From an uncultured Bacteroidales bacterium (GTDB lineage Bacteria > Bacteroidota > Bacteroidia > Bacteroidales > Bacteroidaceae), in the NCBI GenBank assembly GCA_902772585.1, contig CACYBB010000008.1, positions 1 through 64,000 of the forward strand: a stretch of DNA of 64,000 nucleotides, read 5' to 3'. Of this stretch, positions 1 to 64,000 are shown piece after piece. Within the stretch, counting starts at the first letter, position 1. Every line of letters begins with the position of its first letter. The position numbers and the translations under genes are program-made. A model generated the notes under the pieces. The model did no database searches. It was not told the origin of the DNA and saw only the letters and a program-made list of their open reading frames with translations.

Positions 1-120
1 CTGCTTCTTGGTCTTCTTAGTCAGAATGTGACTGTGGTAAGCATGGTGTCTCTTGATCTTACCTGTACCGGTGAATGAGAATCTCTTCTTGGCACCGGAA
101 TTTGTCTTTACTTTTGGCAT
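1..120 (-). CDS. rpmI: 50S ribosomal protein L35 (partial, C-terminus outside window)
   Basis: Reading the minus strand from the ATG at 120 gives [14 protein letters not shown] followed by a Lys/Arg/His-rich stretch, the typical start of bL35. About 40 of the usual 65 residues are present before the window edge. It lies 56 nt downstream of infC, the conserved infC-rpmI-rplT order, so it is almost certainly co-transcribed with infC, and rplT is expected just outside the window. Confidence 0.95.
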
Positions 121-176
121 TGTTTTTTAAATATTTAATTGTTATTAATTAACGATGGCAACGCATATACCGGGCG

Positions 177-881
177 TTACGCATCTTGATCTTCTGTTAA
201 CTTCTTCAGCGCATCAGCACTAATCTTGGCGTTGGCGAACAGACCACCGTTTGCGGGAGTCTCCGCGTCCACCTCCTTAGCTTGACTCTGACGGGCATTC
301 TCCTTGGCCTCGGCAACAGCAGCCTCGCGGTCGCGTGCCTGCTGGCTCTTCTTCTGAGTACCAGCCTTCTTTGGAGCCAGATAAAGGAACATCTTCTTTC
401 CTTCCAGCGAGGGCATTCCCTCTACCTTGCCGACCTCTTCCAAATCGTTGGCGAAACGCAACAGCAGCACTTCTCCCTGTTCCTTAAACAGAATGCTACG
501 ACCACGGAAGAACACATACGCGCGTACCTTATTTCCTTCTTCTAGGAATTCCTTGGCGTGCTTCAGCTTGAACTGATAGTCGTGCTCGTCGGTCTGAGGT
601 CCGAAACGGATTTCCTTCACCTCTACCTTCACCTGCTTGGCCTTCATTTCCTTCTGGCGCTTTTTCTGCTGGTAAAGGAATTTCGAGTAGTCGATGAGAC
701 GACATACGGGAGGATTAGCATTGGGAGAAATCTCCACCAGGTCGACGCCCTGATCACGAGCCATATCCAATGCCTGACGTGTAGGAACAACCATGCTTTC
801 GCCGTCGCCTACAATGCGCACTTCACGTACTCTGATCTGCTCGTTTACACGATACTGATTCTTAATGTTGTCGTTCTTCAT
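177..881 (-). CDS. infC: Translation initiation factor IF-3
   Basis: IF-3 binds the 30S subunit, keeps the subunits apart and checks the start codon. The 234-residue protein begins [17 protein letters not shown] and contains the N-domain motif [16 protein letters not shown], the Lys-rich linker ([12 protein letters not shown]) and the C-domain ([17 protein letters not shown], then [10 protein letters not shown]). After about residue 175 there is a polar Ala/Gln/Glu-rich tail absent from the shorter (about 180 aa) proteobacterial proteins; such tails are common in Bacteroidota. The ATG at 881 is chosen; a TTG directly upstream (884) would add one residue. It is the first gene of infC-rpmI, driven by the promoter at 907-937. 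Confidence 0.95.
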
Positions 882-906
882 CAACTCTTTTTTACGAAAT
901 CGGCTG

Positions 907-937
907 CAAAGGTACTAAAAATCGCACAAACTACAAA
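907..937 (-). promoter_or_regulatory. infC operon promoter
   Basis: On the minus strand TTTG (934-937) is followed after 19 nt by TACCTTTG (907-914), an exact match to the Bacteroidota -33/-7 consensus. It directs transcription toward infC, whose ATG is 26 nt downstream. The discriminator reads GCAGCCGATTT, nearly identical to those of rplU and rho in this window. Confidence 0.85.
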
Positions 938-1037
938 GAATTTTTCCATTTATTTTTTTAGCATGCTCTACTTTTTCTTTTCTATTTGTCGGAATAATTG
1001 TCTTTTTCACTTTTCCAACAAAAAATTGCACATTTTT

Positions 1038-1069
1038 TTTGCGAATGTGCAGAAAAAGCATTACCTTTG
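1038..1069 (+). promoter_or_regulatory. Promoter of the acyl-CoA synthetase pair
   Basis: TTTG (1038-1041), 20 nt, TACCTTTG (1062-1069): full Bacteroidota consensus, 23 nt upstream of the ATG at 1093. Together with the infC promoter it makes a divergent promoter pair in a 211-nt gap. Confidence 0.85.
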
Positions 1070-1092
1070 CACAAAATTTTGAAAATTGTGCA

Positions 1093-2751
1093 ATGAACGA
1101 CATACCGAGTTTCAATTCTTACATTGAACAAACCATCAAAGACAACTGGTTGCTCGACGCATTGACAGACTACAAGGGAATCACCTTGCAGTACCATGAT
1201 GTGGCCCGAAAGATAGAGAAAATCCACATCATGATGGAGGCAGCCGGTATTCAGAAAGGAGACAGGATAGCCGTGTGCGGTCGCAATTCCGCACACTGGG
1301 CCGTAGCATTCTTGGCCACCATCACTTATGGCGCCGTCATCGTGCCCATTCTTCATGAGTTTAACGCTGAGCAGATACATAATATCGTCAACCACTCCGA
1401 GTCGCGCCTGTTGTTTGTGGGCGACTATGTGGTGAAGGCTATCAATCCTGACGAAATGCCCGCATTGGAGGGTATCTTCAATCTGCCCGATTTCTCGCTC
1501 CACACATCACGTAGCGAGAAACTTACCGATGCCCGCGAACGACTAAACGAGCTCTTCGGACACCGTTTCCCCAACGCTTATCGCAAGGAGGACATTCATT
1601 GGCACAAGGACAGCGCAGAAGAATTGTGTATGATCAACTACACCAGCGGCACCACAGGTTTCTCGAAGGGCGTTATGCTGCCTTATCGTGCCGTTTGGGG
1701 TAATGTGGATTTCTGTCAGAAGAACCTTGCCAACCGCATGCCTAAGTTCAGTAATATGCTGAACATCCTGCCCATGGCTCACATGTACGGCATGGCCATC
1801 GAGTTCCTGTTCCCGTTCTGTTCGGGCTACCACCTGCATTTCCTCACACGTCTGCCTTCACCGGCTATCATTGCCGAGGCTTTCCAAGAGGTCAAGCCCG
1901 ATGTCGTCATTGCCGTACCATTGATTATCGAGAAGATTATCCGCAAGCGCGTATTCCCCAAGATACAGTCCAACGCCATGAAGATTCTGCTACAGATGCC
2001 CGTCGTCCAGAAGAAGGTCAGAGAGCGCATCTGCCAGGAGGTTTACAATGCCTTTGGTGGACGTGCCTACCAGGTCATCGTGGGTGGAGCGCCCTTGAAT
2101 CAGGAGATAGAGGCGTTCATGAAGAGCATCGACTTCCCCATCACGGTGGGCTATGGCACTACCGAGTGTGCACCACTCATCTCCTATAGCGACTACCACG
2201 ACTTCGTGCCAGGTTCCTGCGGTACTCCCCTGCCCTGCATGGAGGTTAAGATTGACTCGTCAGACCCACAGAACGTGGAGGGTGAAATCATCTGTCGCGG
2301 TACCAACGTCATGCTGGGTTACTACAAGAACCAGGAGGCCACGAATCAGGCCATCGACCGCAATGGTTGGTACCATACTGGCGACCTTGCCACGATGTCT
2401 GCCGACGGTCACATCTTCATCCGCGGACGCCTGAAGAACATGCTGCTGGGTGCCAACGGCCAGAATGTCTATCCTGAGGAGATTGAAGACAAGCTCAACT
2501 CTATGGCGATGGTCAGCGAGAGCCTTATCGTTCAGCGTGGCGACCACCTGGTAGCCCTTGTCCACCCGGATATGGACGAGGTGAAGACGCTGGGATTCTC
2601 ACAGGAGGAATTGGAGCAGGTCATGGAGCAGAACCGTCAGGAACTCAATGCCCAACTGCCCGTCTATAGCAAAGTGCAAGCCTTCGAACTCCTGGAAGAG
2701 GAGTTCCAGAAGACCCCGAAGAAGAGTATTAAACGTTACTTATATAAATAA
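1093..2751 (+). CDS. AMP-forming acyl-CoA synthetase (long-chain fatty-acid--CoA ligase family), copy 1
   Basis: This member of the ANL superfamily would activate a carboxylic acid with ATP to an acyl-adenylate and transfer it to CoA or a carrier. Visible motifs are the AMP-binding loop YTSGTTGFSKG (about residue 183), GYGTTECAP, and YHTGDLATMSADGHIFIRGR ahead of the hinge to the C-terminal lid, whose Lys-rich end is TPKKSIKRYLYK. The protein has 552 residues, slightly short for FadD-type ligases. An in-frame extension to 1039 exists but runs through the promoter, so the ATG at 1093 is preferred. Six nt separate it from a close paralogue, so the two form an operon. Substrate not determined. 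Confidence 0.9.
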   Translation: MNDIPSFNSYIEQTIKDNWLLDALTDYKGITLQYHDVARKIEKIHIMMEAAGIQKGDRIAVCGRNSAHWAVAFLATITYGAVIVPILHEFNAEQIHNIVNHSESRLLFVGDYVVKAINPDEMPALEGIFNLPDFSLHTSRSEKLTDARERLNELFGHRFPNAYRKEDIHWHKDSAEELCMINYTSGTTGFSKGVMLPYRAVWGNVDFCQKNLANRMPKFSNMLNILPMAHMYGMAIEFLFPFCSGYHLHFLTRLPSPAIIAEAFQEVKPDVVIAVPLIIEKIIRKRVFPKIQSNAMKILLQMPVVQKKVRERICQEVYNAFGGRAYQVIVGGAPLNQEIEAFMKSIDFPITVGYGTTECAPLISYSDYHDFVPGSCGTPLPCMEVKIDSSDPQNVEGEIICRGTNVMLGYYKNQEATNQAIDRNGWYHTGDLATMSADGHIFIRGRLKNMLLGANGQNVYPEEIEDKLNSMAMVSESLIVQRGDHLVALVHPDMDEVKTLGFSQEELEQVMEQNRQELNAQLPVYSKVQAFELLEEEFQKTPKKSIKRYLYK

Positions 2752-2757
2752 GGTAAT

Positions 2758-4419
2758 ATGGAAAATGTACCTAGTTTTAACCAGCTAATACAGGAGAGCA
2801 TCATCAATAACTGGGACCTTGATGCCCTTACCGACTACAAGGGAGCCACCTTGCAATTCCATGATGTGGCCCGCAAGATAGAGAAACTGCACATTCTGTT
2901 TGAGAACAGCGGTGTCGTGAAGGGCGACAAGATTGCCCTCTGCGGTCGCAACAGCAGCCAATGGGCCGTAGCCTTCCTGGCCACGTTGACCTATGGTGCC
3001 GTAGCCGTGCCCATCCTGCACGAGTTCATGGCCGAACAGATTCATAACATCGTGAACCACTCCGATGCCAAACTGCTGTTTGTCGGCGACCATGTGGCTA
3101 CGCAGATAGATCCCATGCAGATGCCCCACTTGGAGGGTATCATCAACAACCCCGACTACTCGCTGATGATTAGTCGTACCGACAAGCTGACCTACGCTCG
3201 CGAGCACCTCAACGAGCTCTACGGCAAGAAGTTCCCCAAGTACTTCCGCAAGGAGCACGTGGACTATTACAAGGAAGCCAATGGCGAAGAGCTGGCTATG
3301 ATTAACTACACCAGCGGAACAACCGGTTTCTCCAAGGGTGTCATGATTCCTTATCGTGCCCTCTGGTCTAACTACGACTTTGCCGACCACGTACTGGGCA
3401 AGATTATCAATCGTGGCGACCGCGTCATCTCCATTCTGCCCATGGCCCACATGTACGGCATGGCCTTCGAGTTCATCTTCGAGTTCCTGCATGGCTGTCA
3501 TGTGTACTACCTGAACCGCATTCCTTCGCCGGCTATCATTGCACAGGCCTTTGCCGACATCAAGCCCAAGGTGATTATTGCTGTGCCGTTGGTTATCGAG
3601 AAGATTATCCGCAAGAAGGTGTTCCCCAAGATTCAGAACAACCGCATGCGCCTGCTGCTCTCTATGCCCGTCATCTCCAAGAAGGTACGCGAGAAGATTT
3701 GTCAGGAGGTCATCAAGGCCTTCGGTGGCGAACTCTACGAGGTTATCATCGGCGGAGCAGCCTTCAACCAGGAGGTTGAGTCGTTCCTGAAGCGCATCGA
3801 GTTCCCCTATACGGTGGGCTATGGCGCTACCGAGTGTGCCCCCATCATCTGCTATCGCGACTGGAAGACCTTCGTGCAGGGCTCTTGCGGACAGGCTGCC
3901 TACCACATGGAGGTCAAGATCAATTCGCCACGTCCCTCCGAGATTCCTGGCGAAATCATGGCTCGCGGACTCAACACTATGCTGGGCTACTATAAGAACG
4001 AGGAGGCTACTGCTGAGACCCTCGATCGCGAAGGCTGGTACCACACGGGCGACCTGGGTACGATGGACTACGACGGCAACGTCTTCATCAACGGCCGTTC
4101 AAAGAATATGCTCCTTGGCCCCAGCGGTCAGAATATCTACCCCGAGGAAATCGAGGACAAGCTCAACTCCATGACGATGGTTGTAGAAAGTGTTGTCGTA
4201 CAGCGTGACACCAAGCTCGTCGGACTGGTCTATCCCGACTATGACGAAGCCAAGAACCTGCGCTTCAATGAGGAAGACATCAAGAACATCATGGAACAGA
4301 ACCGTCTGCAACTCAACGAACTCCTGCCTGCCTATGAGAAGTTGGCAGAGATAGAAATCCGCACGGAAGAGTTCGAGAAGACGCCTAAGCGCAGCATCAA
4401 GCGTTTCCTGTATACTTAA
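2758..4419 (+). CDS. AMP-forming acyl-CoA synthetase, copy 2
   Basis: A 553-residue paralogue of the preceding gene, collinear along its whole length and opening with the same pattern (MENVPSFNQLIQ versus MNDIPSFNSYIE). It keeps YTSGTTGFSKG, GYGATECAP and YHTGDLGTMDYDG. The start ATG follows the previous stop by 6 nt. Tandem duplication is the simplest explanation; divergence is highest in the middle (around NRIPSPAIIAQAF and after the acceptor motif TECAP), which could mean different acyl specificity (inference). A rho-independent terminator lies at 4503-4535. Confidence 0.9.
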   Translation: MENVPSFNQLIQESIINNWDLDALTDYKGATLQFHDVARKIEKLHILFENSGVVKGDKIALCGRNSSQWAVAFLATLTYGAVAVPILHEFMAEQIHNIVNHSDAKLLFVGDHVATQIDPMQMPHLEGIINNPDYSLMISRTDKLTYAREHLNELYGKKFPKYFRKEHVDYYKEANGEELAMINYTSGTTGFSKGVMIPYRALWSNYDFADHVLGKIINRGDRVISILPMAHMYGMAFEFIFEFLHGCHVYYLNRIPSPAIIAQAFADIKPKVIIAVPLVIEKIIRKKVFPKIQNNRMRLLLSMPVISKKVREKICQEVIKAFGGELYEVIIGGAAFNQEVESFLKRIEFPYTVGYGATECAPIICYRDWKTFVQGSCGQAAYHMEVKINSPRPSEIPGEIMARGLNTMLGYYKNEEATAETLDREGWYHTGDLGTMDYDGNVFINGRSKNMLLGPSGQNIYPEEIEDKLNSMTMVVESVVVQRDTKLVGLVYPDYDEAKNLRFNEEDIKNIMEQNRLQLNELLPAYEKLAEIEIRTEEFEKTPKRSIKRFLYT

Positions 4420-4499
4420 ACGAAAACGGAAAACGAAGACGAAAACGAAAAGGAAAGACGAAGACGAAAAGGAAAGACGAAGACGAAAACGAAAAAATA
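4420..4499 (+). repeat. Purine-rich degenerate repeat tract
   Basis: Directly after the stop codon about 80 nt consist of variations of GAAAAC, GAAGAC and GGAAAGAC on the plus strand, nearly free of pyrimidines apart from the recurring C. The block GGAAAGACGAAGACGAAAA recurs with a period near 18 nt. No gene is visible in it. It precedes the terminator hairpin. Confidence 0.7.
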
Positions 4500-4502
4500 T
4501 GG

Positions 4503-4535
4503 ATTGAGGGGCTCTAGGGTCCTTCAATCTTTTTT
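4503..4535 (+). terminator. Rho-independent terminator after the synthetase pair
   Basis: ATTGAGGG (4503-4510) pairs with CCTTCAAT (4521-4528, one G-U), followed by CTTTTTT. Confidence 0.75.
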
Positions 4536-4554
4536 GTGTTTTATAGGCAAATCA

Positions 4555-4586
4555 CTTGGTAATTTTGTGGAAAAGTTGTAACTTTG
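4555..4586 (+). promoter_or_regulatory. Promoter of histidine kinase gene
   Basis: CTTG (4555-4558), 20 nt, TAACTTTG (4579-4586); the -7 element matches TAnnTTTG and the -33 box keeps TTG. The chosen ATG is 63 nt downstream. Confidence 0.6.
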
Positions 4587-4649
4587 CAGCAGATATAGCG
4601 AAAGCAGCGGAAATTGAAGGTTAAAATTTTGAAGAAAACACCATACACT

Positions 4650-6653
4650 ATGAAGACTATGCGACTCCTTAACCTCTTGCTGGTAGCGGTTCTTGCCGTT
4701 ACAGGAGTGATGTCGTGTGGTGAAAAACAAGAACAAACGGTTGGCGTAAGAAGTGATGTAGACAGCGTGATAAACGATGCCCACAAGCGGCACGACTATG
4801 CACGACTGCTGGAACTGGCTGACCAGTATGAGGCCTCGGGACAGATTACCAACATTCAGGCTGACTACTGGCGAGGCTATTCTTATTCGCGCCAGCGACT
4901 GATGCGACTGTCAGAGAAGTACTGGAAACAAGCCATCAATGCAGAAATCCATAACAAGGAGGGAATGAAATACTTCGCCAAGTCAGCCAACCGTCTGTCA
5001 GGAGCCCTACTGCTGAAGGGTGAGTACGAAGCGACGATGAAGATTGCTACTCCCGCGCTGGAAAAGATGAGCAAGGCAGGATACAGAGACAATAGTGACT
5101 TTGCCTACCTGCTGGCGGCTGTGGGTTGCTGTCAGTTGAAGATGGGCAGTCCCGACGATGCCTCAGTAAACTTTGAGCAATCGATGGACTTGTTTCACAA
5201 GGTGATAGAAAAAGACCCCACCAAACCTATCTTTACCACGGCTATCGTAGCGGTCATCACCATTACCGACAACTATCTGCAGATGAATCGCTCACAGGAT
5301 GCCTACAACTGGACATTGAGGTTCATGGAACTGTTGGATACCTACAAGAGTCTGCCCAATGCCGACTCGATGTTCATTGATAAGCAGCAGGCCCGTCTGG
5401 ACATCTACCACGCCAGCGCCCTGCAGAGCATGGGCAACCAGAAAGAAGCCGAACAGGTGTATAACAACGCCCTGAAATCGAAGTACATACACACCAACGA
5501 GGGCAAGCTGGAGGCTATCAACTACCTGATGTCCGCACACCATTGGGACGAGGCTGCCGAGAACTTCGAGGTGCTGGACAAGCAGATGAACCAGTACGGC
5601 ATGTGGGTATCGATGGACATCATCCAGCACTACCTGTTGCCGAAATACCGTGCCAACAAAAAGGCACAACGCGTCGAGAAGGCCCACAAGGTGAGCGAGC
5701 AGATTTGTGACGAGTTGGACACCGCCATCGTACGCATGCAGCGCGATGCCGCCATGGAGCTGACCACCATCTACAACACGCAGCAGAAAGAGAAGGAAAT
5801 CGTGGAGCAGAAGGCTAACATGGAGCGCCAGCGCTCTATGGCCATCATTCTGGCTCTGACACTCATCATCCTTTTCTTCATAGTGCTGATACTCATCCGT
5901 CGACTGTCAGCTAAACGTCTGGAGAAGGCCTACAGCCAACTGGCTATAGCCAACGAGCGCACCAAGGAGTCGTCGCGCATGAAGACATCGTTCATCCAGC
6001 ACATGTCGCACGAGATACGCACGCCGCTGAACATCCTCTCAGGGTTCACCCAGATATTGACCTCATCAGACGTGGAGGAACTGGACGAGGAGACACGCAT
6101 GAACATCAACGAGAAAATCATTGAGAACACCGACCGCATTACCGAACTGGTGAACAAGATGCTGGAACTGAGCGACGTGAACAGCATGACCATCATTGAG
6201 CGCAGCGAGAAGCTGAGCGCCGTAGAGATAGCCTCGAAAGCCATCGAGGCCATTGAGAACAAAGAAGATGCTACGCTCCCCATCCGTCTGGAATATAACG
6301 AGGAGATGGAGAAAACCATGCTGCAGACCAACGAACAGTCTGCCACAAGGGCACTGGTTATGCTGCTGGACAATGCCGAGCGCTTCACCAAGCAGGGAAC
6401 CATCCTGCTGAAGGTGGAAGCCCGAGACGAGCACGTAGCCTATATTGTGGAGGATACAGGTATCGGCATTCCCGCCAGCGAGGCTGAGCACATCTTCGAG
6501 GAGTTCGTTCAGTTGAACGAATACGAGGTAGGCACAGGCATCGGACTGACGGTGGCACGTAGCATCTGCCGACGTCTGGGAGGCGACGTAACCCTCGACA
6601 CCAGCTATACCGCTGGAGCACGCTTCGTGATGACTCTTCCCCTGAACGAATAA
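4650..6653 (+). CDS. TPR-containing sensor histidine kinase (lipoprotein-like signal)
   Basis: A 667-residue membrane sensor kinase. The N-terminus (MKTMRLLNLLLVAVLAVTG, then a Cys after VMS) is a signal peptide with a plausible lipobox. Residues about 30-370 are a helical, TPR-like periplasmic region; a coiled coil leads to one membrane segment at about 397-418. The HisKA H-box is SFIQHMSHEIRTPLN with His about 454. The HATPase domain follows with LLDNAERF, VEDTGIGIP and GTGIGLTVAR. There is no receiver or DNA-binding domain, so it is not a hybrid HTCS, and no cognate regulator lies nearby. A TTG at 4614 would extend the ORF, but the ATG at 4650 fits the signal peptide. Ligand unknown. Confidence 0.88.
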   Translation: MKTMRLLNLLLVAVLAVTGVMSCGEKQEQTVGVRSDVDSVINDAHKRHDYARLLELADQYEASGQITNIQADYWRGYSYSRQRLMRLSEKYWKQAINAEIHNKEGMKYFAKSANRLSGALLLKGEYEATMKIATPALEKMSKAGYRDNSDFAYLLAAVGCCQLKMGSPDDASVNFEQSMDLFHKVIEKDPTKPIFTTAIVAVITITDNYLQMNRSQDAYNWTLRFMELLDTYKSLPNADSMFIDKQQARLDIYHASALQSMGNQKEAEQVYNNALKSKYIHTNEGKLEAINYLMSAHHWDEAAENFEVLDKQMNQYGMWVSMDIIQHYLLPKYRANKKAQRVEKAHKVSEQICDELDTAIVRMQRDAAMELTTIYNTQQKEKEIVEQKANMERQRSMAIILALTLIILFFIVLILIRRLSAKRLEKAYSQLAIANERTKESSRMKTSFIQHMSHEIRTPLNILSGFTQILTSSDVEELDEETRMNINEKIIENTDRITELVNKMLELSDVNSMTIIERSEKLSAVEIASKAIEAIENKEDATLPIRLEYNEEMEKTMLQTNEQSATRALVMLLDNAERFTKQGTILLKVEARDEHVAYIVEDTGIGIPASEAEHIFEEFVQLNEYEVGTGIGLTVARSICRRLGGDVTLDTSYTAGARFVMTLPLNE

Positions 6654-6669
6654 AAAAAACTTAAGCGAG

Positions 6670-6718
6670 AGCAATAAACAAATCGACTGGCATCTGCTGT
6701 TACAGTATACCAGTCGAT
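6670..6718 (-). terminator. Terminator of tRNA-Pro transcript
   Basis: On the minus strand ATCGACTGG (6710-6718) pairs with CCAGTCGAT (6682-6690), followed by TTGTTTATTG. It lies just downstream of the tRNA-Pro 3' end and also separates it from the convergent histidine kinase gene. Confidence 0.65.
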
Positions 6719-6729
6719 AAAACTTTTAG

Positions 6730-6802
6730 TCGAGGTGACAGGACTCGAACCTGCGACAGCCTGGTCCCAAACCAGGAACGCTACCAACTGCGCTACACCT
6801 CG
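6730..6802 (-). tRNA. tRNA-Pro (anticodon TGG)
   Basis: The minus strand folds into a full cloverleaf: acceptor CGAGGTG/CACCTCG with discriminator A, D-arm GCGCAGTTGGTAGCGT, anticodon arm CCTGG-TTTGGGA-CCAGG with anticodon TGG, five-base variable loop, T-arm GCAGG-TTCGAGT-CCTGT. CCA is not encoded. Confidence 0.95.
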
Positions 6803-6820
6803 TTGCCTTGAAAGCGGGTG

Positions 6821-6852
6821 CAAAGGTACTAAATAACTTTGACACCCGCAAA
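6821..6852 (-). promoter_or_regulatory. tRNA-Pro promoter
   Basis: Minus-strand TTTG (6849-6852), 20 nt, TACCTTTG (6821-6828). A 7-bp inverted repeat GCGGGTG (6814-6820)/CACCCGC (6843-6849) brackets the -7 element, which may be an operator or chance. Confidence 0.85.
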
Positions 6853-6876
6853 TATTTCGGCAATTTTTTTCTTGCT

Positions 6877-8064
6877 TTACTTGATAATTCCCTGCTCGAC
6901 GAAGATTTTCTTCAGCGCCTTGACAGAACGCTCAACCTGCTCTTCGGTATGGGTAGCCATCAGGGCGTAACGCACCAGCGTGTCCTGAGGAGCACAAGCA
7001 GGAGGAATAACAGGATTGATGAAGACACCAGCCTTGAAAGCCAGAGCGGTTACAAGGAAAGTCTTCTCAACGTCGCGAACGTAGAGCGGAATGATGGGGC
7101 TCTCGGTCTCACCAATCTCGAAACCTTCTTCAGCAAAACGCTTCAGGGCGTACTTGGTCACCTTCCACAGAGCCTCGATGCGCTCGGGCTCCTTCAGCAG
7201 AATGTGCAGAGCCTCCATAGCTGCAGCAGTAGCAGCAGGCGTATTGGATGCAGAGAAGATGTAGGTACGGCAGGTATGACGCAGGAAGTTGATGGTGTCA
7301 GCATCAGAAGCGATGAAACCGCCAATAGAAGCCAGCGACTTCGAGAAGGTACCCATAATAAGGTCAACCTCGTCGGTCAGTCCGAAGTGGTCGCAAACAC
7401 CACGTCCGTGATCACCAAACACACCGATACCGTGGGCCTCGTCGACCATGATAGAACAGTTGTACTTATGCTTCAGCTCAACAATCTCGGGGAGCTTGGC
7501 GAGGTCGCCCTCCATAGAAAACACACCATCGACAACGATGAGCTTGACAGCATCGTGAGGCAACGTCTGAAGCACGCGCTCCAGATCCTGCATGTCGTTA
7601 TGCTTGTAGTGCAACTGACGGGCAAACGACAGACGGCGGCCGTCAACAATAGATGCGTGGTCGCGGTCATCGCAGATGATGTAGTCACCCTTACCGACAA
7701 CCATAGCCAGAACACCCTGGTTGACAGAGAAACCGGTAGAGAAGCAGAGACAGTCGTCCTTGTGGATGAACTCAGAAATCTCCTTCTCCAACTGTACGTG
7801 GATGTCAAGTGTTCCATTGAGGAAACGGCTACCGGCACAACCAGAGCCATACTTGTCCAGAGCAGCCTTGGCAGCATCGATGATGCGCTGGTCGCCTGTC
7901 AGTCCTGTGTAGGCATTAGATCCGAACATCAACACCTTGTGTCCGCCCATTTCAACCTCTGTACCCTGCTTTCCCTCAATAGCACGGAAATAGGGATAAA
8001 CGTCAGCCTCCATATACTTCTGCGGCTCACGATAAAGCTTGTATCTTTCTTGTAATTGTCCCAT
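6877..8064 (-). CDS. spt: Serine palmitoyltransferase (alpha-oxoamine synthase family)
   Basis: PLP enzymes of this family condense an amino acid with an acyl-CoA; in Bacteroidales the closest homologue is serine palmitoyltransferase, which opens sphingolipid synthesis by making 3-ketosphinganine in the cytoplasm. The 395-residue protein has the Bacteroidales-type N-terminus ending YPYFRAIEG, GSGCAGSRFLNGT, VDEAHGIGVFGDHGRG, and the PLP-lysine motif GTFSKSLASIGGF (Lys about 242). BioF or Kbl are the alternatives, but there is no biotin or threonine-degradation context. A lipid kinase gene is divergent from it, which fits lipid metabolism. Sphingolipid production is common in Bacteroides and Prevotella. 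Confidence 0.85.
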   Translation of the reverse strand: MGQLQERYKLYREPQKYMEADVYPYFRAIEGKQGTEVEMGGHKVLMFGSNAYTGLTGDQRIIDAAKAALDKYGSGCAGSRFLNGTLDIHVQLEKEISEFIHKDDCLCFSTGFSVNQGVLAMVVGKGDYIICDDRDHASIVDGRRLSFARQLHYKHNDMQDLERVLQTLPHDAVKLIVVDGVFSMEGDLAKLPEIVELKHKYNCSIMVDEAHGIGVFGDHGRGVCDHFGLTDEVDLIMGTFSKSLASIGGFIASDADTINFLRHTCRTYIFSASNTPAATAAAMEALHILLKEPERIEALWKVTKYALKRFAEEGFEIGETESPIIPLYVRDVEKTFLVTALAFKAGVFINPVIPPACAPQDTLVRYALMATHTEEQVERSVKALKKIFVEQGIIK

Positions 8065-8117
8065 ATCTTTTATAGGTCTTGTAGCAATGTCTGCTACGGA
8101 ATATTGATTTCAGACTG

Positions 8118-8125
8118 CAAAGTTA
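8118..8125 (-). promoter_or_regulatory. -7 element of spt
   Basis: Minus-strand TAACTTTG. The nearest TTTG upstream is 23 nt away, longer than the usual 19-21, so only the -7 box is called. Confidence 0.5.
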
Positions 8126-8220
8126 CACATTTTTATTCAAATAGTGCACAAAAAATGAGATATTTCTTAATTTTTACGATTTTTATCATAATCAACGATA
8201 AAAAATCAGCAGGATTTTCG

Positions 8221-8228
8221 TAATTTTG
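8221..8228 (+). promoter_or_regulatory. -7 element of lipid kinase gene
   Basis: TAATTTTG fits TAnnTTTG but sits only 7 nt before the ATG at 8236, so the transcript would be nearly leaderless. No good -33 TTTG is seen at the expected distance. Confidence 0.4.
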
Positions 8229-8235
8229 CAAAAGA

Positions 8236-9282
8236 ATGGAAAACAAACAACGCGTCATATTCATCATCAACCCCATTTCGGGTACCAGCAACAAAGACGA
8301 TGTGCCTCAGCTCATCAGCAAGCACCTCGACCAGGAACGCTTCGACTACGAGGTGCGCTTCACCGAATATGCCGGACATGCTGCCGAGATTGCCAAGCAG
8401 TCGGCTTCTGAAGGGGCTGACATCGTGGTGGCTGTGGGTGGCGACGGCACCATCAACGAGGTGGCACGCTCGCTGGTACACACCCAGACGGCGCTGGCCA
8501 TCATCCCTTACGGTTCAGGCAACGGACTGGCACGCCACTTGTGCATACCCATCGACGCGGTGAAGGCCATCGAACTGATTAACAAGTGCCAGATAGAAGC
8601 CTTCGATTATGGCGTCATCAACGACCTGCCCTTCTTCTGCACCTGCGGCATGGGCTTCGACGCGTTCATCTCGCTGAAGTTTGCAGAAGCCGGCAAGCGC
8701 GGACCTATCACCTACGTAGAAAACGTGCTGAAGGAGGGACTGAAATACCAGCCCGAGACCTACGAGATTATGGATGAGAACGGCACTATTTACCACAAGG
8801 CCTTCCTGATAGCGTGTGCCAACGCCTCGCAGTATGGCAACAATGCCTACATCGCTCCAGGTGCCACGATGCGCGACGGCATGATGGACGTCATCGTTAT
8901 GGAACCCTTCACGGCACTCGACGCCCCACAGATTGCCGCCGACCTGTTTATGAAGACGCTGCAGAACAACTCTAAAATCAAGACGTTCCGCGCCAAGAGC
9001 ATCCGCATCCATCGCAAGCAGCCAGGCGCCATCCACTATGACGGCGACCCCATCATGACTGGTACCGACGTCGATGTCCACATAGAGCATCTAGGCATCC
9101 GCATACTGACCAATCCGGAGGCTACCGAGGACACTGCCCCACCCAACCCCGTGCTCAACGCCTTCAGCGACTTCTTTAATAATATAAATAATGTACGCGA
9201 GGACATCGGTAGCGGCATCGAGAAAGGTGGACGCAAAATACAGGCCATCAACAAGGTGCTGCTGAGGAAACTGAGAAGCTGA
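8236..9282 (+). CDS. Diacylglycerol/sphingosine-type lipid kinase (DAGKc family)
   Basis: The family phosphorylates diacylglycerol, sphingoid bases or related lipids with ATP. The 348-residue protein starts MENKQRVIFIINPISG (nucleotide-binding motif), followed by VVAVGGDGTINEVAR and PYGSGNGLARHL, the conserved catalytic-domain blocks, and a C-terminal beta-rich domain ending about residue 300. The extra C-terminal tail (about 300-348) is helical and polar. Divergence from spt across a 171-nt gap suggests that a sphingoid or diacyl lipid is the substrate (inference); the exact lipid cannot be told from sequence. Confidence 0.85.
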   Translation: MENKQRVIFIINPISGTSNKDDVPQLISKHLDQERFDYEVRFTEYAGHAAEIAKQSASEGADIVVAVGGDGTINEVARSLVHTQTALAIIPYGSGNGLARHLCIPIDAVKAIELINKCQIEAFDYGVINDLPFFCTCGMGFDAFISLKFAEAGKRGPITYVENVLKEGLKYQPETYEIMDENGTIYHKAFLIACANASQYGNNAYIAPGATMRDGMMDVIVMEPFTALDAPQIAADLFMKTLQNNSKIKTFRAKSIRIHRKQPGAIHYDGDPIMTGTDVDVHIEHLGIRILTNPEATEDTAPPNPVLNAFSDFFNNINNVREDIGSGIEKGGRKIQAINKVLLRKLRS

Positions 9283-9308
9283 CAGGCGGAATTACGGAAC
9301 ACGAAACC

Positions 9309-9461
9309 ATGCAGATTATCGTTACAGTCATTGTGCTTTTCTGTGCGCTATGTTATGCCGCATGGCGCATTTTCAGAGCCCTGAAAGGCGATGCAGACCC
9401 CTGTTCCGGCTGTGAATCGAAAAAAAACTGCCAAAAATTTGGTCAGTCCAAAAAAAAGTAG
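9309..9461 (+). CDS. FeoB-associated-type Cys-rich small membrane protein
   Basis: A 50-residue ORF that starts MQIIVTVIVLFCALCYAAW (one membrane segment), continues through an Arg/Lys-rich turn and ends in a Cys cluster CSGCESKKNC with a Lys-rich tail. This architecture matches the FeoB-associated Cys-rich membrane protein family, whose members probably assist ferrous iron uptake. It lies 26 nt after the lipid kinase stop. The only feoAB gene in the window is 24 kb away, so the link to FeoB rests on family resemblance only. Confidence 0.65.
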   Translation: MQIIVTVIVLFCALCYAAWRIFRALKGDADPCSGCESKKNCQKFGQSKKK

Positions 9462-9469
9462 TACTTTTG
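9438..9469 (+). promoter_or_regulatory. tRNA-Cys promoter
   Basis: TTTG (9438-9441), 20 nt, TACTTTTG (9462-9469): consensus fit. It overlaps the 3' end of the small Cys-rich gene and lies 63 nt before the tRNA. Confidence 0.8.
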
Positions 9470-9532
9470 CATCCGCTAAACCAAACGGTGCTTGACCTTT
9501 GGTCAGCCACCTACGATCAGAAGAGCTGAAAC

Positions 9533-9604
9533 GGTGCCTTGGATGAGTGGCTTAGTCAACGGTCTGCAAAACCGTCTACGGCGGTTCGAATCCGCCAGGC
9601 ACCT
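9533..9604 (+). tRNA. tRNA-Cys (anticodon GCA)
   Basis: Acceptor GGTGCCT/AGGCACC with discriminator T, anticodon arm CGGTC-TGCAAAA around GCA, T-arm GGCGG-TTCGAAT-CCGCC. No encoded CCA. A terminator hairpin follows directly. Confidence 0.95.
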
Positions 9605-9612
9605 CGGAGAAT

Positions 9613-9648
9613 AAAGTCGGAATCAGAAATGGTTCCGACTTTTTATTT
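9613..9648 (+). terminator. Terminator of tRNA-Cys
   Basis: AAAGTCGGAA (9613-9622) pairs with TTCCGACTTT (9633-9642), followed by a T-rich tail. Confidence 0.85.
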
Positions 9649-9723
9649 TGCACGTTTTCCTGTATATTTGCGATTTTCACGTAATTTTGCAGAAAAAATG
9701 TGTGCCGTTTGAAATATTTTTAG

Positions 9724-9731
9724 TATTTTTG
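9724..9731 (+). promoter_or_regulatory. Possible -7 element upstream of tkt
   Basis: TATTTTTG, 49 nt before the ATG. Two further -7-like boxes, TATATTTG (9663-9670) and TAATTTTG (9682-9689), lie upstream. None has a -33 TTTG at the right distance, so the true start is undecided. Confidence 0.35.
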
Positions 9732-9779
9732 CAGATGCATTATGTAAATACACTAATTCATTATATTAACGTACTTATT

Positions 9780-11792
9780 ATGAACGACAACAAAGTTATG
9801 AACAAAGCAGCGGACAACATTCGTATTCTTGCTGCTTCAATGGTTGAGAAAGCCAAATCAGGTCACCCCGGTGGTGCAATGGGTGGTGCAGATTTCATTA
9901 ACACCTTGTATTCAGAGTTCCTGGTTTACGACCCCGAGAATCCCGCATGGGAAGGACGCGACCGCTTCTTCCTGGATCCTGGCCACATGGCTCCCATGCT
10001 GTACAGCCAGTTGGCCCTCATCGGCAAGTTCACACTCGAGGACCTGAAGAACCTGCGTCAGTGGGGTTCAGTAACTCCCGGTCACCCCGAGCGCGAGATT
10101 GAGCGCGGCATCGAGAATACCTCTGGTCCTCTTGGTCAGGGTCACTGCTTCGCTGTTGGTGCTGCCATCGCCGCTAAGTTCCTGAAGGCTCGTCTGGGCG
10201 ACGTCATGGGTCAGACCATCTACGCATACATCTCTGACGGTGGTGTGCAGGAGGAGATTTCTCAGGGCGCAGGCCGTATTGCCGGTAACCTGGGTCTGGA
10301 CAACCTGATTATGTTCTACGACGCTAACGACATCCAGCTCTCTACAAAGACTGAGGTGGTAACCAGCGAGGATACCGCCAAGAAGTATGAGGCTTGGGGA
10401 TGGTACGTTCAGAAGATTAACGGTAACAACGTGGACGAAATCCGCGAGGCTATCAAGAACGCACAGAAGGAGACCGCTCGTCCTTCGCTGATTATCGGTC
10501 ACTGTGTGATGGGTAAGGGTGCCCTGAAGGCTGACGGAACTTCTTACGAGAAGAACTGCGCTACACACGGTGCTCCTCTCGGTGGCGACGCTTACATCAA
10601 CACCATGAAGAACCTGGGTGCTGATCCTGAGAATCCATTCCAGATCTTCCCAGAGGTGAAGGAGCTGTATGCTAAGCGTGCTGAGGAACTGAAGAAAATT
10701 GTGGCTGAGCGCTATGCTGCCAAGGCTGCTTGGGCAAAGGCTAATCCTGAGAAGGCTGAGCAGCTGAAGGAGTGGTTCAGCGGCAAGGCTCCGAAGATTG
10801 ACTGGAGCAAGGTTGAGCAGAAGGCTGGCAGCGCTACTCGTAGTGCAAGTGCAGCTGTTCTGGGTCAGCTGGCTGAGCAGGTGCCCAACATGATTTGTGC
10901 TTCTGCCGACCTGTCTAACTCTGATAACACCAACGGCTTCCTGAAGAAGACTAAGGACATTGTTCGTGGCGACTTCAGCGGTGCTTTCTTCGAGGCTGGT
11001 GTGGCTGAGTTGACCATGGCTTGCTGCTGTATCGGTATGGCTCTGCACGGTGGTGTTATCCCCGCTTGCGGTACCTTCTTTGTATTCTCTGACTACATGA
11101 AGCCCGCCGTTCGTATGGCTGCCCTGATGGAGCTGCCCGTTAAGTTCATCTGGACGCACGATGCATTCCGCGTAGGTGAGGATGGTCCTACCCACGAGCC
11201 TGTTGAGCAGGAGGCACAGATTCGTCTGATGGAGAAGCTGAAGAACCACCACGGCAAGAACTCTGTATTGGTAGTTCGTCCTGCCGATGCCGAGGAGACC
11301 ACCGTTTGCTGGCGTATGGCTATGGAGAATATCGATACTCCTACCGCTCTTATCTTCTCTCGTCAGAACATCGAGATGCTGCCCGAGGGCAACGACTACA
11401 GCCAAGCTACCAAGGGTGCTTACATCGTTGCTGGTAGCGACGAGAACTACGACGTCATCCTGTTGGCTTCTGGTTCTGAGGTTTCTACCCTGGAGGCTGG
11501 TGCCAAGCTGTTGGCTGCCGACGGCATCAAGACTCGTATCGTCAGCGTTCCTTCTGAGGGCTTGTTCCGCAGCCAGTCGAAGGAGTATCAGCAGAGCATC
11601 CTGCCTGCAGGCAAAAAGAAGTTCGGTCTGACCGCTGGTCTGCCCGTGAACCTCGAGGGTCTGGTAGGTGCCGATGGTACTGTTTGGGGTCTGGAGAGCT
11701 TCGGTTTCTCTGCTCCTTACAAGGTGCTCGACGAGAAGCTCGGCTTCACCGGTGAGAATGTTTACAAGCAGGTAAAAGCCCTGTTAGCATAA
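9780..11792 (+). CDS. tkt: Transketolase
   Basis: TPP enzyme that transfers two-carbon ketol units in the non-oxidative pentose phosphate pathway. The 670-residue protein has the N-terminal KSGHPGGAMGGADF, GPLGQGHCFAVG, the TPP/Mg motif region ISDGGVQEEISQG with YDANDIQLS, and the pyrimidine-domain sequence THDAFRVGEDGPTHEPVEQ with the catalytic region DGPTH. Length is normal. The ORF remains open upstream to 9648, but the ATG at 9780 starts the recognised N-terminus. Codon choice is strongly biased, as expected of a highly expressed gene. rpiB follows after a hairpin, so the two adjacent genes serve the same pathway. Confidence 0.95.
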   Translation: MNDNKVMNKAADNIRILAASMVEKAKSGHPGGAMGGADFINTLYSEFLVYDPENPAWEGRDRFFLDPGHMAPMLYSQLALIGKFTLEDLKNLRQWGSVTPGHPEREIERGIENTSGPLGQGHCFAVGAAIAAKFLKARLGDVMGQTIYAYISDGGVQEEISQGAGRIAGNLGLDNLIMFYDANDIQLSTKTEVVTSEDTAKKYEAWGWYVQKINGNNVDEIREAIKNAQKETARPSLIIGHCVMGKGALKADGTSYEKNCATHGAPLGGDAYINTMKNLGADPENPFQIFPEVKELYAKRAEELKKIVAERYAAKAAWAKANPEKAEQLKEWFSGKAPKIDWSKVEQKAGSATRSASAAVLGQLAEQVPNMICASADLSNSDNTNGFLKKTKDIVRGDFSGAFFEAGVAELTMACCCIGMALHGGVIPACGTFFVFSDYMKPAVRMAALMELPVKFIWTHDAFRVGEDGPTHEPVEQEAQIRLMEKLKNHHGKNSVLVVRPADAEETTVCWRMAMENIDTPTALIFSRQNIEMLPEGNDYSQATKGAYIVAGSDENYDVILLASGSEVSTLEAGAKLLAADGIKTRIVSVPSEGLFRSQSKEYQQSILPAGKKKFGLTAGLPVNLEGLVGADGTVWGLESFGFSAPYKVLDEKLGFTGENVYKQVKALLA

Positions 11793-11797
11793 TTAAC

Positions 11798-11826
11798 AAG
11801 GCACGGATTCAAGGTCCGTGCCTTTT
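11798..11826 (+). terminator. Intercistronic terminator/attenuating hairpin between tkt and rpiB
   Basis: AAGGCACGGA (11798-11807) pairs perfectly with TCCGTGCCTT (11815-11824), followed by only a short T tract. It may stop some transcripts or protect the tkt 3' end while allowing rpiB read-through. Confidence 0.65.
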
Positions 11827-11840
11827 AAAGTTTTACGACT

Positions 11841-12281
11841 ATGGAAGTAAAGACTGTAGGTGTTGCCTGCGACCACGCAGGTTACCCATTAAAGAAGTTC
11901 GTGCTCCAGTACCTGGAAGAGAAGGGATATCCCGTTAAGGACTATGGTACCTGGAGTGACGCAAGTGTCGATTACCCCGACTTCGGTCACGCACTGGCTG
12001 AGGGCATCGAGAGTGGCGAGGTTTATCCTGGTATCGCTATCTGCGGTTCTGGCGAGGGTATCTCTATCACGCTGAACAAGCACCAGCAGGTTCGTGCCGG
12101 ACTGGCATGGATTCCTGAGATTGCTCACCTCATCCGCCAGCACAACGATGCTAACGTGCTGGTGATGCCTGGTCGCTTTATCGACAACAACATGGCTCGC
12201 AAGATTATGGACGAGTTCTTTACCGCAACTTTCGAGGGTGGTCGCCACCAGAAGAGAGTCGACAAGATTGCGATTAAGTGA
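11841..12281 (+). CDS. rpiB: Ribose-5-phosphate isomerase B
   Basis: Interconverts ribose 5-phosphate and ribulose 5-phosphate. The 146-residue protein shows the RpiB/LacAB signature: VACDHAGYPLK at the start, DYGTWSDASVDYPDFG, and the catalytic Cys region AICGSGEGISITLNKH, then HNDANVLVMPGRF. Length is normal for the family. It lies 48 nt after tkt and probably shares its transcript. Confidence 0.95.
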   Translation: MEVKTVGVACDHAGYPLKKFVLQYLEEKGYPVKDYGTWSDASVDYPDFGHALAEGIESGEVYPGIAICGSGEGISITLNKHQQVRAGLAWIPEIAHLIRQHNDANVLVMPGRFIDNNMARKIMDEFFTATFEGGRHQKRVDKIAIK

Positions 12282-12284
12282 GAA

Positions 12285-12306
12285 GAATGAAAGTGGGCTT
12301 TCATTC
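12285..12306 (+). other. Hairpin directly downstream of rpiB
   Basis: GAATGAAAG (12285-12293), loop TGGG, CTTTCATTC (12298-12306): perfect 9-bp stem without a T tract, starting 4 nt after the stop. Probably a 3'-end processing or stability structure. Confidence 0.5.
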
Positions 12307-12414
12307 TCGAACGTGAGCAATCTCGACCGAGGTCAAGATTCCCGTTCAGAAATAATGTGCTAAATTCCGAAAAAGGACATAATTTTCGAACAGAAAAACA
12401 AATTTTTCGCAATC

Positions 12415-12450
12415 ATCCGCCAGTCTTCCAAGATTGGCGGATTTTGTTTT
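12415..12450 (+). terminator. Terminator downstream of tkt-rpiB
   Basis: A 12-bp stem (12415-12426 with 12431-12442, one G-U pair, core ATCCGCCA/TGGCGGAT) followed by TTTTGTTTT. The 108 nt between this and the preceding hairpin contain no credible gene. Confidence 0.85.
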
Positions 12451-12464
12451 CCGTATAAGTTTTA

Positions 12465-12499
12465 GGACAAACACCCCTTTTTTTTAGACAAAACACCCC
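12465..12499 (+). promoter_or_regulatory. Pair of direct repeats, candidate operator
   Basis: GGACAAACACCCC (12465-12477) recurs as AGACAAAACACCCC (12486-12499) with a 21-bp period, two helical turns, about 80-110 bp upstream of the orphan promoter at 12578. No regulator is identified. Confidence 0.4.
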
Positions 12500-12577
12500 A
12501 AAAAGGGTACTTATTTACAAAAATTTCATAATTGTGCGGGCACACAGTTAAAAAGAAACAAAATAATAGCAAAATGT

Positions 12578-12609
12578 TTTGGTGAATACAAAAAATAGTC
12601 GTACCTTTG
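12578..12609 (+). promoter_or_regulatory. Promoter of candidate small RNA
   Basis: TTTG (12578-12581), 20 nt, TACCTTTG (12602-12609): full consensus. No ORF follows before the terminator at 12670-12711. Confidence 0.8.
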
Positions 12610-12615
12610 CAAACG

Positions 12616-12711
12616 TTATCCTGAAAACAATCTTTTTACCTTAAAAAAGGACTAATACCTATTGAAGATAATAGAGCGGTTGCCTGTGAGGGTCACCGCT
12701 TTATTGTTTTC
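12616..12711 (+). ncRNA. Candidate small RNA of about 95 nt
   Basis: Bounded by a consensus promoter (predicted start about 12616) and a strong terminator hairpin. It contains no start codon followed by a meaningful ORF. An internal U-rich/A-rich segment (CTTTTT around 12632, AAAAAAGG around 12643) could form a small stem. It sits between rpiB and rplU. The promoter-to-terminator design resembles the Bacteroidales-1 RNA, but the location differs and sequence identity to that family was not established. The alternative is an untranslated leader of rplU with an attenuator. Confidence 0.5.
12670..12711 (+). terminator. Terminator of candidate small RNA
   Basis: AATAGAGCGGT (12670-12680) pairs with ACCGCTTTATT (12695-12705, one G-U), followed by GTTTTC. 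Confidence 0.75.
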
Positions 12712-12784
12712 TATAGGTTACACATCTTTCTATATAGCTCGACACATCTATTTACGTTCGAAAAACAAAAAAAATCTTATTTCT

Positions 12785-12816
12785 TTTGGTTTTTTGCTCA
12801 CTTTTTCGTACCTTTG
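12785..12816 (+). promoter_or_regulatory. rplU-rpmA promoter
   Basis: TTTG (12785-12788), 20 nt, TACCTTTG (12809-12816), with discriminator GCAGCCGATTT shared with infC. The leader to the rplU ATG is about 80 nt. Confidence 0.85.
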
Positions 12817-12902
12817 CAGCCGATTTGGTCTGTTTTGGCTCAAAGAAGTTGTCGCACGAAGTGACACGCCAGGCAGAAAAACCCGTTAAACAATTAAAAA
12901 CA

Positions 12903-13141
12903 ATGTACGCAATTGTAGAGATCAACGGTCAGCAGTTCAAGGTTGAGGAGGGCAAGAAGCTCTTCGTTAACCACATGAAAGATGTGGAAGCCGGTAAGAG
13001 GTAGTTTGCGAAGTGGTTAATCCACTCGTAAAGGGTGAGAAGGTTATCGTGTTCAAGATGAAGCGTCGTAAGGACTCTCGTAAGCGCAACGGTCATCGTC
13101 AGCAGTACACCCAGGTAGAAGTTAAATCAGTAATCGCTTAA
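12903..13141 (+). pseudogene. rplU: 50S ribosomal protein L21, broken by an out-of-frame internal deletion
   Basis: The ATG at 12903 opens [19 protein letters not shown], a perfect bL21 start, but the frame stops after 33 residues at TAG 13002-13004. From about 13001 the +1 frame continues with [14 protein letters not shown] and a normal basic C-terminus ending at TAA 13139-13141. Start to stop is 239 nt, against about 318 nt for an intact Bacteroidales rplU (about 105 aa), so about 79 nt are missing from the middle, where the segment after DVEAGK jumps to VVCEV. Because bL21 is normally required and promoter and partner gene are intact, an assembly or sequencing error is at least as likely as a real lesion. 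Confidence 0.85.
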
Positions 13142-13161
13142 AACAAAAGGAGAACAACATT

Positions 13162-13425
13162 ATGGCACATAAGAAAGGTGTAGGTAGTTCTAAGAACGGC
13201 CGCGAGAGTGCAGCTCAGCGACTCGGCATTAAGATTTTTGGCGGTCAGAAGGTAGTAGCAGGCAACATCATCGTTCGTCAGCGTGGTTCTAAGCACAACG
13301 CAGGTAACAATGTTGCTATGGGTAAGGACGATACTCTTTACGCTCTGGTTGATGGTACTGTAGAGTTCCACAAGGGCAAGCGTGACAAGAGTTATGTTTC
13401 TGTAATTCCTGAAGCTCAGGCCTAA
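13162..13425 (+). CDS. rpmA: 50S ribosomal protein L27
   Basis: bL27 lies near the peptidyl transferase centre. The 87-residue protein starts [22 protein letters not shown] and contains [27 protein letters not shown] cut into the usual family blocks. There is no N-terminal extension requiring cleavage, as in most non-Firmicutes. It lies 20 nt after the rplU stop in the conserved rplU-rpmA pair. Confidence 0.95.
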
Positions 13426-13463
13426 GAGAACACAAACAAATAATTTATTCCAAACAAACAAGA

Positions 13464-13492
13464 AAAGGGAGCCCATTCGGGTTCCCTTTCTC
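13464..13492 (+). terminator. Terminator of rplU-rpmA
   Basis: AAAGGGAGCCC (13464-13474), loop ATTC, GGGTTCCCTTT (13479-13489), one G-U pair, then a pyrimidine-rich tail. Confidence 0.8.
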
Positions 13493-13542
13493 TATGCTAT
13501 TATCCTTCTCATTAGACTACTCACAAGACGATTCCAATAGGT

Positions 13543-13580
13543 ACAAAAAAAATTGATTGTCTCACGACAATCAACTTTTT
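13543..13580. terminator. Bidirectional terminator between rpmA and the ileS operon
   Basis: TTGATTGTC (13553-13561), loop TCAC, GACAATCAA (13566-13574): perfect 9-bp stem, with CTTTTT on the plus side and eight T on the minus side. It can end the long minus-strand ileS operon and back up the rpmA terminator. Confidence 0.75.
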
Positions 13581-13677
13581 AATTAACCTTAATAATCTAA
13601 TACCATGAAAAACACACTGCAAAAATACTACTATTTCTTGCTTCCTGCAAGTTTTTGTGGTATTTTTATGTGCATAT

Positions 13678-14259
13678 TTAACTTTTCTTAAACTTACATT
13701 GCATCCATTTAAACTTTGTTTGCACTTTCTTTTCTTCTTTTTGCTCTTCCATAGCAGGACGACTCAAGTAGTTGTTAGTCTCCAGAGTCAGCACCATCTG
13801 TTCAGGATCGTACTGAGCAACACACTCATTGCATGCCTCAGGAAGGAACTGACTGGTAGACAACTGTTGCCAGGAAGTGGTAAAGAAAGAGATGACACTT
13901 TCGCGCAAATCAGTACCGTAAGTCTGAATCATACAAACCACTTGTTGCGTTCCCGCATCCGACGAACCTGCCTGATTGGTATCTCCATTTAGTAGACAGA
14001 GTTCTACCGAAGAGGCATCGTTCAGACGAAACAGCGCATAACGGCTGGTAAGCTGAACGAGTTCGCTCTTACCATCAAAGGCATTACGTACCTCCGCCTT
14101 CATGTTAGCCTCGCAGAAATCAATGCAGTCCAGTCGGTTGTTGAGCGTCAGGTAAGGCATCAGGGAGTCTGGCATGCTTTTAAGTGCTTCGCTCATTGTG
14201 GTCTGAGCGAAAGCACCGTTAGCAAGCACCAGCATCAACGAAATAAATAATTGCCTCAT
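13678..14259 (-). CDS. DUF3256 family exported protein
   Basis: A 193-residue protein with an N-terminal signal peptide (MRQLFISLMLVLANGAFAQ). The mature part begins with the helical segment MSEALKSMPDSLMPYLT, the conserved opening of DUF3256 proteins of Bacteroidales, followed by a mixed alpha/beta region and a Lys-rich C-terminus. Function unknown. A TTG two codons upstream (14265) is possible; the ATG at 14259 fits the signal peptide. It is the last gene of the ileS operon, 18 nt after the ligase stop. Confidence 0.75.
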   Translation of the reverse strand: MRQLFISLMLVLANGAFAQTTMSEALKSMPDSLMPYLTLNNRLDCIDFCEANMKAEVRNAFDGKSELVQLTSRYALFRLNDASSVELCLLNGDTNQAGSSDAGTQQVVCMIQTYGTDLRESVISFFTTSWQQLSTSQFLPEACNECVAQYDPEQMVLTLETNNYLSRPAMEEQKEEKKVQTKFKWMQCKFKKS

Positions 14260-14277
14260 TGTCAATTATCAATTATC

Positions 14278-15618
14278 TTATCCCCTACCCGGTCTTAAAT
14301 CATGTACGCGAACAGCCTTCCCTTCGCTGACGGGCAGCGTACCCTTCTTAACGAGTTTGACACGAGGAGTGAGCAAAATCTCGTCCTTCAATGCACGCTG
14401 GATATCCTTGGTCATCTTCTGCAATTCGGGGAAGACATCGGTGTTCAGACCATCCAGTTCAACCTCGACGGTCATGATGTCGTTGTCGTCCTCGGTATCA
14501 AGGGTGATAAGATAGTTACTACCCAAGCCCGGATACTGAACGAGAATCTTCTCAACCTGCATGGGGAAGACGTTAACACCCTTGATGATAAACATATCGT
14601 CGGTACGTCCCTTGATGCGATCAATACGACGATGGGTACGTCCGCACTTGCACTCACCAGGAATGATGCGGGTAAGGTCGCGCGTACGATAGCGCAGGAT
14701 AGGCATCATGGTACGGTCAAGCGTGGTCAGCACCATCTCGCCAATCTCACCATCGGGTACCGGCTCGAAGGTATCGGGGTCAACAATCTCGACGATATAG
14801 TTGTCCTCCCACAGGTGCATACCTTCCTGATACTTACACTCGAAAGCCACACCAGGACCATTCATCTCCGTCATACCAAACGAGTTGTAGGCCTTGACAC
14901 CCAACATGCGCTCAATACGCTGACGCTGCTCCTCAGTATGAGGCTCAGCACCGATACACAAGGTACGAAGCTTAGTGCTACGAGGATCGATGCCCTCTTC
15001 CTGAAACACCTCAGCCAGGCGGATGGCGTAAGAAGGAATGGCGTGGAGGGCGGTAGTACCGAAGTCCTTGATGAACTTAATCTGACGTTTCGAGTTACCA
15101 GCAGCAGCAGGAACCGTCATAGCACCCAGCCACTCTGCACCGTACTGAAAACCGAGACCACCCGTAAACATACCATAGCCGCTAGAGTTCTGGAAGACGT
15201 CACTCTTACGGCAACCCACCATATAGAGGTTGCGAGCAATCATGTTAGCCCACGAGCAGATATCGTGCTCAGAATAGACAACGACACAAGGGTTACCGGT
15301 AGTACCACTGGTAGAGTGAATACGTACGGCATCATCCAGATTGCCGCCAACCAATCCGTAGGGATAGTTGTCGCGCAGGTCCTGCTTCGTAGTAAACGGA
15401 ATCTTACGCAGGTCCTCAAGACTATTTATGGAATCGGCCGTAATGCCTAACTCGCCCAAGCGTTTCTTGTAGAACGGCGACTTCAAGGCTACGTTAATAC
15501 TCTCCTTGAGTTTCTTTACTTGTAACTCCTCGAGTTGTTTACGAGGCATTTTCTCCAGTTCCGGCTGCCAGCACTCCCCATCAGGTTTGATGGTAGCCAT
15601 GATTTTCTCATCGGTCAT
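14278..15618 (-). CDS. paaK: Phenylacetate-CoA ligase family protein
   Basis: PaaK-type enzymes form aryl-acyl-CoA thioesters from ATP and CoA. The 446-residue protein has RIHSTSGTTGNPCVVVY (AMP-binding loop), NSFGMTEMNGPGVAFEC, YRTRDLTRIIPGECKCGRTH and IKGRTDDMFIIKGVNVFP, all standard for the family, and normal length. In anaerobic Bacteroidales such ligases often act on aryl acids from amino-acid fermentation rather than in aerobic phenylacetate catabolism; no indolepyruvate oxidoreductase genes are in this window. An internal Met at residue 7 is an alternative start. Located 27 nt after rsmE. Confidence 0.85.
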   Translation of the reverse strand: MTDEKIMATIKPDGECWQPELEKMPRKQLEELQVKKLKESINVALKSPFYKKRLGELGITADSINSLEDLRKIPFTTKQDLRDNYPYGLVGGNLDDAVRIHSTSGTTGNPCVVVYSEHDICSWANMIARNLYMVGCRKSDVFQNSSGYGMFTGGLGFQYGAEWLGAMTVPAAAGNSKRQIKFIKDFGTTALHAIPSYAIRLAEVFQEEGIDPRSTKLRTLCIGAEPHTEEQRQRIERMLGVKAYNSFGMTEMNGPGVAFECKYQEGMHLWEDNYIVEIVDPDTFEPVPDGEIGEMVLTTLDRTMMPILRYRTRDLTRIIPGECKCGRTHRRIDRIKGRTDDMFIIKGVNVFPMQVEKILVQYPGLGSNYLITLDTEDDNDIMTVEVELDGLNTDVFPELQKMTKDIQRALKDEILLTPRVKLVKKGTLPVSEGKAVRVHDLRPGRG

Positions 15619-15645
15619 GTTCTTTTTATGTTTATTGGTTTTATA

Positions 15646-16365
15646 TTATTCTATAGACAGTTGCATCATCATCACAGCAGCAAGACCCGCCGTCTCTGTA
15701 CGCAGACGACTCTTACCCAAGTGTACTGAGACAAAGCCATTGGCAACGGCTTGTCGCACCTCATCGATGGAGAAGTCGCCCTCAGGACCAACGAGCACCA
15801 AAGCATCATTAGTCTCCGTGGGTTGGCGTAGTTCGTCGAACAAATAACTGCGCGGAACCTCCTCGTAGCAATGAGCAATATATTTACGACAGGTTCGGGG
15901 CTGACGGATGAAGTCAGCAAACGACTGCATATCGTTGAGTTGCGTTACCCAAGCCTTACGACTCTGTTTGGTAGCTGCCACAACAATCTTCTCAGCACGA
16001 GGTATCTTGATGACGCGACGCTCTGAGAACTGACAATTCAAGAACGATATCTCGTCAACACCCACCTCAACGGCTTTCTCCAGCATCCACTCCATACGAT
16101 CCATCATCTTCGTAGGAGCAATAGCCAGATGCAGATGTCCCTGCCATTGGGGCTGCTGGGGCAATACCTCACGGACGGCATACTGGCAATGGTGTCCCTG
16201 TGCCAGCGTGACCTCCGTACGATAGTAGTTGCCCTTGCCATCCATCAGCATCATCTCGTCGCCCTCCTTCAGGCGCAACACGCGAAGGGCATGCTGGGCT
16301 TCTTCATCGGGCAACTCCTGAGCTGTGGCAGCATCGGGTGCGTAGAAATATCGGACTTCTTTCAT
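15646..16365 (-). CDS. rsmE: 16S rRNA (uracil-1498-N3)-methyltransferase
   Basis: SPOUT-class methyltransferase acting on 16S rRNA. The 239-residue protein starts MKEVRYFYAP, has EEAQHALRVLRLKEGDE in the PUA-like N-domain, the KMMDRMEWMLEKAVEVGV helix, and the SAM-binding knot LVGPEGDFSIDEV with LGKSRLRTETAGLAA near the C-terminus. The ORF can be extended to 16398, but Met at 16365 gives the family start. It is followed by the paaK-like gene in the same operon. Confidence 0.92.
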   Translation of the reverse strand: MKEVRYFYAPDAATAQELPDEEAQHALRVLRLKEGDEMMLMDGKGNYYRTEVTLAQGHHCQYAVREVLPQQPQWQGHLHLAIAPTKMMDRMEWMLEKAVEVGVDEISFLNCQFSERRVIKIPRAEKIVVAATKQSRKAWVTQLNDMQSFADFIRQPRTCRKYIAHCYEEVPRSYLFDELRQPTETNDALVLVGPEGDFSIDEVRQAVANGFVSVHLGKSRLRTETAGLAAVMMMQLSIE

Positions 16366-16407
16366 ATTGTTTGGATTGAGGCGGGAAAACCGCCTCACAC
16401 AATCTTT

Positions 16408-17736
16408 TTAATGTTTGATTTCAGTGATGGGCTTCTTTTCGGGTTTGAAAACCAGTGCGAAGGTAACACCAATCACGAGGGCAAAGCCAGCGAAGATAAA
16501 CCAGCAAGTCTGCCACTCGCCAACAAGATAGCCACCTTCCCAACCACAGAAACTGTTGACAATCTCACCAGCAGCCAGCGTACCGATGGTAGCACCAAGA
16601 CCATTGGTCATCATCATAAACAGACCCTGTGCAGAAGCTTTAATCTTCGGATCACACTCCTGGTCAACAAAGATACCGCCAGAGACATTGAAGAAGTCAA
16701 AGGCAACACCATAAACGACACATGAGAGAATGAAGAAGATAACGCCTGGCATAGCGGGGTTGCCAATGCCGAAGAATCCGAAGCGGAATACCCAAGCGAA
16801 GAGCGACATCAGCATCACAACCTTGATACCGAAACGCTTAAGGAAGAACGGAATCATCAGGATGCAGCAGGCCTCACTAATCTGAGAGATAGAGGTCAGC
16901 ATCGTGGCGTTGTTAGCAGCGAAAGAGTCGGCAAACTCTGGAGTGCCCTTGAAACTGGTCAGGAAGGGACCTGCAAAGCCGTTGGTCACCTGCAGACACA
17001 TGCCCAAAAGCGCTGAGAAGATGAAGAACAACGCCATCTGCTTGCGCTTGAAGAGTTTGAAAGCGTTCAAGCCCAGACTTTCTGCTAATGATACCTTGCC
17101 TTCCTTCTTCTCCAACTTGCACTCAGGCAATGTGAAGCAATAGACAAAGAGCACGAGGCTCAGGATACCCGATACAAAGAACTGCATATAGGTATATTGG
17201 AACTTATGCGCATTCTCACCCAAGGTAAATCCGAAACCGCTATCATCGACAAAGGCACAGTTAACGAACCACATGGTAGCAATGAAACCAACGGTTCCCA
17301 GTACACGGATAGGCGGGAAATCCTTGACGGTATCCATATTGTTATTCTTCAGAATAGCAAAGGCTGCCGTATTGGTCAATGCGATGGTAGGCATGTAGAA
17401 CGCTACACTCATCGTGTAAAGTGCAATGAATAATGACTTGTCGGCCAGTTCGTTACCGAAGCCAGCCTGCTCACCCATCCACCAGCAGCTCAACATGAAA
17501 CCACCAGCCAACAGATGACAGAGACCCAACAGACGCTGAGGTTGGATGTACTTATCAGCCACAATACCCATCAACGTAGGCATGAAGATGCTGACAATAC
17601 CTTGGATAGCATAGAACCACGAAATCTTGTCACCCAATCCTGCGATGCCAAGATAGTTTCCCATACATGTCAAATACGCTCCCCAGACAGCAAACTCCAG
17701 GAAGTTCATGATTGCTAAACGTACTTTCGTATTCAT
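16408..17736 (-). CDS. MFS nucleoside transporter (nucleoside:H+ symporter family)
   Basis: A 442-residue inner-membrane protein with about 12 hydrophobic segments. The N-terminus MNTKVRLAIMNFLEFAVWG and the motif GIVADKYIQPQR are typical of the NupG/XapB nucleoside:H+ symporter branch of the major facilitator superfamily in Bacteroidales. The C-terminal motif GIFVDQECDPKIKASAQG is also characteristic. Transport of nucleosides is inferred from the family. In the middle of the ileS operon. Confidence 0.8.
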   Translation of the reverse strand: MNTKVRLAIMNFLEFAVWGAYLTCMGNYLGIAGLGDKISWFYAIQGIVSIFMPTLMGIVADKYIQPQRLLGLCHLLAGGFMLSCWWMGEQAGFGNELADKSLFIALYTMSVAFYMPTIALTNTAAFAILKNNNMDTVKDFPPIRVLGTVGFIATMWFVNCAFVDDSGFGFTLGENAHKFQYTYMQFFVSGILSLVLFVYCFTLPECKLEKKEGKVSLAESLGLNAFKLFKRKQMALFFIFSALLGMCLQVTNGFAGPFLTSFKGTPEFADSFAANNATMLTSISQISEACCILMIPFFLKRFGIKVVMLMSLFAWVFRFGFFGIGNPAMPGVIFFILSCVVYGVAFDFFNVSGGIFVDQECDPKIKASAQGLFMMMTNGLGATIGTLAAGEIVNSFCGWEGGYLVGEWQTCWFIFAGFALVIGVTFALVFKPEKKPITEIKH

Positions 17737-17748
17737 AGTCTTAAAATT

Positions 17749-17979
17749 TTAAGTTAATAGTTTCCCTTTATAATAAGCCCTAAGGCCATCATTCTGCTTT
17801 TTTAATTCTATCTTTCCCTGTAGCCACTCCGTCTGAGGCTCCTCCCTTTCTAAAGGGTGCATTCTTACTACGTAGCCCTGTTCCAACGTTATGACGCAGA
17901 GAGTCTTGTTCTGTCCCTCCGGCAATATCACTTCGTTGCACGCTATCCGTCTTTGCGGCTTCGGTAACATCGTTTTCAT
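17749..17979 (-). CDS. Small conserved protein of unknown function, overlapping the lipoprotein gene
   Basis: A 76-residue ORF whose sequence looks protein-like (RRIACNEVILPEG, ITLEQGYVVRMHPLEREEPQTEW, LQGKIELKK) and resembles small Bacteroidales proteins with an ECDEIIL-type opening and a PLTxExPxTEW-type core, as far as memory allows. It overlaps the 3' end of the DUF4296 gene by 191 nt in another frame, an unusually long overlap. No function can be assigned. Confidence 0.6.
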   Translation of the reverse strand: MKTMLPKPQRRIACNEVILPEGQNKTLCVITLEQGYVVRMHPLEREEPQTEWLQGKIELKKQNDGLRAYYKGKLLT

Positions 17980-18757
17980 ATTGCTCTTGTATTTCCTTGT
18001 TATGGAATCTGATAAGTTGAATCTGACTGATGAACATCAGGCGACGGGCATCCATATCCTCATCACTCTGAGGCATGTAGATGAATCCACGCAGTTCCTT
18101 GATATGCAACGTATTGTTGCTAGGAACACGCAACTGTGCGATACCCGATATAGACACGTGGTTAACGGTCTGGATAACGCTGTCTTTCTCATACGTTGTC
18201 TTGATGCAGACAACAGCATCCTTCGGACCGCTTTGCCAGATGTGTTCCGTCATAAACTGGAACATAAACGAGTCGCCAACCTTGAACGTCGAGTCAGCCT
18301 TAACCACGAAATCGAAACGATTCTTCGTAGAACGAGGTATCAACAGCATTGCCGTCTCGTTGCGCCAGATGTTTGCAGTATCTCCCGTTTCACTAAACTG
18401 CGAATAACGGTTGATGTCGCCCACCGATGCACCCAACTTCTTGGCATCGTTAATCAAACGCTCGTGCACATTCATATAGATGTCCTTCAGACGTTCCACA
18501 TGCGAATAGTAGTAAACGAGCGACGAGTCGAAGACGGCCTCGGTCACATGGTGTTTCTCCAAGACCGCATAGAAATACTCCGTCTGCTTAAAGTTCTCGT
18601 CTGGTGGATTACCATGACGCGCCATCGCCTCTGCCACATGATACTCATAGAGCATATCCTCCAATTCTCCAGGTTGGACATACTCTGACGGCACCTTGGG
18701 TTTACATCCCACAACCATCATGAGCATCAGGGCAAATAACGGGGCACTATGCTTCAT
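17789..18757 (-). CDS. DUF4296 domain lipoprotein
   Basis: A 322-residue protein with a lipoprotein signal (MKHSAPLFALMLMMVVGC). The DUF4296 region follows: EYVQPGELEDMLYEYHVAEAM, YFYAVLEKHHVTEAVFDSSL, YYYSHVERLKDIY. The rest is a beta-rich module up to about residue 265. The final 55 residues are low-complexity, charged, and overprinted on the small ORF at 17749-17979. Function unknown; its position between lspA and the transporter is typical of Bacteroidales. The start at 18757 overlaps lspA by 11 nt. Confidence 0.8.
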   Translation of the reverse strand: MKHSAPLFALMLMMVVGCKPKVPSEYVQPGELEDMLYEYHVAEAMARHGNPPDENFKQTEYFYAVLEKHHVTEAVFDSSLVYYYSHVERLKDIYMNVHERLINDAKKLGASVGDINRYSQFSETGDTANIWRNETAMLLIPRSTKNRFDFVVKADSTFKVGDSFMFQFMTEHIWQSGPKDAVVCIKTTYEKDSVIQTVNHVSISGIAQLRVPSNNTLHIKELRGFIYMPQSDEDMDARRLMFISQIQLIRFHNKEIQEQYENDVTEAAKTDSVQRSDIAGGTEQDSLRHNVGTGLRSKNAPFRKGGASDGVATGKDRIKKAE

Positions 18758-19394
18758 CGGCCTTAGACTTTTTCTTGAACGATATCTCGCTGATTTCTTT
18801 ACGATAGAACAGCAACAGGAGCACCACACCTACCGAGATAGACGCATCAGCGAAGTTGAAGACGGGCGAGAAGAATACGTAGGGATTGCCACCCACAAAC
18901 GGTACCCAATCAGGCCACGTAGTCACTATCAGCGGAAAGTAAAACATGTCAACCACCTTACCCATCAGGAAGGGTGCATAACCCGTTCCGAAGGGTACGA
19001 AGTAGCTGGTGTAGAAATCGGACGAGGCGTTGAACACCAGTCCGTAGAACATCGAATCAATCAGATTGCCGACAGCACCTGCAAAAATCATCGACAGACA
19101 TACCAGATAGCCCCAACGCGCCTGACGCTTTACCTGACCTATTATATAATAGCCCAGCACAGAGATGGCTACCACACGGAAAAGGCTCAGCAACAGCTTC
19201 GAGCCAATCTCCATGCCATAAGCCATACCGTTGTTCTCGATAAAGACTATCTTGAACCACGATAGAATCTCTATCTGCTCGTGCAGCGTCATGTTGGTTT
19301 TCACCCATATCTTGATGAGTTGGTCTATCAAAAGGACACCCACCACGATGAGTGCAGCCAACGTGCCACGTCTTGCTATCTGCTGTCTATCCAT
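18747..19394 (-). CDS. lspA: Lipoprotein signal peptidase II
   Basis: Membrane aspartyl protease that removes signal peptides from prolipoproteins. The 215-residue protein has four hydrophobic segments and both catalytic Asp motifs: GAVGNLIDS and FNFADASISVG, plus the ENNGMAYGM block. A 40-residue loop before the second motif (about residues 125-165) is longer than in E. coli LspA, as usual in Bacteroidota. It sits directly after the dksA-like gene (3 nt) and next to a lipoprotein gene that needs it. Confidence 0.93.
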   Translation of the reverse strand: MDRQQIARRGTLAALIVVGVLLIDQLIKIWVKTNMTLHEQIEILSWFKIVFIENNGMAYGMEIGSKLLLSLFRVVAISVLGYYIIGQVKRQARWGYLVCLSMIFAGAVGNLIDSMFYGLVFNASSDFYTSYFVPFGTGYAPFLMGKVVDMFYFPLIVTTWPDWVPFVGGNPYVFFSPVFNFADASISVGVVLLLLFYRKEISEISFKKKSKADEA

Positions 19395-19397
19395 CGA

Positions 19398-19778
19398 CTA
19401 CTTCTTACCAGCCATCTTTGACTCCACGCTAAGTGTAGCGTGGGGAACAGCACGCAGGCGCTCCTTGGGAATGAGCTTACCCGTAATACGGTCAATACCG
19501 TAGGTCTTGTTCTCGATGCGGGTCAGAGCGGCCTTCAGTCCCTGGATGAACTTCTGCTGACGAGCAGCCAACGAAATCAGTTCTTCTTTCGACTGCGTAG
19601 TACTACCCTCCTCCAATGCCTTGTACGTAGGAGAGGTATCATCGACATCGTTCGAATCCTGATTCATCAGAACGCTCATCATCTGATCATAGTCACGCTT
19701 GGCCAACGCCAGCTTCTCATTGATAATCTCACGGAACTCTTCTAACTCTTCGTCCGTGTAACGTGTTTTTTCTGCCAT
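19398..19778 (-). CDS. TraR/DksA-like protein lacking the zinc-binding cysteines
   Basis: A 126-residue acidic coiled-coil protein of the DksA/TraR class (YTDEELEEFREIINEKLALAKRDY). The C-terminal motif KTYGIDRITGKLIPKERLRAVPHATLS is the zinc-finger region, but no Cys is present where one or more are expected, so zinc binding is probably lost. DksA proteins bind RNA polymerase through its secondary channel; whether this one does is inference. Location between ileS and lspA is conserved in Bacteroidales. Confidence 0.8.
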   Translation of the reverse strand: MAEKTRYTDEELEEFREIINEKLALAKRDYDQMMSVLMNQDSNDVDDTSPTYKALEEGSTTQSKEELISLAARQQKFIQGLKAALTRIENKTYGIDRITGKLIPKERLRAVPHATLSVESKMAGKK

Positions 19779-19783
19779 AATAC

Positions 19784-22700
19784 TTAGATTTTTGTTATTT
19801 GAATATTCAGTTTAAAGTCATCAAATTCCACTGCCTGACCATCGTTAGCCTCCAGCTTCAAGTCGTCGGCCAACACCTGACGGGCAATATAGTCGCCAAA
19901 GGCCTCGACAGCCTTCGTTGATGCCTCGTTAGGTTCGATGCTCACGCGAATGTGGTCGGTAATTTCCAGTCCGCTCTTCTTACGGATGTTCTGGATGCGG
20001 TTCACCAGCGTACGAGCCATACCCTCGGCACGCAGCTCATCAGTCAGGGTGATATCGAGGGCTACGGTCAGGTTGCCGTCGTTGCCAACCAGCCAGCCTG
20101 GGATGTCCTCGCTGATGATTTCAACGTCCTCAGCCAGAATCTCATAGCTTCCCAGCTGCAGCTTGCCGTTGGTCTCCAGTTCAGCAATCTGCTCCTGCGT
20201 CATCTCAGCAACAGCAGCAGCTACGGCCTTCATGTCCTTGCCAAACTTCTTACCCATGGTGCGGAAGTTACACTTCACCTTCTTCACCAGAATGCCGGCA
20301 CCCTCAACGAACTTCACCTCCTTGACGTTCACTTCCTGCAGGAAGATATCCTTGACGGTCTCGATGGCCTCGCGCTGAGCCTGGTCAACAGGAGGAATCA
20401 TCAACGTCTGCAGAGGCTGCTTCACGGCAATGCCTTCCTTCTTACGCAATGACAACACGATGGTGGTAATGCGCTGAGCAATGCTCATACGCTCTTCTAG
20501 GTCTTTATTGACAAGAGCGGCGTTGAACTCAGGGAATTTGTCCAGATGAACACTATCCAAAGCACCACCAAGGTCCTTATACAGCTGGTCGGCAAAGAAC
20601 GGTGCGAACGGTGCCAACAGCTTGGCAACGGTCATCAAGCACTCATACAAGGTCTGATAGGCAGCCAACTTGTCTTTGTCCATCTCCTTGCCCCAGAAGC
20701 GTTTCTTGTTCAGACGAACGTACCAGTTAGAGAGGTCTTCATCGACAAAGGCATCGATGAGTCGGCCTGCTCGTGTGGGATCGTAGCCGTCCATCTCCTG
20801 CTGAACGCCCTGAACCAGCGAGTTCAGACATGAGAGAATCCAACGGTCAAACTCAGGACGCTCGCTGACGGGAATCTGTGGTGTCTGCGGGTCGAAGCCA
20901 TCCACGTTGGCATACATCGCAAAGAGCGAGTACGTATTATATAAGGTACCAAAGAACTTACGGCTGATTTCAGCGACGCCCTCTGGATCGAACTTCAGGT
21001 TGTCCCAAGGTTCGCTATTGGTCATCATATACAGGCGCACGGCATCAGAACCGTACTTGTCAATCATTTCAAACGGATTTACCACGTTACCCACATGCTT
21101 TGACATCTTGTTGCCCTTGGCGTCGAGCACAAGACCGCTGGAAATAACGTTCTTGAAGGCTACGCTGTCGAAAATCATCGTAGCAATGGCGTGCAAGGTG
21201 AAGAACCATCCACGCGTCTGGTCAACACCCTCGTTGATGAAGTCGCAGGGAAAAGCGATGTTCTTGTCGATGAGTTCGGCATTCTCGAATGGATAGTGTA
21301 CCTGTGCGTAAGGCATAGAACCTGAGTCGAACCACACGTCAATCAGGTCGGTCTCACGCTTCATGGGCTTGCCACTCTCGCTAACCAGTACGATATAGTC
21401 CACATACGGACGGTGCAGGTCAATCTTATCGTAGTTCTCCTTGCTCATATCGCCAGGTACGAAGCCCTGGTCCTTCAGCAGATTGCTCTTCATGAAGCCA
21501 GCCTTGACGGCCTTCTCCATCTCATTATAGAGTTCCTCTACGCTGCCGATGCAGATTTCTTCACCGTCCTCTGAACGCCAGATAGGAAGTGGTGTTCCCC
21601 AGAAACGCGAACGAGAGAGGTTCCAGTCGTTCAGGTTCTCAAGCCAGTTGCCGAAACGTCCTGTACCTGTTGACTCAGGTTGCCAATTGATGGTCTTGTT
21701 GAGCTCACTCATGCGCTCCTTGCAGGCTGACGACTTGATAAACCACGAATCCAACGGATAGTATAGCACGGGCTTGTCGGTACGCCAGCAGTGAGGATAG
21801 TTGTGGACGTGTTTCTCAATCTTAAACACTTTGTTCTGAGCCTTCAGGTCCATGCAGATCGAGATATCCAGCGTCTCATCCTTATCGGTCAATGTCTCGT
21901 CGTAGGCGTTCTTCACGTAACGACCAGCAAACTTGTTCCATTCGTCAACGTTCACATAGTTCTTAACGAAGTCTGCATCCAGGTCTTCGATAACGAAGTA
22001 CTTACCCTGCAGGTCAACGACTGGACGCTCCTGACCTTTCTTGTCAATCAGTACAATCGGACAGATACCGGCTTTCTTGGCTACGAAGGCGTCGTCAGCA
22101 CCGAAGTTGGGCGCAATATGTACGATACCGGCACCGTCATCGGTAGTCACGTAGTCGCCAGGAATCACCTTGAAGGCATCACCCATGGGCTTGATGGCGG
22201 GCATCAGCTGTTCATATTCCATACCTACGAGGTCAGTACCCTTGTAGCGAGCCACGATGCGATAAGGAATCAGCTTCTCACCTTTCTTATATTCGGGCAG
22301 TTCGCCACCATCAGTGATAGCACCCTCAGCGGGCAAGTAGGCATTCAGACGAGCCTCGGCCAACACCAGCGTTACCTTGTCGGCAGTATAGGGATTGTAG
22401 GTCTGCACAGCCACATAGTCAATCTTCGGACCTACGCAGAGGGCTGAGTTGGCAGCCAGTGTCCAAGGTGTAGTGGTCCAAGCCAGGAAGTATGGTGTAC
22501 CCCACTGAGCCATCTCGGGCTTCGGATTCTTCATCTTAAACTGGGCAGTACACGTGGTATCCTTTACGTCGCGGTAGCATCCGGGCTGGTTCAATTCATG
22601 ACTTGAAAGTCCCGTTCCTGCGGCTGGCGAGTACGGCTGGATAGTGTAGCCCTTGTACAGCAGACCCTTCTTGTAGAACTGCTTCAGCAGCCACCACAGC

Positions 22701-23194
22701 GTCTCAATATACTTGTTGTCGTAGGTGATGTAGGGATTGTCGAGGTCCACGAAGTAACCCATCTTCTCCGTCAGGTCACGCCACTCCTGCGTGTACATCA
22801 TCACATTCTCACGACACTTCTTGTTGTAGTCTTCTGTCGAGATATACTTGTCGCTCTCCTTGTTGTCAATGTCGGCCTTGGTGATGCCCAGTTCCTTCTC
22901 GACGCCCAACTCTACGGGCAGTCCATGGGTGTCCCAACCAGCCTTACGCTTAACCTGAAATCCCTTCATGGTCTTATAGCGGTTGAAGGTGTCCTTGATG
23001 CTGCGCGCCAGCACGTGATGGATTCCGGGGTGACCATTGGCCGATGGAGGACCCTCGAAGAATACAAACTGCGGACAACCCTCCCGCTCCGTCACGGAGC
23101 GCCAGAAGACATTTTTCTCCTTCCACATCTGCAGCACGTCATTGTTCGTCTGCGTCAAATTCAAGCCGTTGTGTTCGGCAAACTTCTTACTCAT
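19784..23194 (-). CDS. ileS: Isoleucyl-tRNA synthetase
   Basis: Class I aminoacyl-tRNA synthetase charging tRNA-Ile. The 1136-residue protein has the HIGH-equivalent GHPGIHH at residues 54-60 within FEGPPSANG, the KMSKS-equivalent GNKMSKHVGN at about 693-702, the CP1 editing domain (about 180-420, with TTPWTLAANSALCV), and a long C-terminal region. The size and the FEGPPSANG opening point to the larger, eukaryote-like IleRS class, which in other bacteria goes with low mupirocin sensitivity (inference). First gene of a minus-strand operon with its own promoter at 23233-23263. Confidence 0.97.
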   Translation of the reverse strand: MSKKFAEHNGLNLTQTNNDVLQMWKEKNVFWRSVTEREGCPQFVFFEGPPSANGHPGIHHVLARSIKDTFNRYKTMKGFQVKRKAGWDTHGLPVELGVEKELGITKADIDNKESDKYISTEDYNKKCRENVMMYTQEWRDLTEKMGYFVDLDNPYITYDNKYIETLWWLLKQFYKKGLLYKGYTIQPYSPAAGTGLSSHELNQPGCYRDVKDTTCTAQFKMKNPKPEMAQWGTPYFLAWTTTPWTLAANSALCVGPKIDYVAVQTYNPYTADKVTLVLAEARLNAYLPAEGAITDGGELPEYKKGEKLIPYRIVARYKGTDLVGMEYEQLMPAIKPMGDAFKVIPGDYVTTDDGAGIVHIAPNFGADDAFVAKKAGICPIVLIDKKGQERPVVDLQGKYFVIEDLDADFVKNYVNVDEWNKFAGRYVKNAYDETLTDKDETLDISICMDLKAQNKVFKIEKHVHNYPHCWRTDKPVLYYPLDSWFIKSSACKERMSELNKTINWQPESTGTGRFGNWLENLNDWNLSRSRFWGTPLPIWRSEDGEEICIGSVEELYNEMEKAVKAGFMKSNLLKDQGFVPGDMSKENYDKIDLHRPYVDYIVLVSESGKPMKRETDLIDVWFDSGSMPYAQVHYPFENAELIDKNIAFPCDFINEGVDQTRGWFFTLHAIATMIFDSVAFKNVISSGLVLDAKGNKMSKHVGNVVNPFEMIDKYGSDAVRLYMMTNSEPWDNLKFDPEGVAEISRKFFGTLYNTYSLFAMYANVDGFDPQTPQIPVSERPEFDRWILSCLNSLVQGVQQEMDGYDPTRAGRLIDAFVDEDLSNWYVRLNKKRFWGKEMDKDKLAAYQTLYECLMTVAKLLAPFAPFFADQLYKDLGGALDSVHLDKFPEFNAALVNKDLEERMSIAQRITTIVLSLRKKEGIAVKQPLQTLMIPPVDQAQREAIETVKDIFLQEVNVKEVKFVEGAGILVKKVKCNFRTMGKKFGKDMKAVAAAVAEMTQEQIAELETNGKLQLGSYEILAEDVEIISEDIPGWLVGNDGNLTVALDITLTDELRAEGMARTLVNRIQNIRKKSGLEITDHIRVSIEPNEASTKAVEAFGDYIARQVLADDLKLEANDGQAVEFDDFKLNIQITKI

Positions 23195-23232
23195 AAATTA
23201 TCGATAATTCTTACTTATTTCTTATTGACGTG

Positions 23233-23263
23233 CAAAGGTAAGCATTTTTTCCCAAACCACAAA
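23233..23263 (-). promoter_or_regulatory. ileS operon promoter
   Basis: Minus-strand TTTG (23260-23263), 19 nt, TACCTTTG (23233-23240), 39 nt upstream of the ileS ATG. It is presumably the main promoter for the nine genes down to 13678. Confidence 0.85.
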
Positions 23264-23310
23264 ATTTCGCATGAGCTAAAATGTTAAAATGCGCAAAACT
23301 TAAAACATGT

Positions 23311-23489
23311 TACTTTGTGACTTGTGATTTTGTGACATTAAGCACCTACCATAAATCACAAGGCCAACACACACTGGTTATATATAAATTATATAATATT
23401 ATAATATTATATAATTCTTAATACTACTTATCTATGGCTCCTGCACTATTGAACTTCCTTAATGTCACAAAGTCAAATGTCACAAAGTA
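23311..23489. repeat. MITE-like element: 32-bp inverted repeats around a 30-bp perfect palindrome
   Basis: The left arm (23311-23342, TACTTTGTGAC...TTTTGTGACATTAAG) is matched in inverted orientation by 23458-23489 (CTTAATGTCACAAAG...GTCACAAAGTA) with few mismatches. In the centre is a perfect AT palindrome at 23387-23416. Both symmetries share a centre near 23400. The right arm contains the 3' end and stop codon of tilS. No ORF is inside. No clear target-site duplication was seen. Confidence 0.65.
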
Positions 23490-24762
23490 TCATTTCCTGC
23501 ACCTCATTTGTCTGGTCAGTAACAGCCACACGCTGATCAGTACGCAACCCTACCAACCACACGATAACCCCTTGATTATCAACAACAACCAATTGGCGAC
23601 GCTTCTCAAAAACAGTCATCTTCAGGTCGGTCATCAGGTCACTCAGCAGCTTCTTACCTTTCATGCCGTAGGGCTGCATCCAGTCACCCTCTTCCACCCT
23701 ACGAATGGTCAGCGGGAACTGCACTGTAGCTGTATCTAGTGTTGCAATATGGGGGTCTTTCGATACGTAAACAGACTTTTTACGTACCGAAAAACGTGTT
23801 TTTTCATCTAAAATGTAGGTTCCCTCTTCAGGAATACGCATAGGTTTGAAGGATTGCAATGCTGGTTCAACTATCAAACGACCACGATCCTTCAAGACGT
23901 CATAACCCATCGCAGAACTAACGACTTTACCCGTCTCTGCGTCCAGAATCTGGCGAACTTGATCACCGTTGAAACCGTATTTTTTAAGCCATTCAAATAC
24001 CAAATATTCACTTGAACCGTACTTTTCTAAGTCACTAAGATTCAAAATATTGCTACTATTAATACTAGCAATTGCGACATTTAATACTTGCTGTGCTTCA
24101 GCCAAATTCTCAGTTGTCCGCTGGATATTCTCAGCGACGGCAGGATTAAGCTTTCGAAGCAACGGAAACACTTCCAATCGAACCACATTCCGTTGCACAT
24201 CAGCCTCCAAATTAGTACTGTCCGTGACGTATTTTTGCCCTTTTTCAGCCAAAAAAGCCTCGATTTCAGCCCTTGAAACACATAAAAGTGGCCGTAAAAT
24301 AGAGCCATTTCGTGGTTGAATACCCGTCAAACCACGCAACCCAGTGCCTCTGACAAGGTTCAAAAGGACCGTTTCCACAGAGTCGTCACGATGGTGGGCC
24401 ACACAGATTCCAGCAGCACCAATGTCCTGACGCAGCTGTTCAAACCACTTATATCGCAGCTCGCGAGCCGCCATCTCAATGCTAACCTTGTGCAACTCCG
24501 CATATTCACGGGTATCAAAATGGGCACGATGAAGCTCTACACCAAGCTGCTGGCAGAGTTCCACACAAAAAGCTTCATCCCTATCCGATTCATCGCCTCG
24601 CAAATGAAAATTACAATGAGCAGCATGCACGTTGAAACCGTGCTCTTTTAGCAACAGAAGTAAAGCTACACTATCTGCACCACCACTTAATGCAACAATG
24701 TGCAAATCGTTGGAATTAAGCAGATTATACTTCTTGATATATCGCTTTACTTTACTCCACAT
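23473..24762 (-). CDS. tilS: tRNA(Ile)-lysidine synthase
   Basis: Converts the wobble cytidine of tRNA-Ile (CAU) to lysidine using ATP. The 429-residue protein has the N-type ATP-pyrophosphatase loop ALSGGADSVALLLLL at about residue 25, AAHCNFHLRG, VAHHRDDSVETVLLNLVRGTGLRG, and the TilS substrate-binding and C-terminal domains. The last codons lie in the right arm of the inverted-repeat element. The start overlaps the methyltransferase gene by 11 nt, showing an operon with it. Confidence 0.93.
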   Translation of the reverse strand: MWSKVKRYIKKYNLLNSNDLHIVALSGGADSVALLLLLKEHGFNVHAAHCNFHLRGDESDRDEAFCVELCQQLGVELHRAHFDTREYAELHKVSIEMAARELRYKWFEQLRQDIGAAGICVAHHRDDSVETVLLNLVRGTGLRGLTGIQPRNGSILRPLLCVSRAEIEAFLAEKGQKYVTDSTNLEADVQRNVVRLEVFPLLRKLNPAVAENIQRTTENLAEAQQVLNVAIASINSSNILNLSDLEKYGSSEYLVFEWLKKYGFNGDQVRQILDAETGKVVSSAMGYDVLKDRGRLIVEPALQSFKPMRIPEEGTYILDEKTRFSVRKKSVYVSKDPHIATLDTATVQFPLTIRRVEEGDWMQPYGMKGKKLLSDLMTDLKMTVFEKRRQLVVVDNQGVIVWLVGLRTDQRVAVTDQTNEVQEMILCDI

Positions 24763-25966
24763 AGAGTACCAAGCCCTTCAGGTATTCACCTTCTGGATGA
24801 TAGATGTTGATGGGATGATCGGCAGGCTGATGCAGCTGATGCAGGATGCGCACCTTACGCTTGGCAAGGGCAGCTGCCGTGAATACCGCATTACGGAAAT
24901 GGTCTTTGGTGACCACTTGCGAACAAGAGAACGTAAAGAGGATACCACCCTTCTCAATCTTCTCAAACGCCTTCTGATTCAGGCGAGTGTAGCCCTTCAG
25001 TGCATTGTGCAAAGCACCACGATGCTTAGCAAAAGCAGGAGGATCAAGAATAATTAGGTTATAATTTGAACCAGCACGCTCTAAATACTTAAACGCATCC
25101 TCGCAGAAGGCCTCATGACGGGCATCGCCAGGAAAGTTGAGCTCTACGTTCTGCTTCGTCAGTTCGATGGCTTTAGCCGACGAGTCCACACTATGCACGA
25201 GTTCAGCACCACCACGCATGGCATAGAACGAGAAACCACCCGTATAGCAGAACATATTCAGCACACGCTTGGCCTTCGAGAACTTCTCAAGCAACGAACG
25301 ATTCTCGCGCTGGTCCACGAAGAAACCCGTCTTCTGGCCTTTCAGCCAGTCTACACGGAACTTCAAGCCGTTCTCAGTAGCGATGTTATCATCTGAGCCG
25401 CCCACCAAGAACCCATTCTTCAACACCTCATCGGTGTCGAAGTGTGGCGTTGCAATCATATCGTCCGCTGTCATAAACGGCAACGTGGTCTCACTCTTAT
25501 AATATATATGCTTTACACGTCCCCCCATTACGTCGTTCAGCGCACGAGCTATCTCTTTGCGACACAGATGCATACCGATGGAATGGGCTTGCATGACGGC
25601 AGTCTCACCATAGACATCGATAATCAGTCCTGGCAGGTTATCGCCCTCGCCATGAACCAGTCGGTAGGTATTATTATTGGGGTTGTCGGCAATGCCAATG
25701 GCTTGGCGCATCTTCAAGGCCGATGCCAGACGAGAATGCCAGAATTCATCGTCAATCTGCACGTCAGAGAACGTTAATACGCGGACGGCAATAGAACCTT
25801 CCTGATAGTGACCCACAGCGATAAAATCGCCCGTATTGGTCACCACACGCACTACTTCGCCCTCCGTAATGCCCTCGTCAATACTAGCGATAGCACCTGA
25901 GAACACCCACGGATGGAATCTCTTAAGACTCTCTTCCTTACCCTTACGCAGCCGTACTTGCTTCAT
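24752..25966 (-). CDS. Class I SAM-dependent rRNA methyltransferase (RlmI-like, PUA domain)
   Basis: A 404-residue protein with an N-terminal PUA domain (KQVRLRKGKEESLKRFHPWVFSGAI), the middle EEHD-type domain, and a C-terminal Rossmann methyltransferase: FCYTGGFSFYAMRGGAE (SAM-binding), VDSSAKAIELTKQN, and ILDPPAFAKHRGA as the catalytic NPPF/DPPxF-type motif. E. coli RlmI makes m5C1962 in 23S rRNA; the same target is likely. Starts at 25975 or 25966 are possible; Met at 25966 opens the PUA domain. Overlaps the exonuclease gene and tilS. Confidence 0.88.
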   Translation of the reverse strand: MKQVRLRKGKEESLKRFHPWVFSGAIASIDEGITEGEVVRVVTNTGDFIAVGHYQEGSIAVRVLTFSDVQIDDEFWHSRLASALKMRQAIGIADNPNNNTYRLVHGEGDNLPGLIIDVYGETAVMQAHSIGMHLCRKEIARALNDVMGGRVKHIYYKSETTLPFMTADDMIATPHFDTDEVLKNGFLVGGSDDNIATENGLKFRVDWLKGQKTGFFVDQRENRSLLEKFSKAKRVLNMFCYTGGFSFYAMRGGAELVHSVDSSAKAIELTKQNVELNFPGDARHEAFCEDAFKYLERAGSNYNLIILDPPAFAKHRGALHNALKGYTRLNQKAFEKIEKGGILFTFSCSQVVTKDHFRNAVFTAAALAKRKVRILHQLHQPADHPINIYHPEGEYLKGLVLYVE

Positions 25967-26585
25967 TGTCATCAACCTTTATCAGTTCGTAATCGCCCGT
26001 CTGTTCCAGTCGCTGCAGCTCTTCGTAGAGCATAATGCACGACCAGGCATCCGTAGCGGCATACCCTTTCTGTTTATCACTCAATATATCCGCCTCCCAA
26101 TTGGTCAATTGCTCGCGCTTAGAGATGCGCTGGCCAAAGAAGTTAGCATACAACTTCTGCAGACTCATATCCTCGACGCCCACCTCGCTGACGCAATTCT
26201 GCAGGTCAACAAAGCGACCCGCCTTGAAATCGCCCAGTTTATGCAGCGAGTTGAGGTCATCGCGCAGCGACAAGCCAATCTTAGGCACTTTCGTGTCCTC
26301 CAGCAATCGTATAATCGATGGTGACATACCCAACTGGTTCAGACGGAACAGGAAACAGACATCGTGACTGGACACCTGTAAGAGCGATACCTGATGGACC
26401 GTTCCTTTCTTGAACGACGGACGCGTCTCGGTATCAACACCCAAAATGGGCTGCGACAGCAGGAAACGCACGGCTTTTTCGGCCTCCGTCTCTGTCAAAA
26501 CCACCACGATTCGCCCTTCGAAAAGCACTCTGGGGAGGGTACCAATCTTGGATTTGTCGTATTTGTTGTATATCTTTTTCTTCAT
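25944..26585 (-). CDS. 3'-5' exonuclease, RNase D-like (DEDDy)
   Basis: A 213-residue single-domain DEDD exonuclease. Exo I is GVDTETRPSFKKG (Asp and Glu), Exo II is in KIGLSLRDDLNSLHKLG, and Exo III is YAATDAWSCIMLYEEL (Tyr and Asp). No HRDC domain, so it is not full-length RNase D; small Bacteroidales proteins of this type are common and the substrate is unknown. First gene of the exonuclease-rlmI-tilS operon. Confidence 0.85.
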   Translation of the reverse strand: MKKKIYNKYDKSKIGTLPRVLFEGRIVVVLTETEAEKAVRFLLSQPILGVDTETRPSFKKGTVHQVSLLQVSSHDVCFLFRLNQLGMSPSIIRLLEDTKVPKIGLSLRDDLNSLHKLGDFKAGRFVDLQNCVSEVGVEDMSLQKLYANFFGQRISKREQLTNWEADILSDKQKGYAATDAWSCIMLYEELQRLEQTGDYELIKVDDNEASTAA

Positions 26586-26593
26586 TTGCGGTG

Positions 26594-26626
26594 CAAAGGT
26601 ACGAAAAAAGGTACAAAAAATACAAA
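26594..26626 (-). promoter_or_regulatory. Promoter of exonuclease-rlmI-tilS operon
   Basis: Minus-strand TTTG (26623-26626), 21 nt, TACCTTTG (26594-26601), 9 nt from the ATG, so the leader is very short. Confidence 0.8.
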
Positions 26627-26665
26627 AAAACCGCCAATTTATGATGAAATCTAAGAAATTCTTTG

Positions 26666-26673
26666 TAATTTTG
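26666..26673 (+). promoter_or_regulatory. -7 element upstream of ftsK
   Basis: TAATTTTG, 24 nt before the ATG; no clear -33 TTTG at 19-21 nt. Confidence 0.45.
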
Positions 26674-26696
26674 CATTTCGTAATAATAAATAAGGT

Positions 26697-29150
26697 ATGG
26701 CAAAGAAGAAAACAAGCAAGGCTTCTGAGAAAACAGCAAAAACGCTGCGTGAGGCTTTAGGCATCGACAAGATATTTTTCAACGAGCGTATTAACTTCGT
26801 GATAGGCTTCTGTCTGCTCATCATTGCAGGCTATCTGATATGGGCGTTCATCTCCTATTTTGCTACGGGAAGTGCCGACCAGAGTCTGATAGAATCGCCA
26901 CGCGAGGGAGAAATCATGAACGAAGCCCGCGAGTTCCAGAATTCGTGCGGTTCGCTGGGTGCCTATGCGTCACACTTCTTCATCAAGCGTTGCTTCGGAC
27001 TGTCAGCCTTCTTCATACCAATCTTTATGATGATGGTAGCCGTTACCATGATGCGAGCCTACCAGGTACGTCTGCTGAAGTGGTTCATGTCGCTGGCTAT
27101 CGTGATGATATGGTCATCGGTGACGTTTGCAAAGTTCCTGGCACCATTCTTCGAAGATGCTTGTTTCAATCCTGGCGGCGACCACGGACTGGCCCTCTGC
27201 CAACAGGTTGAGGGATTGCTGGGCGTACCCGGACTGACGGCTATTCTCGGTCTCTCGGCAGTAGCTTTCCTTGTCTATCTGAGCATGGAAACGGTTATCA
27301 TTCTCCGCAAGTTCTTCAATCCGCTGCACTACCTGAAGAAGATTCCTATGACCATCAATGTAGGTGGTGGCGACAGCGAAGACAATAACGAGACGCCAGA
27401 AGAGCAGCGCGTCTTTGACAATCCTGAGACAGAAGAAATCACCTTCTCAATGGACGATGATTCCGCCGACATCAGACAAGAGCCCATAGAAACTGGGGAG
27501 ACGCAGGAGTCTGAGGAAGAGGAGAACGAGGAAGACACATCTGAGGACACCGAGTTTGTCATTGAGGAGACAGAAGAGGAAGAAAGCGCTCATGGTAAGA
27601 CCGTTGTTGGCGACTATGGCGACATATCGACCCCCTACGACCCCAAGCGCGATTTGGAGAACTACAAGTATCCTACCCTCGACCTGCTGGATCAGCGTGA
27701 GAGTGACGGTAAGCCGTTCATCGACATGATAGAACAGAACACCAACAAGAACCGCATCGTTGACGTACTCCGCAACTTCGGCGTGGAAATCAGCAGCATC
27801 AAGGCTACCGTTGGTCCTACCATCACGCTTTACGAGATTACTCCAGCCCCTGGCGTGCGTATCTCGCGCATCCGTAATCTGGAGGATGATATCGCCCTGT
27901 CGCTGTCAGCACTGGGCATCCGTATCATTGCACCTATCCCTGGCAAGGGTACTATCGGTATCGAGGTGCCTAACGCTAAGCCAGCTACGGTATCTATGCG
28001 TTCTATTCTCGATTCAAAGAAGTTCCAGGAAACCACGATGGAACTGCCTTGTGCCTTGGGTAAGACGATTACCAACGAGGTGTTTATGTTCGACCTTGCC
28101 AAGGCTCCACACCTGCTTGTCGCTGGTGCTACCGGTCAGGGTAAGTCTGTTGGTCTGAACGCTATCATTACCTCTTTATTATACAAGAAGCACCCTGCCG
28201 AGTTGAAGATTGTTCTCGTTGACCCGAAGAAGGTGGAGTTCAGCGTGTATTCAAATATCGAAAAACACTTCTTGGCAAAGGTTCCCGATGAGGGTGAAGA
28301 ACCCATCATCACCGATGTCACCAAAGTTATTCGCACGCTCAACTCGCTGTGTAAGGAGATGGATACTCGTTACGACCTGCTGAAGATTGCACAGGCCCGT
28401 AACATCAAGGAATACAACAAGAAATTCATTGACCGCCAGCTCAATCCAGAGCACGGCCACCGTTTCATGCCGTATATCGTGGTGGTTATCGATGAGTTTG
28501 GTGACCTGATTATGACCGCTGGCAAGGAGGTTGAGTTGCCTATCGCACGTATCGCTCAGCTGGCTCGTGCCGTAGGTATTCACATGATCATCGCTACCCA
28601 GCGTCCTACCACGAATATCATTACTGGTACCATCAAGGCTAACTTCCCAAGTCGTATCGCCTTCCGCGTAGGTGCCATGATTGACTCGCGTACCATCCTA
28701 GACCGTCCAGGTGCTCAGCAGTTGGTGGGACGTGGTGACCTGCTCTATCTGAATGGTGGAGAACCCGTTCGTGTACAGTGTGCCTTCGTGGATACACCAG
28801 AAGTTGAACGCATCAACGATTTCATCGCTAAACAGCAGGGTTACCCGATGGCCTTTGAGTTGCCAGAGCCTGACACTGACGATGGAGAGGCTGGCGAGAG
28901 TCGCGATGTGGATATGCAGCACCTTGACCCGATGTTCGAGGATGCCGCCCGTCTCATTGTTCGCGAACAGAGCGGTTCAACAAGCTTGATTCAGCGTAAG
29001 TTCGCCATCGGTTACAATCGTGCAGGACGACTGATGGACCAGTTGGAAAAGGCAGGCATCGTAGGTGCTGCTCATGGTTCAAAGCCTCGCGAAGTACTCA
29101 TCATGGACGAAACGTCTCTTGAAAACCTGTTAGCACAATGGAAAGGATAA
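26697..29150 (+). CDS. ftsK: DNA translocase FtsK
   Basis: Septal DNA pump that coordinates chromosome dimer resolution with division. The 817-residue protein has four or so N-terminal membrane segments (up to about residue 215), an acidic linker (about 225-300), the motor domain with Walker A GATGQGKSVGLN and Walker B VVVIDEFGDLIM, the ATQRPTTNIITG segment, and the C-terminal gamma (winged helix) domain SLIQRKFAIGYNRAGRLMDQLE that reads KOPS-like sites. Normal length for Bacteroidota. The stop overlaps the lolA-like gene by 13 nt. Confidence 0.95.
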   Translation: MAKKKTSKASEKTAKTLREALGIDKIFFNERINFVIGFCLLIIAGYLIWAFISYFATGSADQSLIESPREGEIMNEAREFQNSCGSLGAYASHFFIKRCFGLSAFFIPIFMMMVAVTMMRAYQVRLLKWFMSLAIVMIWSSVTFAKFLAPFFEDACFNPGGDHGLALCQQVEGLLGVPGLTAILGLSAVAFLVYLSMETVIILRKFFNPLHYLKKIPMTINVGGGDSEDNNETPEEQRVFDNPETEEITFSMDDDSADIRQEPIETGETQESEEEENEEDTSEDTEFVIEETEEEESAHGKTVVGDYGDISTPYDPKRDLENYKYPTLDLLDQRESDGKPFIDMIEQNTNKNRIVDVLRNFGVEISSIKATVGPTITLYEITPAPGVRISRIRNLEDDIALSLSALGIRIIAPIPGKGTIGIEVPNAKPATVSMRSILDSKKFQETTMELPCALGKTITNEVFMFDLAKAPHLLVAGATGQGKSVGLNAIITSLLYKKHPAELKIVLVDPKKVEFSVYSNIEKHFLAKVPDEGEEPIITDVTKVIRTLNSLCKEMDTRYDLLKIAQARNIKEYNKKFIDRQLNPEHGHRFMPYIVVVIDEFGDLIMTAGKEVELPIARIAQLARAVGIHMIIATQRPTTNIITGTIKANFPSRIAFRVGAMIDSRTILDRPGAQQLVGRGDLLYLNGGEPVRVQCAFVDTPEVERINDFIAKQQGYPMAFELPEPDTDDGEAGESRDVDMQHLDPMFEDAARLIVREQSGSTSLIQRKFAIGYNRAGRLMDQLEKAGIVGAAHGSKPREVLIMDETSLENLLAQWKG

Positions 29151-29764
29151 ATGCATGTGCTCGATGGTTTACCCATCGAGGAATAATATCCCTGCTTGCA
29201 CTCATGATAGCATTACCCATGAGTGCCCAGACAGCCAAGCAGGTGCTCGACAAGGCTGCTGCAAACATATCGGCAAAGTCGGGAGCCAAGGCTTCCTTCT
29301 CGATAAAGGGTGACCAGTTCAATACCAGCGGTTCTATCGCCATCAAGGGACGTAAGTTCCAGGCAACGACACCGCAGGCCACCATCTGGTTTGACGGCAA
29401 GACGCAATGGACCTATCTGAAGAAGAACGAAGAGGTGAATGTGGCCAATCCAACGGAGTCAGAACTGGCAACCATCAATCCCTATAACTTCATCTATATG
29501 TACCAGAAGGGCTACAAATATACGATGGAGAAGAAAAACGGCAGTTTCATCGTACATCTGACAGCTTCCAACAAGCGTAGCATCCAAGAGATGTACATCA
29601 CCATCAATCAGAAAACCTACATTCCATCACAGATACGCATGCGACAGCAGAAAGGCTGGACAACCATCAACATCACAGGCTTCAAACAAAGCACATTGTC
29701 CGATGGAATGTTCCGTTTTAACTCTAAAGATTTCCCCAACGCAGAGGTAATAGACTTACGATGA
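29138..29764 (+). CDS. LolA-like outer-membrane lipoprotein carrier
   Basis: A 208-residue periplasmic protein with a signal peptide (WFTHRGIISLLALMIALPMSAQ) followed by the LolA-type beta fold: KQVLDKAAANISAKSG, GRKFQATTPQATIWFDGKTQWTYLKKNEEVNV and a C-terminal region on lipid-shuttling surface positions (TLSDGMFRFNSKDFPNAEVIDLR). LolA proteins carry lipoproteins across the periplasm. The start overlaps ftsK by 13 nt; ftsK-lolA adjacency is widespread. Confidence 0.85.
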   Translation: MERINACARWFTHRGIISLLALMIALPMSAQTAKQVLDKAAANISAKSGAKASFSIKGDQFNTSGSIAIKGRKFQATTPQATIWFDGKTQWTYLKKNEEVNVANPTESELATINPYNFIYMYQKGYKYTMEKKNGSFIVHLTASNKRSIQEMYITINQKTYIPSQIRMRQQKGWTTINITGFKQSTLSDGMFRFNSKDFPNAEVIDLR

Positions 29765-31254
29765 ACAAGTTACAACTATTCTTTCTGTTACGCAAGAACG
29801 TAAAACTCAGCGCAAAGCGTAACGTCATGTTCGAAGCCAATCAATACGGAAAACTCATTGGTTTCATCGCGATAGCCATTTTGTCTGTTGAGTTTATTGG
29901 CTTAGGAACATTCTTCGGATGGTTGGCTGCCAAGGAACAGACACCCGAATTGGTGCTCTACTTCATGCCTTTCCTACTCATACTCGACTTCGGTGCCCGT
30001 TTTGCTACCCAGCAGACTCCGATGATGCTGGTGAAACCGTATCTGCTGACACCAATTAGTAAATATAGTGCCATCGAGTGCTTCCTTATCCAACAGCTGA
30101 TGGATAGTGGCAACTTCGTATGGATGACGCTATTCCTACCCTACACCTTCATCGTATGGTGCGGTGGAATGACTGGATGGGCAGCTATCGGCATGCTCTG
30201 CTTGCTCCATCTGATGGTACTGGTCAACAGCCAGTGGTACCTGATGGTTCGCACACTCGTCAATCAGAGTATGTGGTGGTGGGCATTACCTGCCGCCTTC
30301 TATGGTTCGATGATAGTACCGTTCTTCGTACTCTCCAACAGTCAAATCGACGCAGTACTCGATTTCATCAGCGATGTAATCTCCGGTCATGTGTTCTCGT
30401 GGTGGACATTCGCCATCTTCGCTATCATTTTTGCCATTTTGTTCGCTATCAACCGACGCATGCAGATGTCGCTCATCTACGATGAAATCAGCAAAAAGGA
30501 GAAGACAAAGCTGAAGCACGTATCTGAGTTCCAGGCGTTGAACCGCTTCGGACAGATTGGCGAATACCTTAAACTGGAAATCAAGAGTACTATGCGCAAC
30601 AAGGCCATTCGCACGCGATTCATACAAGGAGTGTGCTTCATCACCTTCTTCTCACTCATGATGGCCTTTGGCGATATGTATAGCGGTTCTTTCAGCCGTA
30701 ACTTCCTCTGTCTCTATGCTTTTGTCTTCTTCGGAGCAGTCAACCTTACCAAGGTGATGTGTCCCGAGGGAAACTATATTGACCTGCTGATGGTGCACGA
30801 GGAGAACATCCTGACACTGCTACGCGCCAAATACTATTACTACAGCGTCATTCTGTTGTTGCCGTTCCTGCTAATGCTACCACCTGTTATCACGGGTCGC
30901 ATCTCCATTCTAATGCTATTGGCCTATTTGCTGACAGCTATGGGCCCCGTCTATTGCATGCTGTTCCAGCTGGCTGTATTCAACAAGGACACCCTACCCC
31001 TCAACGAGAAGATTACGGGCAAGAACCAGATGGAAAACAAGTGGCAGGGCATCCTGTCGATGGTAGCGATGTTTGCACCCGTCATCATCGTTTTCATCTT
31101 CGAGGCTATCTTCGACACCACTATTGCCTACATCTTGCTGATTATCATTGGTTTTGCATTCGCAGTTACTGAGCCCATCTGGTTGCGTAACATCTATCGC
31201 CGCATGATGCTGCGTCGTTACAAGAATCTTGAAGGTTTCCATTCTACACGATGA
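29761..31254 (+). CDS. DUF5687 family integral membrane protein
   Basis: A 497-residue protein with about 12 hydrophobic segments, no recognisable enzymatic motif, and an opening (LQLFFLLRKNVKLSAKRNVMFEANQYGK) typical of DUF5687, which resembles ABC-2-type permeases in topology. No ATPase partner is next to it, so function is open. Start ATG overlaps the lolA-like stop (ATGA). Confidence 0.7.
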   Translation: MNKLQLFFLLRKNVKLSAKRNVMFEANQYGKLIGFIAIAILSVEFIGLGTFFGWLAAKEQTPELVLYFMPFLLILDFGARFATQQTPMMLVKPYLLTPISKYSAIECFLIQQLMDSGNFVWMTLFLPYTFIVWCGGMTGWAAIGMLCLLHLMVLVNSQWYLMVRTLVNQSMWWWALPAAFYGSMIVPFFVLSNSQIDAVLDFISDVISGHVFSWWTFAIFAIIFAILFAINRRMQMSLIYDEISKKEKTKLKHVSEFQALNRFGQIGEYLKLEIKSTMRNKAIRTRFIQGVCFITFFSLMMAFGDMYSGSFSRNFLCLYAFVFFGAVNLTKVMCPEGNYIDLLMVHEENILTLLRAKYYYYSVILLLPFLLMLPPVITGRISILMLLAYLLTAMGPVYCMLFQLAVFNKDTLPLNEKITGKNQMENKWQGILSMVAMFAPVIIVFIFEAIFDTTIAYILLIIIGFAFAVTEPIWLRNIYRRMMLRRYKNLEGFHSTR

Positions 31255-31721
31255 AAACAATTCTCATTCAGGTAGGTAAAACGGTTAATAAGCACTTCAT
31301 AGCCGGCATCAACGACTACGTGGAGCGCATTGGACACTATATGCCTTTCGAGGTCGTTACCATTCCTGAACTGAAAAATACCAAGAATCTGACGGAAGAA
31401 CAACAGAAGCAGGCTGAGGGCGAACTCATTCTCAAGCAGTTACAACCTACTGATACCGTTGTGCTTCTCGACGAACACGGCAAGGAGTATCGTAGCATTG
31501 AGTTTGCGCGTTGGTTGGAACAGAAACAGCAAACCGCTCGCAGACTAATCTTTATCATCGGAGGCCCTTATGGTTTCTCACCTGCTGTATACCAACGTGC
31601 CAACGAACAACTCAGCCTTTCCAAGATGACGTTCTCACACCAGATGATACGCCTCACCTTTACCGAGCAGATTTATCGCGCGTGTACAATAATTAAAGGG
31701 GAGCCCTACCACCACGAGTAA
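31251..31721 (+). CDS. rlmH: 23S rRNA (pseudouridine-1915-N3)-methyltransferase
   Basis: SPOUT methyltransferase acting on the ribosomal A-site region of 23S rRNA. The 156-residue protein has the family blocks LLDEHGKEYRSIEFARWL, FIIGGPYGFS (SAM knot) and LSLSKMTFSHQMIRL with FTEQIYRACTIIKGEPYHH at the C-terminus. Last gene of the ftsK operon, four-nt overlap with DUF5687. Confidence 0.95.
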   Translation: MKTILIQVGKTVNKHFIAGINDYVERIGHYMPFEVVTIPELKNTKNLTEEQQKQAEGELILKQLQPTDTVVLLDEHGKEYRSIEFARWLEQKQQTARRLIFIIGGPYGFSPAVYQRANEQLSLSKMTFSHQMIRLTFTEQIYRACTIIKGEPYHHE

Positions 31722-31758
31722 GCCCCCCTCTATATAGCTTTATACCTTTTTCTTATTA

Positions 31759-33351
31759 TTACTTGATGTTCAGCACAACGATGGACTTGGCAGGAACAGC
31801 AACGGTAAGCACGCCTTTCTTTAGTTTGGCATCGTTGAAATCCTTAGGTGCCACCACGTCTGGATGCTGGAAGTCGTTGAAATCGGCCACATTCTTCGAG
31901 GTGAGAATGCGACCGCTGACTTGCTTGGCATTGTAACCAGCAATAGCGAAGTCAATAGTCTGTGCCGTGTCAAGGCTGACATTGGTAATGGCGAGGACAA
32001 TGGAGCCGTCGTTAGTCTTGGCCGCAGAGGCAGAGAGCAACGGACAGGGGCGATAGCCGGCATCCTTGGCACCCTCCTTCTCCTTGAAATAAGCCTTGCT
32101 GACAGCTACGACATCGCTCTTCAAGTCGACGGGCAGATAAGTGGCCTCTTGGAATGGCGTATACATCTGGAAGACGTGGTAGGTCGGTGTGAGCACCATG
32201 TGACCTGTGCCTTCCTGGTCGGTAAGTATCATGGACTGCAGCACATTGACAATCTGTGCGATGTTGGCCATCTTCACACGATCGGTGTATTTGTGGAAGA
32301 CGTTAAGCGACAAGGAAGCGACGAAAGCATCGCGCAGAGCATTCTGCTGATAGAGATGACCGCTGATGGTTCCAGGCTCTTCGTCCCACCAGGTACCCCA
32401 CTCGTCTACGAGCAAGCCTATCTTGCCTTCAGGGTCTTTCTCGTCCATGATGGCTTTGTGCTTCTTGATAACTTCTTCAATTTCCAGACACTTGCCCAGC
32501 GCCCAATAATACTGGTCGTTGTCGAACTTGGTGGCAGAGCCTTTTGGTCCGTCCCAACCTGAGCAGGTATAGTAGTGCAAAGAAATGCCCTGCATCTGTG
32601 TACCGATATTCTTCATCAGCACCTCGGTCCACTCATAGTCGTAGTCAGAGGCACCAGAGGCGATGCGGTAGAGTTTGTTACCCGTATAGTCGCGCAGGTA
32701 GGTATTAAACTTACGATACTCATTGGAATAATAGTCGGGACGCATGTTGCCACCACAGCCCCACGCCTCGTTGCCTATGCCGAAGTACTTAACCTTCCAC
32801 GCCTTGTCACGACCATTCTGACGACGCAGACGAGCCATAGGTGTATCGCCGTCACTGGTCATATATTCTACCCATTGGGCCATCTCCTTGACGGTACCAG
32901 AGCCTACGTTACCGCTAATATAGGGCTCGCAGCCGAGCATCTCGCAGAGGTTCAAAAATTCGTGGGTACCAAAGGAATTGTCCTCGATGGTGCCACCCCA
33001 GTTGTTGTTGCGCAATGAGGGACGATCCTTCTTAGGACCAATGCCGTCCATCCAGTGATAGTCGTCAGCAAAACAGCCACCAGGCCAACGCAAGACGGGA
33101 ACCTTCAGGGCCTTCAGGGCCTCAAAGACGTCCTTACGGTAGCCGTTAATGTTGGGAATAGGAGAGTTTTCCCCAACCCACAGACCACCATAGATACACG
33201 AGCCGAGATGTTCAGAGAACTGACCATAGATTTCCTTGTTGATTTTAGCACCTGCCTGATCGGCATGAATGGTAGCCTTCACGACATCACCTGCCATTGC
33301 CTGTGCGGCAAAGGCCAGCGTGATAGTAGTTGTTAAGAGTAGTTTTTTCAT
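31759..33351 (-). CDS. GH51 alpha-L-arabinofuranosidase
   Basis: Exported hydrolase releasing L-arabinofuranose from arabinoxylan, arabinan or arabinogalactan. The 530-residue protein has a signal peptide ending MAGD, then the (beta/alpha)8 domain: GQFSEHLGSCIYGGLW, VLRWPGGCFADDYHW, the acid/base Glu in GIGNEAWGCGG and the nucleophile Glu in LLVDEWGTWWDEEPG. The C-terminal beta-sandwich ends in VPAKSIVVLNIK. There is no susCD pair or regulator beside it, so it is not part of a complete polysaccharide utilisation locus here. Confidence 0.92.
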   Translation of the reverse strand: MKKLLLTTTITLAFAAQAMAGDVVKATIHADQAGAKINKEIYGQFSEHLGSCIYGGLWVGENSPIPNINGYRKDVFEALKALKVPVLRWPGGCFADDYHWMDGIGPKKDRPSLRNNNWGGTIEDNSFGTHEFLNLCEMLGCEPYISGNVGSGTVKEMAQWVEYMTSDGDTPMARLRRQNGRDKAWKVKYFGIGNEAWGCGGNMRPDYYSNEYRKFNTYLRDYTGNKLYRIASGASDYDYEWTEVLMKNIGTQMQGISLHYYTCSGWDGPKGSATKFDNDQYYWALGKCLEIEEVIKKHKAIMDEKDPEGKIGLLVDEWGTWWDEEPGTISGHLYQQNALRDAFVASLSLNVFHKYTDRVKMANIAQIVNVLQSMILTDQEGTGHMVLTPTYHVFQMYTPFQEATYLPVDLKSDVVAVSKAYFKEKEGAKDAGYRPCPLLSASAAKTNDGSIVLAITNVSLDTAQTIDFAIAGYNAKQVSGRILTSKNVADFNDFQHPDVVAPKDFNDAKLKKGVLTVAVPAKSIVVLNIK

Positions 33352-33389
33352 TTTATTATTGGTTGTTTAAAAGTTATCGGACGCTCTGT

Positions 33390-35693
33390 CTATGCTAGAA
33401 AGCAAGAACCAATCTGGTAGACGGCAGCGGATACTAGCCATGCCAGGACAGTAGTATAGATGGCGGCAAAGATTGCCCAGCGCCATGAGCCGCTCTCTTG
33501 CTTGATGGCAGCAATAGTCGCAATACAGGGGAAATAGATGAGTACATAGAGCAGGAAACAGTAGGCAGTGAGCTGAGAGAAATTGTAGGTGCTATCGCCA
33601 TAGAGCACACCAATAGTGCTGGCCACAATCTCCTTGGCACCGACACCGGCTATCAGGCTGACATCCAGTCGCCAGTCGAAACCCTGCACAGTAAAGATGG
33701 GTTCTACGGCCTTTCCTAACAAACCGATGAAGCTCTCCTCCAACGAAGGAGCAACACCCATGGTACCGAAATAGCCCAGCGCCCAGACGATGATAGAGGC
33801 CACAAGAATCACTCCTCCCATCTTCTTCAGATACTGTTTGCCTTTCTCCCACGTATGACGGAAGATAGCCTTTGCTGTGGGGAAACGATAAGGGGGCAGT
33901 TCCATCACGAAAGGCGTGTCCTCACCTTTGATAACCCAGATGCTCAACACGCGGGCGATAATAACAGACAGGGCGATTCCAACGACATAGAGTGAAATCA
34001 TCACCATACTCTGGTAGCGAGCCGTAAAGAAAGCACCCGTAATCATAATATAAATAGGAAGGCGCGCGGAGCACGACATCATAGGCAGCACCAGCATGGT
34101 GATGAGGCGTGAGCGACGACTCTCGATAGTACGTGTGGCCATTACTGCAGGAACATTACAGCCAAAGCCCATAATCAACGGAATAAACGACTTGCCGTGC
34201 AGTCCCATGCCGTGCATCAACTTGTCCATGATAAAGGCTGCACGAGCCATATAGCCTGAGTCCTCCATAACAGAGATAAAGGTATAGAGTATCAGAATCT
34301 GTGGCAGGAAGACGATGACAGAGCCTACGCCACCGAGGATACCGTCAATTAGCATCGCTTTCAACGGTCCTTCAGCCATCATATCACCAATCATGGCTCC
34401 TAGTTGGTCAACACCCATTTCTATCCAATCCATCGGGTATTGTCCCAGGATGAACGTCACCTCAAACATCAGATAGAGGATAAAGAAGAAGATGGGGAAA
34501 CCAACCCAACGGTTGGTAATCAGCGCATCCAGTTTATGGGTGGTCTTATAGGTATCTTCTTTGACACCCACTACATAGCCTGCTTCATGCAAGGCACCAC
34601 GGATGAAACCGTACTTGGCATCCATAATAGCTGTCTCAGAGTCATCTCCTGTCTCTTCCTTGATACGACGAACAGCAGTATCACGCGCCTCGATAATCTT
34701 ATCGTAGTCAGGCAGTTCGCGCAGAATGGCATCCACCTCCTTATCCATCTCCAGCAACTTGATGGCCAACCAACGCGTTGAATAGCGCAAACGCAGTAAT
34801 TCGTTGCCTTTCAAGTATTTCTGGATATTATTGATACCATCTTCTATCTCGTGGTCATGCTTGATATGGAAGTGACGATAGTACTCGTCATGTCCCTCAC
34901 GACTCTCAAAGATATGTATCACCTCACTAAGCAACTGATCTAGTCCCCTACCCGTTTTGAACGATGTCGGCACCATCGGCATACCCAACAACGAACTGAG
35001 TTTGTCCACATTGAGTTTGTCGCCACGCATCTCCAATTCATCGAACATATTCAGCGCACAAACCACACGCAGGTGCATATCCATCAACTGGGTGGTAAGA
35101 TACAGGTTACGCTCAATATTCGAGGCATCAATGACGTTGATAATCACATCCGGCGTATCGTCAACGAGTTGCTTGCGCACATATAATTCCTCTGGAGAAT
35201 AGGCAGACAGCGAATAAGTGCCTGGCAGGTCAACCAGACGGATGCGGTATCCCCCAAAGTGGGTATATCCTTCCTTGGCATCAACAGTCACACCGCTATA
35301 GTTTCCAACATGCTCGTGGGCACCAGAAGCAAAATTAAACAACGACGTCTTGCCACAGTTGGGATTACCTACTAAGGCAACAGTCAATTCCTTGATACCC
35401 GTAGTATTATGTTGCTGGTCGCGAGGTGTCGATGTTGACGTCATTGGACTCTCGTCAACGGAGCGAAGTATTTCATAGCTAACCTCTATCTGCTCAGCTT
35501 CCTGACGACGCAAACTGACCTCATAGCCCATCACCTTGTATTTCACAGGGTCTTGCAGCGGAGCACTAAGCAATGCCTCGATTTCCTGACCCTTGATAAA
35601 ACCCATCTCGATGATGCGCTTACGGAAGCCACCATGTCCTTTTACCTTTACTATATAGGCTTTCTCACCTGTCTTCAGATCTGAAAGATGCAT
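33390..35693 (-). CDS. feoB: Ferrous iron transporter FeoAB fusion
   Basis: GTP-driven inner-membrane Fe(II) uptake. The 767-residue protein fuses an N-terminal FeoA (SH3-like) domain (about 1-75) to FeoB. The G domain has G1 GNPNCGKTSLFN, G3 DLPGTYSLSAYSPEE and G4 NMFDE; then come the helical GDI region, Gate domains with MGFGCNVPAVMATR and MMSCSARLPIYI, and about 8-10 membrane segments. FeoA-FeoB fusions are frequent in Bacteroidales. The start at 35693 opens FeoA; the ORF runs on to 35735. A -7 box (TATCTTTG) lies at 35713-35720. Confidence 0.93.
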   Translation of the reverse strand: MHLSDLKTGEKAYIVKVKGHGGFRKRIIEMGFIKGQEIEALLSAPLQDPVKYKVMGYEVSLRRQEAEQIEVSYEILRSVDESPMTSTSTPRDQQHNTTGIKELTVALVGNPNCGKTSLFNFASGAHEHVGNYSGVTVDAKEGYTHFGGYRIRLVDLPGTYSLSAYSPEELYVRKQLVDDTPDVIINVIDASNIERNLYLTTQLMDMHLRVVCALNMFDELEMRGDKLNVDKLSSLLGMPMVPTSFKTGRGLDQLLSEVIHIFESREGHDEYYRHFHIKHDHEIEDGINNIQKYLKGNELLRLRYSTRWLAIKLLEMDKEVDAILRELPDYDKIIEARDTAVRRIKEETGDDSETAIMDAKYGFIRGALHEAGYVVGVKEDTYKTTHKLDALITNRWVGFPIFFFILYLMFEVTFILGQYPMDWIEMGVDQLGAMIGDMMAEGPLKAMLIDGILGGVGSVIVFLPQILILYTFISVMEDSGYMARAAFIMDKLMHGMGLHGKSFIPLIMGFGCNVPAVMATRTIESRRSRLITMLVLPMMSCSARLPIYIMITGAFFTARYQSMVMISLYVVGIALSVIIARVLSIWVIKGEDTPFVMELPPYRFPTAKAIFRHTWEKGKQYLKKMGGVILVASIIVWALGYFGTMGVAPSLEESFIGLLGKAVEPIFTVQGFDWRLDVSLIAGVGAKEIVASTIGVLYGDSTYNFSQLTAYCFLLYVLIYFPCIATIAAIKQESGSWRWAIFAAIYTTVLAWLVSAAVYQIGSCFLA

Positions 35694-35712
35694 ATCTTCT
35701 GTTATTTGACTG

Positions 35713-35720
35713 CAAAGATA
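35713..35720 (-). promoter_or_regulatory. -7 element of feoAB
   Basis: Minus-strand TATCTTTG, 20 nt from the ATG; no convincing -33 box. No Fur-like palindrome was recognised. Confidence 0.5.
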
Positions 35721-35793
35721 GCAAAGATTTCCCACATGAACGAATGTTTCTGTGGAAATACCTAAAAATAATGATTATTAACCCTTATTTACC

Positions 35794-35819
35794 GGTTAAC
35801 GGTTATTGGTTAACGGTTA
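35794..35819. repeat. Short direct repeat at the mtgA 3' end
   Basis: GGTTAACGGTTA occurs at 35794-35805 and 35808-35819 (period 14), each containing the palindrome GGTTAACC-like core GTTAAC. It includes the mtgA stop region. Confidence 0.5.
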
Positions 35820-36511
35820 CTGTTTATTGGCTTTACAAACTTCATATCATGAAGAATGCGACGCTGACGTTTCAACATATAGCCACTGGGCTTTGCCGAA
35901 TTGAAACGACGCGGATTGGGCAATGAGACAGCTATCAGCGCACATTGTTGCTTGGTAAGTTCCTTGGCAGTCGTACCAAAATGCCATTGTGCCACAGCAT
36001 CAGCCCCATAGATACCATCACCCATCTCAATGCTGTTCAGATAAACCTCCATGATGCGCTCCTTGTTCCATACCAGTTCAATGAGTACCGTAAAATAGAC
36101 TTCAAAACCCTTACGCACCCACGAACGACCCGGCCACAGAAAAACATTCTTAGCTGTTTGCTGCGAGATGGTTGAAGCTCCATGCTTGCGTTTCTCCGGA
36201 TGCTTAATATTTCGCATGGCAGCTTGTTCGATGGCTTTATAGTCAAAGCCGTGATGTTCCAGGAAACGGGCATCCTCTGAAGACATAACTGCCAAGGGTA
36301 AAGAGGGGGAAATCTCCTCCAATGGAACCCAATGGTGGTGTAATGTCAATGGTTGCCCCTCGCTCTTCTGCTGCGCCAGTCTGATAAACATCAGTGGTGT
36401 GTAATAAACTGGCAACCACCGCAATACAACAACAGAAAGAATAGTGGAGGCGAAGAACGCCACCACTATCCATTTAATTGTTTTTTTGACGAAATCGCGA
36501 ATTTTCTTCAC
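35810..36511 (-). CDS. mtgA: Monofunctional biosynthetic peptidoglycan transglycosylase
   Basis: GT51 glycosyltransferase polymerising lipid II. The 233-residue protein has one N-terminal membrane anchor ([19 protein letters not shown]) and the family motifs [14 protein letters not shown] (catalytic Glu), [41 protein letters not shown] and [11 protein letters not shown]. There is no transpeptidase domain. Length fits MtgA. Confidence 0.93.
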
Positions 36512-36526
36512 GTCTTACATCAGACA

Positions 36527-37192
36527 TTAGTTAGCCTGAGCCTGAGCCTCCTCAATCATCTTCTTAGAAGCGTACATATACACCTCTACACGACGATTCT
36601 GCTTACGGCCAGCCTCAGTAGAGTTGTCAGCAACGGGGTTAGTAGAGCCCTGACCCTCAACACTCTTAATCTGAGCAGCGCTAACGCCACAAGACTTCAG
36701 GTAGTTGCTAACGCTGTTAGCACGGTTAACAGACAGAGGCTGGTTGACAGCGTCAGAACCAGTGCTGTCGGTGTGACCGTAGATAGCTACGTCGCAGTCC
36801 TTATTCTCGTTCAGCACCTTAGCAAACTGAACCAGAGAGTTCTTAGCGCCCTGAGACAGATCAGCCTTACCAGTAGCAAACAGGATACCAGAATCGAAGG
36901 TCACCTTAACAGCCTCCAGACCATTAGCGTCCTGAACGGTCTGAACCTGAGCGTTATTTACCTGCTCAGCAGCCTTCTTGGCCTTGTCCATACGGTTACC
37001 GATGATAGCACCAGCACCAGCACCTACAGCACCACCTACGGCAGCACCAATAGCAGCATTACCAGCAAAATGACCGATTACGGCACCAAGAATAGCACCA
37101 CCACCAGCACCGATACCAGCACCTTTCTGAGTGTTGTTACAAGCAACAACTAAGCCCACACAGAGCAATAAAGAAAGAATTTTTGTCTTCAT
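36527..37192 (-). CDS. OmpA-family lipoprotein with glycine-zipper (YiaD-like)
   Basis: A 221-residue protein with a lipoprotein signal (MKTKILSLLLCVGLVVAC), a glycine-zipper segment of small residues (about 24-66, GAGIGAGGGAILGAVIG and repeats), a short helical linker, and a C-terminal OmpA domain that binds peptidoglycan: VTFDSGILFATGKADLS, YGHTDSTGSD, and SVEGQGSTNPVADNSTEAGR with NRRVEVYM. It probably links outer membrane and cell wall. Start at 37192 opens the signal peptide. Confidence 0.9.
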   Translation of the reverse strand: MKTKILSLLLCVGLVVACNNTQKGAGIGAGGGAILGAVIGHFAGNAAIGAAVGGAVGAGAGAIIGNRMDKAKKAAEQVNNAQVQTVQDANGLEAVKVTFDSGILFATGKADLSQGAKNSLVQFAKVLNENKDCDVAIYGHTDSTGSDAVNQPLSVNRANSVSNYLKSCGVSAAQIKSVEGQGSTNPVADNSTEAGRKQNRRVEVYMYASKKMIEEAQAQAN

Positions 37193-37231
37193 AATGTTTT
37201 TGTTTTTTAAGTGAAACATGTTTTATGGATG

Positions 37232-37262
37232 CAAAATTATAAAATAATTCTCAATTCTCAAT
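37232..37262 (-). promoter_or_regulatory. Promoter of OmpA-like gene
   Basis: Minus-strand ATTG (37259-37262), 19 nt, TAATTTTG (37232-37239), 40 nt from the ATG. Its -33 box overlaps that of the divergent proS promoter. Confidence 0.65.
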
Positions 37263-37291
37263 TGTCAATTCTCAATTATTTTGTACCTTTG
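37261..37291 (+). promoter_or_regulatory. proS promoter
   Basis: ATTG (37261-37264), 19 nt, TACCTTTG (37284-37291), 30 nt before the ATG. Several copies of CAATTCTCAATT surround it. Confidence 0.75.
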
Positions 37292-37321
37292 CACCAAAAT
37301 TTTGAATTTATTGTATAAATC

Positions 37322-38803
37322 ATGGCAAAAGAATTAAAAGAATTAACAAAAAGGGCTGATAATTATAGCCAGTGGTTTAACGATTTGGTCGTTAAAGCCG
37401 ACTTAGCCGAACAGAGTGCTGTTCGTGGTTGCATGGTTATCAAACCCTACGGCTATGCCATCTGGGAGAAGATGCAGCAGCAGCTGGACAAGATGTTTAA
37501 GGAGACTGGTGCTCAGAATGCATATTTCCCCCTGCTGATTCCCAAGTCATTCCTTTCAAGAGAGGCTGAACACGTAGAGGGTTTCGCCAAGGAGTGTGCT
37601 GTGGTCACTCACTATCGTCTGCGTGCCAAGGAGGACAAGAGCGGTGTAGAGGTTGATCCCTCTGCCAAGCTGGAAGAGGAGTTGATTGTCCGTCCTACTT
37701 CGGAGACCATCATTTGGAATACCTATAAGAACTGGATTCACTCATGGCGCGACCTGCCCCTGATGTGCAACCAGTGGTGTAACGTCATGCGTTGGGAGAT
37801 GCGCACCCGTCCGTTCCTGCGCACTTCTGAGTTCCTGTGGCAGGAAGGTCACACGGCTCATGCTACTCGTGAGGAAGCCGAAGAGGAAGCACAGAAGATG
37901 CTGAAGGTCTATGCCAAGTTCGCTGAGGAGTGGATGGCTGTACCCGTTGTTCAGGGTGTGAAGAGTGAGACTGAGCGTTTTGCCGGTGCGCTCGATACTT
38001 ACACCATCGAGGCAATGATGCAGGATGGTAAGGCTCTGCAGAGCGGTACCTCTCACTTCCTGGGTCAGAACTTCGCTAAGGCTTTCGAGGTTACCTATCT
38101 TAATAAAGAGAACAAGCCCGAATACGTTTGGGCTACCTCATGGGGTGTTTCTACCCGTCTGATTGGTGCGCTCATCATGACCCACTCTGACGATAACGGT
38201 TTGGTATTGCCTCCGAAGTTGGCTCCCATCCAGGTGGTCATCATTCCTATTGCCACCAAACCCGAACAGATGGAGCAGGTGAACAAGGAGGTTACTCCTA
38301 TCATCGAGAAGCTGCGTGCTAAGGGCATCACCGTCAAGTTTGACGATGCTGACAATAAGCGTCCTGGCTTCAAGTTTGCTGACTACGAGTTGAAGGGTGT
38401 TCCCGTACGTCTAGTACTGGGTGCTCGCGACTTGGAGAACGGTACCATCGAGGTGATGCGTCGTGACACATTGGAGAAGGAGACCCGTTCTATCGAGGGT
38501 ATCGCTGAATACGTGGAGCAGCTGCTTGACGATATCCAGGCCAACATCTTCAAGAAGGCCAAGGACTATCGCGATGCTCACATCTTCGAGTGCGAGAACT
38601 ACGAGGAGTTCAAGGAGAAGGTAAAGGACGGTGGTTTCTTCCTCTGCCACTGGGATGGTACTGCTGAGACCGAGGCTAAGATTAAGGAAGAGACACAGGC
38701 TACCATTCGTTGCGTGCCCTTTGGCGTAGAGCAGACACCTGGTGTAGATATGGTGACTGGCAAACCTGCCAAGGCTCGCGTTATCATTGCCCGCAGCTAT
38801 TGA
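37322..38803 (+). CDS. proS: Prolyl-tRNA synthetase
   Basis: Class II synthetase charging tRNA-Pro. The 493-residue length with no long insertion domain marks the archaeal/eukaryote-like ProRS type usual in Bacteroidota. Motif 2/3-like blocks include [41 protein letters not shown] cut into shorter motifs, and [14 protein letters not shown]; the C-terminal anticodon-binding domain includes [16 protein letters not shown]. Flanked by a bidirectional terminator. Confidence 0.95.
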
Positions 38804-38827
38804 TTGCAAGCAATTATCCAACATAAA

Positions 38828-38863
38828 AAGACCTGCTTCGTTGTGGAGCAGGTCTTCTTTTTG
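38828..38863. terminator. Bidirectional terminator between proS and galE
   Basis: AAGACCTGCT (38828-38837) pairs with AGCAGGTCTT (38847-38856); T-rich on the plus side (CTTTTT) and TTTTT on the minus side after the stem. Confidence 0.85.
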
Positions 38864-38879
38864 TTATGTCTGATACAGA

Positions 38880-39920
38880 TTACTGTATTCCGTCTTCGCG
38901 CAGTTTCTGCTGCCATTTCCAGGCAGACTTCAGCACTTCCTCGGTAGGAGTCTCTGCCTTCCAGCCAAGTACTTTGTTGGCCTTGTCGACATTACCCCAA
39001 ACCTGCTCGATATCGCCCTCACGACGTGGAGCGTAGGTCCAGTTGACCTTCACACCTGTAGCCTTCTCAAAGCCCTGAACAACTTCCAGCGTTGAGAGTC
39101 CCTTACCAGTACCAATATTGAATATCTCGACAGCCTCACACTCAGGAATATCGAGTACACGCTCCATAGCCTTCACGTGAGCCTTTGCTAAGTCAACGAC
39201 ATAGATATAGTCGCGGATACAGGTCTTGTCGGGAGTATTATAATCGTTACCGAAAATCTTCAACTGCTCACGAATACCCATCGCCGTCTGTGTAACGAAA
39301 GGAATCAGATTCATGGGCACACCATTGGGCAACTCACCGATAAGTGCTGTGGGATGCGCACCAATGGGGTTGAAGTAGCGCAGGATAATTGACTTGATGG
39401 GAGCACCAGAGTGAATATAGTCATGAATGATTTCCTCGTTAATCTGCTTGGTGTTGCCATAAGGGCTCATAGCCTTCTGTACAGGGGCATCCTCCGTCAC
39501 AGGCAGGTACTCCTGTGCGGGCTGACCATAGACAGTACAACTGCTGGAGAAGATGATACCCTTGACATCATATTTCGGCATCAGCTCCAACAGGTTAATC
39601 AGCGATACGAGGTTGTTACGATAGTACATCAATGGCTTCTCCACACTCTCACCAACAGCCTTGTTGGCAGCAAAGTGGATAATACCAGAGATGTCGGGAT
39701 ACTTCTGGAAGATGCGCTCCATAGCTTCCTTATCGCAGCAGTCTGCCTCTACAAATTCAGGGCGCACACCCGTAATTTTCTCAATACCGTCAACGACGTT
39801 AGCGTTAGAGTTAGAGAGATTATCAACGATAACAACTTTGTAGCCTGCTTCCTGCAGTTCTACTGTGGTGTGACTACCGATAAAACCAGTACCACCAGTA
39901 ACGAGGATTGTTTGTTTCAT
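38880..39920 (-). CDS. galE: UDP-glucose 4-epimerase
   Basis: NAD-dependent extended SDR enzyme interconverting UDP-glucose and UDP-galactose. The 346-residue protein has the NAD motif VTGGTGFIGSHT, DNLSNSN, FAANKAVGESVEKP, the catalytic SSSCTVYG with YxxxK as YGNTK, and RYFNPIGAHP. Standard length. It is downstream of two tRNA-Asp genes and their terminator; no own promoter was recognised. Confidence 0.93.
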   Translation of the reverse strand: MKQTILVTGGTGFIGSHTTVELQEAGYKVVIVDNLSNSNANVVDGIEKITGVRPEFVEADCCDKEAMERIFQKYPDISGIIHFAANKAVGESVEKPLMYYRNNLVSLINLLELMPKYDVKGIIFSSSCTVYGQPAQEYLPVTEDAPVQKAMSPYGNTKQINEEIIHDYIHSGAPIKSIILRYFNPIGAHPTALIGELPNGVPMNLIPFVTQTAMGIREQLKIFGNDYNTPDKTCIRDYIYVVDLAKAHVKAMERVLDIPECEAVEIFNIGTGKGLSTLEVVQGFEKATGVKVNWTYAPRREGDIEQVWGNVDKANKVLGWKAETPTEEVLKSAWKWQQKLREDGIQ

Positions 39921-39940
39921 AGTTGTGTAATACTATTTTT

Positions 39941-39978
39941 TTGTAATAAAAGCCCACTGGAGTCATCCAATGAGCTTT
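39941..39978 (-). terminator. Terminator downstream of tRNA-Asp pair
   Basis: On the minus strand AAAGCTCATTGG (39967-39978) pairs with CCAGTGGGCTTT (39949-39960) using two G-U pairs, followed by TTATTAC. The wobble pairs favour the minus strand. Confidence 0.6.
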
Positions 39979-39989
39979 CTAATGTTTGG

Positions 39990-40063
39990 CGGTGCGTACG
40001 AGACTCGAACTCGTGACCTCCTGCGTGACAGGCAGGCATTCTAACCTACTGAACTAACGCACC
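39990..40063 (-). tRNA. tRNA-Asp (anticodon GTC), distal copy
   Basis: Minus strand: acceptor GGTGCGT/ACGCACC with discriminator G, anticodon arm CCTGC-CTGTCAC-GCAGG with GTC, T-arm ending TTCGAGT. Identical to the neighbouring copy. Confidence 0.95.
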
Positions 40064-40104
40064 AAGGTATTTTACAATTTAACGATTTCCGATTTACAAT
40101 TTGG

Positions 40105-40178
40105 CGGTGCGTACGAGACTCGAACTCGTGACCTCCTGCGTGACAGGCAGGCATTCTAACCTACTGAACTAACGCACC
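40105..40178 (-). tRNA. tRNA-Asp (anticodon GTC), proximal copy
   Basis: Same 74-nt sequence as the copy at 39990-40063; the two are 41 nt apart and share the promoter at 40209-40240. Confidence 0.95.
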
Positions 40179-40208
40179 AGAATTGCTTCGTTTGTCGTTT
40201 TGCGGGTG

Positions 40209-40240
40209 CAAAGGTAATGAGAATTTTTGGATATACCAAA
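40209..40240 (-). promoter_or_regulatory. tRNA-Asp promoter
   Basis: Minus-strand TTTG (40237-40240), 20 nt, TACCTTTG (40209-40216), followed by GCACCCGC, the same discriminator as the tRNA-Pro promoter. Confidence 0.88.
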
Positions 40241-40256
40241 CTTTTTCGTAAAAACT

Positions 40257-40751
40257 TTATAAAAATCTTTGCATCAGCAGGGCATCATGGTACTTATGAC
40301 CATCAAAAAGCCACTCTTGAAGTGTATTTCCTGTAGAGAAACCCATTTTTTTGAACAGAGCGACAGCCGCCTCATTGCTCACATCCACCACCGCATAAAG
40401 CTGGTGCAGATGAACCACTCGCTGGGCATAGTCACACAAAGCCTCAATAGCCGCAGCAGCATACCCCTTGCGTCGCTGAGCATCCATGATGACGATACCC
40501 ACCTCTGCACGCAGGTGTTGCGGAGAGAACTGCACCAGGTCAACAATGCCTACCGTCTCGCCCTCATCATTCTCCACCATCAGTCGCACCTGACGGTCAG
40601 CATAGATATCGTCACTACTATTGGCAATATAGTCGTGAAGTGTATAGCGACTGTAGGGCACATTGGTTGCTCCCACCTGCCACAATTCCTTATCGTTCTC
40701 TATCAGATACAACAGGTCCAGATCCTCTGGTTCAATAGCGCGTAGTCTCAT
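40257..40751 (-). CDS. GNAT family N-acetyltransferase
   Basis: A 164-residue acetyltransferase. It starts MRLRAIEPEDLDLLYLIEN, contains the acetyl-CoA loop AQRRKGYAAAAIEALCDYA and the late motif VSNEAAVALFKKMGF. The N-terminal pattern resembles the SpeG/RimJ branch, but substrate (polyamine, protein, antibiotic) cannot be told. Last gene of an overlapping operon; start overlaps the glycosyltransferase by 4 nt. Confidence 0.85.
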   Translation of the reverse strand: MRLRAIEPEDLDLLYLIENDKELWQVGATNVPYSRYTLHDYIANSSDDIYADRQVRLMVENDEGETVGIVDLVQFSPQHLRAEVGIVIMDAQRRKGYAAAAIEALCDYAQRVVHLHQLYAVVDVSNEAAVALFKKMGFSTGNTLQEWLFDGHKYHDALLMQRFL

Positions 40752-41626
40752 GACTTTTTCCTTTTATATTTATTAGGATTGATAAAGCGGTGCAGACGGT
40801 CCAGCATCATCTGCATTAACGCCAGCGAGGCACGGAAGTAGATAGCCAACTGGACGGGTATCGCAAAGAAGATGCTGAGGTGTCCGTAGTGCTTGCGGAA
40901 GAATATCAGCATGGCCTGATAGAACGTGTGGACATAGCGGAAGCTGGACTTCTGCGTCGATTCTCCTTTATAGTGGATGATGTCGTATGGCAGGAACCAG
41001 TTCTGCCAACCGCCCTTCAGCAGACGATAGCTCAGGTCAATATCCTCGCCATACATGAAGTAGTCTTCATCCAACAGTCCCACCGCGTCAAGGGCTTTGC
41101 GACGCAACAGACAGAAGGCGCCACTAATCACTTCTATCTGTCCAGGCTCGTCCCACGACAGATGACTCATATAGTAGCGACGTGTGAAGCCCAGCATTTT
41201 GAGCATTGCCACCCAAGGTGTAGGGATTGAGCGGCGCGACTCTGGTGCCCTATAGCCCGCGGGATAGAGCATGCGCACACCAGCCCCACCCGCCTCTGGA
41301 TGCTTGTCCATAAAGTCGAGCACGCCACGCAACGTATTCTCATAGACCACCGTATCGGGGTTCAGCAGCAGGACGTATTCAGCATCAGACTGTCGGATGG
41401 CTTGGTTGTTGGCACGGGCAAAACCTACATTCTCCTTGTTGGCAATAATGTGCACAGCCGGATGTTTGTCAGCGAGCATCTGCAAGGTATCATCAGAAGA
41501 CTTATTGTCCACGACCCACACCTCGCCGTCAATGCCCTGCAGCGCTTTATCTACGCTCTGCAGACACTCGTCCAACAGTTTGCTGACGTTATAGCTGACG
41601 ATGACTATGCTGATTTTCTTGGCCAT
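40748..41626 (-). CDS. Glycosyltransferase family 2 (rhamnosyltransferase-like)
   Basis: Inner-face GT2 enzyme, probably in cell-surface polysaccharide synthesis. The 292-residue protein starts [22 protein letters not shown], has WVVDNKSSDDTLQML, LLNPDTVVYENT (DxD region), GAFCLLRRKALDAVGLLDEDYFMYGEDIDLSYR in the family order, and a hydrophobic C-terminal segment. The start at 41626 is where the GT-A fold begins; the frame is open to 41749. Acceptor unknown. Confidence 0.88.
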   Translation of the reverse strand: MAKKISIVIVSYNVSKLLDECLQSVDKALQGIDGEVWVVDNKSSDDTLQMLADKHPAVHIIANKENVGFARANNQAIRQSDAEYVLLLNPDTVVYENTLRGVLDFMDKHPEAGGAGVRMLYPAGYRAPESRRSIPTPWVAMLKMLGFTRRYYMSHLSWDEPGQIEVISGAFCLLRRKALDAVGLLDEDYFMYGEDIDLSYRLLKGGWQNWFLPYDIIHYKGESTQKSSFRYVHTFYQAMLIFFRKHYGHLSIFFAIPVQLAIYFRASLALMQMMLDRLHRFINPNKYKRKKS

Positions 41627-41838
41627 ACGAAGGGAAGACAGAGTAACATGATAACACCCAGATAGAAGAAGGGCGTCGTCTGGTAGATGATGTATAAGAT
41701 AGCGTTGACCAACAGGGGTACCACGATGAGTGCCAGTCTCAGTTTCCACGACTTCTTAAAGAGTCGCAGTCCCAAGTAGGCGCACACCAGTGTCACCAGT
41801 TCCATCGTGGTGGTCAATATAAATTCGATATTATTCAT
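41605..41838 (-). CDS. Small membrane protein of unknown function
   Basis: 77 residues with two or three hydrophobic segments ([54 protein letters not shown]). It overlaps recR by 4 nt and the glycosyltransferase by 22 nt, so it is translationally embedded in the operon, which supports it as a real gene. No domain recognised. Confidence 0.7.
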
Positions 41839-42452
41839 TTGCCTTCAAATATTGTTCTGTTAAGTATTGAGCGTCCCAGCGTCACCTCGTCGGTATATTC
41901 CAATTCGTCGCCCACACTAATGCCGCGGGCAATGATGGTCAACTTCACCTCCGTAAAGGGCGCCAGTTTGCGGAAGATATAGAAGTTGGTGGTGTCGCCC
42001 TCCATCGTCGAGCTCAGCGCAAGAATGACCTCTTTCACCCCACCCTGACGGACGCGTTCCACCAGCGAGTCTATCTCCAAGTCGGCAGGTCCCACGCCAT
42101 CCATGGGCGAGATGACACCACCCAGCACATGATACAAGCCCTGATACTGCTGGGTGTTCTCCACAGCCATCACGTCCTGAATATTCTCCACTACGCAGAT
42201 GATTGTTGTGTCGCGTCGCGGATCGCTACAGATGGGACACACCTCACTATCGCTGATGTTATGGCAGACTTTGCAATGCTTCACCTCCTGACGCATGCGG
42301 GCTACGGTTTCCGTAAACTGCAGCACCTCGTCTTCTTCGCGGCGCAGCAAGTTCAGCACCAGTCGCAAGGCCGTCTTGCGTCCTATGCCTGGCAGTTTGG
42401 AGAATTCCTGTACTGCCTTTTCCAGCAGTTCTGACGGATATTGTTGTATCAT
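41835..42452 (-). CDS. recR: Recombination mediator protein RecR
   Basis: Works with RecO/RecF to load RecA on gapped DNA. The 205-residue protein has the N-terminal HhH ([19 protein letters not shown]), the four-Cys zinc finger [16 protein letters not shown], and the Toprim domain ([32 protein letters not shown]). Starts 4 nt inside the ABC-F gene. Confidence 0.95.
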
Positions 42453-44263
42453 GATTCTATTTCACTCAATTCTAACCATCGCATAGACTTTTCGTCCAAC
42501 TCTTCATTCAGCTGTGGCAGTCTCTTGCTCAGTTTTGTAATCTCTTCCACCGAGGTCGTTCCTCCGCAGAGTGCTTCTTCTATCTGTTTCTTCTCAGCCT
42601 CCAGGGCCTCGATGTCTTTCTCCAACTGTTCCAGTTCACGCTTCTCCTTGTAGGACAGGCGTCTGCGGGAAGACCCTCCCCCTTGCCCCTCCCTGTTAGG
42701 GCGGGGAGTAGATAGATCTTTTCCATTAGAAGTGTGACCACTCCCCTCCCTCACAGGGAGGGGTTGAGGGAGAGTCTTCAGAGTCTTCTCCCACTCCCTA
42801 TACTGCGTATAGTTTCCTGGGAAGTCCTTGATTTCACCCTGTCCTTTGAACACCAGCAGATGGTCCACCACCTTATCCATAAAGTAGCGGTCGTGCGAGA
42901 CCACGATGACACAACCGGGGAAGTCCTGCAGGTATTCCTCCAGAATCTGTAGCGTCACGATGTCAAGGTCGTTAGTGGGCTCGTCCAGCACCAGGAAGTT
43001 GGGGTTCCGCATCAGCACCGTACACAGGTACAGTTTCCTGCGCTCACCACCACTTAGCTTATATACATAATTATATTGTTGCTCTGGCGTAAACAGGAAG
43101 TACTGCAACAACTGCGAGGCACTCATCTTGCGTCCGCTGCCCAGGTCCACATAGTCGGCAATGGCCGTTATCACGTCGATGACCTTGTCCTGTTCGTTGA
43201 ACTGCAAACCCTCCTGCGAGAAGTAGCCGAACTTCACCGTCTCGCCGATAACTATGCGTCCTTCATCCACAGGCACCAGTCCCAACAGCATCTTGATAAA
43301 CGTCGATTTTCCCGTACCGTTCGAACCCACAATACCCATCTTCTCGAATCTCGAGAAATTGTAGTAGAAGTCCTTCAGAATAACCGTCTCGTCATACCTC
43401 TTAGATATATACTGGCACTCAAATATCTTGCTGCCGATATATACGTTCGACGCTTTCAGCCTCAGTTGGCGTTCCTCCAGACGTTGCTTGGCCACCTTCT
43501 CCAACTCGTAGAACGCCTCCTCCCTGTAGCGGGCCTTGTGTCCACGAGCCTGCGGCTGACGACGCATCCAGTCCAACTCCGTACGATACAGGTTGTTGGC
43601 ACGCGCCACCTCTGCCCTGCGGTTGTCAATACGCTCCTGACGCTTCTCCAAGTAGTAGGCATAGTTGCCACGATAGGTATAGATAGTGTGGTCGTCCAGT
43701 TCCAGGATAACACTACATACACGGTCCAGAAAGAAACGGTCGTGGGTCACCATCAGCAACGTTCTGTTGCTACGTGCCAGGAAACCTTCCAGCCATTCTA
43801 TCATCTCCAAGTCCAAATGGTTCGTGGGCTCGTCCAGAATCAGCAGGTCAGGCTCTGTCAACAGCACGTTGGCCAGTGCCACACGCTTCTGCTGACCACC
43901 AGAGAGTTGTCCCATCGGCTGTTCCAGATCGCGTATCTTCAGTTGCGTCAACACCTGCTTGGCCTTCAACACCTTCTCAGGGTCGCCCTGATGGTTGAAG
44001 CACGCATCCAGCACCGACTCCTCAGGGTCGAACTGTGGCGACTGCTCCAGGAATCCTACCTTCAGATCCTTGCGATACACGATGTCACCGCTGTCGTAGC
44101 CCTCCTTGCCAGAGAGTATCGACAGCAGCGTCGATTTGCCCGTACCGTTCTTCGCTATCAGTCCCACCTTCTGGCCTTCGCCAATGGAGAAACTGATGTC
44201 GCGAAAAAGCGTCAGCGCGCCAAACGACTTCGTCAAGTGTTGTACGTCCAGATAGGGTGTCAT
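42449..44263 (-). CDS. ABC-F family ATPase with a repeat-derived insertion in its C-terminal linker
   Basis: A 604-residue soluble twin-ATPase of the ABC-F class, which acts on ribosomes. Walker A motifs are [12 protein letters not shown] and [12 protein letters not shown], signature motifs [12 protein letters not shown] and [11 protein letters not shown], Walker [13 protein letters not shown] and [12 protein letters not shown]. The C-terminal coiled coil starts [18 protein letters not shown]. Just before it, residues about 495-532 ([11 protein letters not shown]...[11 protein letters not shown]) are encoded by an inverted-repeat element at 42669-42779 and look foreign. Start at 44263 ([15 protein letters not shown]) fits the family. 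Confidence 0.9.
42669..42779. repeat. Palindromic repeat inserted in frame in the ABC-F gene
   Basis: Left arm 42669-42695 (GAAGACCCTCCC... CCCTG) matches the inverse of right arm 42754-42779 (CAGGGAGGGG...GTCTTC) with few differences. The 58-nt centre includes further G/C tracts. On the coding strand it is read through without a stop, giving a Pro/Arg/Gly-rich peptide. Confidence 0.75.
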
Positions 44264-44290
44264 TTCCTTGTGTGGCTTTATTTCAAGCCA

Positions 44291-44321
44291 CAAAGGTACG
44301 AATAAGTGAGCACAATACAAA
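44291..44321 (-). promoter_or_regulatory. Promoter of ABC-F-recR operon
   Basis: Minus-strand TTTG (44318-44321), 19 nt, TACCTTTG (44291-44298), 27 nt from the ATG at 44263. Confidence 0.85.
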
Positions 44322-44342
44322 ACAAAAAGGGCGTTTTTTGTT

Positions 44343-45401
44343 TTAATTGTCGAGCGAAAGCATCTTCTTCCTTATATTTTCTTTTGCTGTTGCGGGTTGT
44401 AGGGCTATTTCGAGGGGCAAGTCAGGAGGGTTGATGCAGGCAACCCGGGCGAAGCCGGCAGCCATGAGTTGTTGTTCGTCGGCTATGCGACCAGCCATCA
44501 GCATGACGGGCACATCGTGTTTTTGTGCTCGTTGCAAGATACCATAGGGCAGTTTGCCCATCAGCGTCTGGCGGTCGGCAGAACCTTCGCCAGTAATCAC
44601 GAGGTCGGCATCTTGCAGCAGGTCGTCAAAATGGATAGTGTCTAACAGGAGCTCAATGCCCGAGCGACACTCCGCATTCATATATTGCAGGAAAGCATAG
44701 CCCAAGCCGCCAGCAGCACCTGCCCCTGGACTATCTTGCCAATCGCGGCCCAGATGTTTGGCTGAGGTCTCCGCAAACCGTTTGGCGCGCGCATCGAGGT
44801 CAAGCACCATCTCAGGTGTTGCCCCTTTCTGAGGCGCGAAAACAAACGCTGCGCCATTCTCGCCGCAAAGCGGATTGGTGACATCCGTCGCTATCGTGAA
44901 GCGCACATCATCCAGTTCGCGCACATCGTCCCAATTACCACCATTCGAAAAACTATCGATAATCGCCCGCAACATGCCTATGCCGCAATCGCTGGTAGCA
45001 CTTCCGCCAAGTCCGACAATAATATGCTTGCAACCTCTTCTTACGGCATCCACCACCAACTGGCCCGTGCCATAACTCGTCGCCACCATCGGATTGCGCT
45101 CTTCCGGTTTGACCAGCGTCAGTCCGCTGGCCTTGGCAATCTCTATCACCGCCATATCGCCCTGCACCAGATACTGCGTCACAATTGTTCGCATCATCGG
45201 ATCTTTCACGTTAACCTCCACAATCTCGCCGCCCATCGCAGCATAGAAAGCTTCCAGCCATCCCTCGCCGCCATCGCTCACAGGCACCTGCACGACCTCT
45301 GCCTCAGGCATCTTCGCCATAATACCCTCACTTGCCGCCTGATTAGCCTCAGCCGACGTCAGACAACCCTTAAACGAATCTATTGCTGCAATAATTTTCA
45401 T
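44343..45401 (-). CDS. Glycerate kinase (GarK/GlxK type)
   Basis: Phosphorylates D-glycerate with ATP (2- or 3-phosphoglycerate product depends on subclass). The 352-residue protein starts MKIIAAIDSFKGCLTSAEAN, then VSDGGEGWLEAF, GLGGSATSDCGIGML, VTNPLCGENGAAFVFAPQKGA and VITGEGSADRQTLMGKLPYG, all family blocks. A GTG two codons upstream (45407) is possible; the ATG at 45401 is preferred. It follows the RAYT-like gene by 19 nt on the same strand; no separate promoter was seen. Confidence 0.93.
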   Translation of the reverse strand: MKIIAAIDSFKGCLTSAEANQAASEGIMAKMPEAEVVQVPVSDGGEGWLEAFYAAMGGEIVEVNVKDPMMRTIVTQYLVQGDMAVIEIAKASGLTLVKPEERNPMVATSYGTGQLVVDAVRRGCKHIIVGLGGSATSDCGIGMLRAIIDSFSNGGNWDDVRELDDVRFTIATDVTNPLCGENGAAFVFAPQKGATPEMVLDLDARAKRFAETSAKHLGRDWQDSPGAGAAGGLGYAFLQYMNAECRSGIELLLDTIHFDDLLQDADLVITGEGSADRQTLMGKLPYGILQRAQKHDVPVMLMAGRIADEQQLMAAGFARVACINPPDLPLEIALQPATAKENIRKKMLSLDN

Positions 45402-45420
45402 CTTCACATTGATTTTCTAT

Positions 45421-46740
45421 CTATTTTTGAAGCAACCGCTTGGCCATCTCATTAAGCGCCACGAAGCGGTAACGCTGCGCTGTCAACGGAATGGGTGTAT
45501 AGGCATAATGCCGTGCCTCAGCCTTGCGGCGCAACGTCTCTTCGACCGCTGCTTGGATGTCTGCATCGAAAAATGTCTGCTCAGTCGGTTCCAATAGCAG
45601 CAACTGTCCTCTCGAACACGCCTCGAAATACACGCCGCCCGGTTTGTAGTAACGTTCGTGCGGCGTTCCCTCTTTAGGGAAACCGTCATTGAGCAACACC
45701 ACCAGCGGATAGCCCTGCTCGCGCAAAGTACGGGCAATGAGTTGCTCACCTTTGCTGATGGCCGCCGTATAGGTGACCGTTCCGTTATGCGCCGCTGCTA
45801 GCACTATCCTCAGCCGTTCCTGCACCTCTTCGTTGGTTGCACTTCGCGACATCTCCACGACCTGCTTATCGGGCCAGTCCAAAAGGAAATGGTTTCCCAT
45901 CGATGTAAATGATAGCCCTGCTGCCTCTGTCCGCCTGTGCAGCCTGAAAAGCTCAGGGTTGTGGTTCTTTATCCATAGCCGCCGTGGGTTGTCCTTTACA
46001 TAGTCAATCATCCGTCGCAACTGCCCAGGCGCATGGAGTATGCGCTCATGATAATAAGCCGCGTCCTGCTCCCAGATACTACCTCTGCGCGCAAAAATGC
46101 GTGCAAAATGCACAGGTGCCTTCCCATCATCATTCCCGTGCACTCCAGTGCCGTCCCTTCCCCCATCTCCGTGCATTCCTGTGTCATTCTCTTCTCCGTT
46201 CCCGTGCATTCCACTGCCGTCCCTTCCTCCATCTCCGTGCACTCCAGCGGCGTCCCTTCCTCCATCTCCGTGCACTCCAGCGGCGTCCCTTCCTCCATCT
46301 CCGTGCACTCCAGCGGCGTTCTCGCCGCTGCCATACATTTCCTTATACACCTTCGTGCACCCACTCTTGAACCCGCGCACCACCGCCCCGATGCTCTGCG
46401 GCAAGGGCTCCAGCACCTGAACTACCAGATGCACGTGGTCGGGCATCACTTTCTGCGCCAGCACCTTCAACGCGAACCCCTTCCCCGCATAAAACTGCGC
46501 CAGCCCGCATAACATCTGATACACACGACGCCCAAAGGGATTGAGCCTCACGAAAGCCGTTTCCGCACGCTCGCCCTCCAGCACTCCAAACAGCGGATAG
46601 CGTTCCTCCACAGGCAACGTAAAATGATAGATAGCACGTCCCTTGTAGTCCCATCCGTTTTCACGGTGGTGCCTCATGGGGTCTGCCGGCTTCCGTTTCC
46701 CCTGTTGGATTGTCGCTGCTACGACATCTTTGTCTTTCAT
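45421..46740 (-). CDS. REP-associated tyrosine (HUH) transposase-like protein with C-terminal Rossmann-like domain and internal minisatellite
   Basis: The 439-residue protein has an N-terminal Y1/HUH domain: PDHVHLVVQ with the metal-binding His pair at 102 and 104, helix VVRGFKSGCTKVYKEMY, and after an insertion GSIWEQDAAYYHERIL (Tyr229/230, candidate nucleophiles) with MIDYVKDNPRRLW, the RAYT-type tail. Residues 142-207 are six 11-residue repeats (AAGVHGDGGRD and variants). Residues about 275-439 form a second domain (AAISKGEQLIARTLREQGYPL, then YYKPGGVYFEACSRGQLLLLEP) that resembles the DprA/SLOG Rossmann fold by pattern only. Function inferred: mobilising or maintaining the palindromic repeats found directly upstream. 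Confidence 0.75.
   Translation of the reverse strand: MKDKDVVAATIQQGKRKPADPMRHHRENGWDYKGRAIYHFTLPVEERYPLFGVLEGERAETAFVRLNPFGRRVYQMLCGLAQFYAGKGFALKVLAQKVMPDHVHLVVQVLEPLPQSIGAVVRGFKSGCTKVYKEMYGSGENAAGVHGDGGRDAAGVHGDGGRDAAGVHGDGGRDGSGMHGNGEENDTGMHGDGGRDGTGVHGNDDGKAPVHFARIFARRGSIWEQDAAYYHERILHAPGQLRRMIDYVKDNPRRLWIKNHNPELFRLHRRTEAAGLSFTSMGNHFLLDWPDKQVVEMSRSATNEEVQERLRIVLAAAHNGTVTYTAAISKGEQLIARTLREQGYPLVVLLNDGFPKEGTPHERYYKPGGVYFEACSRGQLLLLEPTEQTFFDADIQAAVEETLRRKAEARHYAYTPIPLTAQRYRFVALNEMAKRLLQK
46120..46317. repeat. 33-bp minisatellite, six in-frame units
   Basis: Six tandem 33-bp units encode 11 residues each; the first three units from the gene's 5' side encode identical peptides AAGVHGDGGRD and are nearly identical in DNA, the others diverge (GSGMHGNGEEN, DTGMHGDGGRD, GTGVHGNDDGK). 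Copy number probably varies between strains. Confidence 0.9.
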
Positions 46741-46748
46741 ATTGCCTG

Positions 46749-46781
46749 CAAATTTACGAAAAAAAATGCGAGATATGCAAG
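46749..46781 (-). promoter_or_regulatory. Promoter of RAYT-like gene
   Basis: Minus-strand CTTG (46778-46781), 21 nt, TAAATTTG (46749-46756), 8 nt from the ATG. A short leader and a weak -33 box suggest low expression. Confidence 0.5.
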
Positions 46782-46830
46782 TTTTTTACACAAAAAACGG
46801 AAGACGTTCCTGATTTGGCTTGACTGTCAT

Positions 46831-46918
46831 TTTTACCCTCACATACTCACATAACAAGCCTCAAACCCTTATACACAGGGCGTTTGAGGGGCGTGAGGGA
46901 GAACGAAAGTCCCTCACG
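46831..46918 (+). repeat. REP-like palindromic unit, left copy
   Basis: CCCTCACATACTCACAT leads into a hairpin CCTCAAAC (46859-46866)/GTTTGAGG (46882-46889) with inner CCCT/AGGG pairs, then a second hairpin CGTGAGGGA (46892-46900)/TCCCTCACG (46910-46918). Confidence 0.75.
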
Positions 46919-47005
46919 TTACCCTCACATTTTGAGTCACATTCACTCACATCACATAGTTACGCTTACCTGACGTGAGTGTTCAAAGAGAAAAAAGTGA
47001 GGGAG

Positions 47006-47095
47006 ACGTGAGGGAGAATAAATATCCCTCACGTGCCCTCAGCCCTTTGTACATCGGTATTTGAGAGGGATCATGTGAATATGTGAGGGACATTT
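47006..47095 (-). repeat. REP-like palindromic unit, right copy in inverted orientation
   Basis: Begins with hairpin ACGTGAGGGA (47006-47015)/TCCCTCACGT (47025-47034), then CCCTCAGCCCTTTGTAC with a TTTGAGAGGG partner, and ends in ATATGTGAGGGAC. Its reverse complement aligns along its whole length with 46831-46918. Confidence 0.75.
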
Positions 47096-47166
47096 TCGAA
47101 TTCCTTGATTTTTTGCGTCAAAGGGTCAACCTACATCACAAATAAAACTGTCTAAGACTTGCGTTC

Positions 47167-47250
47167 AGTCCGACGTATCCAAACTCCCAGTCCGAAGGCT
47201 TCGGACTCATAGTCCGAAAGGAGCGGACTGTTAGTCCGTAGGGACGGACT
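47167..47250. repeat. Four tandem 22-bp units with AGTCCG/CGGACT palindromes
   Basis: AGTCCG occurs at 47167, 47189, 47211 and 47233, exactly 22 bp apart. The last three units each close with CGGACT (ending 47207, 47229, 47250), so each can form a hairpin; the first unit has lost the closing half. Confidence 0.8.
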
Positions 47251-47300
47251 AATCTCTTCTTCTGGAATACAGTTCAATTAATAACCTTGCGTTATCATGC

Positions 47301-47338
47301 AATAACCCAGCCTTCTCATGCAAGAAAGCTGGGTTATT
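47301..47338. other. Long hairpin between the repeat field and the small surface-associated ORF
   Basis: AATAACCCAGC (47301-47311) pairs with GCTGGGTTATT (47328-47338); the stem continues inwards with TTCT/AGAA, closed by CATGCA. Without a proper T tract on either side it may still end the minus-strand LRR transcript. Confidence 0.5.
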
Positions 47339-47367
47339 TGATATAGAGGATAAAAATAATCTCATAA

Positions 47368-47526
47368 TTATTCTTCCCACCAATATTCTCTTGACAAGGC
47401 ATTGCCTGCATCGACTTCGTCTGTGGGGTCATTTACTGCAGACTGGAACTGTGAAGCTGCCAAGGTTTTCTGTATCTCCATTTTGTACACCTCCACTTGA
47501 GGTATTGTATATATCTTCTTTTTCAT
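47368..47526 (-). CDS. Small conserved-type protein downstream of the LRR gene
   Basis: A 52-residue ORF, MKKKIYTIPQVEVYKMEIQ at the start, a polar acidic middle, and the aromatic/acidic C-terminus ALSREYWWEE. Tiny Bacteroidales proteins with a MKKxYxxP opening and such a tail often sit near surface or secretion genes; function unknown. It starts 8 nt after the LRR stop, so it is probably co-transcribed. Confidence 0.6.
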   Translation of the reverse strand: MKKKIYTIPQVEVYKMEIQKTLAASQFQSAVNDPTDEVDAGNALSREYWWEE

Positions 47527-47534
47527 AGTATTTC

Positions 47535-49370
47535 TTATTTAATGATTACCTTTTTACCATTCACGATGTAGAGTCCAGATGTTGGATTGGCTACACGACG
47601 TCCTTGCAAATCATAATAGCCCTGTGGCGCTTTTTCTTGAGAAGCGACTTTCATAATCTCTGTTGTCTCCCCATCGTCAAAGTTCAAGGTTAATCCACGA
47701 GCAGCAGTGGGCAGGTCAGCAGTTGGCAGAGGCAGATACGCTTTGCCAGCACTCAGCGTTGAGCCATCACTAACAGCATAGAAACCAAGATTACCACCCT
47801 TGTTGGCAAGTACATAGTTCGTGTAGTCGCCATTCACCTTATTCAGATTTGTATCTGTCGTTACACCTTTCATCATATTCGGATAAACGGGCTCTCCAAC
47901 GCCAGCAGGTATAGTATATACACCTTTATTCCCTTTTACTACGACTCCAGTAAACGGAGGAACATAATACGTGCGAGTCAGCGTAACCTGGCCAGTAGCC
48001 TTCTCATAAGAGGAAACCACATAGGCCTTAACGTCCTCAGTACCAGAGAGGTCTATAGGATTAGAGCCACAGAATGTGCCAATTCCTAAATCACCAATGG
48101 TAATATCCTCAGAGGTAATTGCTACTTTAGTTCCAAAGCCACTCCAAGGCGCTGAAGCGCTATAAGAGCTTACAGAGGCTGCAAGAACGTGGAGTTTAGC
48201 ATAGTCAACATAAGAATTCTCAAATGCATTGCTTTTTGTAGTAGGTACATTCTCCGCAAAACAAAATACATCAGTGAGGGCAGAACAATTTGCAAAAGTA
48301 TTGTCTTTTTTTATAGATTGAACTCCTGAACCTATTATGATTGTACGCAGACTAGTACAATAATCGAAAGATAAATCCCCAATTGTAGTCACGCTATTGG
48401 GAATTGATATAGAAGTGAGGCTAGAACATCCATAGAAAACACCAAATGCCAAATCTATAACCCCATCGGGAATTATGATTTCTTTTAATGACGTACAATT
48501 AGAGAAAGTGGTACTATACAAAGTGGTTATTCCATTAGGTATGTTTATAGTCTCTAGGGAAGAACAATTACTGAATGCACTATAATTAATAGTCGTAACA
48601 CTTTCTGGCAAATCAATTGATTTTAATCCTGTACAGCCGCTAAAAGCATGGTTGTCAATCCAAGTAACACCATCATGGAATTGTATTGTTTTTAAACCCG
48701 TACAGTTTGCAAAAACGTAACGTTTAACTTTCTTAATCGAAGTAGGTATCGTAACATCTATAATCTCCTCGTTATTAATGAACAAATGTCGCTCAATTTC
48801 GTCAACTTGAAAATCAATATTAAGCCATGATTCGAGACTGGCAATATTATATTTTGTTACACCACTATACTCAAACGCAAATTCTTCAATAGCAGTAACT
48901 GAGCTAGGAATATTAATAGACTGAAGGTTAGTACAATACATAAATGCATTGGCCTGTATTGTTTCAAGACCTTCAGGAAGAACAATACTTTCCATTTTTG
49001 TACAACCCGAAAAGGCATAACTACCTATCGTCAATAGACTATTGGGGATATTCACATAAGTAAGATTGCTGCATCCACTAAAAGCAGCATACCCAATGTG
49101 CGTCACATTATTACCAATACTGATAGTAGTTAGACCCGTGCAATCATAAAATGCCCTATCTACAATAGTAGTCACATTGTATTCCGTTTCTTCATAAACG
49201 ACTGTGGCAGGTATTACAACGTCGCCGCTATATGTGTCTGGCTTTGAAGTTACTTCTGCAATTTTTGCCTTCGATATCAGGTTGTAATAGATACCATCAA
49301 TCTCTACCGCATCAGCAAATGCGAAAAGAGGGAACAAAGCCAATAAAAACGTAAATAGATTCTTTTTCAT
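47535..49370 (-). CDS. BspA-like leucine-rich repeat surface protein with T9SS-type C-terminal tail
   Basis: A 611-residue exported protein. Signal peptide MKKNLFTFLLALFPLFAFA; then about a dozen LRR_5 repeats (residues about 60-400) with the recurring pattern FxxCxxLxxIxIPxxVxxIxxxAF; a beta-rich region; and a C-terminal tail GYYDLQGRRVANPTSG...GKKVIIK typical of Por/type IX secretion cargo in Bacteroidales. BspA-like proteins bind host proteins or other cells. AT content is clearly higher than in the neighbouring housekeeping genes, which suggests transfer or relaxed codon use. Confidence 0.88.
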   Translation of the reverse strand: MKKNLFTFLLALFPLFAFADAVEIDGIYYNLISKAKIAEVTSKPDTYSGDVVIPATVVYEETEYNVTTIVDRAFYDCTGLTTISIGNNVTHIGYAAFSGCSNLTYVNIPNSLLTIGSYAFSGCTKMESIVLPEGLETIQANAFMYCTNLQSINIPSSVTAIEEFAFEYSGVTKYNIASLESWLNIDFQVDEIERHLFINNEEIIDVTIPTSIKKVKRYVFANCTGLKTIQFHDGVTWIDNHAFSGCTGLKSIDLPESVTTINYSAFSNCSSLETINIPNGITTLYSTTFSNCTSLKEIIIPDGVIDLAFGVFYGCSSLTSISIPNSVTTIGDLSFDYCTSLRTIIIGSGVQSIKKDNTFANCSALTDVFCFAENVPTTKSNAFENSYVDYAKLHVLAASVSSYSASAPWSGFGTKVAITSEDITIGDLGIGTFCGSNPIDLSGTEDVKAYVVSSYEKATGQVTLTRTYYVPPFTGVVVKGNKGVYTIPAGVGEPVYPNMMKGVTTDTNLNKVNGDYTNYVLANKGGNLGFYAVSDGSTLSAGKAYLPLPTADLPTAARGLTLNFDDGETTEIMKVASQEKAPQGYYDLQGRRVANPTSGLYIVNGKKVIIK

Positions 49371-49497
49371 AATAATATTAATTTTAAGTTTAAAAAGACA
49401 TTATTTTTATGTTTCTTCATTAGAGAATTCCATAGTAGAATAAAAAACGTAATGGTTCCTTTAATTCTACTCATAAAATTCATGGTAATAATAATTA

Positions 49498-49725
49498 TTA
49501 TACTATCTCTATCGTCTTGTCTGAATCGTTTTCATCTTCAGATTCCTCAGTATAAACTACAAATTTCAGAAGGCCTTGATTTTTCATATTCTTTAAAATA
49601 CGTAATGCTATAATACCTTTGGTTTCTTCTGTAAAATCTTCGATTACTGGCATATTCTCTAAATCGATGTAGAAATCTTCCCTAACTCCAGCACCTGTAG
49701 CAACATGGTAACATACAGAATTCAT
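49498..49725 (-). CDS. Small acidic protein of unknown function
   Basis: 75 residues, no signal peptide or membrane segment. It has a helix-forming middle (ETKGIIALRILKNMKNQGLLKFVVY) and a strongly acidic tail (EESEDENDSDK). AT-rich like the LRR gene downstream. It begins about 65 nt after the terminator of the structured RNA and could be expressed by read-through. Not recognised; the coding prediction rests on composition and an undisturbed frame. Confidence 0.5.
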   Translation of the reverse strand: MNSVCYHVATGAGVREDFYIDLENMPVIEDFTEETKGIIALRILKNMKNQGLLKFVVYTEESEDENDSDKTIEIV

Positions 49726-49788
49726 AATTCTTTATCCTTTTGCCTACCACTCTCCCTGCTTCAGCGATTAAACTTAGGTTAGTATTGG

Positions 49789-49841
49789 AAAACAAAAAGG
49801 GCGCGGGAGAAACATTCGTCACTTATCCCGCTGTATAGGCC
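49789..49841 (-). terminator. Terminator of the structured RNA
   Basis: On the minus strand GCGGGA (49836-49841) pairs with TCCCGC (49803-49808), and GGGGC (49850-49854) can pair with GCCC (49799-49802); then TTTTTGTTTT. Confidence 0.75.
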
Positions 49842-50127
49842 TTCGCATTGCCCCTTTATCAAGATAAGCAACTCAGCCGGCCCACGCCATTGGGTATTAT
49901 AATAGGTAATACATGAAGCCAACAATGACTTCATTGCATTAGGATATAATACACCTTACGTGGACGCTTCGTTGCGAATACCTTCTGATAAAGTTTCAAG
50001 TTGCGAAGTTGATACAGCAGAAGATAACGTTCTGAAAACGTCCTTCGAGGCCGGCCTTACAAATGGCTTGTGGCCTCTGTTCCATCGATGTCTTGACGTG
50101 CCCAGCCACACGTGGTCAGGCCTTGTC
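49793..50127 (-). ncRNA. Candidate structured RNA of about 335 nt, family unknown
   Basis: A consensus promoter (50133-50163) and a strong terminator bound a region without ORF. Nested helices, given by plus coordinates: CCACG 49882-49886 with 49959-49963, enclosing GTATTATA 49894-49901 with 49945-49952, enclosing ATGAAG 49913-49918 with 49929-49934; CTTCTG 49982-49987 with 50018-50023; ACGTT 50027-50031 with 50037-50041; GAGGCC 50047-50052 with 50072-50077, plus inner ACAA/TTGT. The hallmarks of RNase P RNA, tmRNA and SRP RNA were sought and not found. Could instead be a long leader of the 75-residue ORF. Confidence 0.6.
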
Positions 50128-50132
50128 AGTTG

Positions 50133-50163
50133 CAAATATAGGGATTATTTTTGAAACGCCAAA
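50133..50163 (-). promoter_or_regulatory. Promoter of the structured RNA
   Basis: Minus-strand TTTG (50160-50163), 19 nt, TATATTTG (50133-50140): consensus fit. Confidence 0.8.
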
Positions 50164-50315
50164 GAAAAAGGATGAAAAATTTTGGATAAGGCTTGAATAT
50201 CGTTACGATATAGTTAGGATATAGCTTGGATATAACAATGAGATGATCTGCGTAATCTGCGCAATCTGCGAGAGATAAAAAGCGTTTCTGCGAAAGTGAC
50301 GGTAGGTTAAAAGCC

Positions 50316-50921
50316 CTACCCTTCCTGCAAGGAGTTGTTGATTTGCTCAATATAGTTCAGGACATCGTCGCGACCATCTTTCTTCTCGGACGAGGTAAGG
50401 AAGATGGGGGGCAGCTCTTCCCAGGTCTCGGAGAGTTTCTTCTTGTAGGCCTCCATGGCCTGACGGGCCTTGTTGGGTGTCAACTTGTCGGCTTTGGTAA
50501 AGATGATGGCAAAGGGAATGCTGGACAAGCCAAGCCACTCGATGAACTCCAGGTCAATCTTCTGAGGCTCCAGACGGATATCGACCAGCACGAAGACGTT
50601 GACCAACTGCTCGCGCTGGAGGATGTAGCCGCGAATCATCTGGTCCAACTTGTCCACCTCCTTCTTGGAGCGCTTGGCAAAGCCGTAGCCGGGAAGGTCG
50701 ACGAGGTACCACTCCTTATTTATAATAAAGTGGTTGATGAGCAGCGTCTTGCCTGGCGTGGAGGAGGTCTTCGCCAACTTCTTGTTGTTGGTGAGCATGT
50801 TGATAAGGCTGGACTTGCCCACATTGGAACGTCCAATGAAGGCATATTCGGGCTTGGTATCCTTCGGACACATAGACACCACGGGGGCTGACAGGGAGAA
50901 TTCTGCTTGCTTGATTTCCAT
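50316..50921 (-). CDS. engB: Ribosome biogenesis GTP-binding protein EngB/YsxC
   Basis: Essential-type GTPase for 50S assembly. The 201-residue protein starts [13 protein letters not shown] and has G1 [13 protein letters not shown]2 TPGKT, G3 [15 protein letters not shown]4 TKADK and G5 SSEKKDGRD. The start at 50921 gives the family N-terminus; the frame is open to 51041 across the rho promoter. Divergent from rho. Confidence 0.95.
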
Positions 50922-50942
50922 ACTATTTTGCTTTTTCTGCTG

Positions 50943-50950
50943 CAAAGATA
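50943..50950 (-). promoter_or_regulatory. -7 element of engB
   Basis: Minus-strand TATCTTTG, 22 nt from the ATG; -33 box unclear. Confidence 0.5.
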
Positions 50951-50968
50951 CAAAAAAAGTGCTAAATA

Positions 50969-51000
50969 TTTGGTATATTGCATCGTTTTTTGTACCTTTG
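50969..51000 (+). promoter_or_regulatory. rho promoter
   Basis: TTTG (50969-50972), 20 nt, TACCTTTG (50993-51000), discriminator GCAGTCGATTT similar to infC and rplU. It leaves a leader of about 95 nt, which may serve autoregulation (inference). Confidence 0.88.
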
Positions 51001-51100
51001 CAGTCGATTTTCTGAGATATGTGTTTCCATTCGTGAAGCACTTCATTCCCAAAATTCCAATTTTTACATCGAATTTATTAACGATTTACTGTATACTTAT

Positions 51101-53008
51101 ATGTACACGAAGGAAGAATTAGAAAAACTTTCTATCCCCGAACTCATGGAGATAGCCAACGAGTTGGGCGTCAAAGTGTCGCAGAACGACGAGTTGGAAA
51201 GCGTCATCTACGCCATTCTGGACAAGGCTGCCGAGAACTCTGCAGCAGGAGCCACCAAGCGCAAGCGCACCCGCATAGCCAAGAAGGACGACAGGGTGTA
51301 CACGGTGAATGGCGCCGAGGGAGAGAACCTGGACGCTAAGCCCGCGAAGAAGAAAAAGGCTGAGAAGAAGCCTACCATCGATAGTCTGTTTGCTGAACAG
51401 GAGGCTGCCGAGCAGGCTGCCAAGGCTGCTGAGGAGCAGGAGCAGAGCGAAGAGCCTGCTGAAAAGCCCGCACCCAAGAAGCGCGGACGCAAGTCGAAGA
51501 AAGAACTGGAAGCCATTGCCGCCGAAGAGGCTGCCAAGGCTGCTGAGCAGGCTGCAGAGGAAGAGGTTGCCGCTATTCCTGAGGCTGCCGCCATGGAGCC
51601 ATCGGAACCCATCGAGGAGAACCTTATCAGTCAGCTGCAGGAGAAGATGGCACAGACCAATGCGGAGGCTCCCATACAGGAGGCCGCTGGTCCTGATGGT
51701 GTCTGGGAGGGTGACCCTGGCGACGGTACCGACTTCATCCCCGTTGTGGACCTGCCCATTGAGGACCAGGCCGCTATCCCATCGCTCGACATCTTTGACC
51801 GTCCGATGACTCAGCAGCCCGTAAACAACATCGTGGAGAATCGTATTCCCGCTCCAGAGAGCAACCTGCGCAACGAGCGCTTCGACTTCGAGGAACTCAT
51901 CGATGGCAACGGCGTGCTGGAGGTGCTGCAGGATGGCTATGGATTCCTGCGCAGCAGCGACTACAACTACCTGTCGTCACCTGACGATATCTACGTGTCG
52001 CCCCAGCAGATTAAGAAGTACTATCTGAAGACTGGCGACGTGGTGGACTGCACCGTTCGCCCACCCCACGACAACGAGAAATACTTTGCCCTGAGCACGG
52101 TGAAGACCATCAATGGACGTCAGCCCTACGAGGTGCGCGACCGCGTCTCGTTCGAGCACCTGACACCGCTGTTCCCCGAGGAAAAGTTCACGCTCTGCGG
52201 AGACCCTGCCACCACCAATCCCAGCGTGCGCATCGTAGACCTCTTCGCACCTATCGGTAAGGGTCAGCGTGCACTCATCGTCGCCCAGCCCAAGACTGGT
52301 AAGACCATCCTGATGAAGGACATTGCCAACGCCATTGCTGCCAACCATCCGGAGGCATACATCATGATGCTGCTCATTGACGAGCGCCCTGAGGAGGTGA
52401 CAGATATGGCACGTACCGTCAATGCAGAGGTGATAGCCTCAACGTTCGACGAGCCTGCCGACCGCCACGTGAAGATTGCCGGCATCGTGCTGGAGAAGGC
52501 AAAGCGCATGGTGGAGTGTGGCCACGACGTAGTCATCTTCCTGGATAGCATTACGCGTCTGGCTCGTGCCTACAACACCGTTAGCCCTGCTTCTGGTAAG
52601 GTGCTCACGGGCGGTGTGGATGCCAACGCCCTGCAGAAGCCTAAGCGCTTCTTCGGTGCGGCCCGTAACATTGAGGGTGGCGGTTCGCTGACCATCATCG
52701 CTACGGCTCTGACAGAAACCGGTTCGAAGATGGACGAGGTTATCTTCGAGGAGTTCAAGGGTACTGGTAACTCTGAGTTGCAGCTTGACCGCATGCTGGC
52801 TAACAAGCGCATCTTCCCTGCTGTCAACCTGGTACAGAGCTCTACACGTCGTGACGACCTGCTGCAGGATCAGACCACGCTGAACCGCATGTGGATTATG
52901 CGTAAGTACATTGCTGAGATGAACCCCATCGAGGCCATGAACACCGTCCACGACCGCTTGGTGCAGACCCGTAGCAACGAGGAGTTCCTGCTCAGCATGA
53001 ACGGGTAA
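51101..53008 (+). CDS. rho: Transcription termination factor Rho with long disordered N-terminal insert
   Basis: Hexameric RNA-dependent ATPase ending transcription. The 635-residue protein begins [19 protein letters not shown] (Rho N-domain), then about residues 60-270 form an Ala/Lys/Glu-rich disordered insert ([28 protein letters not shown]). The RNA-binding domain follows ([21 protein letters not shown]) and the motor with P-loop [27 protein letters not shown], and SGGVDAN-type loop [21 protein letters not shown] split in two blocks. Such inserts occur in Bacteroides Rho, where a disordered region affects function in gut colonisation. The start at 51101 opens the Rho N-domain. Confidence 0.95.
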
Positions 53009-53047
53009 GCGCGGAATAACGTTATAACGATATAACGTAATAACGAT

Positions 53048-53668
53048 ATGGAAATCATCCTGAAATATTTCCCAAACCTCAGCGTCGAGCAACAGCAACA
53101 ATTTGCTGCGCTCGACGCTTTGTATCGTGACTGGAACGCGAAGATTAACGTCATCTCGCGCAAGGACATTGACAACCTCTACGAGCACCACGTGCTGCAC
53201 TCGCTGGCCATCGCTAAGATGCTGCCCTTCAAGGCTGGCACCAAGATACTGGACTTTGGTACAGGAGGCGGTTTTCCAGGCGTTCCACTCGCCATCCTAT
53301 TCCCTGAGTGTGAGTTCAAGCTCATTGACGGAACGGGCAAGAAAATTCGGGTGGCCCAGGAGGTGTGCAACGCCATCGGACTGAAGAACTGTCACCCAGA
53401 GCACTTGCGTGGCGAGGACGAGAAGGGCAAGTACGACTTCATCGTAAGTCGTGCGGTAATGCCCCTGCCCGACCTGGCGAAGATAGTACGCAAAAATATA
53501 GCCAAAGAGCAGCACAACGCGCTACCCAATGGCATACTCTGTCTGAAGGGCGGTGACCTGCAGGCTGAACTGCAGCCCTACCGTCACATCGTAGATTCGA
53601 TGGAACTGACCCAGTGGTTCAAGGAAGACTGGTTCAAAGAGAAATACGTGGTCTACCTGCCCTTATAA
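53048..53668 (+). CDS. rsmG: 16S rRNA (guanine-527-N7)-methyltransferase
   Basis: Rossmann methyltransferase modifying G527 of 16S rRNA. The 206-residue protein has WNAKINVISRKDIDNLYEHHVLHSL, the SAM motif ILDFGTGGGFPGVPLAI, FKLIDGTGKKIRVAQEV and SRAVMPLPDL, all as in RsmG (GidB). It is 39 nt after rho in a gap of short AT repeats (ATAACG motifs), probably read from the rho promoter. Confidence 0.94.
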   Translation: MEIILKYFPNLSVEQQQQFAALDALYRDWNAKINVISRKDIDNLYEHHVLHSLAIAKMLPFKAGTKILDFGTGGGFPGVPLAILFPECEFKLIDGTGKKIRVAQEVCNAIGLKNCHPEHLRGEDEKGKYDFIVSRAVMPLPDLAKIVRKNIAKEQHNALPNGILCLKGGDLQAELQPYRHIVDSMELTQWFKEDWFKEKYVVYLPL

Positions 53669-53696
53669 AAAAAGCCGACAGACCACGCAAGAGGGC

Positions 53697-54404
53697 TTAG
53701 ATCAGCGAGAAGGCAACATCCATCATATGGGTGAAGTTGTTCTGACGCTCCTCGGCAGTCGTTTCCTCACCCGTGAGGATATGGTCAGAGATGGTGCAGA
53801 TGCCCAAGGCACGATTGCCTGAACGGGCAGCATTCATATAGAGCGCTGCTATCTCCATCTCGACAGCTAGCACACCCATGTTGATCCACTTGTCGGTATG
53901 CGGATTCTCGTGATAGAACATGGACGACGACAAAACATTGCCCACTTTGTAGTGATAGCCGAACTTCTCGCACGACTCAGCTGCAGCACGCACCAGATCG
54001 AAGCTGGCGATAGGAGCAAACTGACCGGGCAGTTCATACTGAGCAGCATAGTTGCTGTTGGTGCAGGCACCCATAGCGATGGCGAGGTCACCAATGTGCA
54101 GATCGTTGTTGATAGAACCGGCAGAGCCTACACGGATAATAGTCTTGACATCATAGAAGTTGTAGAGCTCGTAGGTGTAGATACCGATAGACGCCATACC
54201 CATGCCGTGACCCATCACGCTGACGCGCTTGCCCTTGTAGGTGCCCGTATAGCCCAGCATACCACGAACCTGGTTGAAGCAAACGGGATTTTCGAGGAAC
54301 TTCTCAGCCATGAGTTTCACACGCAGCGGATCGCCCGCCATGATGACAGTCTCGGCAATGTCGCCGTACTGAGCCCCAATGTGGGGAGTAGGAGTATTTT
54401 TCAT
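53697..54404 (-). CDS. deoD: Purine-nucleoside phosphorylase (DeoD type)
   Basis: Cleaves purine nucleosides with phosphate. The 235-residue protein starts MKNTPTPHIGAQYGDIAETVIMAGDP split as family blocks, then MLGYTGTYKGKRVSVMGHGMG, IIRVGSAGSIN, MGVLAVEMEIAALY and TISDHILTGE with the catalytic Asp. Length is typical of hexameric DeoD. Convergent with rsmG, 28 nt apart. Start at 54404; the frame runs on to 54473. Confidence 0.93.
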   Translation of the reverse strand: MKNTPTPHIGAQYGDIAETVIMAGDPLRVKLMAEKFLENPVCFNQVRGMLGYTGTYKGKRVSVMGHGMGMASIGIYTYELYNFYDVKTIIRVGSAGSINNDLHIGDLAIAMGACTNSNYAAQYELPGQFAPIASFDLVRAAAESCEKFGYHYKVGNVLSSSMFYHENPHTDKWINMGVLAVEMEIAALYMNAARSGNRALGICTISDHILTGEETTAEERQNNFTHMMDVAFSLI

Positions 54405-54439
54405 AAGCTTTAAATTGAATGAGTTAACAACTGATGTTG

Positions 54440-54447
54440 CAAAGATA
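54440..54447 (-). promoter_or_regulatory. -7 element of deoD
   Basis: Minus-strand TATCTTTG; nearest TTTG is 23 nt upstream (54471-54474), slightly too far. Confidence 0.45.
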
Positions 54448-54493
54448 GCAAATTCTTTTGAAAACAGAAACAAAAAACGGAAAAAATATTACG

Positions 54494-55213
54494 ATGACAA
54501 AGAAACAACGCTACGAAACAATTCTCAGTTACTTCCGAAAGGAGATGCCTGAGGCTGATACGGAACTGGAGTTTGGCAGCATCTTCCAGCTGCTGGTGGC
54601 TGTGGTGCTCAGCGCTCAATGTACGGACAAGCGCATCAATCAGGTGACCCCGGAACTGTTCCGCCAATATCCCGATGCCAAGGCAATGGCACAGGCTGAG
54701 GTGGACGAAGTGTTGGAGTATATCAAGAGCGTATCCTACCCCAACTCCAAAGCGGAACATCTGGTGAAGCTGGCACGCATGCTGGTGGAACGTCACAACG
54801 GTGAGGTGCCTGCCGACATGAACCAACTGCTGGACCTGCCTGGCGTAGGACGCAAGACGGCCAACGTTATCCAGTCGGTGGCTTTCGGCAAATCGACAAT
54901 GGCTGTCGATACGCACGTCTTTCGCGTAAGTCATCGCTTGGGACTGGTCTCTGCAAAGGCCGATAACCCCTTGAAAGTGGAACGGGAACTGGTAAAAAAC
55001 ATACCCGTGGAGGATATTCCACGGGCACATCATTGGTTATTGCTTCACGGACGCTACGTCTGCACGTCACGCCGTCCTCATTGCGAACGCTGTGGGCTTA
55101 ATTACGTTTGCCCTTCTGCCAGCCATTACCTTTCTGCCAGCCGTGACCCTGTTGCCAACCATTCTGCCAACCTTTCATCATCTGACGATGGAAACGGTTC
55201 TCAGCCTGCATGA
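54494..55213 (+). CDS. nth: Endonuclease III with an overprinted C-terminal extension
   Basis: Bifunctional DNA glycosylase/AP lyase for oxidised pyrimidines. In the 239-residue protein, HhH is LPGVGRKTANV with catalytic Lys121, catalytic Asp139 is in AVDTHVFRVSHRLG, and the 4Fe-4S ligands are Cys190, 197, 200 and 206 (C-x6-C-x2-C-x5-C). The fold normally ends a few residues later; here residues about 207-239 (Ser/Asn/Asp-rich) lie entirely on the opposite strand of the convergent gene at 55098. Start at 54494 is chosen over in-frame codons in the deoD promoter region. Confidence 0.92.
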   Translation: MTKKQRYETILSYFRKEMPEADTELEFGSIFQLLVAVVLSAQCTDKRINQVTPELFRQYPDAKAMAQAEVDEVLEYIKSVSYPNSKAEHLVKLARMLVERHNGEVPADMNQLLDLPGVGRKTANVIQSVAFGKSTMAVDTHVFRVSHRLGLVSAKADNPLKVERELVKNIPVEDIPRAHHWLLLHGRYVCTSRRPHCERCGLNYVCPSASHYLSASRDPVANHSANLSSSDDGNGSQPA

Positions 55214-55571
55214 TCACATAGACTTTCGAGGCAGAAACTTCCTTCATCATCTTCTTATGATAGTTGACTTCCAACTGGCGCAGTTCCAGATTCAACTTGT
55301 CATACTCGATAATAGCCTGCTTGCAGGCCTCATCGCCTGAAGGCTTGTTCATACCCAGTTTGCGCATCTTGTCGTAGATGACGCGCTGTTTCTCACGTAA
55401 CTCACAGAAAACGGGATACACCTTGTCGGCCTCCTGAGGCGTAAGCGAAGCCTCTTTGATAATAAAGGCTTTCAAGGCTGCCTCAAACTTCTCCGGCGAG
55501 AAACGCTTGTCCTGAGCGTTCACCATGATGGTCATTATCAGCAACAGACTGATTGTTATAACCTTCTTCAT
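55098..55571 (-). CDS. Periplasmic Spy/CpxP-like helical protein
   Basis: 157 residues with a signal peptide (MKKVITISLLLIMTIMVNAQ) and a helical, charge-rich body (FSPEKFEAALKAFIIKEASLTPQEADKVYPVF in pieces) with an LTPQEADK motif resembling the LTxxQ motif of Spy/CpxP chaperones and metal-sensor proteins. The C-terminus consists of Gly/Trp/Gln/Lys repeats (GWQQGHGWQKGNGWQKG). Being next to an ECF sigma factor and a single-TM protein suggests an envelope-stress role (inference). Overlaps nth by 116 nt, tail to tail. Confidence 0.65.
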   Translation of the reverse strand: MKKVITISLLLIMTIMVNAQDKRFSPEKFEAALKAFIIKEASLTPQEADKVYPVFCELREKQRVIYDKMRKLGMNKPSGDEACKQAIIEYDKLNLELRQLEVNYHKKMMKEVSASKVYVIMQAENRFHRQMMKGWQNGWQQGHGWQKGNGWQKGKRN

Positions 55572-55597
55572 CTTGTTTAGTTTTTTTTATCGTTCAC

Positions 55598-55957
55598 TTA
55601 CTCCTCTGCCAGCAACTGGTAGATATCCATATTGTCCAACATAGCATAATCGGCAGCCTCGTCGATATACGACTCCGTTACAGCCATCTGCTGTTGACTG
55701 TCGTCACCCTGATGGAAATGGAAGGAGAAGGCTGTGACAAGCAAGGCTGCCACACAAGCAGCAGCATAGAACCAGTGACGGAGAGGCATAGCCACATTCT
55801 TGGCAACAGGCTGACGATTTTCAGCGTCAACACGTGGTGCGTTGTCGGGCAACTGAGCCATGATATTTGCCGTAAACTGGTCGAAATACCCTTCTGGTGT
55901 ACGGAAGGGATTCTCCTGCCCTACTCTTTCCTTAAGGTACTTTTCTTCGTTAGTCAT
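55598..55957 (-). CDS. Single-pass membrane protein, probable anti-sigma-like factor
   Basis: 119 residues: a soluble N-terminal part (MTNEEKYLKERVGQENPFRTPEGYFDQFTANIM in two blocks), one membrane segment (HWFYAAACVAALLVTAFSF) and an acidic periplasmic tail. The PFxTPEGYF motif recurs in Bacteroidales proteins encoded directly after ECF sigma genes. An AGGAG 7 nt before ATG 55957 decides this start over ATG 55963. Anti-sigma function is inferred from context. Confidence 0.65.
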   Translation of the reverse strand: MTNEEKYLKERVGQENPFRTPEGYFDQFTANIMAQLPDNAPRVDAENRQPVAKNVAMPLRHWFYAAACVAALLVTAFSFHFHQGDDSQQQMAVTESYIDEAADYAMLDNMDIYQLLAEE

Positions 55958-56009
55958 TATCATACTCCTTTATTTGTTTATTGTTATGACGTTTCTAAAT
56001 GTTGAAAGT

Positions 56010-56561
56010 TTAATCACGTAACTTAAAAAAATCTGAAATCTTCTTAACGGCAATATGATATGATGCTTTCAGCGCTCCCTCAGAAGTGTCGAGGAGCTTG
56101 CTGATTTCGCTATATTTCATGTCGTCGAAGTATCGCAGATTGAAGACAGTACGCTGGACTTCAGGCAATTGCGCGATGGCTTCCTGCAGGAGTGCCTGCG
56201 TATCGTCACCATCAAAATAGCGGTCGGCCATCAGCGTCTGTGAGATGTTGTGCGACTGGTCATCAGCACTAACCACAAGTTGATTCTTCTGGCGGCGCAG
56301 GAAGTCGAGACTCTCGTTGACAGCTATGCGATAGAGCCACGTGGAAATCTTGGCATCGTGGTGGAAATCGCCCAGATGCGACCAGGCTTTCAAGAACACA
56401 TTCTGCATGACATCGTTGGCGTCATCATGATTGAGCACCATACGACGAACCTGCCAGTAGAGCTGCTCGCTATACTCGCGCACTAACCGCTCGAAGGCCG
56501 TCCGTTGGGTCTTGGGGTCTATCAGTTGTTGCATCAGCAACTGTTCGTCTTCTTTCGTCAT
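56010..56561 (-). CDS. ECF-type RNA polymerase sigma factor
   Basis: 183 residues with region 2 (YWQVRRMVLNHDDANDVMQNVFLKAW and STWLYRIAVNESLDFLRRQ, split) and region 4 (LPEVQRTVFNLRYFDDMKYSEISKLLDTSEGALKASYHIAVKKI in pieces), the sigma-70 family ECF pattern. The start at 56561 overlaps the L,D-transpeptidase stop by 4 nt. Probably controls this operon and other envelope genes (inference). Confidence 0.88.
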   Translation of the reverse strand: MTKEDEQLLMQQLIDPKTQRTAFERLVREYSEQLYWQVRRMVLNHDDANDVMQNVFLKAWSHLGDFHHDAKISTWLYRIAVNESLDFLRRQKNQLVVSADDQSHNISQTLMADRYFDGDDTQALLQEAIAQLPEVQRTVFNLRYFDDMKYSEISKLLDTSEGALKASYHIAVKKISDFFKLRD

Positions 56562-58156
56562 GGGAGGTATGGTTTCAAATGCTCTAAGATCACCTTGTCG
56601 TAGCCATAGATGTCGGGCCACGTCTGCAAGGCACCGCTCTCGTCGGGCCACAAGGTGAAGTATATAATATAAAGAGGTACGTGAGGCTTGACGGGCACAT
56701 AGCCGATGAGCTTGTGGTCTTCCTCATCCTGATGGGTTCTGAGATACTGTCGTCCACGATCGGTTTCGGCTTTCAGCCCCATGGAAATACGGATGCGGTC
56801 AAGCAACCATTCGTCGGGCTGATCGAGCACAAAATTCGCCAACTCAAAGGGACGAGCCACACGTACACAACCGTGGGAGATAGAACGTGATTCGCGCTGG
56901 AAAACCCAAGGGGTGGACGTGTAATGCAGGAAGACGGAGAACTGGTTCTTGAAACGGAACACGATGCGTCCCAGAGAGTTGTCGTCACCACTCTCCTGTG
57001 CCACACGGTATTTGCCGCTAAGCAGCATGCTGCCCGTCACTTCACTAATCTCCATCTGCTTATTGGTGGCACGCTCAAAAATGTTGTATTTGTTGCGTGC
57101 AAAATAGGCACTATCGCCAGCATGGCGCACAACATCCTTCTCAAGAATGCTCTGAGGGATAATCCATTGAGGATTCACCTCCATCCATTCTATCTCGCTG
57201 GTCAGCAATGGGGTCTTCGTCTTCCTGGCGCCACAGACGATGCGCATGTCGAGCAGACTATCTTCACCATAGGCATAGAGATGGTAGGCAGGAAGATTGA
57301 CGATGATGCGCTTGCCCGTCTCAGGAATGGGATGATGCAAGCGCCAACGGGTACGCTCCATATTGCTGATGATGCGCTGACGCTGTTCGTCATTAGTAGC
57401 ATCTTTCAGCATACCCTTTAAGCGTTGATAGAACTTATCCTGCGACTCGATAGTGTTCAGATACGAAGTGATGCTGTCGTGCTGAATCTTGCTGATGACG
57501 GAGAGATGATAGTCGGCAGGTGCCTGCTCCATATCAACATCGAAAAGACCACGATAGCGAACATAATTGGGTGAAGGTTTCTTGTCTTCGTCAATATCAA
57601 GGTGATTGAAGATACGCGATGGATTGATAAAGCCGTAGCGATAACCATAGGCATAGCGCAGACAGGCCTTCGTGAGATGATAGTCCAGTCGGGCTGCAAC
57701 ATGATTGATGTCGTTGTCGCCCTCAGTAAACTGCAACTGGCGTAATGACTGCAGGTCGCGCTCAATAGCATCGACAAAGAAAGCCTGCTGAGAGAAACCT
57801 ACATCGACAACACGACGCAGATGGGCCAGCAGAGAGTCTGCGCGAGCGTCAACACCCGCTCTATTAACCCACAACAGCGAGGCACCAGACTGCTCATAAT
57901 AGCTGCGTACACGGCGATCAGACTCGGTAACGGCACCTTCTTTCTTTGCTGTCTCACAAACCAACCGGGCTATCTGCTGGAAGTCAAAAACAAACGCAGG
58001 CGCCTTCATATCAGAAAACGCCTCCATTGTAACTTCCTTGTTCTTAAAAGTGTTATCCTTGCTACAGCCTGTCAGGAGCAGCGCTGCGAAGGTGAGTAGC
58101 CCGATTAGCGAACAGTAACCTTTCTGACTACCTTTCCGATTTTTAAGATATAGCAA
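56558..58156 (-). CDS. L,D-transpeptidase (YkuD) lipoprotein, TTG start
   Basis: 532 residues; a lipoprotein signal (KGYCSLIGLLTFAALLLTGC) begins 12 residues after a TTG, the only start that keeps it. A long N-terminal scaffold domain (about 60-280) precedes the YkuD catalytic domain with the active-site motif SISHGCVRVARP (Cys). This is the architecture of large L,D-transpeptidases of the YcbB/LdtD class, which cross-link peptidoglycan 3-3 or attach proteins to it. It overlaps the upstream small gene by 52 nt and the sigma gene by 4 nt. Confidence 0.85.
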   Translation of the reverse strand: MLYLKNRKGSQKGYCSLIGLLTFAALLLTGCSKDNTFKNKEVTMEAFSDMKAPAFVFDFQQIARLVCETAKKEGAVTESDRRVRSYYEQSGASLLWVNRAGVDARADSLLAHLRRVVDVGFSQQAFFVDAIERDLQSLRQLQFTEGDNDINHVAARLDYHLTKACLRYAYGYRYGFINPSRIFNHLDIDEDKKPSPNYVRYRGLFDVDMEQAPADYHLSVISKIQHDSITSYLNTIESQDKFYQRLKGMLKDATNDEQRQRIISNMERTRWRLHHPIPETGKRIIVNLPAYHLYAYGEDSLLDMRIVCGARKTKTPLLTSEIEWMEVNPQWIIPQSILEKDVVRHAGDSAYFARNKYNIFERATNKQMEISEVTGSMLLSGKYRVAQESGDDNSLGRIVFRFKNQFSVFLHYTSTPWVFQRESRSISHGCVRVARPFELANFVLDQPDEWLLDRIRISMGLKAETDRGRQYLRTHQDEEDHKLIGYVPVKPHVPLYIIYFTLWPDESGALQTWPDIYGYDKVILEHLKPYLP

Positions 58157-58416
58157 CCTTTTGGTACATTTAGTTCAATCTTCTGGGCGGGACTCTCTAT
58201 CTTCTCCGTCATCACGCGACGACCCGTCAGCGAGACAACTTCCAGCGTCTGACCTTGTGCGCCAGTAACGGTAACAGTCTGTCCACTGATAGTAATAGTG
58301 ATATCCTCGTCAATAAATTCCTCAATGCCTGGCGCTACTGTGACAGCCGTTACCAACGAAGGCACAGCCAGCATAAGCGTGAGAGACATGGAAAATATGA
58401 GTAATGATTTCTTCAT
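58105..58416 (-). CDS. Small exported protein made of signal peptide plus T9SS/DUF3244-like tail
   Basis: 103 residues: signal peptide (MKKSLLIFSMSLTLMLAVPS), a short linker, then a single beta-rich module (ITISGQTVTVTGAQGQTLEVVSLTGRRVMTEK in pieces, ending YILKIGKVVRKVTVR) that looks like a Por-secretion C-terminal domain without any cargo. First gene of the envelope operon. The last 52 nt overlap the L,D-transpeptidase gene. Confidence 0.7.
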   Translation of the reverse strand: MKKSLLIFSMSLTLMLAVPSLVTAVTVAPGIEEFIDEDITITISGQTVTVTGAQGQTLEVVSLTGRRVMTEKIESPAQKIELNVPKGCYILKIGKVVRKVTVR

Positions 58417-58436
58417 ACGCAACAGTTTATTTGGTG

Positions 58437-58468
58437 CAAAGATAGGAAATATCTCTGTTAATTCCAAA
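58437..58468 (-). promoter_or_regulatory. Promoter of the L,D-transpeptidase/sigma operon
   Basis: Minus-strand TTTG (58465-58468), 20 nt, TATCTTTG (58437-58444), 20 nt from the ATG. It fits the housekeeping consensus, so the sigma factor need not be its only activator. Confidence 0.8.
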
Positions 58469-58490
58469 TTTTTAAGAGAAAAAATCACTA

Positions 58491-59405
58491 TCAGACGTCA
58501 AAAACATCCATTTCGTTGGTCAGATGGCTGTTTTCAAACACTTCGCGGGCCTCATCAAGCAGCACTTCTTCGCGCTCATAGCGTGACGAATAGTGTCCCA
58601 ACAGCAACTGTCCCACGCCAGCCTGACGGGCTATCATGGCTGCCTGACGGGCTGTCGAATGGTTGTATTTCTGAGCCATCAAGAGGTTATCCTCACCATA
58701 GGTACTCTCATGATAGAGAGTGTTCACACCTTGAAGGCGTTCAGCCAACTCAGGCAGGTAACGGGTATCGCTGACGTAAGCATAACTGCGAGGTGCATCG
58801 GCAGGTTCCACCAGTCGTTCATGGGCAACCTCCTCTCCTTCTTCCGTCGTCCAACCAGCACCAGCCTTGATGTTATTGAACTGACTGACGGGAACATGAT
58901 AGAAGTCGGCCATGTCGCGACGAATATGGGGCAATGACGGTTTCTCACGGAACAGATAGCCACAGCAATGTACACGATGTTCCAATGGTAGCGTCTCTAC
59001 CGTCAGCGAACGGTCATCATAGATAACCTGCTGGATAGTCGTATCAACAGCCTTGAACTCCACTTCATAATCCAGGTCGCGACAGAAGAAATCAATCTGA
59101 CGTTGCAGAATGTCGGCAAGTTCCTCAGGAGCATAGACCGTCAACTTGGCAGTACGTCCCAACAGGCCAAAAGTGCTCAGCATACCGATAAGTCCGAAAC
59201 AATGGTCACCATGCAAATGGGTGATGAAGACAGCACTAATCTTGGTAAAACGAAGACGCGAACGGCGCAGTTGTATCTGTGTTCCCTCGCCACAATCGAC
59301 AAGGAACAACTTGCCACGCACCTCCACAACCTGAGCAGAAGGGAAATGCTTTAGTGTAGGTAGTGCGCTACCACAACCTAATATGTGTACTCTGAATGGT
59401 TCCAA
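58491..59405 (-). CDS. rnz: Ribonuclease Z
   Basis: Metallo-beta-lactamase-fold endonuclease maturing tRNA 3' ends. The 304-residue protein has LGCGSALPTLKHFPSAQ, the metal motif THLHGDHCFGLIGML, LEHRVHCCGYLF, YVSDTRYLPEL, YHESTYGEDN and LGHYSSRY, as in tRNase Z short forms. Consistent with tRNA genes here that lack encoded CCA. 7 nt after the lipoprotein gene. Confidence 0.94.
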   Translation of the reverse strand: MEPFRVHILGCGSALPTLKHFPSAQVVEVRGKLFLVDCGEGTQIQLRRSRLRFTKISAVFITHLHGDHCFGLIGMLSTFGLLGRTAKLTVYAPEELADILQRQIDFFCRDLDYEVEFKAVDTTIQQVIYDDRSLTVETLPLEHRVHCCGYLFREKPSLPHIRRDMADFYHVPVSQFNNIKAGAGWTTEEGEEVAHERLVEPADAPRSYAYVSDTRYLPELAERLQGVNTLYHESTYGEDNLLMAQKYNHSTARQAAMIARQAGVGQLLLGHYSSRYEREEVLLDEAREVFENSHLTNEMDVFDV

Positions 59406-59412
59406 GGGTTTG

Positions 59413-60072
59413 TTACATCTTAAATTCGTCGTAGGACGAGTCTTCCAACTTCACGTCTTCACCATAGGTTTCCTTAGGCTTCTGACGTTCATATTCGAAG
59501 GTTTCCTCCGCATCTTTATAGACCAACGAATCAGAAGTGAGCTTCACGATGTCATAGACGTTCAGTTCCTCCACATCGTTAGCGCCATCACGAACAAGGA
59601 CAATCTCCAGACGCCCTTGGCTCAAGCGCCATGTGCGGTAGATGATGGAACCTTGGTCAATGCTCTCGGCAACACCACCTTCCTTGATGCTGATACCCAC
59701 CTCGTCACTACCATCGATAGGATTCGGCATCACCCAGTTACCCAACAGCGTAGTCTGGTTGATGACAGTCTTTGCCACTGTCTTGGTGTCATTGGGGAGT
59801 ACAGCCATACGGTCGCCCACCTGCAAACCACCAAACACAAGGTCGTTATCCTTGGCATTGGAGATGTCAAGCATCAGCGTGTCGCCAGTATCGGTAATCA
59901 TCTGCAGCATATTCATCGAGGTAGCTTCACCACAGATACCATACAAGGTAGAATCGACGTTCATTCCTAACGAGTCACCATTATCAAAAGGCACCTTCTC
60001 TGTCTTGTTACCACAACTGCCCATCGTCAGTACGGCAGCAGTAACCAATAGCATAATACCAATTTTCTTCAT
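59413..60072 (-). CDS. Lipoprotein of unknown function
   Basis: 219 residues with a lipoprotein signal (MKKIGIMLLVTAAVLTMGSC), an N-terminal beta-rich domain (YGICGEATSMNMLQMITDTGDTLMLDI in pieces) and a C-terminal region with lipocalin-like strands (LLGNWVMPNPIDGSDEVGISIKEGG; YRTWRLSQGRLEIVLV). Related lipoproteins occur in Prevotella and Bacteroides; no function is known. Lies between mazG (21 nt) and rnz (7 nt), so co-transcribed. Confidence 0.7.
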   Translation of the reverse strand: MKKIGIMLLVTAAVLTMGSCGNKTEKVPFDNGDSLGMNVDSTLYGICGEATSMNMLQMITDTGDTLMLDISNAKDNDLVFGGLQVGDRMAVLPNDTKTVAKTVINQTTLLGNWVMPNPIDGSDEVGISIKEGGVAESIDQGSIIYRTWRLSQGRLEIVLVRDGANDVEELNVYDIVKLTSDSLVYKDAEETFEYERQKPKETYGEDVKLEDSSYDEFKM

Positions 60073-60093
60073 ATCTCCTATCTTTTAAATCTC

Positions 60094-60963
60094 TTAATCG
60101 TTTGCTTTCTCCTGCTGTTTCGCCTCATTCCAAAGGGCATCCATCTCCTCCAGCGTCATCTCTGTCAAAGGACGACCAGCCTTGATGCTGTGTTGCTCGA
60201 TATAGTTGAAGCGACGAATAAATTTCTGGTTGGTCTTCTCCAGCGCATTGTCTGGATTTAACTTATAGAGTCGGGCGGCATTGATGACAGAGAACAGGAA
60301 ATCGCCCAGTTCTTCCTCAGAACGTTCGCAATCGTCACGCTGCAACTCATCCTCCATCTCCTGCAGTTCCTCACGAACTTTGGCCCATACATCCTTGCGG
60401 TCTTCCCAATCGAACCCCACGTGGCGAGCCTTATCCTGGATGCGGTAAGCCTTGATGAGTGAAGGCAGCGAGGCAGGAACACCAGCCAAGACGGTCTTGT
60501 TGCCTCCCTTCTCTTTCTGTTTGATTTGCTCCCAGTTGTCGAGCACCTGTTCTACGTTCTTTACCTTGGCAAACTCACGTTCTTCTTCATTCTCACCATA
60601 AGGCAAGGGACGAGGATGAGCAGCACCAATCTGGGAGGGATGATACACGTGAGGATGACGGAATATCAATTTGTCTACCAAGTGGTTACAGACATCTGCC
60701 ATATCAAACTGAGACTTCTCCTCACCGATTCGGGCATAGAAGGCAATGTGCAACAGCACGTCACCAAGTTCCTTGCAGATATCCTCTACGTCATTCTTCA
60801 TCAGGGCATCGCAGAGTTCATAGGTTTCCTCAATCGTATTAGGACGCAGACTCTCATTGGTCTGCTTGCGATCCCAAGGACATTTCTCTCGCAATGCATC
60901 CAGCACGTCGAGCATGCGTCCAAAGGCCTCCATCTTCTCCTCACGGGTATGTTTTTGTTCCAT
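60094..60963 (-). CDS. mazG: Nucleoside triphosphate pyrophosphohydrolase MazG, with an extra loop
   Basis: Hydrolyses non-canonical or excess NTPs to NMP and PPi. The 289-residue protein has two MazG modules: CPWDRKQTNESLRPNTIEETYEL with KELGDVLLHI, and VGFDWEDRKDVWAKVREEL with EELGDFLFSVINAARL. After RHPHVY a segment (about residues 110-128, AAHPRPLPYGENEEERE) replaces the usual short turn before VLDNWEQIK and looks like a decayed repeat-derived insertion. Start at 60963. Confidence 0.93.
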   Translation of the reverse strand: MEQKHTREEKMEAFGRMLDVLDALREKCPWDRKQTNESLRPNTIEETYELCDALMKNDVEDICKELGDVLLHIAFYARIGEEKSQFDMADVCNHLVDKLIFRHPHVYHPSQIGAAHPRPLPYGENEEEREFAKVKNVEQVLDNWEQIKQKEKGGNKTVLAGVPASLPSLIKAYRIQDKARHVGFDWEDRKDVWAKVREELQEMEDELQRDDCERSEEELGDFLFSVINAARLYKLNPDNALEKTNQKFIRRFNYIEQHSIKAGRPLTEMTLEEMDALWNEAKQQEKAND

Positions 60964-60971
60964 AATCTTTG

Positions 60972-61003
60972 CAAAGGTACGACATTTTTGGCAAAGTTGC
61001 AAT
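60972..61003 (-). promoter_or_regulatory. mazG operon promoter
   Basis: Minus-strand ATTG (61000-61003), 20 nt, TACCTTTG (60972-60979), 8 nt before the ATG; drives mazG-lipoprotein-rnz. Confidence 0.75.
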
Positions 61004-61044
61004 TATTTGGCAGAAAAACACATCATCAGAAGTTTTTTTGTGGA

Positions 61045-62196
61045 TTACTCCGTCACCTGGTATTTGGATTTACGTTCACGTTTGGCCTTCTGGGGAATAC
61101 CCGTAGGACCTGCTACAGAGTGGACGGTCTTGACACCTCGATAGCCATTCCAGCGCTCATGAATGCGACGCACATAATCGACAGTCTCAGAGCCACGCAT
61201 ATATCCATTGCGTACCACGGGATCGTTATAATACTCTGCCCGCTGCAAGCCCAGCACAAAGGGTTCCACATCTCGCCAACGAGAGGCATCACGACCATGT
61301 TTACGAGCCAAAGCCATTGCATCGCGGATATGGAAGCCGCCACCGTTATAGGCAGCCAAGACGAACTTGGTACGTTCGGAGCGATCACGGATATCAGAGA
61401 ACGACTGTTCCAGTTCAGCCAAGTATTTTACTGCGGCTGCAATATTCTTTTCAGGATTATAGATATCAGCACGCGCCAACCCCAGATGGTCTGCAGTAGA
61501 GGGCATAATCTGCATCAAGCCACAAGCACCTGCCCATGAACGGGCCTGCGGGTCAAAGGTGGACTCCTGATAACATTGAGCAGCGAGCAGTCGCCAATCC
61601 CAACGAATCTGTGTGGCATAGCGCAGGAAATAAGCATCATAATGAGAGATGACACCTCCGGCACGGTTGAGCATAGGAGAAAAGACACGACGCTTGACAC
61701 TACGCGATGACAATAGATAATCTTCTTGTTTCTTCACTTCGGCCATCAGCGACGGACGATACCACTGCTGGAGTTCTTTCTGCAAATCTTGCTTATCATC
61801 GCCCACAATCCATCCAGTACCTTTCTTGGTAAGAGGATAACAGATAAGGTCTGCCTCTCCATCAGCCAGTCGTTGACGCATCTCAGCAGTATCGCGACAG
61901 ACCTCCATACGAAGACTGACACCCAACTGGTCGGCAAAACGTTGACAAAGCAGATAATGCGTTCCCAGATGTCTGCCACGATAGTCGTAGTAGGTCTCAG
62001 GACCTGTCAGCGTAAGAGCAATCAGTTCACCATTCCGCTGGATATCCTCCAAGTCAAAGTCCTCATTTGTGGGAATGGTATCCGTAATCTCGCCCCAAGG
62101 GGTCACTACAGGCTCTTGTCGCTTCTGACCACAGGCGGAAAGCAGCAACAAAAAGATGAAAAGTAGTATATATATGCTATTTCTGCTCAATTTCAT
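61045..62196 (-). CDS. MltF-like membrane-bound lytic transglycosylase
   Basis: 383 residues: lipoprotein signal (MKLSRNSIYILLFIFLLLLSAC), a truncated SBP_bac_3-like module (about 50-165, GTHYLLCQRFADQLGVSLRM), and a C-terminal SLT domain with catalytic Glu in AAQCYQESTFDPQARSWAGACGLMQIMPST (split) and AAYNGGGFHIRDAMALAR. It cleaves peptidoglycan glycan strands. The basic tail (KAKRERKSKYQ) is typical. Confidence 0.88.
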   Translation of the reverse strand: MKLSRNSIYILLFIFLLLLSACGQKRQEPVVTPWGEITDTIPTNEDFDLEDIQRNGELIALTLTGPETYYDYRGRHLGTHYLLCQRFADQLGVSLRMEVCRDTAEMRQRLADGEADLICYPLTKKGTGWIVGDDKQDLQKELQQWYRPSLMAEVKKQEDYLLSSRSVKRRVFSPMLNRAGGVISHYDAYFLRYATQIRWDWRLLAAQCYQESTFDPQARSWAGACGLMQIMPSTADHLGLARADIYNPEKNIAAAVKYLAELEQSFSDIRDRSERTKFVLAAYNGGGFHIRDAMALARKHGRDASRWRDVEPFVLGLQRAEYYNDPVVRNGYMRGSETVDYVRRIHERWNGYRGVKTVHSVAGPTGIPQKAKRERKSKYQVTE

Positions 62197-62209
62197 TCAA
62201 TTTTGGGTG

Positions 62210-62240
62210 CAAAAGTAATCATTTTCTTGCAAATATCAAC
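62210..62240 (-). promoter_or_regulatory. Promoter of mltF-like gene
   Basis: Minus-strand GTTG (62237-62240), 19 nt, TACTTTTG (62210-62217), 13 nt from the ATG. Interleaved with the divergent hisG promoter. Confidence 0.65.
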
Positions 62241-62257
62241 GAAATTATGTAATTTTG
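62226..62257 (+). promoter_or_regulatory. hisG promoter
   Basis: CTTG (62226-62229), 20 nt, TAATTTTG (62250-62257). The leader carries four AAATAGT repeats (62287-62320) but no His-rich leader peptide or attenuator. Confidence 0.7.
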
Positions 62258-62286
62258 CACGCTTAAAGACATAAAAATGTCAATGC

Positions 62287-62328
62287 AAATAGTCAAATAG
62301 TACGTAAATAGTCAAATAGTCAAATTAT
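62287..62328 (+). repeat. Short tandem repeats in the hisG leader
   Basis: AAATAGT occurs at 62287, 62295, 62306 and 62314, followed by a decayed copy at 62322, just before the hisG ATG. Confidence 0.6.
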
Positions 62329-62331
62329 AAG

Positions 62332-63183
62332 ATGTTAAGAATTGCAGTACAATCGAAGGGCCGTCTTTTTGACGACACCATGAATCTGCTGGCAGAGGCA
62401 GACATCAAGATTAGTTCAGGACGCAGGACGCTGCTCGTACAGTCAGGTAACTTCCCATTGGAGGTACTTTATCTGCGCGACGACGATATTCCACAGAGCG
62501 TAGCATCAGGTGTTGCAGACATCGGTGTTGTCGGCGAAAACGAGTTTATTGAGCGCAACGAGGATGCAGAAATCATCTCGCGCCTAGGATTCTCGAAGTG
62601 TCGCTTATCATTGGCCATTCCCAAGGACATTGACTATCGTGGCGTGAACTGGTTCAACGGCAAGAAAATTGCCACCAGCTATCCTCACATTCTGAAGACA
62701 TTCCTCGACAAGCAGGGTATTAGTGCTGAGATTCACGTCATCACAGGTTCCGTAGAGATTAGCCCGGGTATCGGTTTAGCTGATGGTATCTTCGATATCG
62801 TCAGCAGCGGTTCGACGCTGGTCAGCAACAACCTCCGTGAGGTGGAAGTGGTGATGCAGAGCGAGGCCTTGCTGATTGGCAACAAGAACCTCAGTCGCGA
62901 GAAGCGTCAGACACTCGACGAGATGCTGTTCCGCTTCAAGGCCGTAAAAGATGCCGAAGACAAGAAATACGTACGGATGAATGCTCCCAAGGCTCATCTG
63001 CAGGAGATTATCAGTGTACTGCCTGGTCTGAAGAGTCCCACCATCATCCCATTGGCTGATGAAGACTGGTGCTCCGTACATACCGTACTCGACCAGAAGC
63101 GTTTCTGGGAAATCATCGGCAAACTGAAGGAGCTGGGTGCTCAGGGCATCCTGGTAACACCCATTGAAAAAATGATTCTATGA
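62332..63183 (+). CDS. hisG: ATP phosphoribosyltransferase (long form)
   Basis: First step of histidine synthesis: ATP plus PRPP to phosphoribosyl-ATP. The 283-residue length with the C-terminal ACT-like regulatory domain (KYVRMNAPKAHLQEIISVLPG; LKELGAQGILVTPIEKMIL) marks the long, HisZ-independent, histidine-inhibited form. Catalytic blocks: AVQSKGRLFDDTM, GVADIGVVGENEF, and the PRPP loop ITGSVEISPGIGLADGIFDIV split in two. Stop overlaps hisD (ATGA). Confidence 0.95.
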   Translation: MLRIAVQSKGRLFDDTMNLLAEADIKISSGRRTLLVQSGNFPLEVLYLRDDDIPQSVASGVADIGVVGENEFIERNEDAEIISRLGFSKCRLSLAIPKDIDYRGVNWFNGKKIATSYPHILKTFLDKQGISAEIHVITGSVEISPGIGLADGIFDIVSSGSTLVSNNLREVEVVMQSEALLIGNKNLSREKRQTLDEMLFRFKAVKDAEDKKYVRMNAPKAHLQEIISVLPGLKSPTIIPLADEDWCSVHTVLDQKRFWEIIGKLKELGAQGILVTPIEKMIL

Positions 63184-64000
63184 AGATATACAGATATCCG
63201 AAGCGTGAAGAGTGGAGCGAGATAACGTCTCGCCCACGACTGGACCTGACACAGCTGAACGAGACGGTAAGTACCGTCCTTAACGATGTGCGCCAGCGTG
63301 GCGATGAAGCCGTCAAAGAATATGAACTGAAGTTCGACAAGGCTGCATTGACATCATTGGCTGTTAGTGAACAAGAGTTACAAGAGGCCGAACAGTTGGT
63401 AAGTGCTGAACTGAAAGCCGCCATAGAACTCGCTCATAAGAATATCTATCAGTTCCATGCTGCCCAAAAGTTTGAAGGCCAGAAGGTGGAAACACAACCC
63501 GGCGTGAACTGCTGGCAGAAAAGTGTCGCCATCGAACGTGTAGGATTGTATATCCCAGGCGGTACTGCCCCACTCTTCTCTACGGTATTGATGCTTGCCA
63601 CACCTGCCAAGATTGCAGGCTGTGGAGAGATTGTGCTTTGCACACCACCCAACCGTGAGGGGAAGGTTAATCCTGCTATTCTGATGGCTGCACGTATTGC
63701 AGGTGTCAGCAAGATTTTCAAGGCTGGTGGCGTACAGGCTATCGGTGCGATGGCTTACGGTACGGAATCAGTTCCCAAGGTGTTCAAGATATTCGGTCCT
63801 GGCAACCAATACGTGATGGCTGCTAAACAACAGGTCAGCCTCGACGAGGTGGCTATCGACATGCCTGCAGGTCCCAGCGAGGTCTGTGTACTTGCCGACG
63901 ATACCGCCAATGCGGAGTTCGTTGCTGCTGACCTCTTATCGCAGGCTGAGCACGGCATCGACTCACAAGTGCTCTTCGTCACCACCTCAGAAGAGAAGCT
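63180..64000 (+). CDS. hisD: Histidinol dehydrogenase (partial, C-terminus outside window)
   Basis: Oxidises L-histidinol to histidine in two NAD-dependent steps. 273 codons are present (usual length about 430). Visible motifs: RVGLYIPGGTAPLFSTVLML, IAGCGEIVLCTPP, AGGVQAIGAMAYGTESVPKV, IFGPGNQYV and the zinc-site region DMPAGPSEVCVLAD ... DLLSQAEHGIDSQ. The start overlaps hisG by 4 nt, so the his operon continues past the edge. Confidence 0.95.
   Translation, partial: MKIYRYPKREEWSEITSRPRLDLTQLNETVSTVLNDVRQRGDEAVKEYELKFDKAALTSLAVSEQELQEAEQLVSAELKAAIELAHKNIYQFHAAQKFEGQKVETQPGVNCWQKSVAIERVGLYIPGGTAPLFSTVLMLATPAKIAGCGEIVLCTPPNREGKVNPAILMAARIAGVSKIFKAGGVQAIGAMAYGTESVPKVFKIFGPGNQYVMAAKQQVSLDEVAIDMPAGPSEVCVLADDTANAEFVAADLLSQAEHGIDSQVLFVTTSEEK

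Follow-up and report, generated by a model that had tools for sequence, protein, structure and literature searches.

A RAYT-type HUH protein with a predicted DprA-like domain carries a REP-like hairpin, its likely substrate, within its own reading frame

The window analyzed here comprises 64,000 nucleotides of a contig from an uncultured Bacteroidales bacterium (CACYBB010000008.1). A single ORF of the reverse strand encodes a protein that combines an HUH motif, an in-frame repeat and a second domain, as proposed in the initial annotation. The overall interpretation offered there stood in part: the RAYT-like core fold and the DprA-like fold agree with structure predictions; the assignment of the catalytic tyrosine was not borne out. 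The features of the locus are collected in Table 1.

Table 1. Features of the RAYT/DprA-like gene and their positions in the window.
Feature	Position	Strand	Basis
Two-domain RAYT/DprA-like ORF	45421..46740	-	439 aa, ATG start
MPDHVH with HUH pair His102 and His104, codons 99–104	46429..46446	-	both His invariant in 70/70
REP-like hairpin, perfect 8-bp stem and 4-nt loop, within codons 137–144	46311..46330	.	fold, covariation, codon shuffles
Conserved element tail, lying 5' of the hairpin when read on the opposite strand to the gene; other copies have a CCGTGCAYTYC-type tail	46300..46310	+	
33-bp tandem array, six units	46136..46319	-	TRF, 5.6 copies, score 240
Disordered loop, codons 146–204; follows helix 117–136, precedes a core strand and Tyr247	46129..46305	-	pLDDT <50
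YVKDN, codons 247–251, with Tyr247 as likely nucleophile and Asn251 as likely metal ligand	45988..46002	-	invariant in 70/70
C-terminal domain, residues 266–439, predicted DprA/ShosA fold	45424..45945	-	model, fold search; paralogue model
Arg299	45844..45846	-	aligned to Arg of GTRRPT in H. pylori DprA; profile alignment weak, E 1.3–1.5

Existing family profiles match the protein weakly. Pfam Y1_Tnp scored 20.5 bits, below its cut-off of 23, and NCBIfam REP_Tyr_transpos scored 28 bits (21.9–43 bits for four paralogues), under its cut-off of 80. The HUH domain is predicted by the structural model to have the fold of E. coli RAYT, and a database search returned 2176 homologues at E ≤0.001 among 7995 candidates scored. 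The window's genome encodes four divergent paralogues (on contigs C23, C35, C17 and C4), each with the same two-part layout. The best other match within this genome is only 46% identical over 161 residues, so there are no near-identical copies such as those of IS200/IS605. The distribution of the family is patchy, with matches in 15 of the 61 family genomes drawn, several of which hold two to five genes. The 56 loci with named records come from Bacteroidales, many of them of rumen metagenome origin by their titles; six truncated or off-target loci were left out ahead of the ORF list, leaving 50. Comparison with 10 orthologues indicates purifying selection on both domains, with dN/dS values of 0.055–0.085 for the HUH part and 0.042–0.080 for the C-terminal domain, dS being saturated in some pairs. 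The neighbors of the orthologues (L028–L083), named by eye, recur within groups and differ between them, as with HflX and fumarase in one case versus glycerate kinase or thioesterase in another.

The HUH motif that had been annotated in the protein is present and fully conserved. In an alignment of 70 sequences (33 of the 50 loci, the window protein, the four paralogues and 32 listed homologues), His102, His104, Lys125, Tyr247, Asn251, Pro252 and Arg253 are among the positions that never vary. The equivalent of Tyr247 is also invariant in all five sequences of the paralogue comparison, and a pattern combining the HUH pair with Tyr-x3-Asn-Pro occurs in 358 of 360 among the homologues listed. 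The spacing of Tyr247 and Asn251 is the Y-x3-N of the class 2 TnpAY1 motifs (Table 1 of PMC6006769). The catalytic tyrosine is thus likely Tyr247, within YVKDNP, and not Tyr229 or Tyr230, which had been put forward as the RAYT-type tyrosine; both of these residues exist but are unconserved.

The extra domain, initially likened to DprA/SLOG folds, is modeled confidently as a separate unit (residues 261–439, block-mean pLDDT 87–98) and is predicted by structure modeling and fold search to have a DprA/ShosA fold. The top Foldseek match is ShosA (8zva), with an rmsd of 13.7 in the Foldseek superposition and 3.2 over 131 residues in VIA-align, and both domain folds were reproduced in two models, those of the window protein and of a paralogue. 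ShosA belongs to an anti-phage toxin-antitoxin pair. At the sequence level, the domain resembles DprA only weakly (E >1). Pfam DprA gave no match at E ≤10 for either the whole protein or residues 275–439, in searches where the HMMER filters drop most matches above ~0.1, and residues 275–439 alone matched no Pfam family of weight (best E 0.14). The position of Arg299 is at least 90% conserved. The arginine of the H. pylori GTRRPT motif to which it aligns is, in the chain numbering, presumably R52. In DprA, R52 of the Hp protein and R115 of the Sp protein act in ssDNA binding (PMC4066776).

The tandem repeat lies, as annotated, between the HUH half and the Tyr half of the protein, in the disordered loop between His104 and Tyr247, and the array, 5.6 copies by TRF, is translated into six 11-residue units. 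Its copy number does vary: a 97% identical homologue (P0001) has five units, and the 118 of 120 close homologues in which the loop could be delimited show 30 different loop lengths, from 34 to 88 residues. The sequence TGCACGG is kept in all six units of the window gene. The complete hairpin, with both arms, is found in the first copy only, and a later unit tested for folding did no better than its own shuffles.

This hairpin, which forms the start of the array, was missed in the initial annotation. As single-stranded DNA it has a folding energy of −11.4 kcal/mol, and the z-score is −3.95 for one strand and −4.89 for the other. It is conserved at the nucleotide level beyond the needs of the protein. 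The genes (48 window-type and 26 other family members, L152 having yielded no ORF) were compared with 60 codon shuffles that kept the protein. Stems of 7 bp or more were present in the interval between HUH and Tyr in 41 of the 48 window-type genes, versus a shuffled mean of 3.0 and maximum of 6, and in 18 of the 26 others, versus a mean of 2.1 and a maximum of 5. Equally long control stretches after the Tyr motif held 7-bp stems in 4/48 and 4/26 genes, respectively. Seven of the window-type genes and eight of the others have no 7-bp hairpin in the interval. In all 26 orthologues whose protein reads SGENAA at this place, the codons are AGC GGC GAR AAC GCC GCT, with GAG/GAA as the sole variation; elsewhere in the same genes, the frequencies of these codons are 0.40 (AGC), 0.35 (GGC), 0.66 (AAC), 0.25 (GCC) and 0.18 (GCT). 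Alignment A4 comprised 33 and alignment A5 26 of 37 candidate loci.

The two arms of the stem covary. Among 55 distinct copies, to which 66 element copies were reduced, 27 cells had both sides changed versus 7.1 in shuffled data, double changes occurred at five of the eight stem pairs, and pairing reached 94.5% versus 17.0–64.3% for slid partners. Because the element search required a set inner stem and tail, it limits the covariation of the inner pairs; the outer left arm was left free. Further pair types are unexceptional in number (9 vs 7.6; 54 of 500 shuffles reach 9). All six frames of the element can be read without a stop in 30 of the 55 copies, versus 1024 of 2750 shuffles and 135 of 1728 31-mers of the window, a mild effect of which no use was made.

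Three of the four paralogues have different hairpins at the same place. Across the family, hairpin sequences differ between subfamilies and the interval remains the same. For the C4 paralogue, G000 contains GCGGTTCACCCGC ten times in exact form, and nine of these copies lie on the contig of this paralogue: four immediately 5' to the gene, two within it and two immediately 3'. The 5' copies share a AGTGCCCA tag and are spaced by ~40 bp; this array was seen only with a covariation-tolerant pattern. At L158 in genome G051, one 9-bp hairpin recurs in three places: at the gene's 5' edge, within it and on its 3' side. The C4 paralogue and L158 are therefore REPtrons that have their REP in the coding sequence as well. 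Window-type genes, as a rule, have no such REP flanks, and their hairpin is internal. The REPs of C17 and C4 were also considered as dispersed repeats of G000, which was rejected: the C17 pattern matches its own gene only, and the two narrow patterns taken together match their own genes only, bar one match with one mismatch on C18. The class-A REP core, counted on both strands, occurs 20, 13, 9, 10 and 6 times in the five genomes with class-A genes and 7, 0, 0, 0, 0, 0, 1, 0, 5, 0, 1, 0, 3, 3 and 1 times in 15 other genomes (Mann-Whitney p 0.0006), a comparison we take only as supportive because the classes were assigned by eye, the pattern was chosen post hoc after some of the hairpins, and in-gene copies were counted.

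Copies of the window element also occur outside the RAYT ORF, in 10 of the 45 genomes with window-type genes and in nine of them once a match in a native RNase R gene, recognized by eye (L138, G419), is set aside; a reversed-element control gave 0 matches in all 45. The in-gene copies in these genomes are no evidence of association because the genomes were reached via gene-bearing loci. Genome G415 has 11 of its 14 matches outside the RAYT ORF, spread over eight contigs. The copies elsewhere sit between genes or in frame within other genes. In four genomes (G400, G405, G407 and G425) the element lies in frame in an AlkD gene, in a frame different from that of the RAYT gene. Pfam DNA_alkylation matches the G400 copy, and a PDB search with AlkD at 1e-5 gave no match, so the insertion call relies on the flanks common to the four genomes and on the DNA_alkylation match. 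The AlkD element (L029, L067, L134 and L136) occupies one site at differing copy numbers, which suggests a single old insertion followed by copy-number change. A ClpA-like gene contains the element in two genomes, with 25 residues in the one aligned versus three in E. coli ClpA; a UvrA-like gene has an in-frame element of 28 residues versus none in the comparison protein; and in a PcrA-like helicase gene (L130), where the element has the opposite orientation, there are 35 residues versus four. PheT probably contains an in-frame copy, with no clear length gain versus E. coli PheT.

A search of 399 family genomes gave matches at ≤3 mismatches in 10, seven of them within a RAYT ORF, and 389 genomes had no match. 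The matches in G366 and G260, at three mismatches, were taken as chance and set aside, and that in G149 lies in another ORF. Mobility is not visible in the window's own genome because the sole copy of the element there, at ≤3 mismatches, is the one inside this gene. Around the 50 orthologues, no flanking hairpin is common beyond small groups of close relatives, and an element copy lies shortly upstream only of the L044 gene and, in G416, of the L046 gene.

We propose, with a probability of roughly 0.7, that the locus encodes a RAYT-type HUH protein joined to a domain of predicted DprA/ShosA fold, and that the REP-like hairpin opening its in-frame repeat is likely the protein's own substrate, cut and rejoined as single-stranded DNA. 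This reading draws on the architecture, the conserved site, the conservation and covariation of the hairpin, the copies elsewhere and the REPs of the paralogues, as read from the sequences. E. coli TnpAREP nicks and rejoins a REP hairpin in vitro (PMC8266576), and by analogy we infer that the protein described here may do the same with its own hairpin. Nicking and rejoining would take place at a candidate site made up of the HUH pair, Tyr247 and Asn251, and the DprA-like domain may keep the single strand beside it, perhaps via Arg299. The hairpin would be exposed while the gene is single-stranded, for example in the lagging-strand template. Rare transfers would place copies elsewhere, the survivors being those between genes or in frame within tolerant loops; in the disordered loop of the gene itself, insertions would survive because the loop tolerates length, and the tandem repeat could have arisen by slippage on half-elements.

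A broader proposal, to which we give somewhat less than an even chance, is that the proteins constitute a Bacteroidales enzyme family carrying its DNA target in its own coding sequence, where the stem-loop doubles as a disordered protein loop. The DprA-like module would make REP cutting ssDNA-triggered, and enzyme and hairpin would co-evolve, with occasional in-frame seeding into DNA-repair and housekeeping genes.

The hairpin might instead act in the mRNA, with the protein or another factor binding its own transcript and limiting expression, and the copies elsewhere would then be by-products. A location inside an ORF, conservation at the nucleotide level and confinement to this gene in the window genome would all suit such a role, and the covariation is indecisive because DNA and RNA fit it equally. 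The copies elsewhere in nine of 45 genomes, with the PcrA-like one opposite to its host gene, and the REP arrays flanking the C4 paralogue make this unlikely. Still less probable, in our estimate, is a selfish palindromic repeat that invades tolerant loops of many genes independently of the enzyme, this gene being one host: the in-frame copies in AlkD, ClpA-like, UvrA-like, PcrA-like and probably PheT genes are what such a repeat would leave, and intragenic REPs and RPEs are already known (PMC3733652), but a hairpin occupies one interval in 41/48 and 18/26 family genes with subfamily-specific sequences, and the window element is unmatched in 389 of the 399 family genomes.

We consider it very improbable that the DprA-like domain senses a ligand or damage and thereby turns the HUH nuclease to a defense or stress role, with REP handling secondary. 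PADLOC gave no match for any of four queries, and the recurrent neighbors recognized by eye encode housekeeping proteins, HflX and fumarase among them; the pointers towards this role are ShosA as the top Foldseek match and the patchy distribution over 15 of 61 family genomes, several with two to five genes.

REPs inside TnpAREP genes and inside uvrA, uvrD and tRNA-synthetase genes are already known (PMC6006769, PMC3733652). In TnpAREP subclass 2.4, REPs are inserted in the gene with the frame unbroken (Quentin et al. 2018, PMC6006769). The genes described here resemble this subclass in the HUH-Y core, the variable insertion between HUH and Tyr, and the REPs inside and, in some members, beside the gene, and differ in the insertion site (between beta3 and alphaC in subclass 2.4; here beyond the helix next in order to the HUH strand). 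They also differ in motifs and size, with NH[IFV]H, YIxNNP and a median of 194 aa in subclass 2.4 versus DH[VL]H, Y[VLI]xxNP and about 336–488 aa, including the DprA-like domain, here. Subclass 2.6 shares a Bacteroidetes host and has a 21-aa alphaC-beta4 insertion and flanking atypical secondary structures with genomic copies; unlike the present genes, it has NH[LIV]H and a median of 179 aa, and the passages describing it in PMC6006769 mention neither a DprA-like domain nor an in-gene hairpin. The perfect 8-bp stem, short loop and conserved motif 5' of the stem are shared with the Group 3 REPtrons of S. maltophilia (PMC8266576), which have a GTAG tag; the element here has a GTGC-type tag, not the canonical GTAG, and is distinguished by a REP inside the gene and a second enzyme domain. 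DprA (HpDprA 4ljk, SpDprA 3uqz) and ShosA share the predicted fold and, by a weak alignment, the conserved Arg after the first strand, and the present domain is unlike them in lacking a Pfam DprA match, in its low sequence similarity and in its fusion to an HUH domain. No description of a RAYT-DprA fusion was found in the literature searched, as judged by titles or abstract openings.

Rickettsia RPEs and intragenic GTAG/CGTC REPs are palindromes in frame in UvrA, UvrD and tRNA-synthetase genes (PMC3733652). The in-frame palindromes found here lie in similar genes but belong to other repeat families and are tied to a candidate transposase that hosts the repeat. The overlap of the AlkD, ClpA-like, UvrA-like, PcrA-like and probable PheT hosts with the gene classes in that study hints at a recurrent targeting rule. 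With enzyme and candidate target in one reading frame, their pairing is easily proposed and their co-evolution can be read from a single gene, which bears on how REPs spread and on why bacteria retain RAYTs. The DprA-like fusion would provide a concrete link from REP processing to ssDNA handling, and a coding minisatellite may be able to start from a palindromic element.

Upstream of the gene, positions 46805–47262 hold a dispersed element of ~440 bp, in which a pair of inverted ~98-bp arms, both containing a GTGAGGG..CCCTCAC hairpin, is followed by three AGTCCG..CGGACT hairpins. It also occurs on C2, C13, C18, C19, C30, C45 and C48 of G000, the aligned pieces being 82–93% identical, and on C27 (L017) the arms are separated by 1.5 kb, with a VapE-like/DUF3874 ORF of 402 aa between them. 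This arrangement points to a mobile element that encodes a helicase and has given rise to miniature derivatives. The GTGAGGG and AGTCCG hairpins were considered as REPs of the RAYT and rejected, as they belong to this separate element with its VapE-like gene on C27. There are 17 GTGAGGG hairpins in G000 and at most one per genome in the 60 others of the draw; among the 50 orthologues, several (3) GTGAGGG-type words lie upstream only at L042; and 14 AGTCCG hairpins occur in G045, a genome without a family-profile match. AGTCCG hairpins are found in other genera of the family, on several contigs of G051 and on C11, C28 and C45 of G045, where those on C11 form an array with 22-bp spacing.
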